64,000 nucleotides of DNA from Ottowia thiooxydans DSM 14619 (GTDB taxonomy: Bacteria > Pseudomonadota > Gammaproteobacteria > Burkholderiales > Burkholderiaceae_C). The notes under the pieces are model-generated. The model ran no database searches and was not told the DNA's origin. It worked only from the letters and a program-made list of their open reading frames with translations. The position numbers were made by a program, and so were the translations under genes. This document shows positions 1 through 64,000 of this stretch, in pieces. The DNA is taken from positions 1-64,000 of the forward strand of contig NZ_AUGX01000026.1 of assembly GCF_000422885.1 (NCBI RefSeq), in the 5' to 3' direction. Positions within the stretch are counted from its first letter, which is position 1. Each line of letters opens with the position of its first letter.

Positions 1-507
1 CTCTCCCTCTGGGAGAGGGCTGGGCGGGGCCGGCCAACCGGTGAGGGCAAGCGGCGGTCGATTAAGCACTGCAGTTGCTAAATACTTTCTGCTCTTGTCT
101 TGAAGTCGGAGGCCGGGATTGCCCCCGGCAGTGCAGTCCCTTTCTTTGCTCGCACAAAGCAAGGAACCAAAGAAATGCGACCCCAAGTCCGTGTCCCTGC
201 GCTGCGCTCCGGGCACCCTGCGGTGCTCAGGCAAGGGGCGGTGCGGCAGAACTCTCTTCTTTCGCTTCGCTCACTACGTTCAAACAGCTGCCGCAAGCTA
301 GTTCTTGAAGCAAGAACATCTTGCAGTGCTCTTGCCCGCCCCTTGCCCTGCGCTCCTCAGCACGGCCTAAAGGGGTGGGGAGCCTTGCTCGGGCCATTGC
401 TGCGCTCGGCCCTCCGCTTGCCAGTTCCCCTACCGGGGAAAGACGCATGGAGACCTTGAATGCGCTTTCTTCGTGGGCAATCACGTTTTAAGCTTTCGCT
501 GCTGCGC
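1..507. other. Non-coding, repeat-like intergenic stretch
   Basis: I see no credible gene here. Bases 1-17 form a perfect hairpin, CTCTCCC-TCT-GGGAGAG, followed by a GTGAGGG stretch. This looks like a dispersed proteobacterial intergenic repeat. Bases 141-175 hold TTTCTTTG and its inverse CAAAGAAA around a short spacer. The region around them (about 119-480) resembles a GC-rich intergenic repeat that I recall from Burkholderiales genomes. Several overlapping open frames exist on both strands, but none has a recognisable product or ribosome site. The repeat assignment is from memory. Confidence 0.4.
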
Positions 508-987
508 TCACTTACCGTACTGTTCGTTATTGACCTGCTCCATCCAGTCGGTGGTCTTGCCGTCCAGAGCTTCCGCAATAGCGACATGGCTCATGGCGGT
601 AGTGGGCGCCGCACCATGCCAATGCTTCACATTCGGTGGAATCCAGACTACATCGCCTGAGCGGATCTCCTGCAGGGGCTGGCCCCATTTCTGAACCCTT
701 CCTGAACCCGCTGTAACGATCAGCGTCTGACCCAATGGGTGCGCGTGCCAAGCGGTTCGGGCGCCAGGCTCAAAGGTGACGATGCCACCACCGACGCGAG
801 CAGGCGCAGGGGTTTGGAAACGTGAGTCAACTCGCACGGCTCCGGTGAAATTCTGTGCGGGTCCCGCTGTGGACGGTATGGTGCCCACACGGGACACAGT
901 GACGGGCGCGGATTCTTGCGCGCCGACGCCGGACATCCCGATGACCGAAGCCAGGGCCATGGAAACAGGTAATTTTTTCATCTTCAT
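508..987 (-). CDS. Secreted cupin-domain protein
   Basis: A 159-residue protein with an N-terminal signal peptide ending near GVGA-QES. It is followed by a single cupin barrel. Cupin motif 1 is visible as TAWHAHPLGQTL (metal-binding histidines) and motif 2 as GDVVWIPPNVKHWHG. Proteins of this type are often annotated as (R)-mandelonitrile lyase-like or carboxymuconolactone-decarboxylase-associated cupins. The substrate cannot be read from the sequence. It begins about 20 bases after the flavodoxin stop, on the same strand, so it is probably the last gene of the molybdoenzyme operon. ATG at 987 or 981 could be the start. Confidence 0.85.
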   Translation of the reverse strand: MKMKKLPVSMALASVIGMSGVGAQESAPVTVSRVGTIPSTAGPAQNFTGAVRVDSRFQTPAPARVGGGIVTFEPGARTAWHAHPLGQTLIVTAGSGRVQKWGQPLQEIRSGDVVWIPPNVKHWHGAAPTTAMSHVAIAEALDGKTTDWMEQVNNEQYGK

Positions 988-1008
988 TCTTTGTCTTGTT
1001 AGATAGGT

Positions 1009-1596
1009 TCAATTGGCGCCGCGGATGCCACCCAGCCAGCGTGTCACTTGGGCCAAAGTCTCGCGCTCCTGGTCCGCCTTCAGCACAAGACCGGCGTCAC
1101 GCACACGTGCTTTGGGCGCATGGGCGGCCAGCACGGCCTGGCTGTCGCCGGGCCCATAGCCGCCATGTGTAATGAAAGGGATCAACGTCTTGCCCGCCAG
1201 ATCGTGGCGCGAGAGGAACGTGCGGACCACTGCCGGAACAGACTGCCCCCAGATCGGAAAGCCCAGGTAAACCGTGGAGTAGGTGGCCAGGTTTTGCACG
1301 CTGGCTTTCAAAGCGGGCTCATAGCGGCTTTCGCGTTCTCGAGCAGCTTGGGCCACGGTTTGTTCGTAGTCTTCAGGGTAGTCGTCCACGGGCAGGATTT
1401 CGAACAACTCAGCATCGCGTGCGCGGCGAATCTGCCGCGCCAGCACGCGCGTGTTGCCGGTGCGTGAAAAATAGGCCACCAGGGTGTCACGCCGTGCACC
1501 TTGTGCGCGTAGCTCGGCCGTTCCGGCGAGCCCTGCTAAAGACACTGCAGCGGACACCGTCAGGAGCTGCCGCCGTGGCACGGAAAAGCGCGTCAT
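1009..1596 (-). CDS. Tat-exported flavodoxin-like protein
   Basis: A 195-residue flavodoxin-fold protein. The start ATG at 1596 overlaps the stop of the upstream molybdoenzyme gene in an ATGA junction. A longer open frame upstream has no support. The N-terminus reads SVPRRQLLTVSAAVSLAGLA, a twin-arginine-type signal. The FMN phosphate loop YFSRTGNTR follows, and VYLGFPIWGQSVP is typical of flavodoxins related to quinone reductases. It probably binds FMN in the periplasm and may serve as electron partner for the adjacent oxidoreductase. That role is inferred from the operon position. Confidence 0.85.
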   Translation of the reverse strand: MTRFSVPRRQLLTVSAAVSLAGLAGTAELRAQGARRDTLVAYFSRTGNTRVLARQIRRARDAELFEILPVDDYPEDYEQTVAQAARERESRYEPALKASVQNLATYSTVYLGFPIWGQSVPAVVRTFLSRHDLAGKTLIPFITHGGYGPGDSQAVLAAHAPKARVRDAGLVLKADQERETLAQVTRWLGGIRGAN

Positions 1597-3815
1597 AGTT
1601 TGGTGTTCTTCAGCGGTAGCTGTCGCACCCGCTTGCCAGTGGCAGCGAATACAGCGTTGAGGACTGCGGGCGCAGCCACCGCAATGGTGGGTTCGCCCAC
1701 GCCACCCCAGAAACCGCCGGAGGGCATGACGATGACTTCCACCTTGGGCATATCGTCCATCCGCATCACGTTGTAGGTGTCGAAGTTCTGCTGCTCTATG
1801 CGCCCATCCTTGACCGTACATTCTCCGAACAACATGGCTGACAAGCTGAAGACGAAAGACCCCGTGATCTGCGTCTCAACCTGCTGCGGATTCACCACGT
1901 GGCCGGGGTCTGTCGCGGCCACGATGCGGTGGATCTTGAGTTGCCCATCTGTCACTGAGACTTCTGCAGCCGCTGCCACGTAACTTCCGAAGCCCATGAT
2001 CTGCGCAATACCGCGGTGCCGGCCCTTGGGTGGTGGCGTGTCCCACCCAATGCCCTTGGCGGCAGCCTCCACCACCGCGAGGTGCTTGGGGTGCTTGCTC
2101 ATCAGCTTGCGCCGAAAAACCAGTGGGTCTATACCCGCGGCATGGGCCAACTCGTCTATGAAACACTCCATATAGACGGCGTTCTGGTTCAGGTTCACTC
2201 CACGCCACGCACCGGGTCGTACGTGAGGGTTGCGCATGGCGTGGTCCACCAGCAGATGCGGGAAGGAATACCCAATGGCCATCTCCGCGCCACTCCCCAC
2301 CAAGCCTTGGTAGACGATAGGGTCACCTCCTTCGGGCGTGACGCGCGAGGGCGCGTGGTAGGCAAAGATGGACTGACCCGAAAGGCGCATGTGCAACGCC
2401 TGTACGTTGCCGCTGCTATCCAGCGAAGCGCGCAGTCGGCACTGTGTGACCGGGTGGTACTGGCCCTGGGCCATGTCTTCTTCGCGCGTCCACAGCATCT
2501 TGACCGGCGTATTCGGAACCTGCCTGGCGATCAGTGTGGCAATACGTACATAGTCGGTGTAGAGGCGCCGGCCAAAGCTGCCGCCAATGCGCATGGTGTG
2601 AATCTCGCAAGCCGTGGCGGGCAAACCGGCAGCCTTGGCCATCTCATCCAGCGCTGCGTCAGCCACTTGAGTGGGTCCCCACATTTCGCAGCGGCTCGAG
2701 GTCCAACGCACGGTCGCGCTCAAGATCTCCATTGGCGCGTGATTTTGGTAGGGGTAGCCGTAGTCGGCTTCGATCACGCGAACACTTTTATCTTGAGCCG
2801 CCTTATCCAGTGCGCCCTTGGCATCGCCCACCTTGTTGCCCACATAGGCTTTCTCCGCCGAAAGCCCCTCGCGCAGCGATGCGGCAATGCTCTCGTTGGA
2901 GACCTTGGCGTTGGGGCCTTCCTCCCAAACGATGGGCAGGGCGTCCAGCGCTGTCTTGGCGCGCCAGAAAGTGTCGGCAATCACAGCCACCGTGGCGTCG
3001 TCTACCCGAATCACATGCTTGATGCCGCGCCGGTTAGCGATGGCTGCCGCATCAAAGCTCTTCAGCTTGCCGCCATGCACCGGGCAACTCTTGGGTACTG
3101 CGATCAGCATGCCGGGCATGGTGAAGTCCGGGCTGTACACGAGGCTGCCGTTGAGCTTGTCCGAGGTGTCCAGCCGCTTGAGCGGTTGCCCGGCGATCGT
3201 CCAGGTCTTGGGATCCTTGAGCGCGATCTGTGTGGGTGGCGTGATCTTGGCGGCAGCGGCGGCCATGGCGCCATAGGTGGTGCTCCGGCCGCTGGCGGCG
3301 TGGGTGATCACCCCTTTTTCTACGGTGCATTGGGCGGGCGTGACACCCCAGCTGTTGGCTGCTGCTTGCACAAGCATGGCGCGAGCGGTGGCGCCGCCCT
3401 GCCGCACATACTCGTGTGACCCACGGATGGCGCGCGAGCCACCTGTAGAAAGATCGCGCCAGACATTCTGGCGGCTACGGTTCAGAGCCGGATTGACCAA
3501 CTCGAACCGCACTTTGGCCCAGTCGCATTCAAGCTCCTCGGCTATGAGCTGAGCCAGGCCTGTGAGTGAGCCCTGGCCCATCTCGGTGCGTGAGATGCGG
3601 ATGATCACGCTTTCGTCGGGTTGGATGACAACCCACGCATTGACCTCGGGTGGCAATGCCTGCACCTGCGCTTGCGCAGCTGCAGGTTGCGGTGCCAACG
3701 TGGAAAAGCCCAGTGTGAACGCGCCGGCTGAGGCGCTAGCGGTGGTGAGGAAACCCCGGCGCGACAGACGCGGGCCGGTTTGTTCTGGCGCTGATGTAAT
3801 TATTTGGTTCATCAT
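1593..3815 (-). CDS. Molybdopterin-binding large subunit, isoquinoline 1-oxidoreductase beta-like
   Basis: A 740-residue xanthine-dehydrogenase-family protein of the IorB/aldehyde-dehydrogenase type. It has a Tat signal (SRRGFLTTASASAG) and the hallmark duplicated molybdenum-binding domain. Visible blocks include RIGGSFGRRLYTDYV and RPGAWRGVNLNQNAVYMECF. A C-terminal GGVGEPTIA carries the catalytic glutamate of the family. It should hydroxylate an aldehyde or N-heterocycle using Mo-MCD, with electrons passing to the 2Fe-2S subunit encoded 7 bp upstream. The real substrate is unknown. The gene overlaps the downstream flavodoxin by 4 bp. Confidence 0.92.
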   Translation of the reverse strand: MMNQIITSAPEQTGPRLSRRGFLTTASASAGAFTLGFSTLAPQPAAAQAQVQALPPEVNAWVVIQPDESVIIRISRTEMGQGSLTGLAQLIAEELECDWAKVRFELVNPALNRSRQNVWRDLSTGGSRAIRGSHEYVRQGGATARAMLVQAAANSWGVTPAQCTVEKGVITHAASGRSTTYGAMAAAAAKITPPTQIALKDPKTWTIAGQPLKRLDTSDKLNGSLVYSPDFTMPGMLIAVPKSCPVHGGKLKSFDAAAIANRRGIKHVIRVDDATVAVIADTFWRAKTALDALPIVWEEGPNAKVSNESIAASLREGLSAEKAYVGNKVGDAKGALDKAAQDKSVRVIEADYGYPYQNHAPMEILSATVRWTSSRCEMWGPTQVADAALDEMAKAAGLPATACEIHTMRIGGSFGRRLYTDYVRIATLIARQVPNTPVKMLWTREEDMAQGQYHPVTQCRLRASLDSSGNVQALHMRLSGQSIFAYHAPSRVTPEGGDPIVYQGLVGSGAEMAIGYSFPHLLVDHAMRNPHVRPGAWRGVNLNQNAVYMECFIDELAHAAGIDPLVFRRKLMSKHPKHLAVVEAAAKGIGWDTPPPKGRHRGIAQIMGFGSYVAAAAEVSVTDGQLKIHRIVAATDPGHVVNPQQVETQITGSFVFSLSAMLFGECTVKDGRIEQQNFDTYNVMRMDDMPKVEVIVMPSGGFWGGVGEPTIAVAAPAVLNAVFAATGKRVRQLPLKNTKL

Positions 3816-3822
3816 GCGTTCC

Positions 3823-4326
3823 TCAGGTGCGTGCCTGTGCGGTGGCGGGGGCGCTCGCCGGCGCGCCGGCGGAGTTCATCCTTCGTGCGGCGAGCTGAAT
3901 GCCCTCCAGCACCCGCATATAGGTGCCGCATCGGCAGATATTGGTGATTTGCGAGCGGATTTCTTCTTCGCTCGGGTTGGGGTTTTGCGCCAGCAGCGCC
4001 GCCGCCGCCATCAACATGCCGGATTGGCAGTAACCGCATTGCGCGACATCCAGTTCAGCCCACGCGATCTGCACGGGGTGTGGCTGGGATCCCGCCAGCC
4101 CTTCAATGGTGACAAGCTTCTGCTCAGGGGTGATGGCACTGACGGGCATCACGCATGAGCGCAGCGCCGCCCCATCCAGGTGCACGGTACAGGCGCCGCA
4201 CTGAGCAATACCACAGCCGTACTTGGTACCCGTGAGCCCTGCCTGCTCCCGAATGACCCATAGCAGGGGGGTATCACCCTCGACATCGATAGTCACGGGT
4301 TTGCCGTTGAGGTTTAGTTGGGCCAT
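3823..4326 (-). CDS. (2Fe-2S) small subunit, isoquinoline 1-oxidoreductase alpha-like
   Basis: A 167-residue iron-sulfur protein. The N-terminal plant-type ferredoxin cluster is seen in KYGCGIAQCGACTVHLDG with a later RSC. The C-terminal cluster is CGYCQSGM plus NICRCGTYMRV. I place the start at ATG 4326 (MAQLNLNGKP), because the open frame extends 59 residues further without any family similarity. It is the first gene of the minus-strand operon with the molybdenum subunit, the flavodoxin and the cupin. No dedicated FAD subunit is present, as is usual for the IorAB type. Confidence 0.92.
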   Translation of the reverse strand: MAQLNLNGKPVTIDVEGDTPLLWVIREQAGLTGTKYGCGIAQCGACTVHLDGAALRSCVMPVSAITPEQKLVTIEGLAGSQPHPVQIAWAELDVAQCGYCQSGMLMAAAALLAQNPNPSEEEIRSQITNICRCGTYMRVLEGIQLAARRMNSAGAPASAPATAQART

Positions 4327-4625
4327 GGTGAATCCAGATTGAGAAAGGTGGATGGATGACGGGCCTTCAGGGCCGTCAGACGATGGCGTGGATGCGTGGG
4401 ATACAGTTTTTCTTTGAGAACGCGACGACGCCTGCGCGATTGGAGTGACTTTAGCCCTGGAAGGTCCGTTTGAACACCCAAGCAGATCTTGTTCCTTTGA
4501 CAAGCCTTGCTTGTCAGTCTCGGGGATGCGCTTCCCCGTGTGACTGCGAACGACGTGAACGAGCGCTGCCAGCGATGCGGCGGCGCGAGGAGTTTTGCAG
4601 CGGGTCGTTCGGGACCCTCAAGTGT

Positions 4626-5606
4626 TTAAGATGCCGGCTTGCGGACGAACAGTGCCCGTCCGCGCTCCTCTGCGGTCGTCAGCTCCTGCTGGCTCAGCAC
4701 GTAGGTGTGGTTGTTGGCCAAACGTTCTATGGCCAGATCAATGAAAGCGCGTACTCGGGTGGGTTGGGAGATGCGGCTTCCGTAGTAGACGAATACGTTG
4801 GCGTAGTCTGCAACGTGTTGAGTCAGAAGTGGAACCAGGCGGCCTGCACGAATGTGAGCCGCCGCCGTGACGGCAGTCAGGTGCCCTAATACACGGCCTC
4901 CAAGTACCGCGTCAGTTTCCAGCTCCTCTTCATTCACGTAGAAAGCGGCCGGAACGTCCTGCTCGATCACGGTGTCTCCATTACTGAGTCGCCAGGGCAA
5001 AGGGCGGTCAGTGATGGTGTTGCGGAAAACGCTGCAACGGTGGTTGGCCAACTGTTCTATGGTGTCTGGCGCGCCATGTTGCTCCAGGTAGCGCGGTGCT
5101 GCGCAAATGATCACCTGCAGCGGAAAGAGCCTGCGCGCAATCACCCCTTCGGCGGCTGATGGGCCTATGCGAAACCCTACGTCCACCCGGTCTTCCACCC
5201 AGTTGCCCAGACGGTCGTCCAGCTTCACGTCTGGCTGCACCAGCGGATAGGTATCGCAGAACTCCTGAAGAAGTAAGGCCAGCACCGGGCGGAACACGGA
5301 ATGCGGCCCAACGATCCGTAGCGGCCCAGCAATCTCGTCCGTCGCATTGCGTGCCTGTGCCAAGGCGCGCTCCAGCCCCATGAGCGACGGGCGGGCCGCC
5401 TCAAGAAACGCCTGGCCTTCGGCCGTCAGCTGCATATTTCGAGTGGTTCGGTGAAACAGCCGCACCCCCAAGTGCTTTTCAAGCTGCGCCAGCGCCTGGC
5501 TGGCGGCCTGGGGACTCATACCTTGTGCTGCCGCCGCCTGGCGCAAGCTACCAAGGTCCGCAGTCTTTACGAAGGTGGAGATGGAACGCAGTTCGTTGAT
5601 CGGCAT
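4626..5606 (-). CDS. LysR-family transcriptional regulator
   Basis: A 326-residue LysR protein. The N-terminal winged helix is MPINELRSISTFVKTADLGS... with the conserved FHRTTR turn (VRLFHRTTRNMQLTAEG). It is followed by a substrate-binding-like effector domain. I choose ATG 5606, because the 11 residues before it are not family-like. It lies just upstream of the molybdoenzyme operon in the same orientation and may control it. No ligand can be inferred. Confidence 0.88.
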   Translation of the reverse strand: MPINELRSISTFVKTADLGSLRQAAAAQGMSPQAASQALAQLEKHLGVRLFHRTTRNMQLTAEGQAFLEAARPSLMGLERALAQARNATDEIAGPLRIVGPHSVFRPVLALLLQEFCDTYPLVQPDVKLDDRLGNWVEDRVDVGFRIGPSAAEGVIARRLFPLQVIICAAPRYLEQHGAPDTIEQLANHRCSVFRNTITDRPLPWRLSNGDTVIEQDVPAAFYVNEEELETDAVLGGRVLGHLTAVTAAAHIRAGRLVPLLTQHVADYANVFVYYGSRISQPTRVRAFIDLAIERLANNHTYVLSQQELTTAEERGRALFVRKPAS

Positions 5607-5608
5607 CA

Positions 5609-5782
5609 GAGCATTGTGCACATCCCGGTGTGCAGGCAATCGTACATCTGGGCGAGAGCTTGAAGGCGGTTGATTTGGTGCTAGGTGCGTCTGATCCGCA
5701 GGTGATTGACGCCGCCCTAAGGGCGTTGCACATCGAAAGTGAGTCCCTCCCCACGCGATTGGCCGTCTCGATCGAGCGCTGA
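5609..5782 (+). pseudogene. Possible 3' remnant of an unidentified gene
   Basis: A plus-strand frame ends at 5782 and reads like protein: ESLKAVDLVLGASDPQV, then ALRALHIESESLPTRLAVSIER and stop. It has no usable start and overlaps the beginning of the LysR gene on the other strand. It may be the decayed C-terminal end of a gene deleted here. I do not recognise the family, and the call rests only on amino-acid composition. Confidence 0.2.
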
Positions 5783-5803
5783 AACCTTAAGTGTTCCCTG
5801 CCA

Positions 5804-6832
5804 TCAAGGCATTTCAGCGACTAAGGCCCCACGCTCGAGCTCGGCCCATTGAAAGTCCTGGCGCGGTAGCGTGACTGCAGCAGGTATCGGTCGCTTCGGG
5901 TTCGGCAATGAGGTGCTCGCGGGTTTGTTCGCCAGCCGTTCCGCGAAGAGTGAGATCGCCCAGTCTGCGAACGCGCGTACGCGTGGGTTCGTGCGCCGGC
6001 TCAAGGGGTACACCAGATGGATCGGCAGTACCGGGTGCGACCACTCCGGCAGCAACTGCACCAGAGAGCCGTCTGCCAGAAACGGCCTGGCCTGGAAGCT
6101 GGAAATCTGAGTGATGCCCAGGCCGGCCAGTACGGCGGAGGTCAAGGCATTGCTTTCGTTCACGGCCAACTGATAGCGTCCGGAGAGTTCCAGGTGCTCA
6201 TGGTCCTTGATGAATTCATGGGGGAACACACGTCCAGTGCTGGACGAGAAGAAGTTGATGGTGCGGTGACCATCCGTTTCCAGATCCCGGGGATGGCTCG
6301 GTGTGCCGTGGCGCTGCAAATAACCAGGCGCTGCCACAGTAAGGAACGACACGGTGGCGACCCGGCGCGCCACCAGCGACTGATCGGTAAGAGGGCCTAC
6401 GCGCAGCACGCAATCCACGTTGTCTGCGATCAGATCCACCGGCCGGTCGCTGACGCCCAGGTCAAGCTGAATATCCGGATGGCGGGCAAAGAACTTGGGA
6501 AGCTCGGGTATCAGCAGCAGCCGAGCCATGGAGGCTCCTATGTCTACGCGCAATCTTCCGCTGAGTGCGGCATTGGCTTGGGTCATGCTGGATTCAAAAT
6601 CATCCAGGTCGGTGAGCAAGTTCAACGTACGCTCGTAGTACGCCGCTCCCTCGGGAGTCACCGTCACGCTTCGCGTGGTTCGGTTCAGCAGGCGGACTTT
6701 CAACCGGGCCTCTAAGTGTTGAATTTGCTTGGTTAAGCTGCTTTTAGGCAAGGAGAGGAGATCGGCTGCTTTCGTAAAGCTGCCGGACTCCACAACGCGA
6801 ATAAAGCTGCGGATGGAAGAAATCTGATCCAT
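5804..6832 (-). CDS. LysR-family transcriptional regulator
   Basis: A 342-residue LysR regulator starting at ATG 6832 (MDQISSIRSFIRVVESGSF). The helix-turn-helix ends with VRLLNRTTRSVTVTPEG, typical of the large CrgA/DmlR-like group. The effector domain is complete. There is an unusually long C-terminal tail of about 40 residues rich in Pro and Arg. The 28 residues upstream in the same frame lack family similarity and were left out. The target genes are unknown. It stands between two other LysR genes on the same strand. Confidence 0.88.
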   Translation of the reverse strand: MDQISSIRSFIRVVESGSFTKAADLLSLPKSSLTKQIQHLEARLKVRLLNRTTRSVTVTPEGAAYYERTLNLLTDLDDFESSMTQANAALSGRLRVDIGASMARLLLIPELPKFFARHPDIQLDLGVSDRPVDLIADNVDCVLRVGPLTDQSLVARRVATVSFLTVAAPGYLQRHGTPSHPRDLETDGHRTINFFSSSTGRVFPHEFIKDHEHLELSGRYQLAVNESNALTSAVLAGLGITQISSFQARPFLADGSLVQLLPEWSHPVLPIHLVYPLSRRTNPRVRAFADWAISLFAERLANKPASTSLPNPKRPIPAAVTLPRQDFQWAELERGALVAEMP

Positions 6833-6988
6833 GGATCGAACAAGTTCGGACAATATGGGGGAATACCCGCATAGTAGAGAGCCGCCGCCAGCAATCGTTC
6901 CGCTGGCGCCCAGCAAGCCAGGCTTGTCAATGCAACAAGTCGTACGGTGCCCCGAGGGTGGCGTGCAATCCAGTTCTCCAGCCAGGGC

Positions 6989-7891
6989 TCAGGTTTCGAG
7001 CGGCGACTTGCCCAGTACCTCGGCTACGTGGTCTACAAAACACATGATTCGTGCGGCCAGCGCAGTGTTTCGGTAATAGACCGCGTTGATCGGTTGCCGC
7101 ACTTCTACGGTGTGTTTCGAAAGCACGGGCACCAGGCTGCCGTTGCTGCGGTCTTCACGCGTCATGAAATCCGAAAGGCACGCCAGGCCCAATCCAGCTA
7201 AGGCCATATGGCGCAATGTTTCGCCGCTGGAGGCTGCGATGGTGGGCTGAATTCGCAGGTTGCTGCCGTCCGGTTCGCGCAGGGGCCAATTGTTCAGGGT
7301 TTCGGGCTGCGTGAAGCCCAGTAATACATGTTGTTCGAGTTGGCCAGGCGTCGTCGGTGTGCCCTGACGTTTGAGGTATGCGGGGCTGGCAAGAATTCGT
7401 ATGCGGGTTTTGCCGATGGGGCGCGCGTGCAGCGTGGAGTCTTTCAACGCACCAATACGAAAGGCCACGTCCGTGCGCTTTTCAATCAAATCAATAAAAC
7501 CTTCGTTTGAAATGAGCTCCAACTCCACGTCCGGGAATTTTTCCCTGAAACCCGCCAGCAGCGGCACCAGCAGGTGCAGCATGAAAGGCGAAGAGGCATC
7601 TACCCGCAGCAAACCGGCGGGCCGACTGCGCCGCGCCGCCATCTGCTCTTCTGCCGTATCGACCGAGGCCAAAATGGCGCGAGCCTGTTGAACGAAAGCG
7701 CACCCTTCTTCAGTCAGCTCCAGGCGCCGTGTCGTTCGGCGCAACAAGGTGGTCTGTAGCTTTTCTTCCAAGCGACCTAGCGTGCGGCTGGTGGCCGAGA
7801 CCGTCAGACCGAGCCACTCTGAAGCGGCGGTGATGGAACCAGTATCCACGACCGCCACAAACGCCTGCATCTCATCAAGGGTGATCTTCAT
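6989..7891 (-). CDS. LysR-family regulator, probable repressor/activator of the divergent MFS gene
   Basis: A 300-residue LysR protein (MKITLDEMQAFVAVVDTGSI) of the CrgA/DmlR-like group with LLRRTTRRLELTEEG. It is divergent from the MFS exporter gene at 8051, a common regulator-target pair. A 19-bp palindrome directly abuts its start codon, which suggests autoregulation. The inducer is unknown. Confidence 0.9.
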   Translation of the reverse strand: MKITLDEMQAFVAVVDTGSITAASEWLGLTVSATSRTLGRLEEKLQTTLLRRTTRRLELTEEGCAFVQQARAILASVDTAEEQMAARRSRPAGLLRVDASSPFMLHLLVPLLAGFREKFPDVELELISNEGFIDLIEKRTDVAFRIGALKDSTLHARPIGKTRIRILASPAYLKRQGTPTTPGQLEQHVLLGFTQPETLNNWPLREPDGSNLRIQPTIAASSGETLRHMALAGLGLACLSDFMTREDRSNGSLVPVLSKHTVEVRQPINAVYYRNTALAARIMCFVDHVAEVLGKSPLET

Positions 7892-7910
7892 TGTTGAATT
7901 TTAATCAACA
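7892..7910. promoter_or_regulatory. Palindromic LysR-type operator
   Basis: TGTTGAATTTTAATCAACA is a perfect 6-7-6 inverted repeat in the LysR gene/MFS gene intergenic region. It fits the T-N11-A format of LysR boxes. It touches the LysR start codon, so binding there would block translation initiation or transcription of the regulator itself. Confidence 0.5.
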
Positions 7911-8050
7911 GAATATGTCTTATTAATGGCTATGTCTGCAATAGTAATTCGCGCACACTCCATCCCCCAGAGATAAGAAACACGTCGTGTCGTGAATCGG
8001 AAGTCGATGTTCAGTGAACTCTTCATTCGTGACACGAGGTCCAAGCCGCC

Positions 8051-9247
8051 ATGAATTCCCTAGCGAAACATCAAGTCAAACCCTCCACGGCCCTGTTCGC
8101 CCTGGCTACCGGGGCATTTGCCATCGGTACCACGGAGTTCACTCCCATGGGCCTGCTGCCCGTGATCGCCGAGGGGGTGAACGTAGACATCCCCACTGCC
8201 GGCATGTTGGTCTCCGCCTATGCGGTGGGGGTCATGGCCGGCGCGCCGGTCATGACTCTGCTATTCAGCCGCTTCGGCAAGCGTGCGGCGCTGATCGCAT
8301 TGATGCTTATCTTCACTCTAGGCAATGTGCTCTCGGCGTTAGCGCCCAGCTACACCACCCTGCTGCTGTCGCGCCTCGTCACCAGCCTCAACCATGGCGC
8401 CTTTTTTGGCATTGGTGCGGTTGTCGCTGCCAGCCTGGTGCCCAAAGACAAACAAGCGAGCGCCATCGCGGCCATGTTCATGGGCTTGACGGTGGCTAAC
8501 GTGGGTGGCGTACCGGCGGCTACCTGGATCGGGCAGCAAGTGGGCTGGCGCATGGCCTTCGGTGGCACGGCCTTCCTCGGTCTCATCACCATTGCCGCCT
8601 TGTGGATTGCCTTGCCCAAGGGCGAACCCGGTGAACGCCCCAATGTGCGCCGCGAATTAGGGGTGCTCACCCGCCCTGAAGTGCTACTGGCCTTGGGCAC
8701 CACGGTGCTGGGGTCGGGCGCCATGTTTGCGCTCTACACCTATATAGCGCCCATCTTGGCGGAAATTACCCACGCCAGCCCGGGCTTTGTAGCCGTTGCC
8801 TTGGTGTTGATCGGTGTTGGCTTCACGCTGGGTAATAGCCTGGGCGGACGCCTTGCCGATTGGTCCCTGGACCGCTCCACCAAGCTCTTGCTGGCTGCAC
8901 TCGCCCTCATCATGCTTGCACTACCCCTGCTGCTCATGACTCATGTGGGTGCGGCCATCGGCCTCGTCGTGTGGGGTGCTGTTTCCTTCGGCATCGTGCC
9001 GCCAGTGCAGATGCGCGTTATGCAAGCTGCATCACAAGCGCCAGGTCTGGCTTCCTCAGTCAATATTGGCGCGTTCAACCTGGGCAATGCGCTGGGCGCC
9101 GCCTTGGGTGGGTTCGTCATCGGCCAGGGCTTGGGCTATGCCTCAGTCCCCTTGGTGGGCGCAGCGCTCGCAGCAGCTGGTCTGGCCTTGGTGTGGTGGG
9201 GCAGCGCTGGCCGCCGGGGTGCGTTGGCGGCTTCTTCTTGCAACTGA
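8051..9247 (+). CDS. MFS transporter, DHA1 drug/sugar efflux family (AraJ/YdhP-like)
   Basis: A 398-residue integral membrane protein with about 12 hydrophobic segments. The N-terminus ALFALATGAFAIGTTEFT and the loop 2-3 motif LLFSRFGKRAAL are characteristic of the AraJ/YdhP branch of DHA1 proton antiporters. It probably exports small molecules across the inner membrane. Expression is likely set by the divergent LysR gene. The substrate cannot be read from the sequence. Confidence 0.9.
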   Translation: MNSLAKHQVKPSTALFALATGAFAIGTTEFTPMGLLPVIAEGVNVDIPTAGMLVSAYAVGVMAGAPVMTLLFSRFGKRAALIALMLIFTLGNVLSALAPSYTTLLLSRLVTSLNHGAFFGIGAVVAASLVPKDKQASAIAAMFMGLTVANVGGVPAATWIGQQVGWRMAFGGTAFLGLITIAALWIALPKGEPGERPNVRRELGVLTRPEVLLALGTTVLGSGAMFALYTYIAPILAEITHASPGFVAVALVLIGVGFTLGNSLGGRLADWSLDRSTKLLLAALALIMLALPLLLMTHVGAAIGLVVWGAVSFGIVPPVQMRVMQAASQAPGLASSVNIGAFNLGNALGAALGGFVIGQGLGYASVPLVGAALAAAGLALVWWGSAGRRGALAASSCN

Positions 9248-9260
9248 AATTCAGTCGGTA

Positions 9261-9938
9261 TCAAGGGGCGTTCTCGCCCTCCAGAGTGGCTTCAAACCCT
9301 TGAAGCACCGATTGATGCAACAGTGCCTTCACCCGGCTGATGGCTCGCGGGTCCGCTCTTGAAATCAGCTCGGCGCACGCGGCCACTTCGGTCTCCAATT
9401 GTTCCGGCGGCACCACGCTCCAGAGCAAACCCCATTGAAGAGCCTGCTGCGCATTGAACTCCTGGCCAAACCACAGCAGTGCTTTGGCCCGGCTCAAGCC
9501 TATGAGGCGAGGTAACAACGCATGCACGCCGCCCGTGCCGGGCAATCCGAGTTGTGCTTCAGGGAGTTTGAATCTTGCGTTGTCACTTGCGATCACCAGG
9601 TCGCAGTTCAGCGCCAACTCAAGGCCAGCGCCAACCGCCCAACCGTGCACGGCTGCGATGGATGGCTTCTCGCTGTTGACCAACGCATCCGCAACCGCCT
9701 GTAGCGCTGCCACGAAGGCGGAGGTGCCAGGCGCATCTCTATCCTTTCCGGCGCAAAACGCACGACCTTCGCCCTTGATGATCAAGACCTTCACCTGCGG
9801 GTCTGCAATACCTTGCTGGATGCATGCCAGAAGTTCGGCGGCCATCTCGGGTGTGAGGGCGTTCAGGCTCTGCGGTCTGTGCAGCTGAATCTCCCACACG
9901 TCATGCTGGTGTTTGCAAAGAATCTCCGGCGTGTTCAC
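9261..9938 (-). CDS. Enoyl-CoA hydratase/isomerase (crotonase) family protein
   Basis: A 225-residue crotonase-fold protein. The oxyanion-hole segment AFCAGKD and the helix segment GWAVGAGLELALNCD carry the first catalytic-type glutamate. LPEAQLGLPGTGG carries the second. Both glutamates of true hydratases therefore appear to be kept. The start is GTG at 9938, overlapping the stop of the preceding gene as GTGA, so translation is probably coupled. It forms an operon with a dimethylformamidase-like enzyme and a Bug solute receptor, suggesting catabolism of an imported compound through CoA esters. Confidence 0.85.
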   Translation of the reverse strand: MNTPEILCKHQHDVWEIQLHRPQSLNALTPEMAAELLACIQQGIADPQVKVLIIKGEGRAFCAGKDRDAPGTSAFVAALQAVADALVNSEKPSIAAVHGWAVGAGLELALNCDLVIASDNARFKLPEAQLGLPGTGGVHALLPRLIGLSRAKALLWFGQEFNAQQALQWGLLWSVVPPEQLETEVAACAELISRADPRAISRVKALLHQSVLQGFEATLEGENAP

Positions 9939-12283
9939 GTGCTCTCCACGGGCATGAGCGATTCTGTCTTCTTCATATAGGGTCCTTCTGAGGGGTATGG
10001 AACAGCAAACGCATTCAAAACGTTGGCGAGCAACCTCCCCATTTTCTCGTCAACTCCCAGGACCCAGCTGGCTCCTACGGCACCGGCATTGAAAACTCTA
10101 CCGCCTGCGGGACGATCCCACACAATCATTTCGCATGAGAGCCCGTCCAATGATTTTGTAGGCGTTTCGAAATAGCCCAGATACGCATCCATTTTGCCGG
10201 GGCTATCCCTCACCCCTTGTGCAATGACCGTGATGCCCTTCTGTGGCTCGGGTACATCGGCGTCATGCGGAATGTGAGGTGTCATGCGCATCAAGGTCGC
10301 TGTCGTCAAATCCCATTCGTGGCCAATAGCCCGGGGAAGGCTTCCATCGGGGCCATGTCCAAAGGTGTCACCGTTTTTCAGCTCGGTCGCAAATGGTGTA
10401 TTGAAGAGTGCGTGACTGACATCGCCCACTTTATAGACACCAAAGTCTTGCGCTTCTGCAAAACCCCACCCGGCCGTTTCAAGGCCAATCGCCTCCGTGC
10501 TCGGCCTGCCTGCAAATCGCCATAGTCCGCCCCTTCGCCCATCCTGGCTGTGATACTGCTCGCCGTGCGGTCCGGCAGGAGCCATCACGTCTTCACCATC
10601 TTCTTCGGAGCCGTCGTGAACGGTGCGCGTCTTGCGTTGCTCCATGACATGTCCACTCTCGTCAAAACTGACACGCCAGTACATGGAATTTCCGGAAAGC
10701 ACGATGGCGTGGCCACCTAGATCTAGATACTTTTCCAGGCCGTTGCGCGCAGGCTCAGACCAATATTCGCTATGGCCGTTGATGATGACGGCGCTGTATT
10801 CATTGAGCAGACTGGGTGATCGATGAAGATCAATGTCCGCGATCAAGTCGTACTCGTAATCATGGGAGTCCAGCCAGGTGTGAAGTTCCCGCTCAAGCCG
10901 CGTCCATTGCGCAAAGCCGCTGCCCGCAGGGTCATATTTTTCATAGGGCGCCGTATGCGGCCTGGGCATGCGTGTGCCCGCGTAGTAGGTGGGTTGCCCG
11001 CCGTGGTGGTAGGAATACACACACTGCTGAGGTGCCAGCGGGTGGCTGTTCGGCAAACCCGTGCATCGCCGCGGCCAAGTGGCTGGCTGCAAATACGATG
11101 CCGCGAACGGTGTGGCGGCATAGGCCAACCAGCTATTGGTGGCACAAAGAACCAGTAGCTTTGGTGCAGGCGCTTGCCTGTTTCGTTTGACGACGAAGGT
11201 CACGTCGTAACGTGCAGGCTTCCCATTCAAAGCGTATTCAAAGCGCGCCACATATAGGCCGGAACGGGCGTTCTCTGGAATGTGGAACACATGCGTAGGT
11301 TCCCAATCACAGTCGACCAAGTCGTCGCTTGCGAACCTCAGGCCAGCGCGATCTGGTGGCGCGCTGTGCTCAAAGTGCAGGCTAGGGTCGTCGCGGTAGC
11401 GAGGCACCGTGCTCGGATCGAATGCTGGCCCGTTAATGACCCGGGTACCGTGGTTCACAAGGCTACCGTGGCGCTCGTTCGGGGAAGAGTCGCGAACCAG
11501 TGTACCGGTCAATTCATTCAAAGGCCAGCATGCAAGGACGTCAGGGTGATCAACTGGGCTTACCCCAAGAGCCTGAACCCGCGCTGCCATATCCGCTGCA
11601 TCAAGCGCTGACCCATACAACGTGGGCATGGCCAAGTCGCCCTCAAGGAACATATCAGCGACTCCGCCTAACCCACACGCACCAAGCCTGATGGGACAGT
11701 CTTCAACGCTGACTGCGCGGGTAAGCTGGGTGCGAGCGACGCATGTTCCATCCAGCCAGATCTCTGCGCGCTCGTGATCAATGACCGCAGCGACGTGCAC
11801 CCACTGTTTCAGGCTGATGGGCGCGGGCGATTTCAGAAGCCCGGGAGTGCTATCACTCTCCACGTCAGGGCTTACGCTGCAACCGAATGCGAGGTATCCC
11901 TCAGGATCCACAAACAAGCCAATCCCCTTGGCATCAACGCGTTGCTCCATCTGCGAGAACACGCATTGCCAATCCCTGAAGCTCCAGACCTTGAGCCAAC
12001 CCTCAAACGTCAACTGAGGAACCGGACCCGCCGGCAAGCCGCAGGGCACATGAGCGTAAGACCCAGGGTGAATAGGTTGAAGGCGAGGTTCAGGGCAAGC
12101 CCGTTTCTCCAGCACCTCGTCTTTCGCAGGCGAGTCCAGGTCCGGCCCCAAGCGGCAAAGCGAGACCGAGTAAGGCCTGTCGGCGCTGACGTGAAGCGTG
12201 ATCTGCTGGCCAGCCTCTACGCTGATCTGATCAGCGTAGGCGTGAAGGCCGGGAAGCTCCACGGCCCGATGTGGCGCGATCAT
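9935..12283 (-). CDS. N,N-dimethylformamidase large (beta) subunit-like protein
   Basis: A 782-residue protein related to the large subunit of N,N-dimethylformamidase (DmfA2). The middle third resembles a LamG/jelly-roll domain (about residues 80-230). It is followed by the glutamine-amidotransferase-like catalytic part with YSYHHGGQPTYYAG and INGHSEYWS. Known DMFase uses a mononuclear iron held by two Tyr and one Glu; the Tyr-rich block and the HSEYW Glu could supply these. No small subunit gene is adjacent, so the enzyme is an orphan and the substrate may be another amide. Start is ATG 12283; TTG 12289, overlapping the previous stop, is an alternative. Confidence 0.8.
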   Translation of the reverse strand: MIAPHRAVELPGLHAYADQISVEAGQQITLHVSADRPYSVSLCRLGPDLDSPAKDEVLEKRACPEPRLQPIHPGSYAHVPCGLPAGPVPQLTFEGWLKVWSFRDWQCVFSQMEQRVDAKGIGLFVDPEGYLAFGCSVSPDVESDSTPGLLKSPAPISLKQWVHVAAVIDHERAEIWLDGTCVARTQLTRAVSVEDCPIRLGACGLGGVADMFLEGDLAMPTLYGSALDAADMAARVQALGVSPVDHPDVLACWPLNELTGTLVRDSSPNERHGSLVNHGTRVINGPAFDPSTVPRYRDDPSLHFEHSAPPDRAGLRFASDDLVDCDWEPTHVFHIPENARSGLYVARFEYALNGKPARYDVTFVVKRNRQAPAPKLLVLCATNSWLAYAATPFAASYLQPATWPRRCTGLPNSHPLAPQQCVYSYHHGGQPTYYAGTRMPRPHTAPYEKYDPAGSGFAQWTRLERELHTWLDSHDYEYDLIADIDLHRSPSLLNEYSAVIINGHSEYWSEPARNGLEKYLDLGGHAIVLSGNSMYWRVSFDESGHVMEQRKTRTVHDGSEEDGEDVMAPAGPHGEQYHSQDGRRGGLWRFAGRPSTEAIGLETAGWGFAEAQDFGVYKVGDVSHALFNTPFATELKNGDTFGHGPDGSLPRAIGHEWDLTTATLMRMTPHIPHDADVPEPQKGITVIAQGVRDSPGKMDAYLGYFETPTKSLDGLSCEMIVWDRPAGGRVFNAGAVGASWVLGVDEKMGRLLANVLNAFAVPYPSEGPYMKKTESLMPVEST

Positions 12284-12285
12284 GC

Positions 12286-13254
12286 TCAATCGATGGTGAA
12301 ACCGGAAGCTTTGACCACCGGCCTCCAGGTGGCCAGATCGCTGCTGACCAAGGAGCTCAGTTCAGCCGGCGTGCTGGGATGAGACTCCATGCCAAGCTTG
12401 AGCAAGCGTTCCTGAACGCTCTTCTGCGCCAGCACCTTGTTCAATGCCGCATTGAGCCGTTCAGACGTTGCATCAGGCGTTGTTCGCGGTACAAACAGGG
12501 CTGTCCATTCCAGGGAATCAAAGCCGGAAACCCCGAGCTCTTTCAGAGTGGGAACCTCTGGCAACAGCTGGGCGCGCTTGGTGCCATTGACCGCAAGGAC
12601 GCGCATTTTTCCGGATTGCGAGTGTTGCGCCACATCCAGGATAGGCAGAATGCCGGCGCTGATCTGGTTGCCCAGGAGATCTTGAACCAAAGGCGCAGCA
12701 CCCTTGTACGGAACAGCTTGCAGCGAGACCTTGGCATCCGCGCCCAGCTTGTAGCCAATGAAGTGCGACACGCTTCCCGCAGCGGGCACGCCGAAGCTGG
12801 AAAGCTTGGCATCCCCTTTGGCTAGATCTATCCACTGCTTGACGTCGGTGGCGGCAACCGAGCTGGGCAGAGCTATCGCTTCATAGAAGCTGGTCATCCG
12901 CCCAATAGGTTTGAAATCTGCCACGGAATCGTATTTCACGGCCTTGGAGGTGAGCGGCAGCATGACCATCATGTGCGAATTAGCCACCAGTATCGTGGTG
13001 CCGTCCCCCGGCAAGGCGCGCACGTAATCGGCGGCAATTTGGCCCCCTGCGCCGGCCCTGTTCTCTACCACTACAGAAGTTTTGATCTCATCTTTCAGAC
13101 CCTCTGCCACCATCCGGGCCACAGCATCGGCCGAGCCACCCGCCGGATACCCCACGATCAATCGAACCGGCCCTTTCAAATCCTGCGCCTGAGGGGCGGT
13201 ACTGAAGGCCAATAGGGCTGCGGTGGCTAGGATGAGTTGGCGAGGTAGGTTCAT
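12286..13254 (-). CDS. Bug-family (tripartite tricarboxylate transporter) substrate-binding protein
   Basis: A 322-residue periplasmic receptor with a signal peptide (LILATAALLAFSTAPQAQ). The Bug motif VRLIVGYPAGGSADAVARM is followed by VENRAGAGGQIAADYV. Such receptors bind carboxylates or related small molecules. Bug genes are greatly expanded in Burkholderiales and are often unlinked to TctAB membrane genes, as here. It is the first gene of the minus-strand operon with the DMFase-like enzyme and crotonase, and is divergent from a LysR gene. Confidence 0.92.
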   Translation of the reverse strand: MNLPRQLILATAALLAFSTAPQAQDLKGPVRLIVGYPAGGSADAVARMVAEGLKDEIKTSVVVENRAGAGGQIAADYVRALPGDGTTILVANSHMMVMLPLTSKAVKYDSVADFKPIGRMTSFYEAIALPSSVAATDVKQWIDLAKGDAKLSSFGVPAAGSVSHFIGYKLGADAKVSLQAVPYKGAAPLVQDLLGNQISAGILPILDVAQHSQSGKMRVLAVNGTKRAQLLPEVPTLKELGVSGFDSLEWTALFVPRTTPDATSERLNAALNKVLAQKSVQERLLKLGMESHPSTPAELSSLVSSDLATWRPVVKASGFTID

Positions 13255-13299
13255 GGGGGGGCTCCGTGGGATGAGTGACGAGCGTTCTTAGACCAAATA

Positions 13300-13401
13300 C
13301 TGTTCAGTTAGTCAAAAACCGTTCGGGCTGAGCTTGTCGAAGCCTTTACGCTACAAGCAGGCCCTTCGACAGGCTCAGGGCGAACGGAGCTAACTGAACA
13401 G
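13300..13401. repeat. Nested inverted repeat (REP-like element, copy 1)
   Basis: An inner pair of arms (13319-13344 and 13360-13387), both built around CTGAGC[T/C]TGTCGAAG, can pair into a long hairpin. It is enclosed by an outer perfect 12-bp pair, CTGTTCAGTTAG (13300-13311) and CTAACTGAACAG (13390-13401). The element sits between divergent genes. Related arms occur at 15614-15673 and 29991-30016. Confidence 0.75.
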
Positions 13402-13483
13402 CATTGCGCTTAGCCCCCATCTTCCGGCCAAGCAGCCGCATTGGGTAGCATGCTCGCATTGATATCTTCTATACGTGAAGCGT

Positions 13484-14401
13484 ATGACCACCAAACTTGA
13501 TCGCCTTCATCTGGTTCTGACCTTCCTGGCTGTGGCGCAGCACGGCAACCTGTCGGCGGCGGCCAAGGCCCTCGGAACCACGCAACCCACGGTCAGCCGT
13601 CGGCTACGCGATCTGGAGGTTCTACTGGGAACGCGCCTGGCAGCGCGAACCACCCACAGATTTCATCTCACCCCTGAAGGAATTGAGCTGCAACGCCGAG
13701 CCATGGTGTGGTCGGACGAGTGGTCGGAGTGGGAGCATGACCTGAAGACGACTACTTCCGTACCCAGAGGCGTCTTGACCATCGTCGGCCCTCATGCGTA
13801 TGGCAATAGCTTTCTCATGGAGGCCATAGGGCAGTACCGGGCCACCTACCCGCAAGTGCAGGTGAGGCTCAGGCTCACAGACGGCGCGGTGGATCTCATT
13901 AAAGAGGGGGCTGATCTGTGGGTATGCGCTGGCGGCTCACAGGATCAGACCCTGCATGTTCGGCGCCTGGGGCTCATGCGCCGGATACTGATCGCTTCCA
14001 AGGACTACCCAGGCCGAACAATACGGCAGCCAGAGCACCTGAAGGACCATCCGCTCATAGGGTTGATTCCTCTGGTCTACGACCGTTTGGTTCTCAGGTC
14101 GGTTCGCACGGAGGAACGGCGCGAGGTCCGTATGCAGTCAGCCGTGGCCACGGACGGATTGCTGTCCAGCTACAGAGGGATTCAATTGGGAATGGGGATC
14201 GGGGCCTCGGCATTCTGGCTTTGTGGGCCAGACTTGGCGAGTGGTGCAGTCAAGCGCATCTTGCCAAGCTGGGAGCTTGAACCGGTACCGATTGAAGTGG
14301 TCACCGTAGCAGGGAGGTTTAGGCCTGCCCGGATTGATGCCTTTGTGGAAATTTTGAGCCGGTTGATGGCGAACACCAAAGGGTTTGAGCCGTCGAGTTG
14401 A
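13484..14401 (+). CDS. LysR-family transcriptional regulator
   Basis: A 305-residue LysR protein beginning MTTKLDRLHLVLTFLAVAQH, with the DNA-contact helix TTQPTVSRRLRDLE. It is divergent from the Bug/DMFase/crotonase operon and probably regulates it. ATG 13484 is chosen; GTG 13475 is possible. The inverted pair ATACG-TGAAG-CGTAT (13471-13485) overlaps the start and may be an autoregulatory site. Confidence 0.88.
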   Translation: MTTKLDRLHLVLTFLAVAQHGNLSAAAKALGTTQPTVSRRLRDLEVLLGTRLAARTTHRFHLTPEGIELQRRAMVWSDEWSEWEHDLKTTTSVPRGVLTIVGPHAYGNSFLMEAIGQYRATYPQVQVRLRLTDGAVDLIKEGADLWVCAGGSQDQTLHVRRLGLMRRILIASKDYPGRTIRQPEHLKDHPLIGLIPLVYDRLVLRSVRTEERREVRMQSAVATDGLLSSYRGIQLGMGIGASAFWLCGPDLASGAVKRILPSWELEPVPIEVVTVAGRFRPARIDAFVEILSRLMANTKGFEPSS

Positions 14402-14660
14402 TGCCGTTTGCCCTTGAGCGTGTTCGTCCCTCCATCCTTAGCAGGCAATCACTGCTTGCCGCTACTTGCCGCGATTTGCTGCGGTAAGCTTACCTGCGCG
14501 CTGCGCGATGTGTGCATTGACGCAGTGAGTCAGCGTCTAATCCAACAGATCGTAACCGTGCGCCGCCCTTGGTGTTTACGTTGAACATCGCGGCGCGAGA
14601 GGTACGCCCCTGTGGAGCAAGGTCGCTGCAGGTCAATCTGAAATTCAGGGAGCACTCTTC

Positions 14661-15527
14661 ATGAAAAAGACTATCGCAATTGTGGGCATGGGTGAAATGG
14701 GTGCTGGCGTGGCTGGCCGCCTCGTTGAGAATGGCATCGAAGTCATCACCGTACTGAGCGGCCGTAGCGCAGCCAGTGCGGAGCGCGCTCAGCGAGCCGG
14801 CGTACGTGTTGTGGCGAGCGACGCAGAGATGATCGAGCAAGCAGATGCGTTTCTGTCCATCCTGCCGCCTGCGCAGGCAGGTGCGTTGGCCGACCGAATC
14901 CGGCCCGTCATCCAAGCCAAGAAACCTGCGGTGACTTATGTCGATTGCAATGCTGTGGCGCCAGAGACCGTCAAGTCAATCGCTGCGAAGTTCTCTGCCT
15001 TGGGATTGCCATTCATCGATGCCGCCATCATTGGGCCGCCGCCAAAGCCGGGTGCCGCTGTGACGCGGTTCTACGCGTCAGGTGCTGAGTTGAGCGTTTT
15101 CTTGGAGTTGAATTCTTACGGCCTGGACGTGCGAGCACTCGGCCCGCTTCCGGGAGAGGCGGCAGCACTCAAGATGTCGTACGCGGGTATCACCAAGGGA
15201 TTCCAGGCTCTTGCAACCGCCATGGTCCTGGGGGCCAAAGAGTACGACGTGACTGATGCGTTTCTGAACGAGTTGCGCACCAGCCAACCGATGTTATTGA
15301 AATGGATTGTGAGCGAATTGCCGCGCATGGTTCCGAAAGCTCATCGGTGGGTTGGCGAGATGAATGAGATCTCCCTCTTTCTCAATTCAGAGCAGGGGGC
15401 TTCGGAGATCTTTGCTGGAGCCGCCAAGTTGTACGAAGCAGTGGCTGCAGACAACGCCGTCGGGAGTGAGTCGCCAAGAGTCAAGGCTCTTGATCAGTTT
15501 GTTGCTCAAGAGAAAGGCGGGGTGTGA
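14661..15527 (+). CDS. NAD(P)-dependent dehydrogenase, 6-phosphogluconate-dehydrogenase-like with DUF1932
   Basis: A 288-residue protein with an N-terminal Rossmann domain (IAIVGMGEMGAGVAGRL) of the beta-hydroxyacid dehydrogenase type. A C-terminal helical DUF1932 domain follows (GPLPGEAAALKMSYAGITKG, whose Lys is at the catalytic-lysine position). It should oxidise a beta-hydroxyacid-like substrate with NAD(P). The product is not predictable. The gene stands alone downstream of the LysR gene and is followed by a perfect hairpin that could terminate transcription. Confidence 0.85.
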   Translation: MKKTIAIVGMGEMGAGVAGRLVENGIEVITVLSGRSAASAERAQRAGVRVVASDAEMIEQADAFLSILPPAQAGALADRIRPVIQAKKPAVTYVDCNAVAPETVKSIAAKFSALGLPFIDAAIIGPPPKPGAAVTRFYASGAELSVFLELNSYGLDVRALGPLPGEAAALKMSYAGITKGFQALATAMVLGAKEYDVTDAFLNELRTSQPMLLKWIVSELPRMVPKAHRWVGEMNEISLFLNSEQGASEIFAGAAKLYEAVAADNAVGSESPRVKALDQFVAQEKGGV

Positions 15528-15613
15528 CGAACGCCTTTGCAGTCAAAAAACGGGTTGGCGCCCAAGGTTTCCAAACTCTTGACCCCGTTGCTCCGAGATT
15601 TTGAATTTCCTAT

Positions 15614-15673
15614 CCGTTCGGGCTGAGCTTGTCGAAGCTTTGCGCAACGCTTCGACAAGCTCAGCCCGAACGG
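15614..15673. repeat. Perfect 25-bp inverted repeat (REP-like element, copy 2) and probable terminator
   Basis: Arms 15614-15638 and 15649-15673 are exact reverse complements of 25 bp with a 10-nt loop. Each contains CTGAGCTTGTCGAAGC or its inverse. The right arm is followed by TTTT (15674-15677), so on the plus strand it has the form of a rho-independent terminator for the dehydrogenase gene ending at 15527. The remainder of 15528-15838 shows no gene. Confidence 0.85.
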
Positions 15674-15838
15674 TTTTATATTCTTGAAAGCGAGTAAGAA
15701 TGAAACGCTGACGCCCGCTGGCTGGAGAACGCCTGGGGGTAGGCGGGGAGCTCTGCAACTGAGTCGCGTTGAATCCATCAGCACCGTTCAGGCTCAGGAC
15801 TAATACATCACAGTGCCAGATCAATAGCCTTCAGAAAA

Positions 15839-16480
15839 ATGCACGGCCCGGACCCAAAAACAAAACACCCCATGCCGGGCTTTCCACAGGTGTGCTTCAT
15901 CAAGAACACCGTGCAGAACCCGAACATTGTCATTGGCGACTACACGTACTACGACGACCCTGAAGATTCGGTGAACTTTGAGCGCAATGTTCTCTATCAC
16001 TTCCCATTCATCGGCGACAAGCTGGTCATAGGCAAGTTCTGCGCCATTGCACGTGGTGTGAAGTTCATCATGAACGGCGCCAATCACAAGATATCCGGCA
16101 TATCCACGTACCCATTCCAGATCTTCGGAAGTGGATGGGAGGCGGTCATGCCTGCTCCCGGTGACTTGCCGTTCAAGGGTGACACCATCATCGGTAACGA
16201 TGTCTGGATTGGCTACGAGGCGCTCATCATGCCCGGGGTCCGAATTGGGAACGGAGCCATTGTGTCTTCACGTTCAGTGGTCGTGTCTGATGTCCCCCCG
16301 TACACCATCGTGGGTGGCAATCCAGCCAAGCCCATTAAGCAGCGCTTTGAGCCCGAGGATGCAGCCAAGCTCAATGAGATCGCGTGGTGGGACTGGCCCA
16401 TTGAGAAGATCACAGAGCACCTGGGGAAAATTGTGGCGGGTGACATTGACGCATTACGCCAGTGCGCTAGTAGTCTTTAG
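15839..16480 (+). CDS. Vat-type (streptogramin A) O-acetyltransferase, xenobiotic acetyltransferase family
   Basis: A 213-residue left-handed beta-helix acetyltransferase. The N-terminus MHGPDPKTK aligns with the start of VatD as I recall it, which supports ATG 15839. The active-site block FIMNGANHK carries the catalytic histidine (His83). KGDTIIGNDVWIG, IGNGAIVSSRSVV and YTIVGGNPAKPIKQRF are hexapeptide-repeat and CoA-binding segments. The family acetylates virginiamycin-type or chloramphenicol-like hydroxyls with acetyl-CoA, probably as a trimer. A chromosomal environmental homologue may have another natural substrate. It is not in an obvious operon. Confidence 0.9.
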   Translation: MHGPDPKTKHPMPGFPQVCFIKNTVQNPNIVIGDYTYYDDPEDSVNFERNVLYHFPFIGDKLVIGKFCAIARGVKFIMNGANHKISGISTYPFQIFGSGWEAVMPAPGDLPFKGDTIIGNDVWIGYEALIMPGVRIGNGAIVSSRSVVVSDVPPYTIVGGNPAKPIKQRFEPEDAAKLNEIAWWDWPIEKITEHLGKIVAGDIDALRQCASSL

Positions 16481-16609
16481 CGGGGTTCCCTGCTAGGTGT
16501 GCTTGCGAGCGCACGACATAACCCTGTTCCCGTTCTTCAGGGCATCCGTGCATCCGGGGATGACGGTGAACCAAAATAGTGATTTTTCTCTTCACGAAGC
16601 GGGCTGTTC

Positions 16610-16638
16610 GCCGGGACCGCCGAGCTCCCGCTCGGCAT
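16610..16638. repeat. Dispersed hairpin repeat, copy 1 of a 29-bp family
   Basis: A 29-bp sequence whose core GCCGAGCTCCCGCTCGGC forms a 6-bp stem with a 6-nt loop. Near-identical copies lie at 41031-41059 and 42260-42284. All three are intergenic. Confidence 0.7.
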
Positions 16639-16757
16639 TGCAGCAGATGCAGATCCCACGAATGCCAATCAGGCGCTCGGCGTCGGCTGCTCCAGCCAAT
16701 ACCATGTGGAACCACGTATGCGAGTCCTAGTGTGAACACGCTCTAGATCAGACAACA

Positions 16758-17120
16758 ATGCCAACCAAATCCGTAGAAGCCCTTCTCGAAGACATTCGTT
16801 TCCTGAGCGAAGACCGTCATGCCACCGTCCAAGCGGTCCGATCCTTGGTGAAGAAGCTCGTGAAACCTTTGGCAGAAGAGGTCAAGTACGGAGGCATCCT
16901 GTTCACCTCAGGCGTTCAGTTCGGTGGCGTGTTCGCATACAAGGATCACGTGTCCGTAGAGTTTTCTCATGGTGCCTCCATTGCTGACGAGTTGGGGCAC
17001 CTGCAGGGCGGAGGCAAGTTTCGGCGACACATCAAGTTGAAAGCCCCAGCCGATGTCGAATTGACACAGCTAGCTGACTACATTCCGCTGGCGTTGCAAG
17101 CGGCGAAAGGGGCCGCTTGA
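16758..17120 (+). CDS. DUF1801 domain-containing protein
   Basis: A 120-residue soluble protein of the DUF1801 family. Visible family blocks are VKPLAEEVKYGGILF, GVFAYKDHVSVEF and LGHLQGGGKFRRHIKL. The biochemical role of DUF1801 is unknown to me. The gene is alone on the plus strand, convergent with the AhpD/azoreductase operon. Confidence 0.8.
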   Translation: MPTKSVEALLEDIRFLSEDRHATVQAVRSLVKKLVKPLAEEVKYGGILFTSGVQFGGVFAYKDHVSVEFSHGASIADELGHLQGGGKFRRHIKLKAPADVELTQLADYIPLALQAAKGAA

Positions 17121-17229
17121 CGCCTTGGCTGAGCCAAGCTATTCCGTGACCGAACGCGGCCTGCCACCATGGAGCGAGAATTTCCAAGCGCTGCCACCCA
17201 GATGACTAGCTGCCATCTGTGCTCGCGTC

Positions 17230-17661
17230 TCACTGACGCATGCCAATCGCCAAGCGATTGAATGCACTCATCAGTGCGATGGCAAAGCTCAAGTCGGAGA
17301 TTTCCGCGTCGCTGAAATGCGCTTTGAGCGGCTCGAAATCTTCATCAGGTGCATGAGTGGTTGCTACGGCCACCAGTGATTCTGTCCAGGCCAACGCGGC
17401 CTTTTCGCGTTCGCTGAACAGCGCGCTTACGCGCCAGCCGGCCAAGCTGTCCAGCTTGGCGTTCGGCACACCACCGGCGCGCAGAGCCGCTGCGTGCATT
17501 TCCAGACAGAAAGCGCATCCATTGATCTGGGAAACGCGTAGATAGACCAGCTCGATCAATGGTTTCCCAAGGCTGCTCTTGTCCAGGGCGGTCTTGGTGA
17601 GGCCGAGGCCCCGATAGGCATCAGGTGAGAGGGTTTGATAAGGCAATCGAAGTGTGTTCAT
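17230..17661 (-). CDS. Carboxymuconolactone decarboxylase / AhpD-family protein
   Basis: A 143-residue all-helical AhpD-like protein. The redox motif is NGCAFCLEMH, with Cys49, Cys52 and His56 in the usual C-x2-C-x3-H spacing, so it is probably a peroxidase or thiol-disulfide carrier. Its ATG overlaps the stop of the upstream azoreductase gene (ATGA at 17658-17661), indicating coupled translation. The operon also contains a GNAT gene and lies divergent from a MocR regulator. Confidence 0.9.
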   Translation of the reverse strand: MNTLRLPYQTLSPDAYRGLGLTKTALDKSSLGKPLIELVYLRVSQINGCAFCLEMHAAALRAGGVPNAKLDSLAGWRVSALFSEREKAALAWTESLVAVATTHAPDEDFEPLKAHFSDAEISDLSFAIALMSAFNRLAIGMRQ

Positions 17662-18272
17662 GACATGGTTCCGGCATCAAGGGTGGGAGCGAAGAATGAA
17701 GTCAGCGCGTGGTGGACTTGATCCAGTACATCTGAGCTTGGGTATGGCCCTGCCAAGTACAGGAATTGAACCTCGTGAATACCTATAGTGGACAAAGCAT
17801 GACGCAGGTAGGGCGTCAGGAAGTCGGGCTGCCTGGCCGTATCGCCAACGCACGCACCGCCTGAGCGCACCAGTACCAGGGTGGGGCGATCCTGCAGCAA
17901 GCCGACTTTGCCTTCCGATGTCACCGTGAAGCTGCGGGCTATGCGCAGTACATGATCGATCCACAGTTTCAGCGTGGCCGGTACGGTGAAGTTGTGCATC
18001 GGGGTGCTGATCAGCAATCCGTCGGTGGCTTCCAATTCGCTAATCAGCCGCTCGGAAAGCTCCAGGGCGGGGTCATCGAAGGGCGCTAACGAGGTAATGG
18101 CATTCGCGTATTGCGCAGTCAGTGGCGCAAGAGGTTCAGCCACCAGGCTGCGCGTGGTCATGCTAACGCCGTGCTCGCGGGATTCACCATCCCTCAAAAC
18201 CGCTGCCACCTGTTGCGCCCCCAGAGACTGGTTGCCCATGGGGCTGCATTCCAGAAAGAGAATGTGATTCAT
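17658..18272 (-). CDS. FMN-dependent NADH-azoreductase / NAD(P)H quinone reductase (AzoR-like)
   Basis: A 204-residue flavodoxin-fold enzyme. The start LFLECSPMGNQSLG matches the AzoR FMN phosphate loop, and STPMHNFTVPATLKLWIDHV is the conserved AzoR substrate/FMN segment. It should reduce quinones or azo compounds using NAD(P)H in the cytoplasm. It sits between a GNAT gene and an AhpD gene. Together these look like an electrophile or oxidative-stress module. Confidence 0.9.
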   Translation of the reverse strand: MNHILFLECSPMGNQSLGAQQVAAVLRDGESREHGVSMTTRSLVAEPLAPLTAQYANAITSLAPFDDPALELSERLISELEATDGLLISTPMHNFTVPATLKLWIDHVLRIARSFTVTSEGKVGLLQDRPTLVLVRSGGACVGDTARQPDFLTPYLRHALSTIGIHEVQFLYLAGPYPSSDVLDQVHHALTSFFAPTLDAGTMS

Positions 18273-18284
18273 GGTCTTAGTACC

Positions 18285-18716
18285 TTAAAGCGCCTGGGAG
18301 AAATGCATTCCTTTGGAAAGCAAGCCCTGGCGGAAATAGAAACGTTGTGCCAGGGCGTTGCCAAGGCCTGTATCGAGCACGAAATGGGCGCAGTCTTGCT
18401 GCTTCGCTGTTTCGCGCAGCGCCTCAATCAGAACGCCGCCTAACCCCTGGCTGCGTGCGTCAGCGGTGGCCACCAAGTCGTCGACATAAAGGAAGCGCCC
18501 GTAAATCAGGTTCTCCTGGATGCGGTATCCCGCCAATCCCTTCACTTGATGGCCTTGCCATGCGCCCAGCAAACGGTAGCCCTGTTCGGACTGTCGACGG
18601 GCCTGCGCAGTAAATGAGGCTGCATCGCGCAGGTGTGGCCGCAATTCCCGCATGACGTCGAAGCAGGCGGCGTAGTCCTGATCGCTGTCAATGAGGCTCA
18701 ATCGAAAAGTGCTCAT
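18285..18716 (-). CDS. GNAT-family N-acetyltransferase
   Basis: A 143-residue GNAT protein. Motif A is present as YVDDLVATADARSQGLGGVL with the acetyl-CoA loop RSQGLG, and HFVLDTGLGNALAQRFYFRQG is motif B. The substrate is unknown. It is the first gene of the operon with the azoreductase and AhpD genes, only 12 bp upstream of the azoreductase gene. Confidence 0.88.
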   Translation of the reverse strand: MSTFRLSLIDSDQDYAACFDVMRELRPHLRDAASFTAQARRQSEQGYRLLGAWQGHQVKGLAGYRIQENLIYGRFLYVDDLVATADARSQGLGGVLIEALRETAKQQDCAHFVLDTGLGNALAQRFYFRQGLLSKGMHFSQAL

Positions 18717-18807
18717 ACCGATTTCCTTGTAACTAGGGCACTAATTTAAGAGAATCATGGCCTAGCAGGAAGGTGCAAGAATCAATTAAATGAATGGGAC
18801 ATAGCAC

Positions 18808-20232
18808 ATGGACATGCAGCAACTAAAGCTGAGCAGAGAACACGATGCGCCCATCTATTTGCAGCTGTATGGGCGCTTCCGAGATTCAATTGCGTCGGGA
18901 AAGCTGCGTCCAGGCGACCGAGTGCCTTCCGTGCGAAGCCTGGCCAGCGAGCTGAACCTGGCGCGTGGCACCGTTGAAATGGCCTATCAGATGCTGAGCA
19001 GTGAAGGCTATTTCCTCTCGCGGGGCCCAGCAGGCACCGTCGTGTCTCCACGGCTGGAAACTCTGAGCGAGTCTGGCCAGCAGGCTGCGTCCAAACCGTT
19101 GGCGCGAACTTCCCCAGGTTCCCAGACAGTCACCGGCGTCATCCGGCCTTTCCAGCTGGGGTTGCCAGCGTTAGATGCGTTTCCACGAAAGACTTGGGCG
19201 CGCCTGGCAGGCCGCAACGTGCGCACTTTGCAGGCGCAGTCCATGACCTACCCTGATCCAACAGGGTACGAGCCGCTGCGCCGCGCCATCGCCACCTATC
19301 TAGGCATATCGCGCGGCATTGCCTGCACGCAGGAGCAGGTGTTTGTCACGGCGGGCTACCGCAGTGGTCTTGAGTTGGTGTGTCGTACCCTGCTGACACC
19401 TGGAGATGCCGGATGGTATGAAGACCCCGGCTACATATTTGCCCGCCAGTTTCTGGAGCGTGCAGGCATGCGCCTTGAGCCAGTTCCCGTGGATACGGAG
19501 GGCCTGAAAGTGCAGGTTGGCTTGCAGCGGGCGCCGCATGCGCGTTTCGCCGTAGTGACGCCCACCCACCAGAGTCCCATGGGCATGGCGATGTCGCTGC
19601 CCCGGCGACTGGAATTGCTGGAATGGGCCAGCCAGCGCCAAGCCTGGATCATTGAAGACGACTACGACAGCGAATTCCGCTATCACGGAAGGCCGCTTCC
19701 CGCGCTGAAAAGCCTGGATCGAGACGGGCGCGTGCTCTACACCGGCACCTTCAGCAAGGTGTTGTTTCCTGGCTTGCGCCTGGCGTATCTGGTCGTGCCT
19801 GAAACACAGATCAAAAACTTCAGGGACTCGGCGAATCACCTTGGCGGCCTGGGTTCCATCTTGACGCAGGCCACGGTGGCCGACTTCATGGAACAAGGCC
19901 ACTTTGCCCGCCACCTGCGCAAAATGCGGTCACTGTATGCAGCCCGGCGCGGCTATCTGGTGGATGCGCTCTCAACGACCTTTGGTTCGCGCCTGCATGT
20001 TCAGCCCCAGGCCGGAGGCATCCATGTGCTGGCCCATCTGAGCACTTCGCACCATGACAAGGCCTTGGCTGAGGCGGCCCAGGCTCACGGGCTGGCCGTT
20101 GAAGCCTTGAGCAACTGGCGGATGAGAAGGTCGCGGCAGGGAGGCTTGTTGATGGGGTTCGCCGGCTTCACCACCAAGGAGCAGGCGTTGACATCTGTTG
20201 AGCAATTGGGGGCTGTGCTGAACCAATTCTGA
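18808..20232 (+). CDS. MocR/PdxR-type regulator: GntR winged helix fused to class I aminotransferase domain
   Basis: A 474-residue fusion. Residues about 10-80 are a GntR winged helix (RLPSVRSLA-like block PGDRVPSVRSLASEL, then NLARGTVEMAYQ). Residues about 110-470 are a fold-type I PLP domain with YTGTFSKVLFPGLRL carrying the PLP lysine. MocR proteins sense PLP or amino compounds and regulate neighbouring genes. It is divergent from the GNAT/azoreductase/AhpD operon, its probable target. ATG 18808 or 18814 may be used. Confidence 0.92.
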   Translation: MDMQQLKLSREHDAPIYLQLYGRFRDSIASGKLRPGDRVPSVRSLASELNLARGTVEMAYQMLSSEGYFLSRGPAGTVVSPRLETLSESGQQAASKPLARTSPGSQTVTGVIRPFQLGLPALDAFPRKTWARLAGRNVRTLQAQSMTYPDPTGYEPLRRAIATYLGISRGIACTQEQVFVTAGYRSGLELVCRTLLTPGDAGWYEDPGYIFARQFLERAGMRLEPVPVDTEGLKVQVGLQRAPHARFAVVTPTHQSPMGMAMSLPRRLELLEWASQRQAWIIEDDYDSEFRYHGRPLPALKSLDRDGRVLYTGTFSKVLFPGLRLAYLVVPETQIKNFRDSANHLGGLGSILTQATVADFMEQGHFARHLRKMRSLYAARRGYLVDALSTTFGSRLHVQPQAGGIHVLAHLSTSHHDKALAEAAQAHGLAVEALSNWRMRRSRQGGLLMGFAGFTTKEQALTSVEQLGAVLNQF

Positions 20233-20323
20233 TCAGGTCCCCATGTAGGGCCTTATCTGCGGTGTCTCCGCTGAATCTTGATAGGTGATCCGTGAGCCTT
20301 CGAGGAAGATGGCTCAGAGATCC

Positions 20324-21211
20324 CTAGTTCCCATACGTCTCAGCCGGATCGTTGTTCGGCGCTTGAAACGCTGCTTGCAAGGAGGCGGGGAAAGGCAGAT
20401 TGAGCGAGGTGTTGGAAGGTGGGATAGGGCTCATGAACCATTTGTCGAACAGCTTGCGAAGCTCCCCTGAATCCATGAGCTTCTTGATATGCGAATCCAC
20501 GGCTTGCTTGAACGCGGGGTCGTTTTTTCTCAGCATCAAAGCAATGGGCTCTTTGCCCAGCGGAGTCCCTACGATCTTGTAGTCCTGTGGGTTCTTAAGG
20601 TTGGCAATGTTTCCGGCCAAGGTGTTGTCATCCATAGCGAACGCGTCGGCTCTTCCCTGGTCCACCAGAAGCATGCTTTCGGCATGATCTCGCGCCAGCA
20701 CCAGATTGAACTTCAGGCCGTCTTTCTCCAACTTTCGCAGTCGCGGAACCAGGGTGGTGCCTGTGGTGGTCACGATAGTCTTGCCTGCCAGGTCTTCGTT
20801 GCGCGTGATGCCAGAATTGGCCTTCACTGCATATCGTGCTTCAGTGATGTAGGTGGTGTGGGCAAAATCCACTTGCTCTTTGCGCACGGCAGTGTTGCTG
20901 GTGGAGCCGCATTCCATATCAATCGTGCCATTTTGGACCAGGGGCATCCGGTTTTGCGACGTGACGACTTGGTAGCGAACATTGGCCTTGGGGAACAGGG
21001 CCTTGACGATGTTCTCGCACAGCTCTATGTGATAACCCAGATACTTGCTGTTCCCCAGTGTGTATGAAAGCGGGGCTGAGGAATCTCTGACCCCCAGAAC
21101 GATGGTCCCTGAAGAATTGACTTTCGCGATGGTGTTGATGTCTTGTGCATGCACACCAACGGCGGAGATCAGGCAGGCAATGGCGCCGAAAGCTACTTGA
21201 TGAATCTTCAT
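20324..21211 (-). CDS. Polar amino-acid ABC transporter substrate-binding protein
   Basis: A 295-residue periplasmic binding protein of the family 3 (SBP_bac_3) type. The start is ATG 21211 (MKIHQVAFGAIACLISAVGV), a signal peptide cleaved near VHA-QD. YHIELCENIVKALFP and MECGSTSNTAVRKEQVDFA are typical of glutamate/aspartate (GltI-like) receptors. No permease or ATPase gene is adjacent. It lies just downstream of the dialkylglycine-decarboxylase-like gene on the same strand, so it probably imports the substrate or a related amino acid. Confidence 0.9.
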   Translation of the reverse strand: MKIHQVAFGAIACLISAVGVHAQDINTIAKVNSSGTIVLGVRDSSAPLSYTLGNSKYLGYHIELCENIVKALFPKANVRYQVVTSQNRMPLVQNGTIDMECGSTSNTAVRKEQVDFAHTTYITEARYAVKANSGITRNEDLAGKTIVTTTGTTLVPRLRKLEKDGLKFNLVLARDHAESMLLVDQGRADAFAMDDNTLAGNIANLKNPQDYKIVGTPLGKEPIALMLRKNDPAFKQAVDSHIKKLMDSGELRKLFDKWFMSPIPPSNTSLNLPFPASLQAAFQAPNNDPAETYGN

Positions 21212-21258
21212 GGGATCGCTCCTAAACAAACATGGGGAGTGGTGGCAATGGCGCTGAC

Positions 21259-22587
21259 TTAAGCGGCTACGAGCTTGGTGCGAGAAATCTCATCCAGGCT
21301 GAGCCTCAAAGCTTCATCCAGAATGTCCACGCCACGGTCTATCTCAGACTGCGTAGTGGTGAGTGGAGGCGCTATGCGCCAGACCGAACCGCGCTCGGGC
21401 CGGCGGCGGATGTTCATGCTGAGACCCAACTCGTAGCAGCGCTGTGTCGTGAGTGCGCCCAGTGCATGGAAGGGCTCACGCGAGTCACGGCTTTTGACGA
21501 GTTCCACGCCAAGAAGCATGCCCTCGCCGCGCACATCGCCAATGGCTTCATAGCGTGATTGCAGTTCTTCAAGGCGCCTTCTCAGGTACCCACCCATCGT
21601 CTGCGCCCGCTCGATCAGGTGTTCCTCTTGAATGGTGCGCAACACCGCCAGTCCAACGGTGGCCGGCAATGGATCGGACACGTGGCTGGTGTAGAAAGTG
21701 AAGCCCTTGGAGTGAATGCTCTCTTCAATCGCCGGGGTAGTGGCAACCGCCGCCAAAGGCAGGCCGCCACCCATGGTTTTGGAGACGGACATGATGTCTG
21801 GCGTGACACCAAAGAAATCAGCAGCGTGGCGATGCCCAATGCGGCCGAATGCGGTTTGCGCTTCATCAAAAATCAGCAGCATGTTGCGCTCATCTGCTGC
21901 TTCGCGCAGAGCCTTCATGTAAGACTTTGGTGGAACCAGCACACCACCAGCGCTGATGATGGGCTCCACAATGATGGCGGCGCGGCGTCCGGTGGAAGCC
22001 ATGTCATACATCTTGAGGCCCATCTCCAGGCAAGCCAGGGCAGAGGCTTCTCCATCCAGACCTTTGATGTAGGGCCGGTACAAGTTGGGCTCCGGCATCA
22101 CGAAGACGCCGGGAACGTGTACGCCGTAGCCTTTTCGGTCGCTCGCGAAGGACGCTGCCGAAGCACCACCCGTCACACCATGCCAAGACCCGCCTACGGC
22201 AAGAATTTCATAACCATCCGTGAACATCTTGGCCATGCGCATGGCCACTTCGTTGCTCTCAGAGCCGGTGTTGATGAAGATCGACTTGGATAGGCCCTTG
22301 GGCATCCAGTCCTTGGCCATCGTCTCGGCGAGCTGGGCTACCACTTCAGGGATCATTCCGCTGAACAGGTGATAGGCCTTCTCCCCGGCTTCGTGAACCG
22401 CTTGCACAATGGCGGGATGATTGTGGCCAATGGTGGCGCACATCTGCCCTGAGGTGAAGTCCAGGATTTCGCGCCCGGTATCGTCAATGACGATGGAGCC
22501 CTTGGCACTCCGGAACAAGCTGGGAAAGGTATCGCCGCCGTAGCGAACCATGAATTCTTTAGCGGCCTCGCGCAGATGGGTGTTCAT
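21259..22587 (-). CDS. Class III PLP aminotransferase, 2,2-dialkylglycine decarboxylase-like
   Basis: A 442-residue PLP enzyme. It resembles the Burkholderia dialkylglycine decarboxylase in blocks that I remember: the VRYGG start region, DFTSGQM (the Gln that promotes decarboxylation is kept, residue 48), SWHG (the stacking Trp), VSKTMGGGLPLAA (the PLP lysine) and WRIAPPLT (carboxylate-binding Arg). The reaction would be decarboxylation-dependent transamination of alpha,alpha-dialkyl amino acids to a ketone, with pyruvate converted to alanine. Start is ATG 22587; upstream frame residues are not family-like. The divergent LysR gene parallels the dgdA/dgdR arrangement. Confidence 0.8.
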   Translation of the reverse strand: MNTHLREAAKEFMVRYGGDTFPSLFRSAKGSIVIDDTGREILDFTSGQMCATIGHNHPAIVQAVHEAGEKAYHLFSGMIPEVVAQLAETMAKDWMPKGLSKSIFINTGSESNEVAMRMAKMFTDGYEILAVGGSWHGVTGGASAASFASDRKGYGVHVPGVFVMPEPNLYRPYIKGLDGEASALACLEMGLKMYDMASTGRRAAIIVEPIISAGGVLVPPKSYMKALREAADERNMLLIFDEAQTAFGRIGHRHAADFFGVTPDIMSVSKTMGGGLPLAAVATTPAIEESIHSKGFTFYTSHVSDPLPATVGLAVLRTIQEEHLIERAQTMGGYLRRRLEELQSRYEAIGDVRGEGMLLGVELVKSRDSREPFHALGALTTQRCYELGLSMNIRRRPERGSVWRIAPPLTTTQSEIDRGVDILDEALRLSLDEISRTKLVAA

Positions 22588-22774
22588 ACGTTCTCTGAAA
22601 ATCAGTTGGTGATGTGAAAGTATTGAAAACTTCCCCTCGCCAGTCCAATGCCAATTCCACAAATGGCGTGATTGGTTGAACGCAGGGGCTATGCATAAAA
22701 CGAATCACGTCCTGCCAGGAATCAGCCCGGACTCACATAACATGTGGAATCGCTGACGCGAAGGGCTAAGAGCT

Positions 22775-23701
22775 ATGGAAACTCGCTGGATTCAAGATTT
22801 CGTGACCTTGACCGAAGTGCGCAACTTCACGCGCGCGGCGGAGTTGCGCAATGTCTCCCAAGCGGCCTTCAGCCGGCGTATTCAGGCATTGGAGCGATGG
22901 CTGGGCGCTACCCTGGTAGACCGCTCCTGCTTTCCCATGCGCATCACCGAAGCGGGTGAGCGGTTTCGGCCATCGGCCATTGCTCTGCTCAGCCAGATCG
23001 CGGATGTGAAAGCTGAAACCGCGGGCGAGCAGGAAGGCCATATCCTGCGGGTAGCGTTGCCCTTTGCGTTAGCGGCCACCCGCTTGGCGCAATGGTGGAG
23101 CGATTGGAGCCATGGCTTGGATGTGGCCGTCAGCATTGAAACCGGCCATGTGCTGGACACCATGCAATCGCTCTCTGAGGGCAGCGTAGATATGGTGATC
23201 TGCTATCAGCATGCGGCCAACCCCATTGCGCCCGACATGAGCCGCCATGAAAAAATCGTGCTCGCCACTGAGAAGGTGCGCCCTTATTCCGTGGCTGAAA
23301 TCACTCCGGAAGGCCGCAGACCCAAGTTTGTCTTGCCGGGAAGCGCGCAGAGCAAAGTGCCGCTGCTGATGTATGCGCCCACGGTCTATTTTTCTCGAGT
23401 GGTCGATTCCGCCATTGACAATGCGCCGCTAGATTTTCACAGCACGACGATCGTGGAGTCAGCCATGACAGATGTGCTGGCCAACATGGCTCAAAAGGGG
23501 CTGGGTGTGGCGTGGTTGCCAGACAGCAGCCTGGAGAATGGTCGCTTTCCTGATCTGGTGTTGGCGGCTGATGATCAATGGAGTACTGAGGTGGACGTAG
23601 TCGCCTACCGCTTGCGCAACAACGGTCGTAAAGTGCTGGAGCGCGTATGGCAACGTATTCAGCAGCGTATTCAGCTTCGTCACGATCAGGGCGGTGGGTA
23701 G
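22775..23701 (+). CDS. LysR-family regulator, HypT/QseD-like subgroup
   Basis: A 308-residue LysR protein. The N-terminus METRWIQDFVTLTEVRNFTR and LVDRSCFPMRITEAG match the HypT (YjiE/QseD) subgroup rather than the CrgA group seen elsewhere in the window. It is divergent from the dialkylglycine-decarboxylase-like gene and is its likely regulator. HypT of E. coli responds to hypochlorite through methionine oxidation; whether this protein does so is unknown. Confidence 0.88.
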   Translation: METRWIQDFVTLTEVRNFTRAAELRNVSQAAFSRRIQALERWLGATLVDRSCFPMRITEAGERFRPSAIALLSQIADVKAETAGEQEGHILRVALPFALAATRLAQWWSDWSHGLDVAVSIETGHVLDTMQSLSEGSVDMVICYQHAANPIAPDMSRHEKIVLATEKVRPYSVAEITPEGRRPKFVLPGSAQSKVPLLMYAPTVYFSRVVDSAIDNAPLDFHSTTIVESAMTDVLANMAQKGLGVAWLPDSSLENGRFPDLVLAADDQWSTEVDVVAYRLRNNGRKVLERVWQRIQQRIQLRHDQGGG

Positions 23702-23752
23702 CTGATCGCCGCTGACGAGAATGTCGCGCAGGAGCTCGGCGAATCCAGCGCC

Positions 23753-24118
23753 TCACCCACCGGCACGTTTCACGCGATGTCCCTGGGCCTGAAGCGCAGC
23801 CATCACTCGCTCCACGTGATCCCCCTGGATTTCGATCACTCCATCCTTGACCGTGCCGCCCGATCCGCAAGCCGTTCTTAATTGCTTGCCCAGCGTGGCC
23901 AGCCCTGTCATGTCCAAGGCCACGCCCTTGACCACTGTGACCGCCTTACCGCCTCGCCCCTTGGTTTCGCGCGAGACCCTGACCACGCCGTCGCCTACCG
24001 GCACGGGGTTGGTGGACTTGCAAGTGCATTGCGCCACCGGCTGACGGCAAGCCGGGCACATGCGACCCCCTTCAGTGGAATACACCAGGCCGCCGATGGA
24101 GAGTGATTGCTTCTTCAT
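23753..24118 (-). CDS. Translation initiation factor Sui1/eIF1-like (YciH) protein
   Basis: A 121-residue protein. The N-terminal half has a CPACRQPVAQCTC cysteine cluster that may bind zinc. The C-terminal SUI1 domain shows RETKGRGGKAVTVVKGV and LGKQLRTACGSGGTVKDG. Bacterial YciH may influence start-codon fidelity. I start at ATG 24118 (MKKQSLSIGG), which is where family members begin. It is divergent from the RhlE helicase gene 67 bp away. Confidence 0.92.
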   Translation of the reverse strand: MKKQSLSIGGLVYSTEGGRMCPACRQPVAQCTCKSTNPVPVGDGVVRVSRETKGRGGKAVTVVKGVALDMTGLATLGKQLRTACGSGGTVKDGVIEIQGDHVERVMAALQAQGHRVKRAGG

Positions 24119-24185
24119 GGCCCCCGATCGTACCGCCCGCATACACTGCCCCATACGGCTCTTCGCCAAAATTTCACTACGCGCC

Positions 24186-25451
24186 ATGCCATTTACCTCA
24201 TTGGGCCTCTCGCCCGAACTCGCCGGCGCCACCAGCGCTCTGGGTTTTACCCAGCCCACGCCCGTTCAAACCCTGGCCATTCCAGCAGCACTCAGCGGCT
24301 CGGATTTGCTCGCCACCGCACAAACTGGCTCTGGCAAGACTGTTGCCTTCGCCCTGCCCCTGCTTCAACATCTGCAGCAGGCCGGCACTACCTCTCCACG
24401 CCGTGTACGTGCCCTGGTGCTGGTGCCCACCCGGGAACTCGCCGCCCAGGTGGGCGAAGTGCTGCGCGGCCTGGGAGAAAACCTGCTGCCGCGCCCGAAG
24501 ACCGTGGTGGCCTTTGGCGGTGTCTCCATTAATCCGCAGATGATGGCTCTGCGCGGCGGGGCTGACATCGTGGTGGCCACGCCCGGCCGCCTTCTAGACT
24601 TGGTAGAGCACAACGCACTGCGTCTGTCCGGCGTCGAACAACTGGTACTGGACGAGGCTGACCGGCTGTTGGACCTGGGCTTTGCCGAAGAGCTGAATCG
24701 TGTGCTGGCGCTGTTGCCTGCACGGCGGCAGAACCTGTTCTTTTCCGCCACCTTCCCCCCCAACGTGGAAGCCCTTGCCCAAGGTCTGCTCCGCGAGCCC
24801 GTGCGCATCGACCTCCCGCCTGAGCCTGACAGCGCGCCCGCCGTGACGCAGCGCGTGATTCAGGTGGACGAACGCAAGCGCACGCAGTTGCTGCGCCATC
24901 TGGTCAAGGAGTACAAATGGGAGCGCGTGCTGGTTTTTGTGGCCAGCCAGTACGCCGCCGAGCATGTGGCCAGCAAGCTGCACCGTGATGGCTTGTTCGC
25001 CACTTCCTTCCACGGTGGCCTGAGCCAAGGCGCGCGCAAGCAGGTACTGGACGAGTTCAAAGATTCGCGCTGGGATGTATTGGTCACCACGGATCTGGCC
25101 GCACGCGGCCTGCACATTGACCAGTTGCCAGCAGTGGTGAACTATGACCTGGCGCGCTCCCCGGTAGACCACGTACACCGCATAGGGCGAACCGGCCGGG
25201 CGGGCCAGAGCGGCTTGGCCATCAGTTTCGTCAGCGCCAGCACCGAAGCGCATTTCGCCCTGATCGAAAAGCGCCAGGGCCTGAGCCTGCCGCGTGAGCA
25301 TGTGCCGGGTTTCGAGCCCACTGATACCGCAGAGGCGGCATCTCCCGTGCAGAGCGTGGCGCCTAACAACGGCGGCATAAAGGGCAAGCGCCCAAGCAAG
25401 AAGGACAAGCTGCGCGCCGCTGCTCAGCAGAAGAATGCATCGGCTGATTAG
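24186..25451 (+). CDS. rhlE: DEAD-box ATP-dependent RNA helicase, RhlE-like
   Basis: A 421-residue helicase starting at ATG 24186 (MPFTSLGLSPELAGA). Motifs in order: Q motif (GFTQPTPVQ), motif I AQTGSGKT, Ia VPTRELAAQV, II DEAD (LVLDEADRL), III SATFPP, IV VFVASQ, V TTDLAARGLHI and VI HRIGRTGRAG. A short basic tail (KGKRPSKKDKLRAA) follows. It unwinds RNA duplexes, typically in ribosome assembly or RNA decay. The earlier in-frame codons overlap the divergent Sui1 gene and were excluded. Confidence 0.93.
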   Translation: MPFTSLGLSPELAGATSALGFTQPTPVQTLAIPAALSGSDLLATAQTGSGKTVAFALPLLQHLQQAGTTSPRRVRALVLVPTRELAAQVGEVLRGLGENLLPRPKTVVAFGGVSINPQMMALRGGADIVVATPGRLLDLVEHNALRLSGVEQLVLDEADRLLDLGFAEELNRVLALLPARRQNLFFSATFPPNVEALAQGLLREPVRIDLPPEPDSAPAVTQRVIQVDERKRTQLLRHLVKEYKWERVLVFVASQYAAEHVASKLHRDGLFATSFHGGLSQGARKQVLDEFKDSRWDVLVTTDLAARGLHIDQLPAVVNYDLARSPVDHVHRIGRTGRAGQSGLAISFVSASTEAHFALIEKRQGLSLPREHVPGFEPTDTAEAASPVQSVAPNNGGIKGKRPSKKDKLRAAAQQKNASAD

Positions 25452-25843
25452 CTGGGTTTGGTGTCAACATCATCCGAAAAAATACGTTACGGAATACTGC
25501 TTCCTGACAAGCCAGCGCTTTGCAGAGATCTGCTTTCTTAAACGGTAGCGAAACTTTAATCTTTTAAGAGCGGCTACGAGCCACAAGCACTCTCAAAAGA
25601 GCGTTTGTGGTGAGTACCGTCGGACCGAAGTTCGTCGCAGTATCCGGGGATAGACGTTGCGAAGGCGGCTGTTCTCGGGGGTAAAGACCAACGGTTACCA
25701 AAATCGACGTTTGGGTATTAGAGGAAAATATCCGGAAATAGAACCGGAAAAAAAAGAGAGAAGTGCTCAAGGATTTAGTAAAGCAAATTATTGATATTGA
25801 ACAATAAAATTGTTAATATGCGAGGACATAGAAACCGGAAAAT
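25452..25843. other. AT-richer intergenic region with a hairpin and the fic promoter
   Basis: No convincing gene. Bases 25581-25610 form an imperfect 13-bp hairpin (CCACAAGCACTCT against AGAGCGTTTGTGG, 12 of 13 pairs if G-U is allowed). Composition drops sharply in GC from about 25730 to 25843, unlike the flanks. This suggests that the fic gene entered as foreign DNA together with its promoter. Confidence 0.4.
25800..25814. promoter_or_regulatory. Palindrome at the fic promoter
   Basis: AACAATAAAATTGTT is a perfect 6-3-6 palindrome 29 bp before the fic start codon, next to an AT-rich TTAATAT that could be a -10 box. It is a candidate operator, possibly for the winged helix at the end of the Fic protein itself. 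Confidence 0.4.
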
Positions 25844-27052
25844 ATGTCTGTTAAGTCTGACCTGATTGCGATCTACGATCAACCCCACCAGTTTGAGCCG
25901 CTACTGCCTGCTCAAAATTTGGTGGAGCTGGTTGACGCCACGCGGCGAGTCTTCGAAAAATCGGCTGCATTGAAGGCGTCTGCTAGTCCTGAGGCAAGAT
26001 CCGCCATACGGGAAATCGTGCGCTCTATGAACTCCTACTACTCGAATGGCATCGAGGGGCAAGCGACCCACCCGGCAAACATCGAACGGGCACTGCGGCA
26101 CGATTTCTCCGAAAAACCCGATGTAGCCAAACGGCAGCGAATTGCATTGGCACACATCGAAGCCGAGCGCGAACTCGAACCGAGTGTGACAACAGAAGCC
26201 TCAGCCTTGAGCAGCGCGTTCCTGCGCGAGGCCCACAAGAGTCTCTACAGTCGGCTGTCACGCGAAGACCGCACCACAGAGGATGGTCGCGTGGTCGAGC
26301 CCGCTGGGTTGCGTGTGCACGAGGTGGTTGTCGGCCGCCATCAACCGCCAGCATGGAAGTCATTGCCACAATTCCTCGCTCGCATGGATCAGGTATATGG
26401 CCGGTTGCATGGGGTGGATGCCGTGCTGATTAACATCGCGTCGGCACACCATCGCATGGCCTGGACGCACCCATTCGAGGATGGCAATGGGCGAGCTAGC
26501 CGTCTGCAGACGCACTGTGCACTTTTTCCCATTAGTGGCGGGCTGTGGTCGGTTAATCGCGGTCTGGCGCGCCAGCGCGAGCGCTACTACGAGATGCTCG
26601 ATGGCGCTGACAGTGCCCACCAGGGAGACCTCGACGGGCGGGGCAACCTCAGCCAAAAAATGCTTTGGGCGTGGTGCTGCTATTTCATCGAGCTCTGCGA
26701 AGACCAGGTGAACTTCATGGGCTCCATGCTCGACCTTCCTAAGCTCAAAGACCGCTTGCGAGCTCATGTCATGGTCAAGGGTGCCACAGAAGGACTTACT
26801 GAGTACCGCGATGAGGCCGTTCTGCCACTGCAGACCCTGGCAGTAAGTGGTGCCATGTCGCGTGGTGATTTCATTCGGATGACTGGGCTAGAGGAGCGGA
26901 CCGGGCGCAAGGTGGTATCGCGATTCCTTAGCGATGGCCTACTCAAGAGCGATGGTCACCGTGGAGCGTTGCGCATCGGCTTTCCGATGTCCGCGCTCAA
27001 CATCCTGCTGCCGAACCTTTATCCGGAAGCGTCCACAGTCATGCTCGATTAG
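25844..27052 (+). CDS. Fic-domain protein (class II, predicted AMP-transferase) with C-terminal winged helix
   Basis: A 402-residue Fic protein. The catalytic motif HPFEDGNGRASR gives the invariant His and the phosphate-anion hole. Upstream near residue 70, SNGIEG fits the inhibitory (S/T)xxxE(G/N) helix, so autoinhibition is built in as in class II Fic proteins. The C-terminal 90 residues (SGAMSRGDFIRMTGLEERTG) look like a winged helix. It probably transfers AMP from ATP to a protein hydroxyl; the target is unknown. No antitoxin gene is adjacent. Confidence 0.9.
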   Translation: MSVKSDLIAIYDQPHQFEPLLPAQNLVELVDATRRVFEKSAALKASASPEARSAIREIVRSMNSYYSNGIEGQATHPANIERALRHDFSEKPDVAKRQRIALAHIEAERELEPSVTTEASALSSAFLREAHKSLYSRLSREDRTTEDGRVVEPAGLRVHEVVVGRHQPPAWKSLPQFLARMDQVYGRLHGVDAVLINIASAHHRMAWTHPFEDGNGRASRLQTHCALFPISGGLWSVNRGLARQRERYYEMLDGADSAHQGDLDGRGNLSQKMLWAWCCYFIELCEDQVNFMGSMLDLPKLKDRLRAHVMVKGATEGLTEYRDEAVLPLQTLAVSGAMSRGDFIRMTGLEERTGRKVVSRFLSDGLLKSDGHRGALRIGFPMSALNILLPNLYPEASTVMLD

Positions 27053-27138
27053 TGTTCAACGCGGTGTTGATGCAACCCGTTTGAGCAGAACACGCCCTAG
27101 TCGCCAGTCAATCCAGCCAAGCCAAAGTGCATGCAAAA

Positions 27139-27157
27139 TATATCGTGGCACGATATA
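27139..27157. promoter_or_regulatory. 19-bp perfect palindrome, probable MarR operator
   Basis: TATATCGTGGCACGATATA is a perfect 9-1-9 palindrome, 26 bp before the marR start codon, in AT-rich promoter DNA. Its size and position match autoregulatory MarR operators. Confidence 0.7.
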
Positions 27158-27182
27158 ATTTTTTGGTTTATTTGATGCACAC

Positions 27183-27608
27183 ATGGCGAACAAGTCCAGC
27201 ACACTTGTCAAATCCGACTTCGAGACTCTTTCTGAATTTCGCTATCAGATGCGGCGCTTCGAGCGCTTCTCGGAGCGCGCCGCTGCGCAAGAAGGGTTAA
27301 CGCCGCAGCAGTACCTGCTGCTCTTGCACATCAAGGGCACGCCTGAACGAACATGGGCATCGGTCGGGGAAATCGCAGAACGTTTGCAGATCCAACCACA
27401 TGCAGCCGTTGCACTGGCCAGTCGCTGTGAAGCGCTGTCTCTGGTCGAGCGTCGCGCGAGCACGGTCGATCGCCGGTCGGTGGAGGTGCATCTCCTCGCA
27501 CGCGCAGAAGTGTTGTTGCAGCGTCTGGCGGCCCTTCATCGCGCCGAACTGAAATCGCTGGGCGGCGCGTTCCAGGTCCCCAAGATCGACTTCCCGGGCC
27601 ACGCGTGA
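27183..27608 (+). CDS. MarR-family transcriptional regulator
   Basis: A 141-residue winged-helix protein. The recognition region is WASVGEIAERLQIQPHAAVALASRCEALS and the wing is RRASTVDRRSVEVHL. It is probably dimeric and binds the palindrome just upstream. The HPP-CBS membrane protein gene starts 32 bp downstream and is the likely co-transcribed target. Confidence 0.9.
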   Translation: MANKSSTLVKSDFETLSEFRYQMRRFERFSERAAAQEGLTPQQYLLLLHIKGTPERTWASVGEIAERLQIQPHAAVALASRCEALSLVERRASTVDRRSVEVHLLARAEVLLQRLAALHRAELKSLGGAFQVPKIDFPGHA

Positions 27609-27640
27609 AACACGCGCATCGCTGACTCTCTGAAGTACGC

Positions 27641-28825
27641 ATGGAACAAACTACAACCGAGTTGCCCTTGGCCAATCCTCCTGTTTCCTTCGGGACCCGG
27701 CTCGTCCGTTATCTGACGCGCTTTCGACCTGCGCGTTTGCCTGTGGACGGTCGAGAGCGTTTGCGCGCGAGTATTGGGGTTTTTGTCGGCATTGCCATGA
27801 CAGGCTTGCTTAGCCGCTGGTGGGCTGATGTCTATCACTTAGGTCCGTGGCTCGTGGCGCCTCTGGGCGCGAGCGCCGTTCTCGTCTTCGCGGTGCCTGC
27901 AAGCCCGCTGGCTCAGCCGTGGTCGGTCTTCGGCGGTAACACTCTGTCTGCACTGGTTGGCGTGGCCGTGGCCATGGTCGTCCCCGATCCCGTATGGGCT
28001 GGCGCGATCGCGGTGGGCGTTGCCATCGGCGTGATGTTTGCCTTGCGGTGCGTGCATCCTCCGGGGGGCGCTTCGGCTCTGTTTGCGGCACTCACAGCGC
28101 AGAGTTTCTCTTTCGCGGTGTTTCCAATCCTCGTCAATTCGATTCTGTTGATCGTGGCAGGCGTTGTATACAACTCTTTGACCGGCCGTGCGTATCCCCA
28201 TAGCCAATCCCTGCCGGCAACACGCGCTGAAGGTGCGGTTTCGCGCTTCAGCGCAACAGACCTCGACGCAGCCCTGGCGCATTACAACCAGGTTCTTGAT
28301 GTGAGCCGTGACGATCTGGAAGCGTTGCTCCACCACGCCGAAGCCAACGCCTACCAACGCACCTTTGGTCAACTTCGCTGCAAGGATGTCATGACGCCTA
28401 ACCCCGTCAGCGCACAGTTCGGAGCTTCGCTGGCCGATGCATGGGCCCTGATGCGTGAACACCAGATCAAGGCGCTCCCCATCACGGATCGCGAACGCCG
28501 TCTGGTTGGCATCGTCACGATGGCGGATTTCATGCGAAACGCTGACCTCCGCTCGCACGACGGAATAGGCCGACGCCTGATGAACCTTGTCCGCAAAAAT
28601 GGCGGCGCGCAGTCCAACAGGCCTGAAGTAGTCGGACAAATCATGTCCCGCGAAGTTCGTGTGGCGAGTGAAGAGAGGCATGTGGCGGAACTGGTGCCGC
28701 TGTTCTCCCATGGAGGTCACCACCATATTCCGGTGATCGATGAAGAAAAACGACTCAAGGGGATCATCACGCAAACTGATTTGGTGCGCTCTCTTTACCA
28801 GGCGATCTACCAGACCAATGCATAA
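27641..28825 (+). CDS. HPP-family membrane protein with C-terminal CBS pair
   Basis: A 394-residue protein. Residues about 40-185 contain four to five hydrophobic segments of the HPP family, including the signature VHPPGGASALFAAL. Residues about 245-390 hold two CBS motifs (KDVMTPNPVSAQ and QIMSREVRVASEERH). HPP proteins are implicated in nitrite or other anion transport, and CBS pairs bind adenosine nucleotides. That function is inferred from the family. It is co-oriented with the MarR gene. The stop codon overlaps the start of a hairpin. Confidence 0.9.
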   Translation: MEQTTTELPLANPPVSFGTRLVRYLTRFRPARLPVDGRERLRASIGVFVGIAMTGLLSRWWADVYHLGPWLVAPLGASAVLVFAVPASPLAQPWSVFGGNTLSALVGVAVAMVVPDPVWAGAIAVGVAIGVMFALRCVHPPGGASALFAALTAQSFSFAVFPILVNSILLIVAGVVYNSLTGRAYPHSQSLPATRAEGAVSRFSATDLDAALAHYNQVLDVSRDDLEALLHHAEANAYQRTFGQLRCKDVMTPNPVSAQFGASLADAWALMREHQIKALPITDRERRLVGIVTMADFMRNADLRSHDGIGRRLMNLVRKNGGAQSNRPEVVGQIMSREVRVASEERHVAELVPLFSHGGHHHIPVIDEEKRLKGIITQTDLVRSLYQAIYQTNA

Positions 28826-28855
28826 AGACAGGGCCCGTGCCGGGTCCGCTGTCTT
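28825..28855 (+). terminator. Hairpin after the HPP-CBS gene
   Basis: AAGACAG (28825-28831) pairs with CTGTCTT (28849-28855), and the inner GGCCCG region pairs with CGGGTCC. The stem starts at the last base of the TAA stop codon. No clear U-tract follows, so it may be a weak or bidirectional terminator between convergent genes. Confidence 0.5.
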
Positions 28856-28896
28856 CAGGGTGCAGGAGGTCGACTCAGTGAGCTTCTGTCCAGGTG

Positions 28897-29934
28897 CTAT
28901 GTGGGTTGAACCCTGACCTGCCAACCTCCCTTTATAGGTGTGGTCAAAAACTTCACAGGCAGGAACCGCTCAACCATTTCAAAGTTGGTTTTCGCGTGCA
29001 GGGTGAGCTCAGTACAGGTGTAGGCCGCCGCGCGCTGGCGCTTCCCTACAGCCAAAGCAAGTGGCAGCGCCCACTGATCGGCCAAGTGCGGGCCGAGCGC
29101 GGCATCGCTTGCCTGGTAGGCGCTCACTTCTTGCGCCACGTTGCGTGCGACCTTCTCGGAGCTGACACCCTTTTCACCGAACGCAGTAAAGACCTCAGTG
29201 ACCTGCTCATAGGCGAGTGTTGCCATCAAGGCGTTCCCTGGTCCTTCGTTCTGGCGGGCAGGTGCCACGCGCAGTTGATCTTCACTCCAACCCAATGATG
29301 CACCGAGTTGCTCTAGCTCCCGGCGGGCGATGGAACGGTTCAGTGCCGGTGCCAGGCATTCCGCATGGGCTTGTACTTCGGCACCACGGTCGTTCAAATC
29401 GAACGGCTCAAGCTCGTTGATCGCGGGCTTGATCACTACCTCTATTTCACCGCCACCTGCAGGGTAGAAGCCGAGCCGGCGCAGCTTGAGTTCGGCATTG
29501 GCGCCCAGCCTGCGCAGCAAGGGTGCGTAGCTGCGCTCCAGGAAGTGGAAAGGCGGCGCCATGGGGTTGTGCGTGCCACCGCCCAGCTTCAAATGACTCT
29601 GAGCATCGGCCATCAACAGTGCTGGCCACACCGTCTGCAGTACCAGCGTGCAGCTGCCCGCCGTGCCAACGTTGAAGTTGTAGTTACCCGCGCGCACCTG
29701 GCCCGGCCTGAAGCTCAGGGTCTGGGAATTCAGTTCAGCACCATGGACTTCAGCGCCGCAGATTTCAGTGGCCGCATTGACGCAGGTCAGGTGCTGGCGC
29801 ATCAAACCAGGTTTGGCCCGGCCGGCGCGGATCTTCGTCAGCGCAAACGGCTGCCCCGTGCACATGGAAAGCGCTAGCGAAGTCCGCAGGATTTGTCCTC
29901 CACCCTCACCGGCGGAGCCATCAATTTCAATCAT
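28897..29934 (-). CDS. rtcA: RNA 3'-terminal phosphate cyclase RtcA
   Basis: A 345-residue cyclase. The N-terminus IDGSAGEGGGQILRTSLALS and FRPGQVRAGNYNF are diagnostic. His313 in TLHAKTN is the likely AMP-accepting histidine by comparison with E. coli RtcA. It converts RNA 3'-phosphate ends to 2',3'-cyclic phosphate using ATP, and can adenylate 5'-phosphates. It is the last gene of the rsr-Y RNA-rtcB-nucleotidyltransferase-rtcA unit, all on the minus strand and presumably under the sigma54 promoter. Confidence 0.95.
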   Translation of the reverse strand: MIEIDGSAGEGGGQILRTSLALSMCTGQPFALTKIRAGRAKPGLMRQHLTCVNAATEICGAEVHGAELNSQTLSFRPGQVRAGNYNFNVGTAGSCTLVLQTVWPALLMADAQSHLKLGGGTHNPMAPPFHFLERSYAPLLRRLGANAELKLRRLGFYPAGGGEIEVVIKPAINELEPFDLNDRGAEVQAHAECLAPALNRSIARRELEQLGASLGWSEDQLRVAPARQNEGPGNALMATLAYEQVTEVFTAFGEKGVSSEKVARNVAQEVSAYQASDAALGPHLADQWALPLALAVGKRQRAAAYTCTELTLHAKTNFEMVERFLPVKFLTTPIKGGWQVRVQPT

Positions 29935-29990
29935 CTTGTTCTCAAATTCTTCTTAAGTACTTCTATTGATCCAGCACGGTGATGTATTAA

Positions 29991-30016
29991 CCGTTCGCCC
30001 TGAGCTTGTCGAAGGG
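29991..30016. repeat. Single arm of the REP-like repeat family (copy 3)
   Basis: A 26-bp sequence containing CTGAGCTTGTCGAAG, equal to one arm of the elements at 13.3 and 15.6 kb, but without a matching second arm. It lies between the nucleotidyltransferase gene and rtcA. Its downstream bases GGGTTTAGGCCC form only a small hairpin. Confidence 0.6.
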
Positions 30017-30064
30017 TTTAGGCCCTTTCCAGGGACAACGGATTTCAAACTTCATAAGGCCGTA

Positions 30065-30886
30065 TCAATAGGCTCGCGTGTCGAAGTGCAGCACGGCATC
30101 ATGCAGATACTCGTCAAGATGCACTCCATCTGCCCTGGGGCCTTTGGCGATGGTGTGGGCCATCGCTTCGGCCAGTTCTGCCTCAATGAAGTGGTGGATC
30201 CCCACCCAGCGCGGGCTCGTCGCCGCCTCCCCCGCCCGCATCTTCATCTCCAGCAGCGCGTTCACTTCATCCAGCAAGGCCCGATCCGTCAGGGTGGCGC
30301 TGGCCAGTTCCGCAAAGCGCATCGGCGGAACGCCGCGCCCCTCACGTATCCAGCGTGCCGCCAACAATGGGCGCAAGACATACAGATACTTCTTGTACCG
30401 GACGACCTCGCCATACAAGTGCTCCCGCAGGTTTTTCTTGGCCATCGACACGTAGTGGTGATAGCCTCGTACCGGCGAAAAACTCTCCTCAGCCAAGGTG
30501 CGAAGCCGGTCTGCCCACGGATTTTCCTGTTGGTAGATGATGGGCGAGCGCAGCCATTCGAGCAAGGTGGGATTGGAATCGCTCGCCAGTTGCAGCGCTT
30601 TGCGCAAATCCCAGCCATTGATGTCCAGCTCACCGCTGATGGGCTGCTCGATCACGTCGCGGCCCGGGCTCACGGTCAGGTACCAGTCAAGCCGGTTGAC
30701 GTAGACAAATCGTACGTCGTAGTCGCTGTCTGGCGAGGCAAAGCCCCAGCCCCTGCTGCCGGACTCGCAAGCGAACAGCACCTTGACCTGATGCTGCCGT
30801 TCGAGTGCCGCCAGGTTCTCCTTGATGGTGACCCGCATCTCATCCGAGACAGGGTGCGCGCTCAGAACGGTTTCCATTCCCTTCAT
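30065..30886 (-). CDS. Nucleotidyltransferase-domain protein of the RNA-repair operon (YcgL/COG3541-like)
   Basis: A 273-residue protein of the DNA polymerase beta-like nucleotidyltransferase superfamily. The motif GSRGWGFASPDSDYD contains the GS and the paired aspartates that bind metal-NTP. The start ATG 30886 has a strong ribosome site (GGGGGAAGAG) six bases upstream; ATG 30943 directly after the rtcB stop is possible. It lies between rtcB and rtcA. It may add or modify nucleotides on cleaved RNA ends or on the Y RNAs. That activity is inference from context only. Confidence 0.85.
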   Translation of the reverse strand: MKGMETVLSAHPVSDEMRVTIKENLAALERQHQVKVLFACESGSRGWGFASPDSDYDVRFVYVNRLDWYLTVSPGRDVIEQPISGELDINGWDLRKALQLASDSNPTLLEWLRSPIIYQQENPWADRLRTLAEESFSPVRGYHHYVSMAKKNLREHLYGEVVRYKKYLYVLRPLLAARWIREGRGVPPMRFAELASATLTDRALLDEVNALLEMKMRAGEAATSPRWVGIHHFIEAELAEAMAHTIAKGPRADGVHLDEYLHDAVLHFDTRAY

Positions 30887-30943
30887 GTTCTCTTCCCCCA
30901 GTTCATTCTCATGGGTGGATGAGAGCACAAGGCCCTCATCCAC

Positions 30944-32170
30944 CTATCCCTTCACGCACACGACCTGCTTCAGGGTGTACACCACTTCGACCAGATCGCT
31001 CTGCGCCGCCATAACGGCATCGATGTCTTTGTAGGCCATCGGGATTTCGTCAATAACGTCAGCATCCTTTCGACACTCAACGCCCGCCGTAGCCCTCGCC
31101 TGGTCCTCCAGAGTGAACATCTTCTTGGCCTTGGTGCGGCTCATCACTCGGCCCGCGCCGTGGCTGCAGCTCTCAAAGCTTTCCGGGTTTCCCAGGCCGC
31201 GCACAATATAGCTGCGTGCGCCCATGCTTCCCGGAATGATGCCCATCTCACCGCGCTTGGCACTTACGGCACCTTTGCGGGTCACGAACACATCCTGGCC
31301 GAAGTGGCGCTCCTGCTGCACGTAGTTGTGGTGGCAATTCACTGCTTCCACATGCGCATCGAACGGCTTGGTAATCACCAAACGCACCGTGGCGATCAGG
31401 TTGGCCATCATTACTTCGCGGTTCTTCATCGCGAACTTTTGTGCCCAGGACACACCACGCACGTAGTCACCAAAATACTGGGCGCCTTCTTCGAAGTAAG
31501 CCAGGTCTTTATCTGGCAGATTACGTTGATGGCGCTCCGCGTCTTTCTTGGCCAGCTCTATGAAGTGCGTACCGATGGCATTTCCCACACCGCGCGAACC
31601 AGAGTGCAGCATGAACCACACGAAGCCCGCTTCATCAAGGCAGACCTCAATGAAGTGGTTTCCGCCACCCAGTGTGCCCAAGTGCTTACGGTTGTTTGTG
31701 CTCGCGAGACGCGGGTGCAGTTCGCAAAGCGAATCGAACTCACCCACCAGCGTGGCCCAGATCTGATCTACCGCTTCAGGTGGATTTTCCCAGCTACCTT
31801 TATCGCGGCCACGGCTCTTGGGGCTGGACCCGTGTGGCACAGCCCTTTCTATGGCCGAGCGCAGTGGTGCCAGGTTATCAGGCAGATCTTCCGCACGCAG
31901 CGTGGTCTTGGCGGCCATCATGCCGCAGCCAATATCCACACCCACGGCGGCCGGGATGATGGCTTTCAGCGTTGGGATCACAGAGCCTACAGTGGCGCCA
32001 ATACCCAGGTGTACATCTGGCATGGCCGCGATGTGTTTGAACACGATGGGCAGGCGAGCGGCGTTGGCGAGCTGCTTTCGCGCCTCATCTTCCACAGGGA
32101 CACCTTGGGTCCACATTTTTACCGGCACACCGCCGGAGATTTCTTCTACGTTGTAGTTTTGCTTTGACAT
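30944..32170 (-). CDS. rtcB: tRNA-splicing ligase RtcB
   Basis: A 408-residue RNA ligase, the usual bacterial length. VGVDIGCGM carries the Mn-binding Asp and Cys82. SCSHGAGRVMSR carries His337, the guanylylated histidine, at the same number as in E. coli RtcB. It joins RNA 2',3'-cyclic phosphate or 3'-phosphate ends to 5'-OH ends with GTP. It starts just after the Y RNA array, 13 bases beyond the last U-tract, with only a weak ribosome site. Confidence 0.96.
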   Translation of the reverse strand: MSKQNYNVEEISGGVPVKMWTQGVPVEDEARKQLANAARLPIVFKHIAAMPDVHLGIGATVGSVIPTLKAIIPAAVGVDIGCGMMAAKTTLRAEDLPDNLAPLRSAIERAVPHGSSPKSRGRDKGSWENPPEAVDQIWATLVGEFDSLCELHPRLASTNNRKHLGTLGGGNHFIEVCLDEAGFVWFMLHSGSRGVGNAIGTHFIELAKKDAERHQRNLPDKDLAYFEEGAQYFGDYVRGVSWAQKFAMKNREVMMANLIATVRLVITKPFDAHVEAVNCHHNYVQQERHFGQDVFVTRKGAVSAKRGEMGIIPGSMGARSYIVRGLGNPESFESCSHGAGRVMSRTKAKKMFTLEDQARATAGVECRKDADVIDEIPMAYKDIDAVMAAQSDLVEVVYTLKQVVCVKG

Positions 32171-32191
32171 GTTCTTATTCTCAAAAAAAGT

Positions 32192-32356
32192 GCGGTGACT
32201 AAGTCAGGAGCTCTCTACAAGAGAGCCCCACGTCAATGAAATTTTCAACCCGCTTCCATTGCTGGACCGGGGGGCGCAGTACGGGCGCTTCCAGATGGCT
32301 CTGGAGACACGCCCTGCTCGCTATGAGCTATTTGTAATTTCATCTGCATTCAACGC
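32192..32356 (-). ncRNA. Y-RNA-like unit 5 (rtcB-proximal, long)
   Basis: Read on the minus strand. The 5' Ro-type arm GCGUUGA (32356-32350) is followed by AUGCA, then the 8-nt arm GAUGAAAU (32344-32337), then UACA. AUUUCAUU (32242-32235) closes the 8-bp stem. The likely 3' Ro arm is UCACCGC (32198-32192; 6 of 7 pairs). The insert has hairpins unlike tRNA (GGGCG/CGCCC with CCAGA/UCUGG inside). An extra 9-bp hairpin (32207-32229) sits in the 3' internal loop. U7 (32189-32183) follows the last arm, as in a terminator. It is the most divergent unit. Confidence 0.55.
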
Positions 32357-32370
32357 TAAATAGGCGATGC

Positions 32371-32502
32371 CCTGCTGCGACAAGGATTGGTGAAACATTC
32401 GTGCTCTACCACTGAGCTACGGTCTCTTTGCAGAAACCGACGGGATTCGAACCCGTGACCCCGAGAGTGAAAGTCTGTAGTTCCACCTGCATTCGCAGCA
32501 AG
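32371..32502 (-). ncRNA. yrlA: Y-RNA-like unit 4 with a complete permuted tRNA-like module (YrlA type)
   Basis: Minus strand. The Ro stem is UGCUGCGA (32500-32493) with UCGCAGCA (32380-32373), followed by AUGCA. The 8-bp stem is GGUGGAAC with GUUUCACC, then UACA. The insert is a tRNA in permuted order: T-arm ACGGG-UUCGAAU-CCCGU (32456-32440), acceptor strand CGGUUUC, a closing loop UGCAAA, acceptor strand GAGACCG, and D-arm GCUC-AGUGGUA-GAGC (32417-32403). The acceptor stem is 7 bp with one G-U. There is no free CCA end, as known for YrlA RNAs. The 3' internal loop is AAUCCUUG. Fold made by eye. Confidence 0.85.
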
Positions 32503-32514
32503 ACATCAAAAAAA

Positions 32515-32609
32515 TGCGCGACAAGGGTCGACAAGACGTTGCCAGACCGGTTTCCCGGTTGGGGGTTCGATCCCCCGGGCGTCGATGTAGTCCTGTCAGC
32601 ATTCGCGCA
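32515..32609 (-). ncRNA. Y-RNA-like unit 3 with a reduced tRNA-like module
   Basis: Minus strand. The Ro stem UGCGCGA (32609-32603) pairs with UCGCGCA (32521-32515), followed by AUGCU. The 8-bp stem is GACAGGAC with GUCUUGUC, then UACA. The insert keeps a T-arm-like hairpin (GGGG-AUCGAAC-CCCC with one A for U at loop position 1). It also has an acceptor-like stem ACCGG/CCGGU capped by a GAAA tetraloop, but no recognisable D-arm. The 3' internal loop GACCCUUG matches unit 4. U7 (32514-32508) directly follows the last stem, giving a terminator-like 3' end. Confidence 0.75.
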
Positions 32610-32626
32610 AAAAACCAGTAACTCCC

Positions 32627-32692
32627 CGCGTGACGACTAACAATTGATGAGGCGTATATCAACAATGTAGCCCCACCTGCATTCGCCACGCG
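32627..32692 (-). ncRNA. Y-RNA-like unit 2, minimal form without a tRNA-like module
   Basis: Minus strand. A 10-bp Ro stem CGCGUGGCGA (32692-32683) pairs with UCGUCACGCG (32636-32627), one pair being G-U. AUGCA follows. The 8-bp stem GGUGGGGC pairs with GCCUCAUC, then UACA and a simple loop of only 16 nt in all. The 3' internal loop is AAUUGUUAG. The GGCGAAUG element fits the published bacterial Ro-binding consensus. This looks like a Ro-binding scaffold lacking an effector module. Confidence 0.72.
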
Positions 32693-32718
32693 ACGACGTC
32701 TGTTCGTCAAGGTTTGAT

Positions 32719-32824
32719 GCCCCAGGCGACGAGAGTTGCAAGAGCGGCCTACGGGTTCTCCGTTGCGGGCTAGCAGGCCCGCGCGGCCTAACGTGCTGTA
32801 CTCCTGCAGGCATTCGCCTGGGAC
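32719..32824 (-). ncRNA. Y-RNA-like unit 1 (rsr-proximal)
   Basis: Minus strand, 27 bases after the rsr stop codon. The Ro stem CCCAGGCGA (32822-32814) pairs with UCGCCUGGG (32729-32721), extendable by two pairs, and is followed by AUGCC. The 8-bp stem is UGCAGGAG with CUCUUGCA, then UACA. The 3' loop is ACUCUCG. The insert has GCGGGC-CUGCUA-GCCCGC and ACGG-AGAAC-CCGU hairpins in the positions of the T-arm and closed acceptor stem, but without tRNA consensus bases. GGCGAAUG and a 3' CGUC fit the Ro-binding consensus as I recall it. Confidence 0.75.
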
Positions 32825-32851
32825 ACCAAATCAAAATCATCTACCGCAGTG

Positions 32852-34426
32852 CTACTGTTGCACCAGTGAGACCTTTTCGATCTCACCGACCCAGTGCTCT
32901 GCGTCCATCTGGCCGTTCGCAAAGCTCGCGACCATGGTGAACACTGCATCAGAGAATCCGCCGACATTCAAGATGTCGTGGCGCTCCGCTGCCTGTGTGG
33001 TCACACCGGGCTGGATGTCTATGCACACCAGGCGCGCTTTAGGGTTGCGCTTTTTCAGCACTTCCCATTCGCGCAGGGTCTGCGTCGCTCCGTGCCGGTT
33101 GGCATCAACCCAGGACTCGTTATCCGAGACCAGGATCAACAGATCCACCGGCGCACGCTCACGGTTCAACAGAGCCAGCGGCGCGCTGCAGTTGGTACCC
33201 CCGCCACCGATCTTGGCCAGTGCTTGCGCATTGGTCATTACCGAGTCGCGGGCGTTCAACGACAGCTTCACCACCTCTTGCTCGAATGGCAATACACGAG
33301 CCTGAGGGTTCTTGCGCAGTACCGCCGCAGCGACCAAGGCCGCCACGTCGATACAACGCACGCTGGATGTCGCAGAACCGCGATGGCCAGTCACGACCGA
33401 GCTCATAGAGCCCGACACGTCAGGGCACACCACCACACGCCCCGCAAAGCTGGGCACGTTGTTCAGCGCGACTTCCATCGCATCCTGCAGCGCATCACGC
33501 ACTGGTTGTGGCACGGCTTCTCCGGTTGCCTTGAACGCAGCCATGAGCTGGTAGGGCATCACACGAGCCTTGGCCACAGCCAGTGGATCACGCAGCTTGG
33601 CAGCGATCACATCGGTCATCCCTTCGACTTCGAACACGCCGTGACGAGCAAAGGTGTTCAGGTTCTGACGCACCATCTGCCAAGAACCAGTGCGAGCGAT
33701 CTGCGTCCACTGGGTGGAGTCCAGATTCAGTGCAGTCAGCATCTGGAACGGAACCTCCGGCACATGGGTCGCTACGCCTTGGGCACTTTCGCGCTTGAAG
33801 CGTTCGAACGCTTGCGTGATGGGCGGCAGAGCCGCTTCATCGAGTGGCTTGCCTATCAACCACGCGAACCAGGCGGCACGCCAGGCCTCGGAAGGCTTGG
33901 GGTGAACCATCTTCACCACGTCGGTCAGCGAAGGCGTGTTGCCCACGGCGGCATTCAGCAGTTGCTTCTCGGTTGCCGTCAGCAGCCAGTGCTGTACCAG
34001 CTTCTTAGGGCGGGTACCTAGCGATTTGCGGCCTACGGCGCCGCTGCGCAGGATTTGCACGAAGTTGCGCAGCATCTTGCCGTTATCAACCACGCGTGAA
34101 AACACCTGATTCAGCAGAGCCACATCACGCACAGCCAGGCTGGCTGCGAGCAGTGCTGGCATGTCCTTCATATAGCCGGATTCACGGGCATAGATGGCAG
34201 TCTTGGCGACGAAGGTGGCATCCACCTCTTGAGCCAGTGCGGTCACTTTGTCGAGTTGGTCTTCCGCATGGGCATAGAAGGTCTTGCTCAGGCAGCCCGT
34301 AGTGGCCAGTTGTGCCAGCTGATGACGGGGGCTGAAAGCGTAAGCCGGCGCCTGCTCTGCATTGCGTGCAGTGGGCGTAGGCAGTAGGGCGCCTCTGAGG
34401 GTTTGGAAGAGTTGTGTGTTGACCAT
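32852..34426 (-). CDS. rsr: Ro60/TROVE-domain RNA-binding protein (Rsr)
   Basis: A 524-residue bacterial Ro orthologue. Residues about 1-330 form the helical TROVE ring (YAFSPRHQLAQLATTGCLSK, FVAKTAIYARESGYMKDMPA). The C-terminal third is a von Willebrand A domain with the MIDAS DVSGSMSS. It binds Y RNAs on its outer surface and misfolded RNA ends in its ring, and can hand RNA to polynucleotide phosphorylase in known bacteria. Start is ATG 34426, preceded by AGAGAAG; the TTG at 34450 is less likely. It is the first gene after the sigma54 promoter. Confidence 0.95.
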   Translation of the reverse strand: MVNTQLFQTLRGALLPTPTARNAEQAPAYAFSPRHQLAQLATTGCLSKTFYAHAEDQLDKVTALAQEVDATFVAKTAIYARESGYMKDMPALLAASLAVRDVALLNQVFSRVVDNGKMLRNFVQILRSGAVGRKSLGTRPKKLVQHWLLTATEKQLLNAAVGNTPSLTDVVKMVHPKPSEAWRAAWFAWLIGKPLDEAALPPITQAFERFKRESAQGVATHVPEVPFQMLTALNLDSTQWTQIARTGSWQMVRQNLNTFARHGVFEVEGMTDVIAAKLRDPLAVAKARVMPYQLMAAFKATGEAVPQPVRDALQDAMEVALNNVPSFAGRVVVCPDVSGSMSSVVTGHRGSATSSVRCIDVAALVAAAVLRKNPQARVLPFEQEVVKLSLNARDSVMTNAQALAKIGGGGTNCSAPLALLNRERAPVDLLILVSDNESWVDANRHGATQTLREWEVLKKRNPKARLVCIDIQPGVTTQAAERHDILNVGGFSDAVFTMVASFANGQMDAEHWVGEIEKVSLVQQ

Positions 34427-34472
34427 GATTGTTCTTCTCTTTGCATTCAACTTGTTGTTCGTGCCAATTACT

Positions 34473-34490
34473 TTGCAAAGGGTGTGCCAA
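34473..34490 (-). promoter_or_regulatory. Sigma54 (-24/-12) promoter of the rsr-Y RNA-rtcBA operon
   Basis: On the minus strand TTGGCACACCCTTTGCAA matches the consensus TGGCAC-N5-TTGC, with exactly 10 bases between the GG and GC doublets. It ends 46 bases before the rsr start codon. The divergent gene encodes RtcR, a sigma54 activator, so the pairing of promoter and activator is consistent. Confidence 0.88.
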
Positions 34491-34515
34491 CTTCTGAGAT
34501 TTCTTAGCCGAATAA

Positions 34516-34536
34516 ATGCAAGTTATTGATTTGCAT
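34516..34536. promoter_or_regulatory. Candidate RtcR enhancer site
   Basis: ATGCAA (34516-34521) and TTGCAT (34531-34536) form an inverted pair within AT-rich DNA upstream of the sigma54 promoter. AATAAA and TTTATT stretches lie outside it. The position, 26-46 bases behind the -24 element, is plausible though close for an enhancer-binding site. Confidence 0.35.
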
Positions 34537-34632
34537 TGATTTATTTCCTGTTTCCTATCGAATTCACCAAACTCAATGCATAAAGGCTATTGAAAATACT
34601 AGAATTTCAGCTAGTAAGATATCTAGAAAGCT

Positions 34633-36237
34633 ATGGCTAAAAAGAACGTTGTCGTCGGTTTCATGGGAACCCAGCTGGATTCCGGTCAAGGCGCAGGTCG
34701 CTGGGAAAAGTGGCGGCCCACGATTTCCCTGGTTCAGCACGAAGACACACAGATTGACCGCCTGGAGTTGCTCTACACCACGCGCTATGAGGCCTTGGCC
34801 CACACCCTGGTGCGAGACATTGCGGGGGCTTCGCCGGGCACCGTCGTGAACCTGGTGCGCATCGATGTAGAAGACCCCTGGGATTTCGGTGAGATGTACG
34901 CGGCGCTTTATGACTGGGCGCGCGCTTATCACTTTGATCCGGATCATGAGCAGTATTGGGCCCACATCACCACCGGCACCCATGTGGCGCAAATCTGCAT
35001 GTTCTTGATGGTGGAATCTCGCTTCATCCCTGGCGTGCTGCTGCAAACGGCTCCGCCGAAGAAACAGCAGGCGGGCAACCCTGGCAGCTACACGCTCATT
35101 GACCTGGATCTCTCGCGCTACAACGTTCTGGCCCAGCGCTTCAGCCAAGCCCATTCGGAAGCGCTGGAGTTCCTGAAAAGTGGCATCCCTACTCGCAATC
35201 AGCGCTTCAATGCCTTGATCGAGGAGATTGAGCGCGTGGCTGTGCGCTCGCACGCGCCTATCTTGCTCACAGGCCCCACCGGCGCCGGCAAGTCCCATCT
35301 GGCGCGGCGCATGTTCGAGCTGAAGAAGTCGCGCCATCAGGTGCAAGGCGATTTTGTCGAGGTGAACTGCGCCACCTTGCGTGGGGATGGGGCCGCCTCC
35401 ACCTTGTTCGGCCACAAGAAGGGGGCTTTCACAGGAGCTGCTGCAGACCGGGCGGGGCTGCTGCGCACGGCGCATCAGGGTGTGCTTTTTCTTGATGAAA
35501 TCGGCGAGCTGGGGCTGGACGAGCAGGCCATGCTGCTGAAGGCCGTGGAAGAGAAACGTTTCTTTCCTATGGGCAGCGACCGCGAGGTCAGCAGCGATTT
35601 CCAGCTGATCGCCGGCACCAACCGTGATCTGCGCCTTGATGTGGCGCAGGGGCGTTTTCGAGAAGACTTGTTCGCACGTATCAACCTCTGGGCGTACACA
35701 CTGCCCAGCTTGGCACAGCGCCCGGAAGATATCGAGCCCAATATGGACCATCTGCTCATACGAGCAGCTGCAGAAACAGGCCAAGCCGTTCGTTTTAACG
35801 CCGAGGCCAAGACGAGATATCTTCAGTTCGCCAAATCCGCAGAGGCACTTTGGAGCGGCAACTTCCGCGATTTATCTGCCAGCGTGACACGCATGGCAAC
35901 GCTAGCCGATGGTGGGCGTATTTCCACGGCGCTGGTAGATGCTGAAATACAGCGCCTACGATGGCTATGGCAACCGGCAGGGGAGTTAACGGCACCAAAC
36001 GTCGACCTTGGCGCCCTGCTACCGGTGGATGCCGAGAGCAAGCTGGACCTGTTCGACCGCATGCAACTCGAAAGCGTTGTTCGCGTATGCAGAGAGTCGC
36101 CAACGCTTTCCGAGGCAGGGCGACGCCTCTTTGATCAGTCACGCATGCAGCGCTCAGTGGTGAACGACGCTGATCGGCTGCGGAAATATTTGCTCAAGTT
36201 TGAGTTGACTTGGGATGAAGTGCGCCAACAGGCGTGA
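34633..36237 (+). CDS. rtcR: Sigma54-dependent RNA-repair operon activator RtcR
   Basis: A 534-residue bacterial enhancer-binding protein. Residues 1-180 are the RtcR N-terminal CARF-like sensor. The AAA+ domain has Walker A GPTGAGKS, the sigma54-contact loop GAFTGA (in KKGAFTGAAAD), Walker B LFLDEIGEL and GTNRDL. A C-terminal Fis-like region ends the protein (SPTLSEAGRRLFDQSR). RtcR activates rtcBA after RNA damage, and the ligand of the CARF domain is thought to be a cyclic-phosphate RNA end or fragment. It is divergent from rsr. Confidence 0.95.
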   Translation: MAKKNVVVGFMGTQLDSGQGAGRWEKWRPTISLVQHEDTQIDRLELLYTTRYEALAHTLVRDIAGASPGTVVNLVRIDVEDPWDFGEMYAALYDWARAYHFDPDHEQYWAHITTGTHVAQICMFLMVESRFIPGVLLQTAPPKKQQAGNPGSYTLIDLDLSRYNVLAQRFSQAHSEALEFLKSGIPTRNQRFNALIEEIERVAVRSHAPILLTGPTGAGKSHLARRMFELKKSRHQVQGDFVEVNCATLRGDGAASTLFGHKKGAFTGAAADRAGLLRTAHQGVLFLDEIGELGLDEQAMLLKAVEEKRFFPMGSDREVSSDFQLIAGTNRDLRLDVAQGRFREDLFARINLWAYTLPSLAQRPEDIEPNMDHLLIRAAAETGQAVRFNAEAKTRYLQFAKSAEALWSGNFRDLSASVTRMATLADGGRISTALVDAEIQRLRWLWQPAGELTAPNVDLGALLPVDAESKLDLFDRMQLESVVRVCRESPTLSEAGRRLFDQSRMQRSVVNDADRLRKYLLKFELTWDEVRQQA

Positions 36238-36313
36238 GGCGGTTCTCGGTAAGCCTTTGGCGCTGCGCTGTTTGATCCATTGACGGGGTTTTACGGTCGA
36301 TGTTGTCTACGAT

Positions 36314-37216
36314 CTAGAGCTCGCGTGCAAGCTCCATGACGATTTCGCGAACCCATCGTTGCCCGCTGTGGCTATGGTTTCGCTCGTGCCACAACATGCT
36401 CACGCTGAAGCCCTGCACAGGGAACGGGCATTCGACAATCATGAGTGCATCGCGGTGATCGCGCACCAGCCGCTCCGGCACCAAGGCTACAAAGTCCGAG
36501 TGGGCAACGATCTCCGGCACGACCAGAAACGACGCGGCGGAAAGCGCCACCTTGCGGCGGTAGCCTAGCGCTGCGAGACCTTCGTCTACCGGGGTTGTGA
36601 AGTCCCCGCCACGTAGCGAGACGATGACATGATCAAGCTGCGCGAAGCGCTCCACGGAGAGACTGCCCCGCAGCCCGGGATGCCCTCGCCGGCCGATGAG
36701 CACGTATCGCTCATCGAAGAGATGTCGGCTGCGGAGGCTGCCAGGGCCGTGCTCGGGCGTCATCAGCGCCAGATCGACCTCGCCACCAGCCATTTGTGTT
36801 TCCAACGCAGACGGTTCGAGATGGCGCAAGGCAATCCGCAGACCGGGCGCTTGCTTTCTAAGCGCAACGGCCAACGGCCGAACCACTGCCGTCTGGAGAT
36901 AGTCGGTACAGGCGATGACGACGGTGAGGTCAGCCTTTTCGGGGTTGAAGTGGCGGTGCTCGGCCAACGTGGCGCGTACTTGATCGAGCGCCTGGCGAAG
37001 CGGGCCAAGCAATTCCAGAGCTTTGGCCGTGGGCGTCATTCCACGTTGAATCGGGATCAGCAAAGGGTCATCAAACAGTTCGCGCAGGCGGCCTAACTGT
37101 GTGCTGACAGCCGGTTGGCTGAGGTGCAGGCGCTCGGCAGCGCGCGTCACGTTCTGTTCCGCCAGGAGAGTTTCCAGAGTGACCAAGAGATTGAGATCCA
37201 GCTTCTTGCTATCCAT
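36314..37216 (-). CDS. LysR-family regulator, NodD/NahR-like subgroup
   Basis: A 300-residue LysR protein of the NodD/NahR/LinR group (LDLNLLVTLETLLAEQNVTR, LHLSQPAVSTQLGRLRELF, PTAKALELLGP). It is divergent from the NAD(P)H:quinone reductase gene and is probably its regulator. A palindrome overlaps its own start codon. The inducer may be an aromatic or quinone-like compound by analogy with this subgroup. Confidence 0.9.
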   Translation of the reverse strand: MDSKKLDLNLLVTLETLLAEQNVTRAAERLHLSQPAVSTQLGRLRELFDDPLLIPIQRGMTPTAKALELLGPLRQALDQVRATLAEHRHFNPEKADLTVVIACTDYLQTAVVRPLAVALRKQAPGLRIALRHLEPSALETQMAGGEVDLALMTPEHGPGSLRSRHLFDERYVLIGRRGHPGLRGSLSVERFAQLDHVIVSLRGGDFTTPVDEGLAALGYRRKVALSAASFLVVPEIVAHSDFVALVPERLVRDHRDALMIVECPFPVQGFSVSMLWHERNHSHSGQRWVREIVMELAREL

Positions 37217-37227
37217 TTTTTGGATAG
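37209..37227. promoter_or_regulatory. LysR-type operator over the regulator start
   Basis: CTATCCA-N5-TGGATAG is a perfect 7-bp inverted repeat spanning the start codon of the LysR gene. A third half site ACTATCC occurs at 37289-37295, close to the quinone reductase gene. Half sites near both divergent genes fit LysR-type control. Confidence 0.5.
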
Positions 37228-37316
37228 TAGAGGAAAAGTGTTTTTATTTCACAGATACCTGAAGCCTGTCCAAACTGCTGCTTATTCAACTATCCACGCG
37301 CTGTGAAAGCCAAGAC

Positions 37317-38108
37317 ATGCAGTTAATCAACAGAAAGAATGTCCTCATCGTTCATGCGCACCCCGAGCGGACCTCCGTGACGCACCAACTCTCCGATATC
37401 GCTTCCGAGGTGCTGAAGGCTCAAGGCCACGAGGTCTTGCACTCAGATCTGTACGGCATGGGATGGAAGGCTGTATTCGATGACCAGGACTTCCCCCAGC
37501 GAGTCAATCAGGATCGCTTGTCTTTCATCGAAGAGTCAGGGAACGCGTTCTCCAATGGTTGGCAAACGCCCGATGTCGTAGAGGAGCAGCGCAAGATTCT
37601 GGCTGCCAACGCGGTGATTCTGATTTTTCCCCTGTGGTGGTACAGCATGCCGGCCATCATGAAGGGGTGGGTGGACCGCGTGTGGGCCTTTGGCCTGGCC
37701 TACGGCTACCGAGGGGCTGGTAACACCTATCGCTACGGAGAAGGCGGCTTTGCGGGAAAGCGAGCGCTGCTGGGTGTGTCTGTGGGCGGTTCGGCCCAGG
37801 ACTATTCCCCACGTGGCATCAATGGGCCCTTGGAGCAACTGCTTTTCCCCATCACGCACGGCACCCTGTTCTTTCCTGGCATGCAGGTACTACCGACTTT
37901 CGCGGTGTACGGAACTGCAGGGCTAGAAGCCAAAGGCATGGCCGAGGCCACCATGGCGTGGCGCAGCCGGGTGGAGCGGCTGTTTGAAGACGAGCCTATA
38001 GCGTTCCGTTCACAGAACGGCGGCGACTACCCGGACCGCCATGTGCTTGCAGACCACGTTGCGCCGAATCAGACTGGTTTGACAGCGCACATCGCGGATG
38101 TTTCTTGA
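37317..38108 (+). CDS. NAD(P)H dehydrogenase (quinone), flavodoxin-fold
   Basis: A 263-residue enzyme of the NQO1/KefF/MdaB superfamily. The start NVLIVHAHPERTSVTHQL is the FAD/FMN binding loop. LIFPLWWYSMPAIMKGWVDR is the signature helix, and GFAGKRALLGVSVGGSAQDY follows. It should perform two-electron reduction of quinones with NAD(P)H in the cytoplasm. The divergent LysR gene is the likely regulator. Confidence 0.9.
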   Translation: MQLINRKNVLIVHAHPERTSVTHQLSDIASEVLKAQGHEVLHSDLYGMGWKAVFDDQDFPQRVNQDRLSFIEESGNAFSNGWQTPDVVEEQRKILAANAVILIFPLWWYSMPAIMKGWVDRVWAFGLAYGYRGAGNTYRYGEGGFAGKRALLGVSVGGSAQDYSPRGINGPLEQLLFPITHGTLFFPGMQVLPTFAVYGTAGLEAKGMAEATMAWRSRVERLFEDEPIAFRSQNGGDYPDRHVLADHVAPNQTGLTAHIADVS

Positions 38109-38367
38109 CCTCCCCGTGATGCTGGGGGAAGCCGGCTCTCCAAAACCATAGCGGTAGTTACAGGGGAAAGATCGTTGTGAGGCGGGCTGCAATCAAAACA
38201 TTTGCTGTTGCAGCATGTGCAGTGCATGAGTAGGAGGGCGAGAAATTGACATAATACGCAGCAGTTGTTTCTGAGTACCTTAGGGTGTATCTATTCGCAA
38301 ACCGCATGCGATTAGGCTATCCCTTTACTCATTCTGGCCTAACGGATCATCCAAGAGGAGCCGTCAT

Positions 38368-40977
38368 ATGCAACGTTCGGGATCAGTACCCATGAGAAGT
38401 GCGAGTCATTTCAGCCGCTTGAAACGGTGCATGCAAACTGCAGGGCTGATGCTGCTCGCCGCTGGTTTTCAAACGGGAGCGGTAGCCGCCTGGGTGCCGG
38501 ATGCGACGATGTTGACACCGAGAGCGCAGCATGCGGGTGCGTTGCTCGATGACGGTTCTGTTGCCGTGTTCGGTGGGGTTAACCGAAATGGGTTTGTTTT
38601 GGATGCCGAGCGATTGACTAGCGGCACCTGGGCGTCCTTGGGTGTGATGGGCATCAACGGCAATGTCACGGAGGCCGTGACGTTAGGTACGGGGCAGGTT
38701 CTTGTTCGCACCGATGCAAGCAGGCAAGCACGTCTGTACGACCCGGTGACGAACGCATGGTCCGACGCGGGAATGCAGACAGTTGTGCGCGGCCTGCCTT
38801 CCATGACGCTGCTGTCAGATGGCAGAGTGCTGGTGGCCGGTGGCAGCAATGAGAGATCAGCAGAACTTTATGATCCCGTGACCCGCTCCTGGGCCGCTAC
38901 GGGCAGCATGGCTACGGCGCGACGTGCCCATACTGCCGTGCTGATGCGGGATGGGCGTGTGTTGGTGGCGTCAGGAACCCAGTCAAGCGGACAGGTCCCT
39001 GGAGCGGAAATCTACGATCCGCTCACAGGCTCATGGTCACTGGCTGCACCGCCGCTGGTTCCGCGCCACTACGCAAGTATGAATCTGCTGGCTGACGGAC
39101 GCCTGCTGCTGGCGGGGGGATATACGTCTGGTGGCGTGACAGGGCAATCGGAGGTGTACGACCCTGCTGCCAACACCTGGACGGCCACGGGCACGCTTAG
39201 CTTTCCGCGTAACGGCACGATGGGCTCTCCCTTGGCACATGCCACGGTGTTGGTCTCCGGCAAGGTGCTGATCGTCGGGGGCGCTGATGGAGCGCGCAAT
39301 GCCCAGAAAACTGCGGAACTGTACGACCCCGCAACGGGCTTTTGGAGCAATGCAGACGTGATCACCGTGGGAAGAGAAAACGGCAACGCCCATCTTCTGC
39401 CCAGTGGCGAGGTTTTGCTGGCGGGGGGATATGAATCAAATCCTGCGACAACTTTCTTTGGAGAAGCTGCCCGCTATCAGCCAACAGTTCCCTTGGGCCC
39501 TGCCGCTGTGCTGGATGCGCTGCCGCTGCTGCAGCGTCGTGGCCAGGCACTGACCTTGACCGGAAGCGGGTTCAAGGGCGCTGGCGGCACCAGCACACCG
39601 CAACTGCATTTGCAGCGCGTGGGAAACGGCAACATCACACTCCTGAGCGCTGCATCACATACCAGCACGAGCTTCCAATCACCCGCACTGGGTGTGCTCC
39701 CTGCGGGCCTATACATGGCGCGCCTGATTGTGGATGGTGTTCCTTCTATCGCTCAGATGGTCCGTTTCACTGACCCGGCCGGCACCCCCACGGGCACCGC
39801 TGGTGACCAGCAGGTTGAGGTACGCTGGACCGCTCCCGTTGATGACCGTGGCAATCCCCCGGTGGGCTATGAAGTCACTTCCAGTCCGGCCAGTGCAGGC
39901 TGTACAGCCACTGCGCCTGCATTGCAATGCACTGTGACTGGTTTGACGAACGGCACAGACTACAGATTCACCGTGCGCGCCAGGCACGCCAATGGCCTGG
40001 GGCCGGAGTCATCCATGTCTTCGGCCATACGGCCGGTGCCAAGCTTGAGCGCACCAAACAACCCGGCCGCCGTAGCCGGAAACACCACCGCAGATGTCAC
40101 CTGGCTGGCGCCAGACCATGACGGAGGCAGTGCCATCATCCGCTATACCGTGACCGCCGAGCAAGATGGCACCGGACAGTGCACGACGACTGGTGCGCTT
40201 GGATGCACGGTCACGAATCTGACCAATGGCACGAACTACAGCTTTGTGATCGTGGCCAATAACGGTGTCACAGATTCACCTGTAGCCACCACCAACGGGG
40301 TAGTTCCACAAGGCACACAGACCATCAACTTTCCCCAGCCTTCCCCGCAGATCGTGGGAGAGTCATACACGCCACAGGCCACAGCCACTTCGGGCCTTGC
40401 GGTGAGTATCAGCGTGGATAGCGGCGTTTGCACTATCGCCACGCCGGGAGTTGTGGAGTTCAGTGCTGCGGGTTCCTGCACACTGCGAGCTACCCAGACA
40501 GGGGATACAGCTTTCGTGGCTGCTCCCCCAGTCGTCAGGACGTTTGACGTCGTGTTGCCTACGCAATCGATCGTGGTGAGCTCAACGCCTAATCCATCGC
40601 TCGCCGGCCAAGAGGTGACATTCACGATCTCCGTTGAGCCGCTGGCGGGCGCGCAGGCCAACATCCTTGCCAAAGCCGCACCCGTTCCCGGGGGCACGGT
40701 AGAGATTTCAGAGGGCGGAACATTGCTAGGCTCGGCCCCGCTGGTCGCAGGCCAGGCGACCATCACCACCACGCAGCTCACCACACCGGGTTCGCACCTA
40801 ATCGTTGCACGCTACAGCGGTGATGACAACTATCCTGAGCAGCGCAGTGCCGCGTTTGATCAGGTGGTTGCCGGGAGTACTACCGTCCCCGTGCCGACAC
40901 TCAGTCAATGGGGGCTGATACTGCTTTCTCTGGTTGTAGGAGGATGGGCAGTAGCCCGCAGGCGCGTGTTGGGTTGA
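38368..40977 (+). CDS. Secreted kelch-repeat / FN3 / Ig-like protein with IPTL-CTERM sorting tail
   Basis: An 869-residue exported protein. AGGAG lies 8 bases before ATG 38368. After a signal peptide (AGLMLLAAGFQTGAVA), residues about 45-370 hold six or so kelch-type repeats with the pattern GRVLVAGG...AELYDPVTRSW. Residues about 480-660 contain two fibronectin III-like domains (PPVGYEVT, TDYRFTVRA). Then come an MBG-like and an Ig-like repeat domain. The tail VPTLSQWGL plus a hydrophobic helix and ARRRVLG is an IPTL-CTERM signal, processed by exosortase-like or related machinery. The role is probably surface or extracellular. Related small copies of kelch blocks make it repetitive. Confidence 0.9.
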   Translation: MQRSGSVPMRSASHFSRLKRCMQTAGLMLLAAGFQTGAVAAWVPDATMLTPRAQHAGALLDDGSVAVFGGVNRNGFVLDAERLTSGTWASLGVMGINGNVTEAVTLGTGQVLVRTDASRQARLYDPVTNAWSDAGMQTVVRGLPSMTLLSDGRVLVAGGSNERSAELYDPVTRSWAATGSMATARRAHTAVLMRDGRVLVASGTQSSGQVPGAEIYDPLTGSWSLAAPPLVPRHYASMNLLADGRLLLAGGYTSGGVTGQSEVYDPAANTWTATGTLSFPRNGTMGSPLAHATVLVSGKVLIVGGADGARNAQKTAELYDPATGFWSNADVITVGRENGNAHLLPSGEVLLAGGYESNPATTFFGEAARYQPTVPLGPAAVLDALPLLQRRGQALTLTGSGFKGAGGTSTPQLHLQRVGNGNITLLSAASHTSTSFQSPALGVLPAGLYMARLIVDGVPSIAQMVRFTDPAGTPTGTAGDQQVEVRWTAPVDDRGNPPVGYEVTSSPASAGCTATAPALQCTVTGLTNGTDYRFTVRARHANGLGPESSMSSAIRPVPSLSAPNNPAAVAGNTTADVTWLAPDHDGGSAIIRYTVTAEQDGTGQCTTTGALGCTVTNLTNGTNYSFVIVANNGVTDSPVATTNGVVPQGTQTINFPQPSPQIVGESYTPQATATSGLAVSISVDSGVCTIATPGVVEFSAAGSCTLRATQTGDTAFVAAPPVVRTFDVVLPTQSIVVSSTPNPSLAGQEVTFTISVEPLAGAQANILAKAAPVPGGTVEISEGGTLLGSAPLVAGQATITTTQLTTPGSHLIVARYSGDDNYPEQRSAAFDQVVAGSTTVPVPTLSQWGLILLSLVVGGWAVARRRVLG

Positions 40978-41030
40978 ATCGGTCCGCGCTCGCCTGCGTG
41001 AACTCAAGCCGAGCGTGAGTTCTTGACTGT

Positions 41031-41059
41031 GCCGGGACCGCCGAGCTCCTGCTCGGCAT
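41031..41059. repeat. Dispersed hairpin repeat, copy 2 of the 29-bp family
   Basis: The core GCCGAGCTCCTGCTCGGC forms a 6-bp stem. This copy matches the one at 16610 at all but one position. It lies after the IPTL-CTERM gene. A separate short hairpin GAACTCA/TGAGTTC (41000-41022) precedes it and might serve as a terminator. Confidence 0.7.
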
Positions 41060-41234
41060 CTCCCCTCTCCATCACCACTCACACAACTCCGTCATTCTCA
41101 GCACGGGAAAGACGGCCCCGCGCTTGCGTTCAAGATGTCACTTGGTGATCTGCTCACGAACGAAGGTGGGGACTTTGCTAGATTCGGGCACAGTGCAATT
41201 TGCTGAATCATCTTCACTGGTTTGATATAGATCT

Positions 41235-42176
41235 ATGGCCGACATTCAACTTTTCCGTCTACAAGCCGACTCTGTCATCGAGCTGGGGAGTCATTCTGCA
41301 GCTCTGGAGAGAAATCTCCAGGCGCTTGTCGAAACTCACATGGAAACGTTTCTCGGCGTACGTTTTCTAGCGACTGAATACACCACAGGAAAAACGCATC
41401 GCGGCCGAATCGATTCCTTGGGTTTAGATGAAAACGACTGCCCCGTCATCATTGAGTACAAGCGCCACAGCAAAGAGAACGTCATCAATCAAGGCCTGTT
41501 CTACCTTGATTGGCTACTGGACCACAAGGCTGAATTCCGTTGGTTAGTCATGGAAAAGCTAGGAAAGGATGTGGCCGATGCGGTGGAGTGGGAAGGAACA
41601 CGCCTGATTTGCATAGCTGCTGACTTCACCAAATACGACCAGCACGCGGTGCAGCAGATTCCACGCAACATTGAGTTGATTCGCTACAAACATTTCGGCA
41701 CGGAACTCTTGTTGCTTGAGTTGGTAAATACACAAACTTCTGTAGATGCCAAGCCGATTTCTGCCAATGTGATGAAACCTGGCCCGGAGAATTCGGCTGA
41801 AGATGTGCCAAAGCCCGTGTCCAAGGACAAAAGCTTTATAGAGCAAATGGCCCTTGCACATGAAGACATTCGTGCGCTGTATGGTGAGCTGAGTTCGTTC
41901 TTGTATTCGCTGGGCGATGACGTGACGGAGAAGCAGCTACATCTGTATATGGCATTCAAGAAGCTCAAGAACTTTGCCGCCGTAGTACCGAAAGCGAACC
42001 GTTTGCAGGTGTATTTGAAGCTGGCTCCCGGCAGCGTGGCTTTAGAGACGGGTTTCAGTCGTGATGTCAGCAATGTCGGACATTGGGGGACCGGTGATGT
42101 TGAGCTGATCCTGAACACTGTTGCCGACTTAGAGAAAGCCAAGCCTCTGTTAGAACGTGCGTATCAAGAGGGGTGA
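41235..42176 (+). CDS. NucS-like PD-(D/E)XK nuclease protein with DUF5655-type C-terminus
   Basis: A 313-residue cytoplasmic protein. Residues about 50-90 show a PD-(D/E)XK nuclease arrangement: GRIDSLGLDE with the Asp, and VIIEYKRH with the E-x-K. This resembles EndoMS/NucS-type endonuclease domains. The C-terminal ~110 residues (KQLHLYMAFKKLKNFAAVV) resemble DUF5655. A role in DNA repair or defence is likely. It is convergent with the type I restriction genes, at the edge of the defence island. Confidence 0.75.
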   Translation: MADIQLFRLQADSVIELGSHSAALERNLQALVETHMETFLGVRFLATEYTTGKTHRGRIDSLGLDENDCPVIIEYKRHSKENVINQGLFYLDWLLDHKAEFRWLVMEKLGKDVADAVEWEGTRLICIAADFTKYDQHAVQQIPRNIELIRYKHFGTELLLLELVNTQTSVDAKPISANVMKPGPENSAEDVPKPVSKDKSFIEQMALAHEDIRALYGELSSFLYSLGDDVTEKQLHLYMAFKKLKNFAAVVPKANRLQVYLKLAPGSVALETGFSRDVSNVGHWGTGDVELILNTVADLEKAKPLLERAYQEG

Positions 42177-42259
42177 GTGCAATTGGGAGCCCATGCGCAT
42201 CAGAAGCAACCTATCGAGGTTGAAATCTACCGTTGAGCGTTTTGGTATTCGGCATTCCT

Positions 42260-42284
42260 GGGGCCGCCGAGCTCCTGCTCGGCA
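42260..42284. repeat. Dispersed hairpin repeat, copy 3 of the 29-bp family
   Basis: The same hairpin core GCCGAGCTCCTGCTCGGC is present, but the outer bases are shortened and one base differs. It lies between the NucS-like gene and the end of hsdR. Confidence 0.65.
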
Positions 42285-42357
42285 TCTTCAAGGCCTCTAG
42301 AAGCGCCGCAATGCCGAACTGGAGCTTTGGTGGTCGCAGGCCGGTGTTACCCCATGC

Positions 42358-45300
42358 CTATGACCAGCTTTCCCCAAGCGCCTCAGCCTGTTGCAGCACT
42401 AATTCCACGGCAGAATCGGCGAAATCTGGTGGGTATTTGTACTTGCGTAATATGCGTTTAACCATCAGGCGGAGGCTTGCACGTACGCTTTCGCGCTTGC
42501 TCCAATCTACGGATATGTTTTTACGTAGGTTGTCGGTCAGTTCATGGGCAATTTTCTTGAGCGTCTCATCGGTCAGCTCTCTCACGGCTGATTCGTTGTT
42601 GGCTAGGGCGTCGTAAAACCGAACCTCATCGTCGGTCAAGCCCAAGACTTCGCCCCTGCTGGCGGCCTCTTTGAACTTCTTGGCCATGGCCACCAGCTCT
42701 TCCATGACCTGTGCAGTTTCGATGCTGCGGTTCTGGTAGCGGCTAATCACACTGGTGAGCATGTCAGAGAATTTGCGTTCCTGCACCACGTTGCTGGCGA
42801 ACTTGGATTTGATCTCGCCCTCCAGCAGTCGCTCGAGCAATTCCACTGCCAGGTTGCGCTCGGGCAGGTTTCTTACCTGAGCCAAGAATTCGTCATCCAG
42901 CAGACCAATGTTTGGTTTTTCCAGACCCACTGCGTCGAATATGTCCACTACGCGTTCACTCACCACCGCCTGGCTAATGATCTGCCGAATAGCGGTCTCT
43001 CGCTGCGCATCGGATTTCTTCAAGGCGCTGATGTCACGCTTGGTCAAGATGACCTTCACCGCTTGCAAAAACGCCACTTCTTCCCGCAATGCCTTGGCTT
43101 CATCAAGCGTGCAGCACAGGCTGAAGGCTTTGCTCATGGCCAAGGCCGTGTCGGCAAAGCGCTGCTTGCCGTCGCGTGGGCTGCCTTTGCCTTGCGAAGG
43201 AATCCCCAACACATGGTTGGCTGCACCCGCCAAGGTCTTGTGGCCGCCCGTCAAAAAGCCGCCATAGTTGTAGCCGTGCAGAAGGGAGCGCAACACGTCC
43301 AGCTTCTCCAGCAGCACAGAAAAGGCTTCATGCGCATCGACAGTCGGCTTGCCCCGGCCCTTGCTGGCCGTGTACTCCTTCATCGCCGCCTTCAGTTCGT
43401 TCCCGATTCCAATATAGTCGACCACCAAGCCACCCTGCTTATCCTTGAACACGCGGTTCACGCGGGCAATGGCCTGCATCAGGTTGTGGCCCTTCATGGG
43501 CTTGTCTACGTACATGGTGTGTACGCAAGGCGCGTCAAAGCCCGTCAACCACATGTCGCGCACGATCACTAGGCGCAGTGGGTCGGCGGGATCCTTAAAG
43601 CGCTTTTCCAGTCGCTTCTTGACTTGGCCACTGTAAATGTGCGGGCGCAACAGAGCCTTGTCGCTGGCGCTGCCCGTCATTACGATTTTTATGGAGCCTT
43701 TCTCTGGGTCTTCGTCATGCCAGTCAGGGCGCAACTTCACGATTTCGTCGTACACGTGGACGCAAATTTCGCGGCTCATCGTCACCATCATGGCCTTGCC
43801 ATCTTGAGTTTGGTTGCGCTGATCAAAATGCGCCACCAGGTCAGCCGCTACGCTTGCGATGCGCGGGGTTGCGCCACTACTTTTTCGAGCGCTGCCCATT
43901 GGCTTTTTAGCCGGGCCTGGACGCTTTCTTCTTCGTCTTCCGCCAACTCGTCTACTTCGTCGTCGATGAGAGACAGGTCTTCTTCCTTGAGTCGGAGCTT
44001 GGCTAATCGGCTTTCGTAGTAAATAGCGACGGTGGCTCCATCCTCCTTGGCCTGCTGCATGTCATAGACATGGATGTAGTCACCAAAAACGGCGCGGGTA
44101 TCTCGATCAGTGCTGCTGACGGGTGTACCCGTGAAGGCCACAAAGGTGGCGTTGGGCAGCGCATCGCGCAAATGCTGCGCATAACCCACCTGATAGCTCG
44201 TTTTGTATTCCGGTGGGCTGAACTGGGCTAGCACGGCACCACTGCTGCGATGCAGGTCTCCATCTCCGGTGACGATGCTTGTATTCTCAGTTTGTGCGGG
44301 TGAATAAAAAGCGGAGGTCTGGTTCGACTTAGAACTCAACCTGCGCGTCTTGAGCTTGGCTTCAAAACCGTACTGCGTACGATGAGCCTCGTCGGCCATC
44401 ACCACGATGTTTCTGCGCTCAGACAACACTGGAAACATGTCTTCGTCCTCGCCCGGCATGAACTTCTGAATGGTGGCAAACACTATGCCGCCTGAAGGCC
44501 GGTTGCTAAGCAACTGCCGCAGCTCCTGCCGCGTGTTGGCTTGCGCTGGTTGCTCACGCAGCAGGTCTTGCGCCAGACTAAATACGCCGTATAGCTGACC
44601 ATCCAGATCGTTCCGGTCTGTGATCACGACGATGGTCGGGTTCTCCATCGCAGGCTCTTGCATCACGCGAGCTGCAAAACAAGTCATGGTGATGCTCTTG
44701 CCACTGCCCTGGGTGTGCCAAACCACGCCGCCCTTTCCGCGCAAACTAGCCGCACTGTCTGAGCGCGACGCGGCCACCACTTGGTCGATGGCCGCGCGCA
44801 CGGCGTGGAACTGGTGGTATCCAGCTATTTTTTTGACCAATCGGTCATCTTCTTCAAACAGGACGAAGTAGCGTAGGTAGTCCAGCAGATATCGTGGAGC
44901 CAAAGCACCATGAACCATGGTTTCCAGCTCATTGAATTGGCCCAGAGGGTCAAGTTGCACGCCATCAATGGTCCGCCACTGCATGAAGCGTTCAGCGTTG
45001 GATGAGAGCGAACCCAGCCGCGCCTCGCTGCCGTCGGAGACGACCAAAACCTCGTTGTACAAAAACAGATCGGAGATTTGTTCTTTGTAGGTTTGAATCT
45101 GATCGTAGGCCTTCCAGATATCGGCCGTTTGATCAGCGGGGTTCTTCAGCTCGAGAAGTATGAGCGGCAGGCCATTCACGAACAAGACGATGTCCGGGCG
45201 TCGCGTATGGTGCGGTCCCTTGATCGTGAATTGGTTGACTGCCCAGAACTCGTTGCTTGAGGCGTTTTGCCAATCGATCAAGCGCACAAAGTCGCCGCGG

Positions 45301-45611
45301 GTTTCGCCATCCTTTTGGTACTGCACTGGCACGCCACTGACCAGCAGTTTGTGAAAAACTCGGTTGGCACTCAACAGCGACGGAATGCCTAAATTCATCA
45401 CCTGCCGGAGCGCATCTTCCAGGGCGGCAGTTGGGACCTGTGGATTCAACCGCTCTACAGCTGCGCGCAGGCGAGGCAGGAGGATGACCTCACGGTAGTT
45501 CCCCCGCTGTGGGTTACTGCCGTCATGGGCAATGTTTAGGCCGTTGTGCACCGAGTAGCCTACGGTAGCCAACCAGGCCAATGTTTCTTGCTCCAACTGG
45601 TCTTCGGTCAC
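42358..45611 (-). pseudogene. hsdR: Type I restriction endonuclease HsdR, split by a single frameshift
   Basis: Two minus-strand frames together make one HsdR. The first (45611-43848, 587 codons) has the nuclease site RPDIVLF...LILLELKN and helicase motifs TQGSGKS and MADEAH. The second (43899-42358) carries the helicase C-half and coupling domain. They join at about 43874, where family alignment expects LEKVVG-ATPRIA. One extra G in the GTGG run would restore a single frame, and the total then becomes exactly 1085 codons with stop. As written, the restriction subunit should be inactive unless there is a sequencing error or rare ribosomal slipping. The rest is intact. Confidence 0.85.
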
Positions 45612-45630
45612 GTAGTGCCCTCCCTTATGT

Positions 45631-45647
45631 TCATGTCATCGACATGA
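45631..45647. promoter_or_regulatory. Palindromes upstream of hsdR
   Basis: TCATGTC-ATC-GACATGA is a perfect 7-3-7 palindrome, 20 bases before the hsdR start. A second inverted pair, ATCGACA (45678-45684) and TGTCGAT (45698-45704), lies just upstream and shares the ATCGACA half site. The short region is AT-rich and probably holds the hsdR promoter, so hsdR may have its own control. Confidence 0.5.
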
Positions 45648-45711
45648 TTTTTTAATATGTTTATTTTTTATAGAAAAATCGACATATCCTGCGAATCTGT
45701 CGATTCCATCA

Positions 45712-46788
45712 TCATTTCAAAAGCTCGGCAAACAAGGCGTCATTGATGTAGTAAATCTCGCGCCCTTGCTTACTGGCACGGAGAAAACCCAAATTTGCCA
45801 AGGTCTGTAAGTAAGCGGATGCCGTCTGACGCTTGGCAATGTTCGCTTCGACCACGAACTGAATCTTGGTGTATGGATGCCGGAAAATGACCTCAATGAG
45901 ATCCTTGCTGTAAATGCTCGGGGCTTGCTGCTGTACTTGTCCGCGTACTTGCTCCATGAGTGCCCGGATACGCATCACTTGATCAAAGGTCTGTTGAGCC
46001 GTGCTTTCCACGGCCTTCAGCATGTACACCACCCAGGTTTCCCAGTCCTGTCGCTCAGTCACGCCCCGCAGCCCCTCGTAATACGCAGCTCTGTTGGCAA
46101 TGATGTAGCGCGATAAGAACAGCACCGGAATGTCCAGCAGCTTCTGTTCCACCAAGTACAGCAGGTTCAAGATGCGGCCTGTGCGTCCGTTGCCATCTTC
46201 AAATGGGTGAATAGCCTCGAACTGGTAATGCATCACCGCCATCTTGATCAGCGGGTCCAGACCATCGTCGGCATGAATGAAACGCTCCAGGTCAGACAGC
46301 TTGTCTCGAATCACTGCGTCGCCAACAGGCGGCGTGTAGACGACATTCCCACGAACGTCTTTCAGCGCGGTGCCAGGCACCCGGCGCACGCCGATGTCCA
46401 CTTCCTTGATGATGCGGACAATATCGATGAACAAATTGGTGCTAAGCGGGCGTTGGCCTAGTTCATGGAAGCCAAATTTTAGCGCCTGGCGGTAACGCAG
46501 CACCTCTTTGGTGTGCGGGTCGGCTTTGCCGTCAGGGTCTACATCGGCGCGGTAAAGCTCATCGTTCGTGGTGACGATGTTTTCAATCTCCGACGACAGC
46601 CGCGCTTCTTGTAGCACGATGCTATTGATTAGCACCGCTTGGTTGGGAATCTGCGCTGCCAGTCCGCGCAGGTTGGCCAACACCCGATTGGCAGCAATGG
46701 CTTGCTTCAAAACCGCCTTGCTCTCCAAATCCACGGCGGGTGGTAGCAGGGGCAGATCGTTGTAAGGCTGGCTGCGGTCAAAGGGCAT
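45712..46788 (-). CDS. Fic-domain protein embedded in the type I restriction locus
   Basis: A 358-residue Fic protein of the SoFic type. The catalytic motif HPFEDGNGRTGR is intact. SSEIEN near residue 65 is the inhibitory (S/T)xxxE(G/N) motif, so it is class II. The C-terminus (AKRQTASAYLQTLANLGFLR) is a winged helix. It is likely an AMP-transferase with self-modification and perhaps DNA binding. Its place between hsdS and hsdR is common in such loci, but its role there is not established. Confidence 0.92.
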   Translation of the reverse strand: MPFDRSQPYNDLPLLPPAVDLESKAVLKQAIAANRVLANLRGLAAQIPNQAVLINSIVLQEARLSSEIENIVTTNDELYRADVDPDGKADPHTKEVLRYRQALKFGFHELGQRPLSTNLFIDIVRIIKEVDIGVRRVPGTALKDVRGNVVYTPPVGDAVIRDKLSDLERFIHADDGLDPLIKMAVMHYQFEAIHPFEDGNGRTGRILNLLYLVEQKLLDIPVLFLSRYIIANRAAYYEGLRGVTERQDWETWVVYMLKAVESTAQQTFDQVMRIRALMEQVRGQVQQQAPSIYSKDLIEVIFRHPYTKIQFVVEANIAKRQTASAYLQTLANLGFLRASKQGREIYYINDALFAELLK

Positions 46789-46816
46789 GCAAATGCAATC
46801 TTGGCTTGGTCAGATG

Positions 46817-46843
46817 TGTACAGAAATTTAGGATTTCTATACA
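46817..46843. promoter_or_regulatory. 27-bp near-palindrome upstream of the embedded fic gene
   Basis: TGTACAGAAAT (46817-46827) and ATTTCTATACA (46833-46843) are inverse over 10 of 11 positions, 29 bases before the fic start. A further pair TATACAT/ATGTATA (46838-46863) overlaps. A good candidate operator, possibly bound by the winged helix of the Fic protein. Confidence 0.5.
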
Positions 46844-46958
46844 TGTTAGCCGCGATATGTATAAAAACACGTGGTGTTTAAACCTATTCAACTCTCCCCG
46901 CTCGCCCCAAGTCTGTGACTAGACATGGTCTTGGCGAGCTAGTAGTGGTGGTTCAGAC

Positions 46959-48188
46959 TTAGGCAACCAGGGCGTCTGCCTCGGGCAGAAGCAGCTGTCC
47001 GGAAATCAGCCGGGGAAGTAACGAGTCCCGGAGAGATATAAGGGTTTGGGCTTGCCTTTCGTTTTCGACCAATCGCTGAAACAATGTCCCGGCTGCATCA
47101 ACAAATGCCTGAATCACTTGAGCCGGGGGAATCAGGGCCGGCATAGGGCGAAAAGCCTTTTTGCTAATTTCCATGAAAGTCGAACCGTTTGCCCGAGCCT
47201 TGATTCCTTCCATGTTTTGAGCGCACCAGAAATACATGTAAAGAGGCGGCAACAATCCGCCAGGGAGCAAAGCGATATAGCCCTGATTGATGGCTAACGG
47301 TACTTGAGCCAACGCTAGATAACCAATGGGGGCTCGCGATGACATCAGTAACGATCCAACGGGCAGTAAGCCAGAGCCTATTTTGGCAAGGCCCTGAGCA
47401 CTAAGCTTTCGCTCTGTGTCGAGCAAGAGCGGAGCTGCGATGCCTGAAAGATCTTTGGGTGTCGTCCAGCAATGGATGCCAGGCTCCCAAAAGAGTGGAT
47501 TTTTCGTATCAGGTGTTGCGCCACCGACAGCTTCGGCAACATCACCAACAGGTATGACTCGCCATCCCCTCGGCACAACCCCCAACTCCGACTCTTCAAA
47601 CCCATCCGGAAACAACGCCGCCGTGGCCTCATCCATGCCTTCAGGGGCGCGGCCTTCCATCTTGGCGCGCACGGGGTCGAAATCGACAAACCAAGACTTG
47701 AACAGCGTCTGGGCAATGGCTTCGAGCGTGGCATTGGTTTCGCGCAGGAGGGTGATGCGGTCATCAAGTACGCCGAGAAAATTAGCAATTTCCTTTTGTG
47801 CAGCATGCGAAGGGACCGTAACCAACGCCTCGTGCAGGTGGTTGCGGTTCACACCAGGGACCGCAGCCTTGTCGGAATAGGCCAAGAAATCTAACGTCTT
47901 AAGGAAGTAGTGAATGAACTTGGGTTCATTCCCCTTGAAATTTCGAACGTAGAGTGTCGTGTTTAAAGGCCAAAAATCCTCTTCGATATAGAACACTTGG
48001 CCGATTGTTCCGTATCGGCCAGTTACTACGCCGGGGCCCTTAACCATAGCGACGTCATGCTGGTCACTGACTCCAGAGGATGAAACCAGTGGCACTGAGC
48101 CGCTTTGGCGCTTGGCTTGCGGAAGATCGTAGCCCCGTTTCAGCTCAACGAAACTACCAAGTTTTCCGGTTGACCACTTAGAACTCAT
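46959..48188 (-). CDS. hsdS: Type I restriction-modification specificity subunit HsdS
   Basis: A 409-residue specificity subunit with two target-recognition domains. The first is residues 1-140 (GYDLPQAKRQSG). A conserved coiled coil follows (ITLLRETNATLEAIAQTLFKSWFVDFDPV). The second domain is about residues 200-380 (GWRVIPVGDVAEAVGG), and a final coiled-coil segment is ERQAQTLISLRDSLLPRLISG. It sets the bipartite DNA target of the methyltransferase. It overlaps the end of hsdM by 11 bases. Confidence 0.95.
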   Translation of the reverse strand: MSSKWSTGKLGSFVELKRGYDLPQAKRQSGSVPLVSSSGVSDQHDVAMVKGPGVVTGRYGTIGQVFYIEEDFWPLNTTLYVRNFKGNEPKFIHYFLKTLDFLAYSDKAAVPGVNRNHLHEALVTVPSHAAQKEIANFLGVLDDRITLLRETNATLEAIAQTLFKSWFVDFDPVRAKMEGRAPEGMDEATAALFPDGFEESELGVVPRGWRVIPVGDVAEAVGGATPDTKNPLFWEPGIHCWTTPKDLSGIAAPLLLDTERKLSAQGLAKIGSGLLPVGSLLMSSRAPIGYLALAQVPLAINQGYIALLPGGLLPPLYMYFWCAQNMEGIKARANGSTFMEISKKAFRPMPALIPPAQVIQAFVDAAGTLFQRLVENERQAQTLISLRDSLLPRLISGQLLLPEADALVA

Positions 48189-49740
48189 ATCCCAATCCCC
48201 CCAACTTCAAACGAATCAGCTCGTCCAATTCAGCACCCTTAGTCATCTGTTCGCTCAGCTTTCCAGTCAACTTCTGCATCTTGTCCGCAAAGGCTTCGTC
48301 GTCGTCTTCCACATCTTCAGCACCCACGTACCGCCCAGGGGTGAGCACATGGCCGTGCTGCGCAATCTCTGCGAGGGACACGCTACGGCAGAAACCCGCT
48401 ACATCTTGGTATTCGGTGACGGTAGCGCCAGATTCGACCTCGCCGCGCCAGGCAGCCACGGTTTCAGCGATGCGTGCAATCGCACCCTCATCTAGCTCGC
48501 CCTGCACCCGTGAAATCATCTTGGCTTGCTTGCGGGCGTCAATAAATAACACCTCCCCCTTGCGCTTCTTCTGCTTGGCCAAGAACCACAGGCAGGCGGG
48601 AATCTGAGTGTTGAAGAACAACTGCCCCGGTAGGGCAATCATCACCTCGACCACATCGGCATCGACCATGGCCGCGCGGATGACACCTTCGTTGTTCTGA
48701 CTGGAGCTCATGGAGCCGTTGGCCAGCACAATACCTGCACGCCCATTAGGCTTAAGGTGGTGCAACATGTGCTGTAGCCAGGCGTAGTTGGCGTTACCCT
48801 GCGGTGGATCACCATATATCCAGCGCGGGTCTCCCTCCAGACTGCCGTGCCACCAGTCGCTGATGTTGAAAGGCGGGTTGGCCAGAATGAAGTCGGCGCG
48901 AAGATCTTTGTGCTGGTTGCGGGTAAAGGTGTCGCCGGGTTCTTTGCCCAGGTTGAAGTCGATGCCACGAATCGCCAGGTTCATAGCCGCCAGGCGCCAG
49001 GTGGTGGGGTTGGCCTCTTGCCCGTAAATGGACACATCGCCCAGTTTGCCGCCGTGGGCTTCGATGAAGCGCTCTGACTGCACGAACATGCCACCCGAGC
49101 CGCAGCAAGGGTCGTAGACTTGTCCGTGGTGCGGGGCCAGTACGGCGACCAGTGTTTTGACGATGCTGGCCGGCGTGTAGAACTGCCCACCGCGCTTGCC
49201 TTCGGCATTGGCAAACATGCCTAAGAAGTATTCGTACACTTGGCCCAGCACGTCGCGGGCAATGCTGGGGTTGTCACCAAACCCGATGGTGGAGACCAAA
49301 TCCACCAGTTCTCCCAACTTGCCGTCGGGCAATTGCGCACGGGCAAAGCGTTTGTCAAGAATGCCTTTGAGCTTGGGGTTCTCGCCCTCAATCAGGGTTA
49401 GCGCGTCATCAATCTGTTTGCCAATGTCCGGCCGCTTGGCCACGTTGCGCAGGGTCTCCCAGCGGGCGCCTTCGGACACCCAGAACACATTGGCCGAGGT
49501 GTAGTAGTCGCGGTCGTCCAGTTCTGCATTTAGGTCTTCAGGGCTGGCATCACCGTAGTAATACTCGTCGTCAGGGTCGCTCAAGCGGGTGGCGACTTCG
49601 GCACGGCGGGCTGCAAAGGTGTCGCTGATGTACTTAAGGAAGATGAGGCCGAGCACGAGGTGCTTGTATTCCGCAGCGTCCATGTTGGCGCGCAGTTTGT
49701 CGGCGGTGGCCCAGAGTGTTTTTTTGATGTCGTCGAGCAT
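48178..49740 (-). CDS. hsdM: Type I restriction-modification DNA methyltransferase HsdM
   Basis: A 520-residue N6-adenine methyltransferase. The N-terminal domain has KHLVLGLIFLKYISD. The SAM motif is YDPCCGSGGMFV and the catalytic motif is LANPPFN. It should remain active with HsdS even though hsdR is broken, giving a methylation-only system. It is the first gene of the minus-strand hsdM-hsdS-fic-hsdR set. Confidence 0.96.
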   Translation of the reverse strand: MLDDIKKTLWATADKLRANMDAAEYKHLVLGLIFLKYISDTFAARRAEVATRLSDPDDEYYYGDASPEDLNAELDDRDYYTSANVFWVSEGARWETLRNVAKRPDIGKQIDDALTLIEGENPKLKGILDKRFARAQLPDGKLGELVDLVSTIGFGDNPSIARDVLGQVYEYFLGMFANAEGKRGGQFYTPASIVKTLVAVLAPHHGQVYDPCCGSGGMFVQSERFIEAHGGKLGDVSIYGQEANPTTWRLAAMNLAIRGIDFNLGKEPGDTFTRNQHKDLRADFILANPPFNISDWWHGSLEGDPRWIYGDPPQGNANYAWLQHMLHHLKPNGRAGIVLANGSMSSSQNNEGVIRAAMVDADVVEVMIALPGQLFFNTQIPACLWFLAKQKKRKGEVLFIDARKQAKMISRVQGELDEGAIARIAETVAAWRGEVESGATVTEYQDVAGFCRSVSLAEIAQHGHVLTPGRYVGAEDVEDDDEAFADKMQKLTGKLSEQMTKGAELDELIRLKLGGLGYEF

Positions 49741-50720
49741 GAGAGAGTTTTCTTGCTACCGTTAGCGCGCACGACAGAAGCATAGCGTGCTAGCGACTCT
49801 CTTCACCAGATTCCCGCACAATAAAGCAACGCCTCGACACTACGAGTGCGCAGTGCCTAGATCCTGGCCTTATAAGGTGCGACCAGTCGACGTACTTGGG
49901 TGCTTGCGCTTGGTTTCGTCGTTCTGTCCACGGTCACTATGATGAATTGATCGCTCCAGGTTCAAGCCAGCTATCGGTCCAGGCGCCTAAATGTCCTCAC
50001 GGCCATCTCTATCCGACCTCAACAGTCTGACTGAGGCCCATTGCTCCCGAATAACTCTACGGTGTTGACCCGGCTGGGAATTGCCCCTAATTCGCGACAA
50101 GCATGGTAAATCTACTTCCGTAGCGCAGAGCTTGGAACGCGCCCTAGTCGAAGCGAAAGGGCTTCCGGTTTCGTTTCGGAACTCGCAGCAACCAGGGCGT
50201 TCGTCAATTGGAATTCTCTACTCTGAGTACGAGCATTGCCACTTCGCCATGTCGTTCATCTTTGAGTAGGGGGTCTAGGCGACTGTTGATTCGATCGAAC
50301 CGCAAGGTATGCGCAAGTGTTGATGAAATTCCCAACCTGCAGGGGTCGGAGCTTTCAGCCGAATTCTGTACATCTCACTATCGACGAATACAGTAGGTTG
50401 CCGAGGCCGGTGGCAAGATGCGCGTGCTCGATTTAACTCAGACTGAAGCGGTAGTTGCTATCAAAGAGGTCTGAGAGGGGTACGGCGCTCACGTTGGGCA
50501 GCATCGGTATCCTCGACTACTCCGCCTCTGTGGCGCGCGCTGCCACGGGTCTGAACAGTTAGATCGCAGTCCACCCCGATATGCCCAAAGGCCCTATACC
50601 GAGTAGGCTAGCTGCCGACTTCAACGCGGAGTGGCCTAGGCTGATACGCGAGACATAAGTTGTTCGTTTGCCGTTAGCGTAGCCAGCCTTCTCATAGGCA
50701 TTGAATGCGTCAAGTATTGG
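49741..50720. other. Gene-poor, probably decayed region
   Basis: Nearly 1 kb with only short frames. None shows a ribosome site or family similarity. Small protein-like scraps occur, such as KMRVLDLTQTEAVVAIKEV followed by a stop near 50475. They suggest gene remnants at the junction between the restriction genes and the next defence genes. No repeats or insertion-sequence ends were found by eye. Confidence 0.35.
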
Positions 50721-51410
50721 GTGCCATCTATGCGGGTTCACTGGTTCGTGCTGCGCTCACGAGGGCATTTCCTTCTGCGTCGGCGCGGTACTTTCATACG
50801 GGTGCCCATCAAGGAGCGCTCTCTCGAAATCTACGGCGACGAGAAGCGGCTGGACGCGATGTGTACCGGAGACACGCTGTTCTCGGGGCGGCTGCCTCTG
50901 GAGAGAATCGGCTGCTTTCGCGTGCCGCAGCCTTTGCCCTACCGGGTCGCTGATGCGCCAGGGCGTCCCGTTCTGGTGGTCGAGAACCACAACACCTACT
51001 GGAGCTTCGGCGAGTGGAACCAAACGGTGCGGCAATACGCTGCTGTCATTTACGGCGGCGGGCAGAACTTTCGCCTCACGGGGCGCGCACTCGACCAAGC
51101 GATACGTGAGACGCAGGCCTTTGGGGCCGAATACTTTGGTGACCTGGACCCCAAGGGCGTCTCGATTCCGCTGGACTTCAATCGCACGGTCGAGCCCGGG
51201 TTCACAGAGGTCACTGCAGCGCTTCCGCTTTACCGATGGCTGCTGAGCAACGACGTCCATCGAGAGAAATCGGAATGCCGCTCTTTCGTCCCAGACTTGG
51301 CACCAAAGTGGCTGGGTGCAACGATGGCCGTCGAATTGGAATCGCTCTGGTCAGCCGGTCTTTGGCTTCCGCAAGAGGCGCTGGGCATCGAACAGCTACA
51401 GCGCTTCTGA
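50721..51410 (+). CDS. JetD-like (Wadjet) Toprim-domain protein, orphan and N-terminally short
   Basis: A 229-residue protein matching the C-terminal part of JetD/DUF2220 proteins. Blocks are RSLEIYGDEKRLD, then VVENHNTYWSF, IYGGGQNF and YFGDLDPKGVSIP. The Glu and Asp residues are the expected Toprim metal ligands. Complete JetD proteins are about 380 residues; here the N-terminal domain is missing and jetA, jetB and jetC are absent nearby. Start is GTG 50721 or ATG 50730, and the frame is open back to 50640. It may be a remnant or a stand-alone nuclease of the GTPase-HNH unit. Confidence 0.7.
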   Translation: MPSMRVHWFVLRSRGHFLLRRRGTFIRVPIKERSLEIYGDEKRLDAMCTGDTLFSGRLPLERIGCFRVPQPLPYRVADAPGRPVLVVENHNTYWSFGEWNQTVRQYAAVIYGGGQNFRLTGRALDQAIRETQAFGAEYFGDLDPKGVSIPLDFNRTVEPGFTEVTAALPLYRWLLSNDVHREKSECRSFVPDLAPKWLGATMAVELESLWSAGLWLPQEALGIEQLQRF

Positions 51411-51545
51411 TGGCCCTTACCTTGTGCCCGTGCAAGGACACGAGGGGGTGCGGCACCAAGCATCATATGAACTGCCGGCATGAGCTTTTCGACCCAATCT
51501 GAGCGATGGGAGGCGAGCGCGGCCGCATTAAAAACGATGTTCCTG

Positions 51546-51607
51546 GATGTTCCAAAATTTCTGAGGCAGACGGCGCATCTGCTATATTTGCCACACCTTG
51601 GAACATC
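51546..51607. promoter_or_regulatory. Inverted repeat flanking a possible promoter of the GTPase gene
   Basis: GATGTTCCAA (51546-51555) and TTGGAACATC (51598-51607) are perfect inverse copies 42 bases apart, with an AT-rich TATATTT between them. The right copy is directly followed by GGAG, the ribosome site of the gene starting at 51619. Either an operator pair or an RNA structure hiding the ribosome site would fit. Confidence 0.45.
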
Positions 51608-51618
51608 GGAGTGTCAGT

Positions 51619-53868
51619 ATGGCTCAGTCTTACGTCGCAACAGCAAAACAGAACCCTGGTCGGCAGGCGTGGCTGGTGGAGTTTCGGCACCCTCTACGCC
51701 TGGATGCGGCTGACAAGCCGGGCAAAAAGACCCGCAAGGGACTTGGAACCAGTGAAGGTGATCGCGCCCAGCTCCTGGTCGGGCAATTGAACCAACTCCT
51801 TGCCACCGAGGCTCTCTGGTCGCTGGGTGCACGGGGCGAGGCAGAAAAGCTCTTTGACCCCGCTGTGGTGGAAATCTTCTACAGCGAAATTGAGCCTCGA
51901 ACCTCCGACGCCCGTCCGTTGCGCGACAAGCTGCTGCCATTCCCGAAGCGCGAGGACGGGTACGCCAAGGTGGCCATGCTCGGCGTTCCAGGTGCGGGCA
52001 AGACAACCCTGGTGAGGCAGCTGATTGGAGCGCACCCCAAACGCGAAGCCTTCCCGTCGACCTCTATGAACCGGACCACAACGTTCCCGACAGAACTGGT
52101 GCTCCACCCCGGTCCCTACCAAGCCGTGGTGACGTTCATGTCGGAGCATGAAACCCGCTTCGAAGTCGAAGAATGTGTGTCGGCGGCCATCGTGGATGCC
52201 GTCGACGGCGACATTGCCCTTGTCGCACGCACCTTCCTTGAGAAGAGCGACATGCGGTTCCGCCTCAAATACATGCTGGGCGATCTGGAGGTGGATGCCC
52301 TGGAAGACGATCCGTATGCAGATTCGCCTGAAGACGACACGCCACCTGACGGCGAAGAGGCGCTATCCGTAGGCGCCGATGAGAGGCAACGCAATGCCGC
52401 AACCGTTCGCGGCTACATCGATCGGTTGCTTGCGATTGCCGCCAAGTGCCGCGCAAACGTCGAAGCGGACTTGGGACCGCTCGCCGAAATGATCCCGGCG
52501 GACCGAGCCGCAGCGCTCGACCTCATCGAGGAACAGGCAGACACTGGAGAAGACTTCCTCGAACTGGTTTCAGCCATCCTCGACGAACTTCGCAGCAAGT
52601 TCGACGGTGTCACCGCGGCTGGCAAGTTTGACAAAACAACAACCGGCTGGCCGCGGGCCTGGTTGAGCACGGCCAAGCTAAACGGGCGCACTGACTTCCT
52701 GGCTGGCCTACGCTTCTTCTCGGGCATCAGCGACCGCTCCTGGGGGAGGCTGCTGACGCCACTGGTCAACGGCATGCGCGTGCAAGGCCCGTTCAAGGCC
52801 GACTGGGCCACCGTTGAGCCTCGCTTGGTGTTGATAGACACAGAAGGACTTGGCCACAAGGCCAACTCGACCGCCGATCTGCCGGAGCAGACCGCAACGC
52901 TGCTGCATGAGGTTGACGTCATCCTTCTGGTCGACAGTGCCAAGAATGGCCTGACAAACTACGCTGCAGGCAAGGCCCTTGAGAGCGTCGCGAACTCTGG
53001 CCTGACGCGCAAGCTCGCCATGGTGTTTACGCATATGGACATGGCATCCGCATCTGGGCTGAAAGGTCAGCGCCTCCATGACCAGGTCTTCTCCGGACTG
53101 CGCAACGTGGTGGACAACCAGCTCGCGAAGTCGATGACCCCAGAGTCCGCTCGCTTTCTGCTGGACCGCCTGCAGCAGCAGACCTACTACGTTGGTCGCA
53201 TCGACCGTGCAGAGGCCAAAGGCGCGGAGCCCGAGCTCAATCGACTTCTGGACCATCTGATGGCAGAGCAGCCGCCTGTCATCAAGCCGGTGTCTGTTCC
53301 TGAGTACAACCACGCGTTCCTCCTCATGGCGGTACAAGAGGCCGCCCAGGACTTCCGACGCCAATGGCAAGGCATTCTGGGCATCGCCACCAATTCCGAC
53401 CACAAACCGCGGTCCTGGCAGACCATCAAGGCGCTCAGTCGGCGCTACGCCGAGAACTGGGGGGAGAACTTCGAGCTGCGGCCGACGGCCAACTTGCGAA
53501 CAACGCTGGAGGCTGCCGTGTCGCGATTCCTCGAGAGCCCCATCGCGTGGTCGGGCGATCCGACCCCAGAACAAAAGCGGGACGCCATCGAACGGCTGAA
53601 GACCGCGGTGACGCGCCAGTTGCCCGACCTTGCACGCAAGCGTCTGCGCGAGCAGCCGCAGCCCGCCTGGCAAGAAGCTTGGGCGCCGCGCGGCGCGGGC
53701 AGTACCGTGACACGCCGCATCCGTATCGAAGGCATCTACCAGCGTCAAGTGCCCATTCCTGACGCCCGTGGGGACAAGTTGGTCCTTGAGTTCATGAACG
53801 AGATGGAGGCCGCTGTGCAGCACGCCCTGGCCGAGTTCGAGGCAGAGGTGAAAGCAGAGCAGTCCTGA
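51619..53868 (+). CDS. Unrecognised large P-loop GTPase with an integrase-arm-like N-terminus
   Basis: A 749-residue protein starting at ATG 51619 after GGAG. Residues about 15-65 (WLVEFRHPLRL, KTRKGLGTSEGDRAQLLV) look like the N-terminal arm-binding domain of tyrosine recombinases. The P-loop is GVPGAGKT (122-129), with a TTTFPT switch I-like segment. DTEG (407-410) fits G3 and THMD (471-474) fits a variant G4. About 220 mainly helical residues are inserted between P-loop and DTEG. This order suggests a dynamin/septin-like or other TRAFAC GTPase. I do not recognise the family. An HNH nuclease gene follows after 28 bases. Confidence 0.75.
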   Translation: MAQSYVATAKQNPGRQAWLVEFRHPLRLDAADKPGKKTRKGLGTSEGDRAQLLVGQLNQLLATEALWSLGARGEAEKLFDPAVVEIFYSEIEPRTSDARPLRDKLLPFPKREDGYAKVAMLGVPGAGKTTLVRQLIGAHPKREAFPSTSMNRTTTFPTELVLHPGPYQAVVTFMSEHETRFEVEECVSAAIVDAVDGDIALVARTFLEKSDMRFRLKYMLGDLEVDALEDDPYADSPEDDTPPDGEEALSVGADERQRNAATVRGYIDRLLAIAAKCRANVEADLGPLAEMIPADRAAALDLIEEQADTGEDFLELVSAILDELRSKFDGVTAAGKFDKTTTGWPRAWLSTAKLNGRTDFLAGLRFFSGISDRSWGRLLTPLVNGMRVQGPFKADWATVEPRLVLIDTEGLGHKANSTADLPEQTATLLHEVDVILLVDSAKNGLTNYAAGKALESVANSGLTRKLAMVFTHMDMASASGLKGQRLHDQVFSGLRNVVDNQLAKSMTPESARFLLDRLQQQTYYVGRIDRAEAKGAEPELNRLLDHLMAEQPPVIKPVSVPEYNHAFLLMAVQEAAQDFRRQWQGILGIATNSDHKPRSWQTIKALSRRYAENWGENFELRPTANLRTTLEAAVSRFLESPIAWSGDPTPEQKRDAIERLKTAVTRQLPDLARKRLREQPQPAWQEAWAPRGAGSTVTRRIRIEGIYQRQVPIPDARGDKLVLEFMNEMEAAVQHALAEFEAEVKAEQS

Positions 53869-53896
53869 GAATACCCAGCCATTCGCGGGGGGCACC

Positions 53897-55090
53897 ATGG
53901 CGACCAAACCGATTACCCAGTTTTTTCTGAACCTCAAGCTCCCCTTGAGGAATGCCCGCTGGTCCTGGGGCGCGCAGAACGAGAACACGATCCTGCTACG
54001 AACCTGGGCGGACGAGTTCTCGTCGCAGGGCAAGCGCGTTGTGGTGCTGCGCGAACCTGTCGGCTATCAGGAGCGCGAGTCCTACGGCTTGGACGAACGC
54101 ATCCGGCATCTGCGCACTTTGTGGGCGGGCGGTGTCGCCGGCTACAGCGTCATTGCAACGGCCAAGGCCACGGATGTGGCCAAGCGGGAAATCAAGGAAT
54201 ACCGCGACGACAAAGTCTTCGTGATCGACCAACTAGAAGCTCGAGCTGACGGTGCCATCGTGGCTGTCCTCGGAGGTATGGTGCCAGCTGATGACCTCGC
54301 TACCCACCAGGCTCAGCATGTCACTGCGCCGGCGGAAGGCCCCTTTCCGGTGGATGTGTTCGCGACGGGCATGTCGACGGACAGCTACAAGGCGAAACTG
54401 CCGGCGATGCGCGACTGGCTGATCGAGGTGGCGCGCCGGGAGAGCTACGTCACCTATGCCGAGGTCATGGACCGCTTCGGGCTCATCTTCTTTGTGCTCC
54501 GAACGGCGATGGGCAAGCTTGGCCATCAGTCGGCCGACAACGGCGAGCCCATCCTGACTGCGCTGATCGTTGACAAGGAGACTCATCGTTGTTCCGACGG
54601 GTTCGCGGAGGAGTTCGGGATCGTCGATGACCAGGCCGAGCGTCGCAGGTTGTACTCGTACTGGGCCCTGCCCAAGGGCCGAACGGAGGACATCGCAGAG
54701 CCGGCATCCGCTCCGCCCGTCGCCGATCCCGATTCGCTGGAAGAGCGGGCAAAACGCTTTGAGCAGGTAGAAGTGCGTACCCAGCAGGGTGCGTTCCGCA
54801 AGGCGGTTTTCCTGGCCTGTGGAGGGCGTTGCATCGTCAGCGGCTGCAGTATCCTCGAGGCGCTAGAAGCTGCTCACCTTGAGGGGCGCAATTGGCGAGA
54901 CGGGCACAACGCGGCGTCCGACGGCATCCTGCTGCGCCGAGACCTTCATGCCCTGTACGACACGGGGCTGCTCTCGTTCGCAGAGGACATGCTTGTGCGG
55001 CTGAGCCCGGCCGTTCGCGAACACTACGGCGTCTTCGAAGGCGTTCATGTTGCGACCACGCTCCATCCAGGCAACCAGAAGACGCCATGA
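53897..55090 (+). CDS. HNH endonuclease-domain protein paired with the GTPase
   Basis: A 397-residue protein. The C-terminal part is an HNH_2-type nuclease: Cys312 and Cys317 (RCIVSGC), His327 (AAHLEGRNW), Asn338 and His351 (RRDLHALYD). Residues 1-130 form a domain I do not recognise (SYGLDERIRHLRTLWAGGVA). Residues about 170-250 resemble the alpha-helical module often found before HNH_2 domains. It is transcribed with the GTPase gene, 28 bases apart. It is likely the effector of a defence module that cleaves DNA upon infection. That role is inferred. Confidence 0.78.
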   Translation: MATKPITQFFLNLKLPLRNARWSWGAQNENTILLRTWADEFSSQGKRVVVLREPVGYQERESYGLDERIRHLRTLWAGGVAGYSVIATAKATDVAKREIKEYRDDKVFVIDQLEARADGAIVAVLGGMVPADDLATHQAQHVTAPAEGPFPVDVFATGMSTDSYKAKLPAMRDWLIEVARRESYVTYAEVMDRFGLIFFVLRTAMGKLGHQSADNGEPILTALIVDKETHRCSDGFAEEFGIVDDQAERRRLYSYWALPKGRTEDIAEPASAPPVADPDSLEERAKRFEQVEVRTQQGAFRKAVFLACGGRCIVSGCSILEALEAAHLEGRNWRDGHNAASDGILLRRDLHALYDTGLLSFAEDMLVRLSPAVREHYGVFEGVHVATTLHPGNQKTP

Positions 55091-55128
55091 TCCTATCTAC
55101 CGGCTCGATACGGATCGACTCAAGAGCG

Positions 55129-58100
55129 TCACCAGCGCAGAGCATCCTCGTTGGCCTCCACATCGGCTCGCTCGGCGTATTTCGTCCAGTTTTCCGAAAT
55201 CCGCCTGAGCATTGCCGCTGTTCGGGGGGCCGTCGGCATGGCCTCTGCCCACCTGAGTGATTCGGCTGCGAGGTCTCTCTCTTGCGCGCCACCTTCTCCG
55301 ATGGACTTGGAATAGATGCCACGCATGTTCACGCGGGCCACTGCTACACCTCTTTCCAAGGCGTCCGACGCAAGCTTTTCAATCGCACGCCTCACGGCTT
55401 CATTGGGCCAAACACCGTCAGTAGTGCTCGCTGGGGCACGGGCAAACAAGTGGCCAATGCGCTGTTCAGCCATAGTCAAACGGTCTGCTTTCTTGCTGAG
55501 ATCACGCACCTCGAAGCACCACTCGAGCAGCGTCACCTCGTCAATTTCATTTGCAGTTTGGCCAGGCAGCGTTCGAATTCCTTCAAGAAGCTCATAGGCG
55601 GCGACTGCTTGCCGCGTAGCACCTTCCTCTGGTGGTTGGGCGTCGCCATGTTCAGGCTTGAAAACGGCAGACACAACTTCGACGAAGAAACTGGCTTTCT
55701 CGACCATCATGCGATGAAGCACGAGCGGCTTTTTGCGCGCCCGGAAGACCGGGAGATAGGCGAACTCGAGCTGCGCGATGTCGTCCGGTGGCACGTCACC
55801 ACGCGTCCTAAGCTCATCGAACGCTCGCTCAATGATGTAGCGAGTCACGGTCCCGGTTGAGCCATGCTTTGAGTTGATTTCCGGTATTGCATCGCTAAGC
55901 AACTCCATTAGTAGCTTCGTCGGGATGTCCTTGAGTCGACGGCTAGCGGTATCCAACGAGGCCAGAAAGCGGCCTCGGCTCGCGTAGTTTTCAATGGCTT
56001 GTAGCAGCTCTTCAGTAGGACCTTCGACGAAGAACGAATGCTTGGTCCGCCAATACGCATCCTCAATCTCTTCGCCGAATGTGCGAATGTAGGACCAAGT
56101 GTGAGCACTTTCCGGAAGGCTCATCAGCAGTCTAGCGTTGCGAACCGGTCCAAGATGAAGCGCAAGCAGCCCTATGCGGACGCCAGCCTCCCCTTCAACA
56201 CCGAAGCGATGCACGCATTCGGACAGAACAACCGTGCCAAACGAGTCGAGCGCTTCCCCGGCTTGCAGCGCCAAGTGCAGCAGCTTCAACAACTCTTCTT
56301 GGAGTAACTGCAGAGACTTTAGCGCGTACGCGACGTGCTGGGGTAGCTTCACTTTCCCCGCGAGCTCGACCAGACCCGTGATGCCAGCAGACGCATACAC
56401 GTTCGCAATAGCAGAAGCGCGTGCCGCATCAATCCCATCGGTCGGGTCGTCGGCGGTGTCATCCTGGCCGGGCACGTCCGGCATCCAGTCGTCAAACAGC
56501 CAGGAGGCACGCAGCACAGGGTCCTTGGGCTCATGTGCCGCCACAAGGGCCGAGAGTTGGGCCAGCGGCTTGTCCCGAAGCGCCCAGTCTGTAGACGCGA
56601 AGGTCTTATGCCGGTTCACTTCTTTGCGCAACTGATCCCATATCTGGAATCTGCTCTCGCGCGACGCCTCCATCTCCAGGCGCAGAGCCTCAGCGACCTC
56701 ATGGAAGGCTGGTTCCGGGAAGTGATGCAGGGCGTCGATGATCGTGCCCCACCGGTGCGGATCGTGATCGACCCGGGCCAGCGCTAGCCTGATGACGGCG
56801 GTTTGGCTTTCCCAAACCAGCCCGTAGGTCAGGACTTCCAGCTCGCCGCCGCCATACTCCCGAAACTTTGGCTTCTGTGTTGCGCTGGATGAGTCATGCG
56901 CCGTGGGAAGCAGCTTTGTGACTAACTCCCACGCAACTTCGGGGACGGCCTCTACCAGGTACGTGAGAACCCCGGTTCGCTGCGCCGCATTCGCCGAGGT
57001 GTTTGGCGACCACGACAGGAATATGGCCCGCAGACTGTTGATGGGTCGATTGCTGTCTGAGCCACCAGGGTCAATAGCAGCAAGCCGAGCCAGACACATT
57101 GATGCCCGGAGGAGGAGGCTCGGGTCCCACGCAACGACCTCGAGCGCCCACAGTACACCGTAGTGGTACGCGCGCGAATTGACCAGTCCATCGAACTCTT
57201 CGAAGATAGGTTTGATGCCCGAGGCGTCGCCCTCGAGCAGTTGCTCGAGGGCTTCAAGGAAAGGGACGGGGGCAGCCTCCGCCAGGAAAGCCAACTGGTC
57301 CTGCAGCGATGCCAGTAGCCGATAGTCTTGGGATAGGCCCGGAAGCCCGCGCACAATGCCATTGACGAAAACGGCTGGTGTGCTGCCGGTGACTGTGAAA
57401 TCAGCCTGCTCATGCAGCACGGCCATATGCAGCAAGGTCGTCATAAGGCCGTCCCTTAGCCAACTGCTGTGGGACTCCTCGCGTTCGGAAGCCGGCTTGA
57501 ATACTTCATGTGCCTTCGGCGGGTCACTCACCTTAGAGAAGACGGCGGTTGCTGCAGCCGCGAACCGTTCCAGATGCTTCGGGCCAAGCAGATGGGCAAG
57601 ATGAACAAAAGCATCGACGGACGCGCGCATCGACCATACGTCACCGGCACGATCCACCGGCGGGTCCTGAAGTCTTGCTAACTTGCGTAGGGGGCGTTCA
57701 AGGCTCTCGTACTCGTCGGCCGGTGCCAAGGCGCACAGCACATCGGTGTCGGGCTTGGTTGATGCGTGCCACGCGCCAGCGAGCAAAGCAGGCATAAGCA
57801 TTTCACCACTTTCGAGCCACTCCGGCTTGGCGGCCGTGCCACTGGGCAGTAGCCGCGCCAGGACGGCCAGACTACGGCCGCATCGCCGCGCCAGGTCATA
57901 GCCCACGCTCTGCTCGAAGCCCATGGCGACGAATGCGTCGGCCAAATCGGACGACTGTGGCCGATTGAGCAACACATGATTGGATCGCTTCTCATCGGCC
58001 CCAGCACTCACGACGGTCGGGCCATGCTGAGCAAGCAGTCCAGCCAAGCTGCGTCCCTGGCTGCGCGGGAGGAATACAAGACCTTTACGGCCTGCAAGCT

Positions 58101-58881
58101 GGCGGGCCGCCTCTTCGGAGTCGATGACCAGCGCTTTCGACTCGAGGTACGACCGTACCGTCGGGTCCGCGCTGCGAATGGCGGCTACGGCAAACGCAAC
58201 CACTTCGTCTGGCGAGTCGGCGGCGTAGAGGAGTCTGCTGACACCATCGTTCAGTTGCTGCACCAGGATCTTGGCCTGAGCCTCGCGGCCGGCAAGCAGG
58301 ACCTTCTCGACCAATTGCGGCTCGAACCGCGTGGAGAACTCATCCCAGAACTCGTCGGTGCTGCGCAACCCGGCGATGGGAAGCTTCTTAAGGTCGTTCT
58401 TGGCGAAGCGAGCCGCAACCGCGGGACAGTCCGCAAGCCAGTCTTCAAGGATGGAGCCGTCGATGTACTGGACGTCCTTCCACTCCTTGAGGTCGCACTT
58501 CTCCTTGATCCAGTCCGTCAGCTTGACGCTGGGGTTGTCCCAGGTCCGAGGAGTCACGAACACAAACGTGGTGTCCATGCGCGTGGCTAGGTCGACCTCC
58601 TTCGTCCTCTTCTCGTAGTCTTTGGTCGCCTTCGCGGCACTGGCTTCAGTGACGCCGAACTCCCACACCGACGCGCCGTCCGGGACATATACGGAGTCGC
58701 TGTCGGCGTCAAGTACCCCGTCAAACCCGCGTATCTGACCCTTGTCGCCGCGCGGGAACCGGAAGCTGGAGATGCTGGTCAACGAGGCACGGATAAGGTC
58801 ACCCACTAGCCCCGGGAATTCGACCCGGGCTGGAATGGTGTCAGCCCACTGTTCAAGGTCGAGTGCAGAAATCCACTTCAT
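55129..58881 (-). CDS. Large STAND-like protein with N-terminal PD-(D/E)XK-like nuclease domain
   Basis: A 1250-residue protein with an excellent ribosome site (AGGAGG, 9 bases before ATG 58881). Residues about 20-110 show GFDGVLD (Asp54), then VWEFGVTEA (Glu74) and KATKDYEKRT, as in PD-(D/E)XK nuclease domains of defence proteins. Residues about 190-340 look like a degenerate NTPase and winged helix (LLYAADSPDEVVAFAVAAI, VGYDLARRCGRSLAVLARLL) with no visible Walker A. The remaining 900 residues are helical and repeat-like, probably the sensor. It is convergent with the HNH gene. I infer abortive phage defence. Confidence 0.7.
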   Translation of the reverse strand: MKWISALDLEQWADTIPARVEFPGLVGDLIRASLTSISSFRFPRGDKGQIRGFDGVLDADSDSVYVPDGASVWEFGVTEASAAKATKDYEKRTKEVDLATRMDTTFVFVTPRTWDNPSVKLTDWIKEKCDLKEWKDVQYIDGSILEDWLADCPAVAARFAKNDLKKLPIAGLRSTDEFWDEFSTRFEPQLVEKVLLAGREAQAKILVQQLNDGVSRLLYAADSPDEVVAFAVAAIRSADPTVRSYLESKALVIDSEEAARQLAGRKGLVFLPRSQGRSLAGLLAQHGPTVVSAGADEKRSNHVLLNRPQSSDLADAFVAMGFEQSVGYDLARRCGRSLAVLARLLPSGTAAKPEWLESGEMLMPALLAGAWHASTKPDTDVLCALAPADEYESLERPLRKLARLQDPPVDRAGDVWSMRASVDAFVHLAHLLGPKHLERFAAAATAVFSKVSDPPKAHEVFKPASEREESHSSWLRDGLMTTLLHMAVLHEQADFTVTGSTPAVFVNGIVRGLPGLSQDYRLLASLQDQLAFLAEAAPVPFLEALEQLLEGDASGIKPIFEEFDGLVNSRAYHYGVLWALEVVAWDPSLLLRASMCLARLAAIDPGGSDSNRPINSLRAIFLSWSPNTSANAAQRTGVLTYLVEAVPEVAWELVTKLLPTAHDSSSATQKPKFREYGGGELEVLTYGLVWESQTAVIRLALARVDHDPHRWGTIIDALHHFPEPAFHEVAEALRLEMEASRESRFQIWDQLRKEVNRHKTFASTDWALRDKPLAQLSALVAAHEPKDPVLRASWLFDDWMPDVPGQDDTADDPTDGIDAARASAIANVYASAGITGLVELAGKVKLPQHVAYALKSLQLLQEELLKLLHLALQAGEALDSFGTVVLSECVHRFGVEGEAGVRIGLLALHLGPVRNARLLMSLPESAHTWSYIRTFGEEIEDAYWRTKHSFFVEGPTEELLQAIENYASRGRFLASLDTASRRLKDIPTKLLMELLSDAIPEINSKHGSTGTVTRYIIERAFDELRTRGDVPPDDIAQLEFAYLPVFRARKKPLVLHRMMVEKASFFVEVVSAVFKPEHGDAQPPEEGATRQAVAAYELLEGIRTLPGQTANEIDEVTLLEWCFEVRDLSKKADRLTMAEQRIGHLFARAPASTTDGVWPNEAVRRAIEKLASDALERGVAVARVNMRGIYSKSIGEGGAQERDLAAESLRWAEAMPTAPRTAAMLRRISENWTKYAERADVEANEDALRW

Positions 58882-59091
58882 CTGGACAGCCTCCTACGGT
58901 TTCTTTTTGTTGGCAGGGCAGCGTGTTGAGCTAGAGGCACTCGGTGCAGCGATCCGCTACGACGTTGTGGCGCCCTGCGACCGACCAGAAGGAGAGCTCG
59001 CTGCCGATTGAGAGCATGAAGGGTGCGCGCACTGATGGTTGAGTTTAGGCAACACAACCGCCCCGTCACTCCCGTCATCAAGGATCAGTAG

Positions 59092-59115
59092 CTATTGAGT
59101 AGTAAAGCTCAATAG
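59092..59115. terminator. Hairpin between gyrB and the STAND-like gene
   Basis: CTATTGAG (59092-59099) and CTCAATAG (59108-59115) pair perfectly over an 8-nt loop, extendable by two pairs. TTTT follows on the plus strand only. It lies 32 bases after the gyrB stop codon and may end gyrB transcription inefficiently. The rest of 58882-59146 shows nothing else. Confidence 0.5.
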
Positions 59116-59146
59116 TTTTCGCGTCTTATGCCTCGCTCTACAATCA

Positions 59147-61798
<2,652 letters not shown>

Positions 61799-61815
61799 CT
61801 AGGAAAGTAGCGATG

Positions 61816-62943
61816 TCAAATGCGCATGGGCATGACGACGTACTTGAAGTGAGCGTCGTCAGGCAGGGTTAGCAGCGCTGAGCTGTTTGAATCCTGCAGC
61901 TCCAGCGTCACCATTTCTTGGTTCATATTGGCCAGGGCATCGATCAGGTAGGTCACGTTGAACCCGATTTCGATTTGATCGCCACCGTAGTCGATGTCGA
62001 GTTCGTCCATGGCCTCTTCTTGCTCGGCGTTGTTGGCCGCCACGCGCAAGACGCCGGGTTCAATGTTCAGGCGAACACCTTTAAATTTGTCGCTGGTCAG
62101 GATGGCGGTGCGCTGCAGGCTGGCCAGCAGCGGCGCGCGTCCCAAGGTCACCGTGTTTTTGTGGTTTTTGGGGATGACGCGGTTGTAATCCGGGAATTTG
62201 CCTTCCACCAGCTTGGTGACGAACTCCATGCCACCAAAGCTGAACTTCGCCTGGTTGCTGGCAAAGCGCATCTCGATCATTGGGGCCTGGGCATCATCTG
62301 GAACGTTGGCGTCAGACAGCAGGCGCTGCAGTTCCACCACGGTTTTGCGGGGCAAGATCACTTCCTGCTTGGGCACTTCAGTTTCCAGCGTGGCGCTGGC
62401 GAATGCCAGGCGGTGGCCGTCAGTGGCTACCAGGCTGAGTGATTTGCCTTCGGCGACAAACAGAATGCCGTTCAAGTAATACCGGATGTCGTGCACCGCC
62501 ATGGCAAAGGCCACTTGATGGAGCAAGCCCTTGAGCGTTTTCTGGGGAACGCTGAACTCGGGGCCGAAAGTGGGGGCTTCCTGCACCAGGGGGAAATCTT
62601 CCGCAGGCAGGGTTTGCAGAGTGAACTTGCTCTTGCCGCCTTTGAGAATGACCTTGGACTGGTTGGATTCCAGGCTCACAGCCTGATCGGCAGGCATGGT
62701 GCGCAGGATGTCAATCAGCTTGCGCGCGCCCACGGTGGTGGTGAAGCTGCCTTCATCTCCGCCCAGTTCCGCTGTGGTGCGGATCTGGATTTCAAGGTCG
62801 CTGGTGGTCAGTTGTAACTGCCCACCTTGCTTGCGGATCAGCACATTAGCCAGCACGGGCAGTGTGTGGCGCCGCTCCACAATGCCCGAGACCGACTGAA
62901 GCACGGCCAAAAGTTTGTCTTGGGTGGTCTTCAGAACGATCAT
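61816..62943 (-). CDS. dnaN: DNA polymerase III beta sliding clamp
   Basis: A 375-residue clamp with three similar domains. The start MIVLKTTQDKLLAVLQSVSG, middle VAFAMAVHDIRYYLNGILF and end FKYVVMPMRI are typical of betaproteobacterial DnaN. It forms a dimeric ring that tethers polymerases to DNA. It is 156 bases downstream of dnaA and 77 bases upstream of gyrB, all on the minus strand. Confidence 0.98.
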   Translation of the reverse strand: MIVLKTTQDKLLAVLQSVSGIVERRHTLPVLANVLIRKQGGQLQLTTSDLEIQIRTTAELGGDEGSFTTTVGARKLIDILRTMPADQAVSLESNQSKVILKGGKSKFTLQTLPAEDFPLVQEAPTFGPEFSVPQKTLKGLLHQVAFAMAVHDIRYYLNGILFVAEGKSLSLVATDGHRLAFASATLETEVPKQEVILPRKTVVELQRLLSDANVPDDAQAPMIEMRFASNQAKFSFGGMEFVTKLVEGKFPDYNRVIPKNHKNTVTLGRAPLLASLQRTAILTSDKFKGVRLNIEPGVLRVAANNAEQEEAMDELDIDYGGDQIEIGFNVTYLIDALANMNQEMVTLELQDSNSSALLTLPDDAHFKYVVMPMRI

Positions 62944-63099
62944 GTCTTCCTCGGTATTAGCACGTATTGGCGATGTATTGTTGGAGCTCGGCGGTTTGTC
63001 TTACAAATGGGGGCGCCGAACTTAAAGGCAACTCGTATTGTCGCCGGTTTTGACCCGCATTTTGATCAGCGGATTGCTGCTTATACCAGGGTTACGATT

Positions 63100-64000
63100 T
63101 CACCCTTTGAGTGTCTGTTCCAGAACGTGCAATTGCTGGTTGAGTTCAGTGAGCTGCTGGCGCTCGCCGCCGATTTTTCGGACGGCGTGCAATACGGTGG
63201 TGTGGTCTCTGCCGCCAAAAAGCTCGCCAATTTCAGGCAAGCTCTTTTGAGTGAGCTCCTTGGCCAGGTACATGGCAATCTGGCGTGGCCGCGCAATGGA
63301 GGCCGGGCGCTTCTTGCTGTACATGTCGGCCACTTTGATCTTGTAATAGTCAGCCACCGTTTTCTGAATGTTTTCTACGCTGATCTGCCTGTTTTGAATA
63401 GACAGCAGGTCTCGCAAGGCTTCCCGAGCCAGCTGGATTGAGATTTCCTTCTGGTTAAAGCGTGAGTAAGCCAGGATCTTGCGCAGCGCGCCTTCAAGCT
63501 CGCGCACGTTGGAACGAACGTTCTTTGCAACGAAAAACGCCACCTCCTCAGGCATTTCCGTGCCTTCAGCCACCGCTTTGTTGATCAGAATGGCCACGCG
63601 CATTTCCAGCTCCGGCGGCTCCAGGGCCACCGTCAAACCGGAATCAAAGCGCGAAACCAGACGTTCATGGATGTCCGCCAACCCCTTGGGATAGGTGTCG
63701 CTGGTCATCACGATGTGGCTCTTTTTGGCCAGCAGGGCTTCAAAGGCGTTGAAGAATTCTTCCTGGGTGCGGTCTTTGTTGGCAAAGAACTGCACATCAT
63801 CGATCAGCAGAAGATCCAGGGAGTGATAGCGCTCTTTGAATTCATCAAAAGTCTTACGCTGATAAGACTTGACCACATCCGAGACGAATTGCTCCGCATG
63901 GATGTAGAGAACTTTGGCGTCTGGCTGGCCCTCTAGAAGTTTGTTGCCCACCGCGTGCATCAGGTGGGTCTTGCCAAGGCCAACGCCGCCGTATATGAAA
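63100..64000 (-). CDS. dnaA: Chromosomal replication initiator DnaA, 5' part outside the window
   Basis: The frame is open to the window edge, so about the N-terminal third is missing. The first visible residues [20 protein letters not shown] are Walker [13 protein letters not shown] is Walker [11 protein letters not shown] contains the box VII arginine. The C-terminal DNA-binding domain has [13 protein letters not shown] and the DnaA-box-reading [11 protein letters not shown]. It initiates replication at oriC, which probably lies upstream, beyond the right edge. No DnaA boxes were seen by eye in the dnaA-dnaN gap. Confidence 0.98.

Follow-up and report, generated by a model that had tools for sequence, protein, structure and literature searches.

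Y RNA serves as a tether of the bacterial Ro protein Rsr (PMC7790460, PMC8394870), and in Deinococcus it is PNPase to which Rsr is tethered by Y RNA (PMC7790460). YrlA is a substrate of DusA and TruB (PMC8394870), 5′ tRNA fragments that carry a 2′,3′-cyclic phosphate are bound by RtcR (PMC7790460), and YrlA (PDB 6CU1) has been described as a circular permutation of tRNA (PMC11472068).

The locus compared here with these systems lies in a window of 64 kb (the whole stretch of DNA analysed, 64,000 nucleotides of contig NZ_AUGX01000026.1 of Ottowia thiooxydans DSM 14619), in which five Y-RNA-like units with varying heads share one locus between rsr and rtcB. The gene order is like that of Salmonella rsr-yrlBA-rtcBA, and a class 2 unit followed by a class 4 unit parallels yrlB followed by yrlA; however, unit 2 differs from YrlB (RF02565), reaching only 18.2 bits where the cut-off is 97, and we know of no Salmonella counterpart of classes 1, 3 and 5. 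Unit 4 resembles YrlA (RF02553) in its score, its Ro stem, the GAAUGC and UAC elements and a T-arm placed ahead of the D-arm, but the Rfam consensus of YrlA has no anticodon-like stem, whereas class 4 of this clade carries an extra stem with a 7-nt loop. The Rsr encoded here is orthologous to that of Deinococcus, and the difference from the Deinococcus Rsr-Y RNA-PNPase system lies in several Y RNAs with tRNA-derived heads. Models of ordinary tRNAs, when rotated, recognise classes 4 and 5; in contrast to tRNA, these classes end in the anticodon stem or the D-loop, and their acceptor is closed by a hairpin and has no CCA end.

Chen in 2014 reportedly found in every species at least one Y RNA with a tRNA-like domain, so that a locus with more than one Y RNA is no novelty as such. 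The permutation of YrlA is likewise known already, whereas for the D-loop permutation of class 5, and also for the ordered five-class array and the anticodon hairpin, no description was found in searches of an open-licence library, which excludes the main Y RNA papers. A second tRNA permutation in one family, if true, would mean that tRNA was re-cut at least twice for a single protein. To our knowledge, few partners of Ro proteins have been described in bacteria other than Deinococcus, and one handle with separable, partly tRNA-derived heads would make the tether idea directly testable. The row of RNAs with one handle and different heads suggests one protein with interchangeable RNA adaptors, and we consider it probable that the locus holds ordered paralogous Rsr-associated Y RNAs in an RtcR-type operon, which have a common Ro handle and heads of their own and would act as adaptors showing different tRNA faces.

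Organization of the RNA Repair Operon

The gene of the sigma-54 activator of RNA repair operons, rtcR (34633-36237, plus strand; Pfam RtcR, 273 bits), is divergent from rsr, and the gap between the two contains a sigma-54 −24/−12 promoter-like site, TGGCAC-N5-TTGC (34475-34489, minus strand), upstream of rsr. This site was predicted by its match to the sigma-54 consensus, and it ends about 25 bases ahead of the listed rsr start. The Ro60 orthologue rsr (32852-34450, minus strand) was recognised by Pfam vWA_Ro60 with 75 bits and by TROVE with 23.2 bits (cut-off 23), and its product matches the Deinococcus Rsr of PDB 2nvo over residues 29-514 (E 1.6e-22). Beyond the array, the minus strand carries rtcB, the RNA ligase (30944-32170; Pfam RtcB, 429 bits), rlaP, a nucleotidyltransferase-like RNA repair protein (30065-30943; Pfam RlaP, 319 bits), and rtcA, the RNA 3′-phosphate cyclase (28897-29934; Pfam RTC, 263 bits). 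Judged by the divergent rtcR, the predicted sigma-54 site, rsr, rtcB, rlaP and rtcA, the operon is of the RtcR-type RNA repair kind. No tRNA genes were called in the 64-kb window. The position of rlaP between rtcB and rtcA was noted as a side observation; some relatives also carry rlaP, although the 4 kb flank may miss copies, and a comparison by eye gave no clear link between its presence and the number of Y units.

Five Y-RNA-like Units in the Window

The five GAAUGC elements, the five second stems and the UACA after each of them, which the earlier note had read as five tandem units of one architecture, were all found on the minus strand. Unit 1 (class 1; 32714-32829, 116 nt) consists of the Ro stem, the second stem and a GC-rich three-way junction, and unit 2 (class 2; 32626-32693, 68 nt) of the two stems and a YrlB-like loop of 16 nt. 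Unit 3 (class 3; 32515-32609, 95 nt) carries a T-arm and a short capped hairpin, and the closing stem of this unit is followed by a terminator-like T7 run (32508-32514). Unit 4 (class 4; 32365-32508, 144 nt) is YrlA, a tRNA permuted at the anticodon stem, and unit 5 (32192-32356, 165 nt), a diverged class 5 by its alignment to the class 5 unit of the related locus L086, is also followed by a terminator-like T7 run (32183-32189). All these features lie on the minus strand, and the heads measure 54, 16, 52, 83 and about 92 nt in units 1 to 5, respectively.

The fold of the 672-nt region is more stable than that of 20 shuffles (z −6.25). Across the window and 78 related loci, a unit was formed at 252 of 273 GAATGC anchors vs. 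109 of 3194 anchors with the six letters permuted; a looser unit detector was dropped, as 444 of 896 random anchors passed it. The Ro-binding-type paired base with its GAAUGC-type element is complete in units 1-4, and the array adjoins rsr, the Ro60 gene, as is general for bacterial Y RNAs. Unit 4, with 72.4 bits in the Rfam YrlA model (RF02553, cut-off 69), is the sole unit of the window above any Rfam threshold; in the same model units 3, 2 and 1 stayed below the cut-off with 32, 27 and 20.8 bits and unit 5 gave no match. Further YrlA-model matches elsewhere in the genome of the window (≤22.1 bits) were rejected as chance matches, since 13 of 14 control genomes also yield matches below the cut-off.

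Unit 5 departs from the others in its 3′ part, as the earlier note had also remarked. Its 3′ Ro arm, UCACCGC, comes after a loop of 36 nt (7-9 nt in the others) containing an extra hairpin, and is paired at 6 of 7 positions. The long 3′ loop led the detector to refuse the unit, which was placed by eye and by alignment. Aligned over its length with the class 5 unit of L086, it scores 63 vs. a shuffled maximum of 25, and it retains both Y stems (6/7 and 9 bp). It has neither the T-loop nor the GG of the D-loop, so the D-loop permutation is not seen in the window itself, and R2, a class 5 model trained on 19 class-I-type units, gave no match on it at E 0.1. The unit thus appears to be a recognisable class 5 copy, decaying or strongly diverged, and the window would contain four canonical Y RNAs and a doubtful one.

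Conservation and Class Order of the Array

A total of 78 rsr loci, two of them from one Cardiobacterium genome, were fetched from named records, and the anatomy, conservation, order and covariation of the array were observed directly in them. At least three units were present downstream of rsr in 54 of the 78 loci. Hence the array of five, which had been set against a usual one or two Y RNAs, is present but is not peculiar to this genome, and multi-unit arrays are usual in this Rsr clade. The class order rises strictly (1 to 5) in 45 of these 54 loci, with class labels assigned by rules that were tuned after inspecting the sequences; the string 12345 was found in 13 loci, 2345 in 14 and 1234 in four. 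The nine loci that break the order show a repeated class 4 or 3 or an early class 4, with class 4 standing first in three Pleomorphomonas loci. Fewer than three units were found downstream of rsr in 24 of the 78 loci. As a separate observation, six of these 24, from Neisseria and Cardiobacterium (L068, L071, L073, L075, L088 and L089), have zero downstream units and Y-RNA-like model matches upstream of rsr.

The rsr gene is rare. A further sample of 397 genomes of the phylum contained nine with the gene (E 1e-30), one of which (L114) is the same genome as L022, leaving eight new genomes. In these eight, the R2 model revealed 2 to 7 units, with at least three in seven of them.

Of 243 units, 228 have their closest counterpart from another genome within their own class, and the core identity is 0.75 within the same class across genomes vs. 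0.60 between different classes within one genome. These values speak for units that are old paralogues rather than recent copies, though close relatives inflate both figures. The pairing, said in the earlier note to be maintained while the arms differ, is borne out by compensatory changes in homologues of classes 1, 3, 4 and 5, the four classes that were aligned, as tested by means other than R-scape. In every alignment tested, the observed covariation score was reached by none of 500 shuffles, a control that takes no account of kinship among loci many of which are close relatives.

Heads of Classes 1, 2 and 3

The class 1 head takes up the GC-rich three-way junction fold in 18 of 21 units, and its alignment of 20 sequences shows double changes at 10 of 32 pairs; its 'further pair types' did not exceed shuffles, of which 498 of 500 were at least as high. 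Class 2 has a short YrlB-like loop. In class 3, a T-arm is followed by a short capped hairpin, and double changes were observed at 10 of 23 pairs in 38 aligned sequences. This hairpin is closed by GCC/GGC in 30 of the 37 units (of 57) in which both could be located, with 12.7 expected from letter shuffling. The class 3 head seems to be a T-arm minimodule, one of three putatively tRNA-derived head types.

Among the 15 of 78 loci that were scanned whole with Rfam, YrlA was found in 11, and classes 1, 3 and 5 matched no family at threshold except tRNA. The tRNA calls inside the arrays lie just above the cut-off of 29 (31.7 bits for the class 5 unit of L012 and 29.8 bits for the class 4 unit of L036).

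Class 4 as an Anticodon-Opened tRNA

For class 4, a tRNA profile gives its best fit with the opening placed in the anticodon stem (29.8 vs. 17.8 bits, mean of 74 units), and a sequence-only rotation test gained 5 bits in 63 of the 74 units. Two covariance models made from ordinary tRNAs only were also compared, namely R1, from 22 tRNAs rotated at the D-loop, and R3, the anticodon-rotated counterpart. With the scores compared by hand, R3 exceeded R1 both on unit 4 of the window (47.6 vs. 36.1 bits) and on class 4 of L014 (61.0 vs. 44.3 bits). Both models also match neighbouring genes in tRNA arrays, which is inevitable for any rotated model. The class 4 alignment shows double changes at 19 of 36 pairs. 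These comparisons show class 4 to be derived, on the evidence of model scores and pairing, from a tRNA opened in the anticodon stem.

An anticodon-like hairpin also seems to be kept in class 4: pair 34-43 is AU in 16, CG in 15 and GC in one of 35 sequences, and the lower-stem pair 47-116 is GC in 30 and CG in five. The CU-type 7-nt loop motif occurs in 56 of 74 units, and in unit 4 of the window the hairpin with its anticodon-like loop is a 13-nt insertion relative to the Rfam consensus, which has no such hairpin. The stem-loop has a mere 2 plus 3 bp and is absent from the RNAalifold prediction for class 4, and the minimum-energy fold of unit 4 of the window differs at this place. A regular-expression test of the anticodon stem returned 0 of 0 matches, and the alignment pair counts were used instead.

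Class 5 as a D-Loop-Opened tRNA in Relatives

In the relatives, class 5 heads typically start directly after UACA with GGTAGAGC, GGTAGACGC or GGTAGCGC. Next come a sealed arm, in some units a long variable arm, the T-arm, a sealed acceptor hairpin and, at the end, the matching 5′ half of the D-arm. This permuted cloverleaf was recovered unguided by RNAalifold, and the class 5 alignments show double changes at 24 of 35 and 24 of 41 pairs. The loop of the anticodon arm, which is the first hairpin, measures 4 nt in 39 of 50 units and 7 nt in only one.

The D-stem halves at both ends of the head pair at three or more of four positions in 49 of 50 units; leaving out L011, which duplicates L072, gives 48 of 49. 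The types among the paired are GAGC/GCTC in 26, GACGC/GCGG in 17 and GCGC/GCGC in four. None of 2000 re-pairings was equally good, in a search whose pattern required GG and listed five head and four tail types and therefore favours agreement; within each class 5 subtype the D-stem varies little.

The sequence-only rotation test gained 5 bits in none of 34 class 5 units (mean 5.5 to 6.2), and because rotation scans with sequence profiles failed, covariance models were used for this class. On 21 class-I-type class 5 units, R1 scored 26.6 to 49.2 bits and stood above R3 in all 21; on 18 Leu-type units, it was higher in 11 and lower in six, with neither model matching in one (both compared by hand). 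The class 5 model R2, trained on class-I-type units, found all 18 Leu-type units (62.9-81.4 bits); its lower edge is not clean, since the best class 4 unit reaches 62.7 bits, and a Methylosinus plasmid locus (L110, 62.8 bits) lies near that score. Two Variovorax/Acidovorax units missed by the detector were found by R2 with 131.4 (L047) and 127.3 bits (L058).

Outside the training set, scores of at least 79 bits were obtained in the genus of the window (L010), on plasmids of Rhizobium etli (L111) and Shinella (L113), and in four of the eight newly sampled phylum genomes (L117, L118, L119 and L122), as well as on the Leu-type units of L022 (= L114, 79.2 bits) and L024. The held-out count leaves out L114 and also L011 (101.9 bits), which equals L072, a training member of R2. 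A search with the class 5 model in 369 genomes belonging to the taxonomic class of the window found matches at E 1e-4 or better in 30 genomes, including that of the window, and no strong class 5 among them; the best match was unit 4 of the window (51.8 bits), and all others reached 50.8 bits or less. On the covariance scores, the folds and the paired D-stem halves, class 5 in the relatives is shown to derive from a tRNA that is open in the D-loop and sealed at both the anticodon arm and the acceptor.

Seven R2 matches occur in one array of L117, a phylum genome outside the class of the window and probably that of an alphaproteobacterium. Two D-loop-opened tRNA mimics, with D-arms of the GCGC type and the Leu type, were observed in one L117 array (464-606 and 840-972, minus strand).

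Possible Functions of the Array

From the sequences we infer that the Y RNAs are transcribed and bind Rsr, and that they have partners and a function as adaptors. The common base (outer stem, GAAUGC, second stem and UACA) would dock on Rsr, and the Y RNAs would be made together with rsr when tRNAs are broken. The heads of three classes are read as re-cut tRNA parts fitted to the handle (the T-arm in class 3, the anticodon-opened tRNA in class 4 and the D-loop-opened tRNA in class 5), and one Rsr ring would probably present different tRNA faces and so recruit or occupy different tRNA-handling proteins during the repair or decay of damaged RNA. The U-runs after classes 3 and 5 would set the 3′ ends and trim read-through into rtcB; the T7 runs after units 3 and 5 of the window are consistent with two sites of intrinsic termination within the array and partial read-through into rtcB. 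For the wider statement, that many Proteobacteria hold in the Rsr operon a kit of different tRNA cuts on one Ro handle, we see even chances; it would include the D-loop-opened class as a second natural tRNA permutation in one RNA family, whose D-arms are of Leu-like, GCGC and GCUC types, and arrays of as many as seven Y RNAs.

The main rival, which we regard as possible but decidedly less probable, takes the tRNA-like heads for decoys that bind anticodon nucleases or other tRNA enzymes and keep them occupied. One source proposes that YrlA might competitively inhibit the anticodon nuclease and mentions that no YrlA fragments were seen (PMC7790460). In the same direction, the loop of the class 5 anticodon arm rarely has 7 nt and mostly 4 nt, and the heads should be neither cut at the anticodon nor charged, because the acceptor is a sealed hairpin and class 5 lacks an ordinary anticodon loop. 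For decoys, however, the Rsr handle would be superfluous, and classes 1 and 2 are left unexplained.

It is unlikely that the array acts mainly in cis, with its units serving as successive terminators or processing sites that tune rtcB-rlaP-rtcA relative to rsr. T-runs (at least four T in the 14 nt downstream of the closing stem) do follow 43 of 57 class 3, 24 of 34 class 5 and 32 of 74 class 4 units vs. 5.0 percent of background windows, but none of 21 class 1 and only nine of 57 class 2 units have them, and termination has no need of heads with conserved tRNA loops. Less likely still is that YrlA alone matters and the remaining units are tandem duplicates drifting to decay, which would suit the decayed unit 5 of the window and the 24 loci with fewer than three downstream units, but neither the persistence of class-specific heads and order across genera with compensatory changes nor a core identity that is higher within a class across genomes than between classes of one genome.

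tRNA-like Elements and tRNA Genes Beside rsr in Relatives

An element of about 230 nt, here called element X, was observed between the Y array and rtcB in L053 (6097-6332) and also in L010, L011 (= L072), L016, L019, L025, L045, L048, L049, L051, L052, L065 and L070. Its mean column identity is 89 percent over 13 rows, one of which is a duplicate, and RNAalifold gives it the fold of a tRNA cloverleaf in which a large insert separates the anticodon arm from the T-arm. Most copies have an ACCA end, and the third acceptor pair is G-U in all 12 rows with letters there, a pair also present in alanine tRNA and tmRNA. Element X matched no Rfam family at threshold and had no match in the genome of the window; among 29 genomes of the genus of the window it was found in only two of the three that bear rsr, and it had one plasmid match and no phage match. 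Although ARAGORN called a tmRNA in one of seven copies, a role as a protein tag was rejected, as frames and stops vary among the inspected copies and one copy has a frame-breaking gap.

In an acidobacterial locus (L079, 948-1156), two Y-RNA-like model matches (30.8 and 65.2 bits) were observed amid tRNA genes. Seven of the 78 loci (L012, L013, L018, L020, L034, L054 and L079) have arrays of 5 to 19 tRNA genes in the 4 kb retrieved on the upstream side of rsr, and these are possibly spare tRNAs next to a tRNA repair operon.
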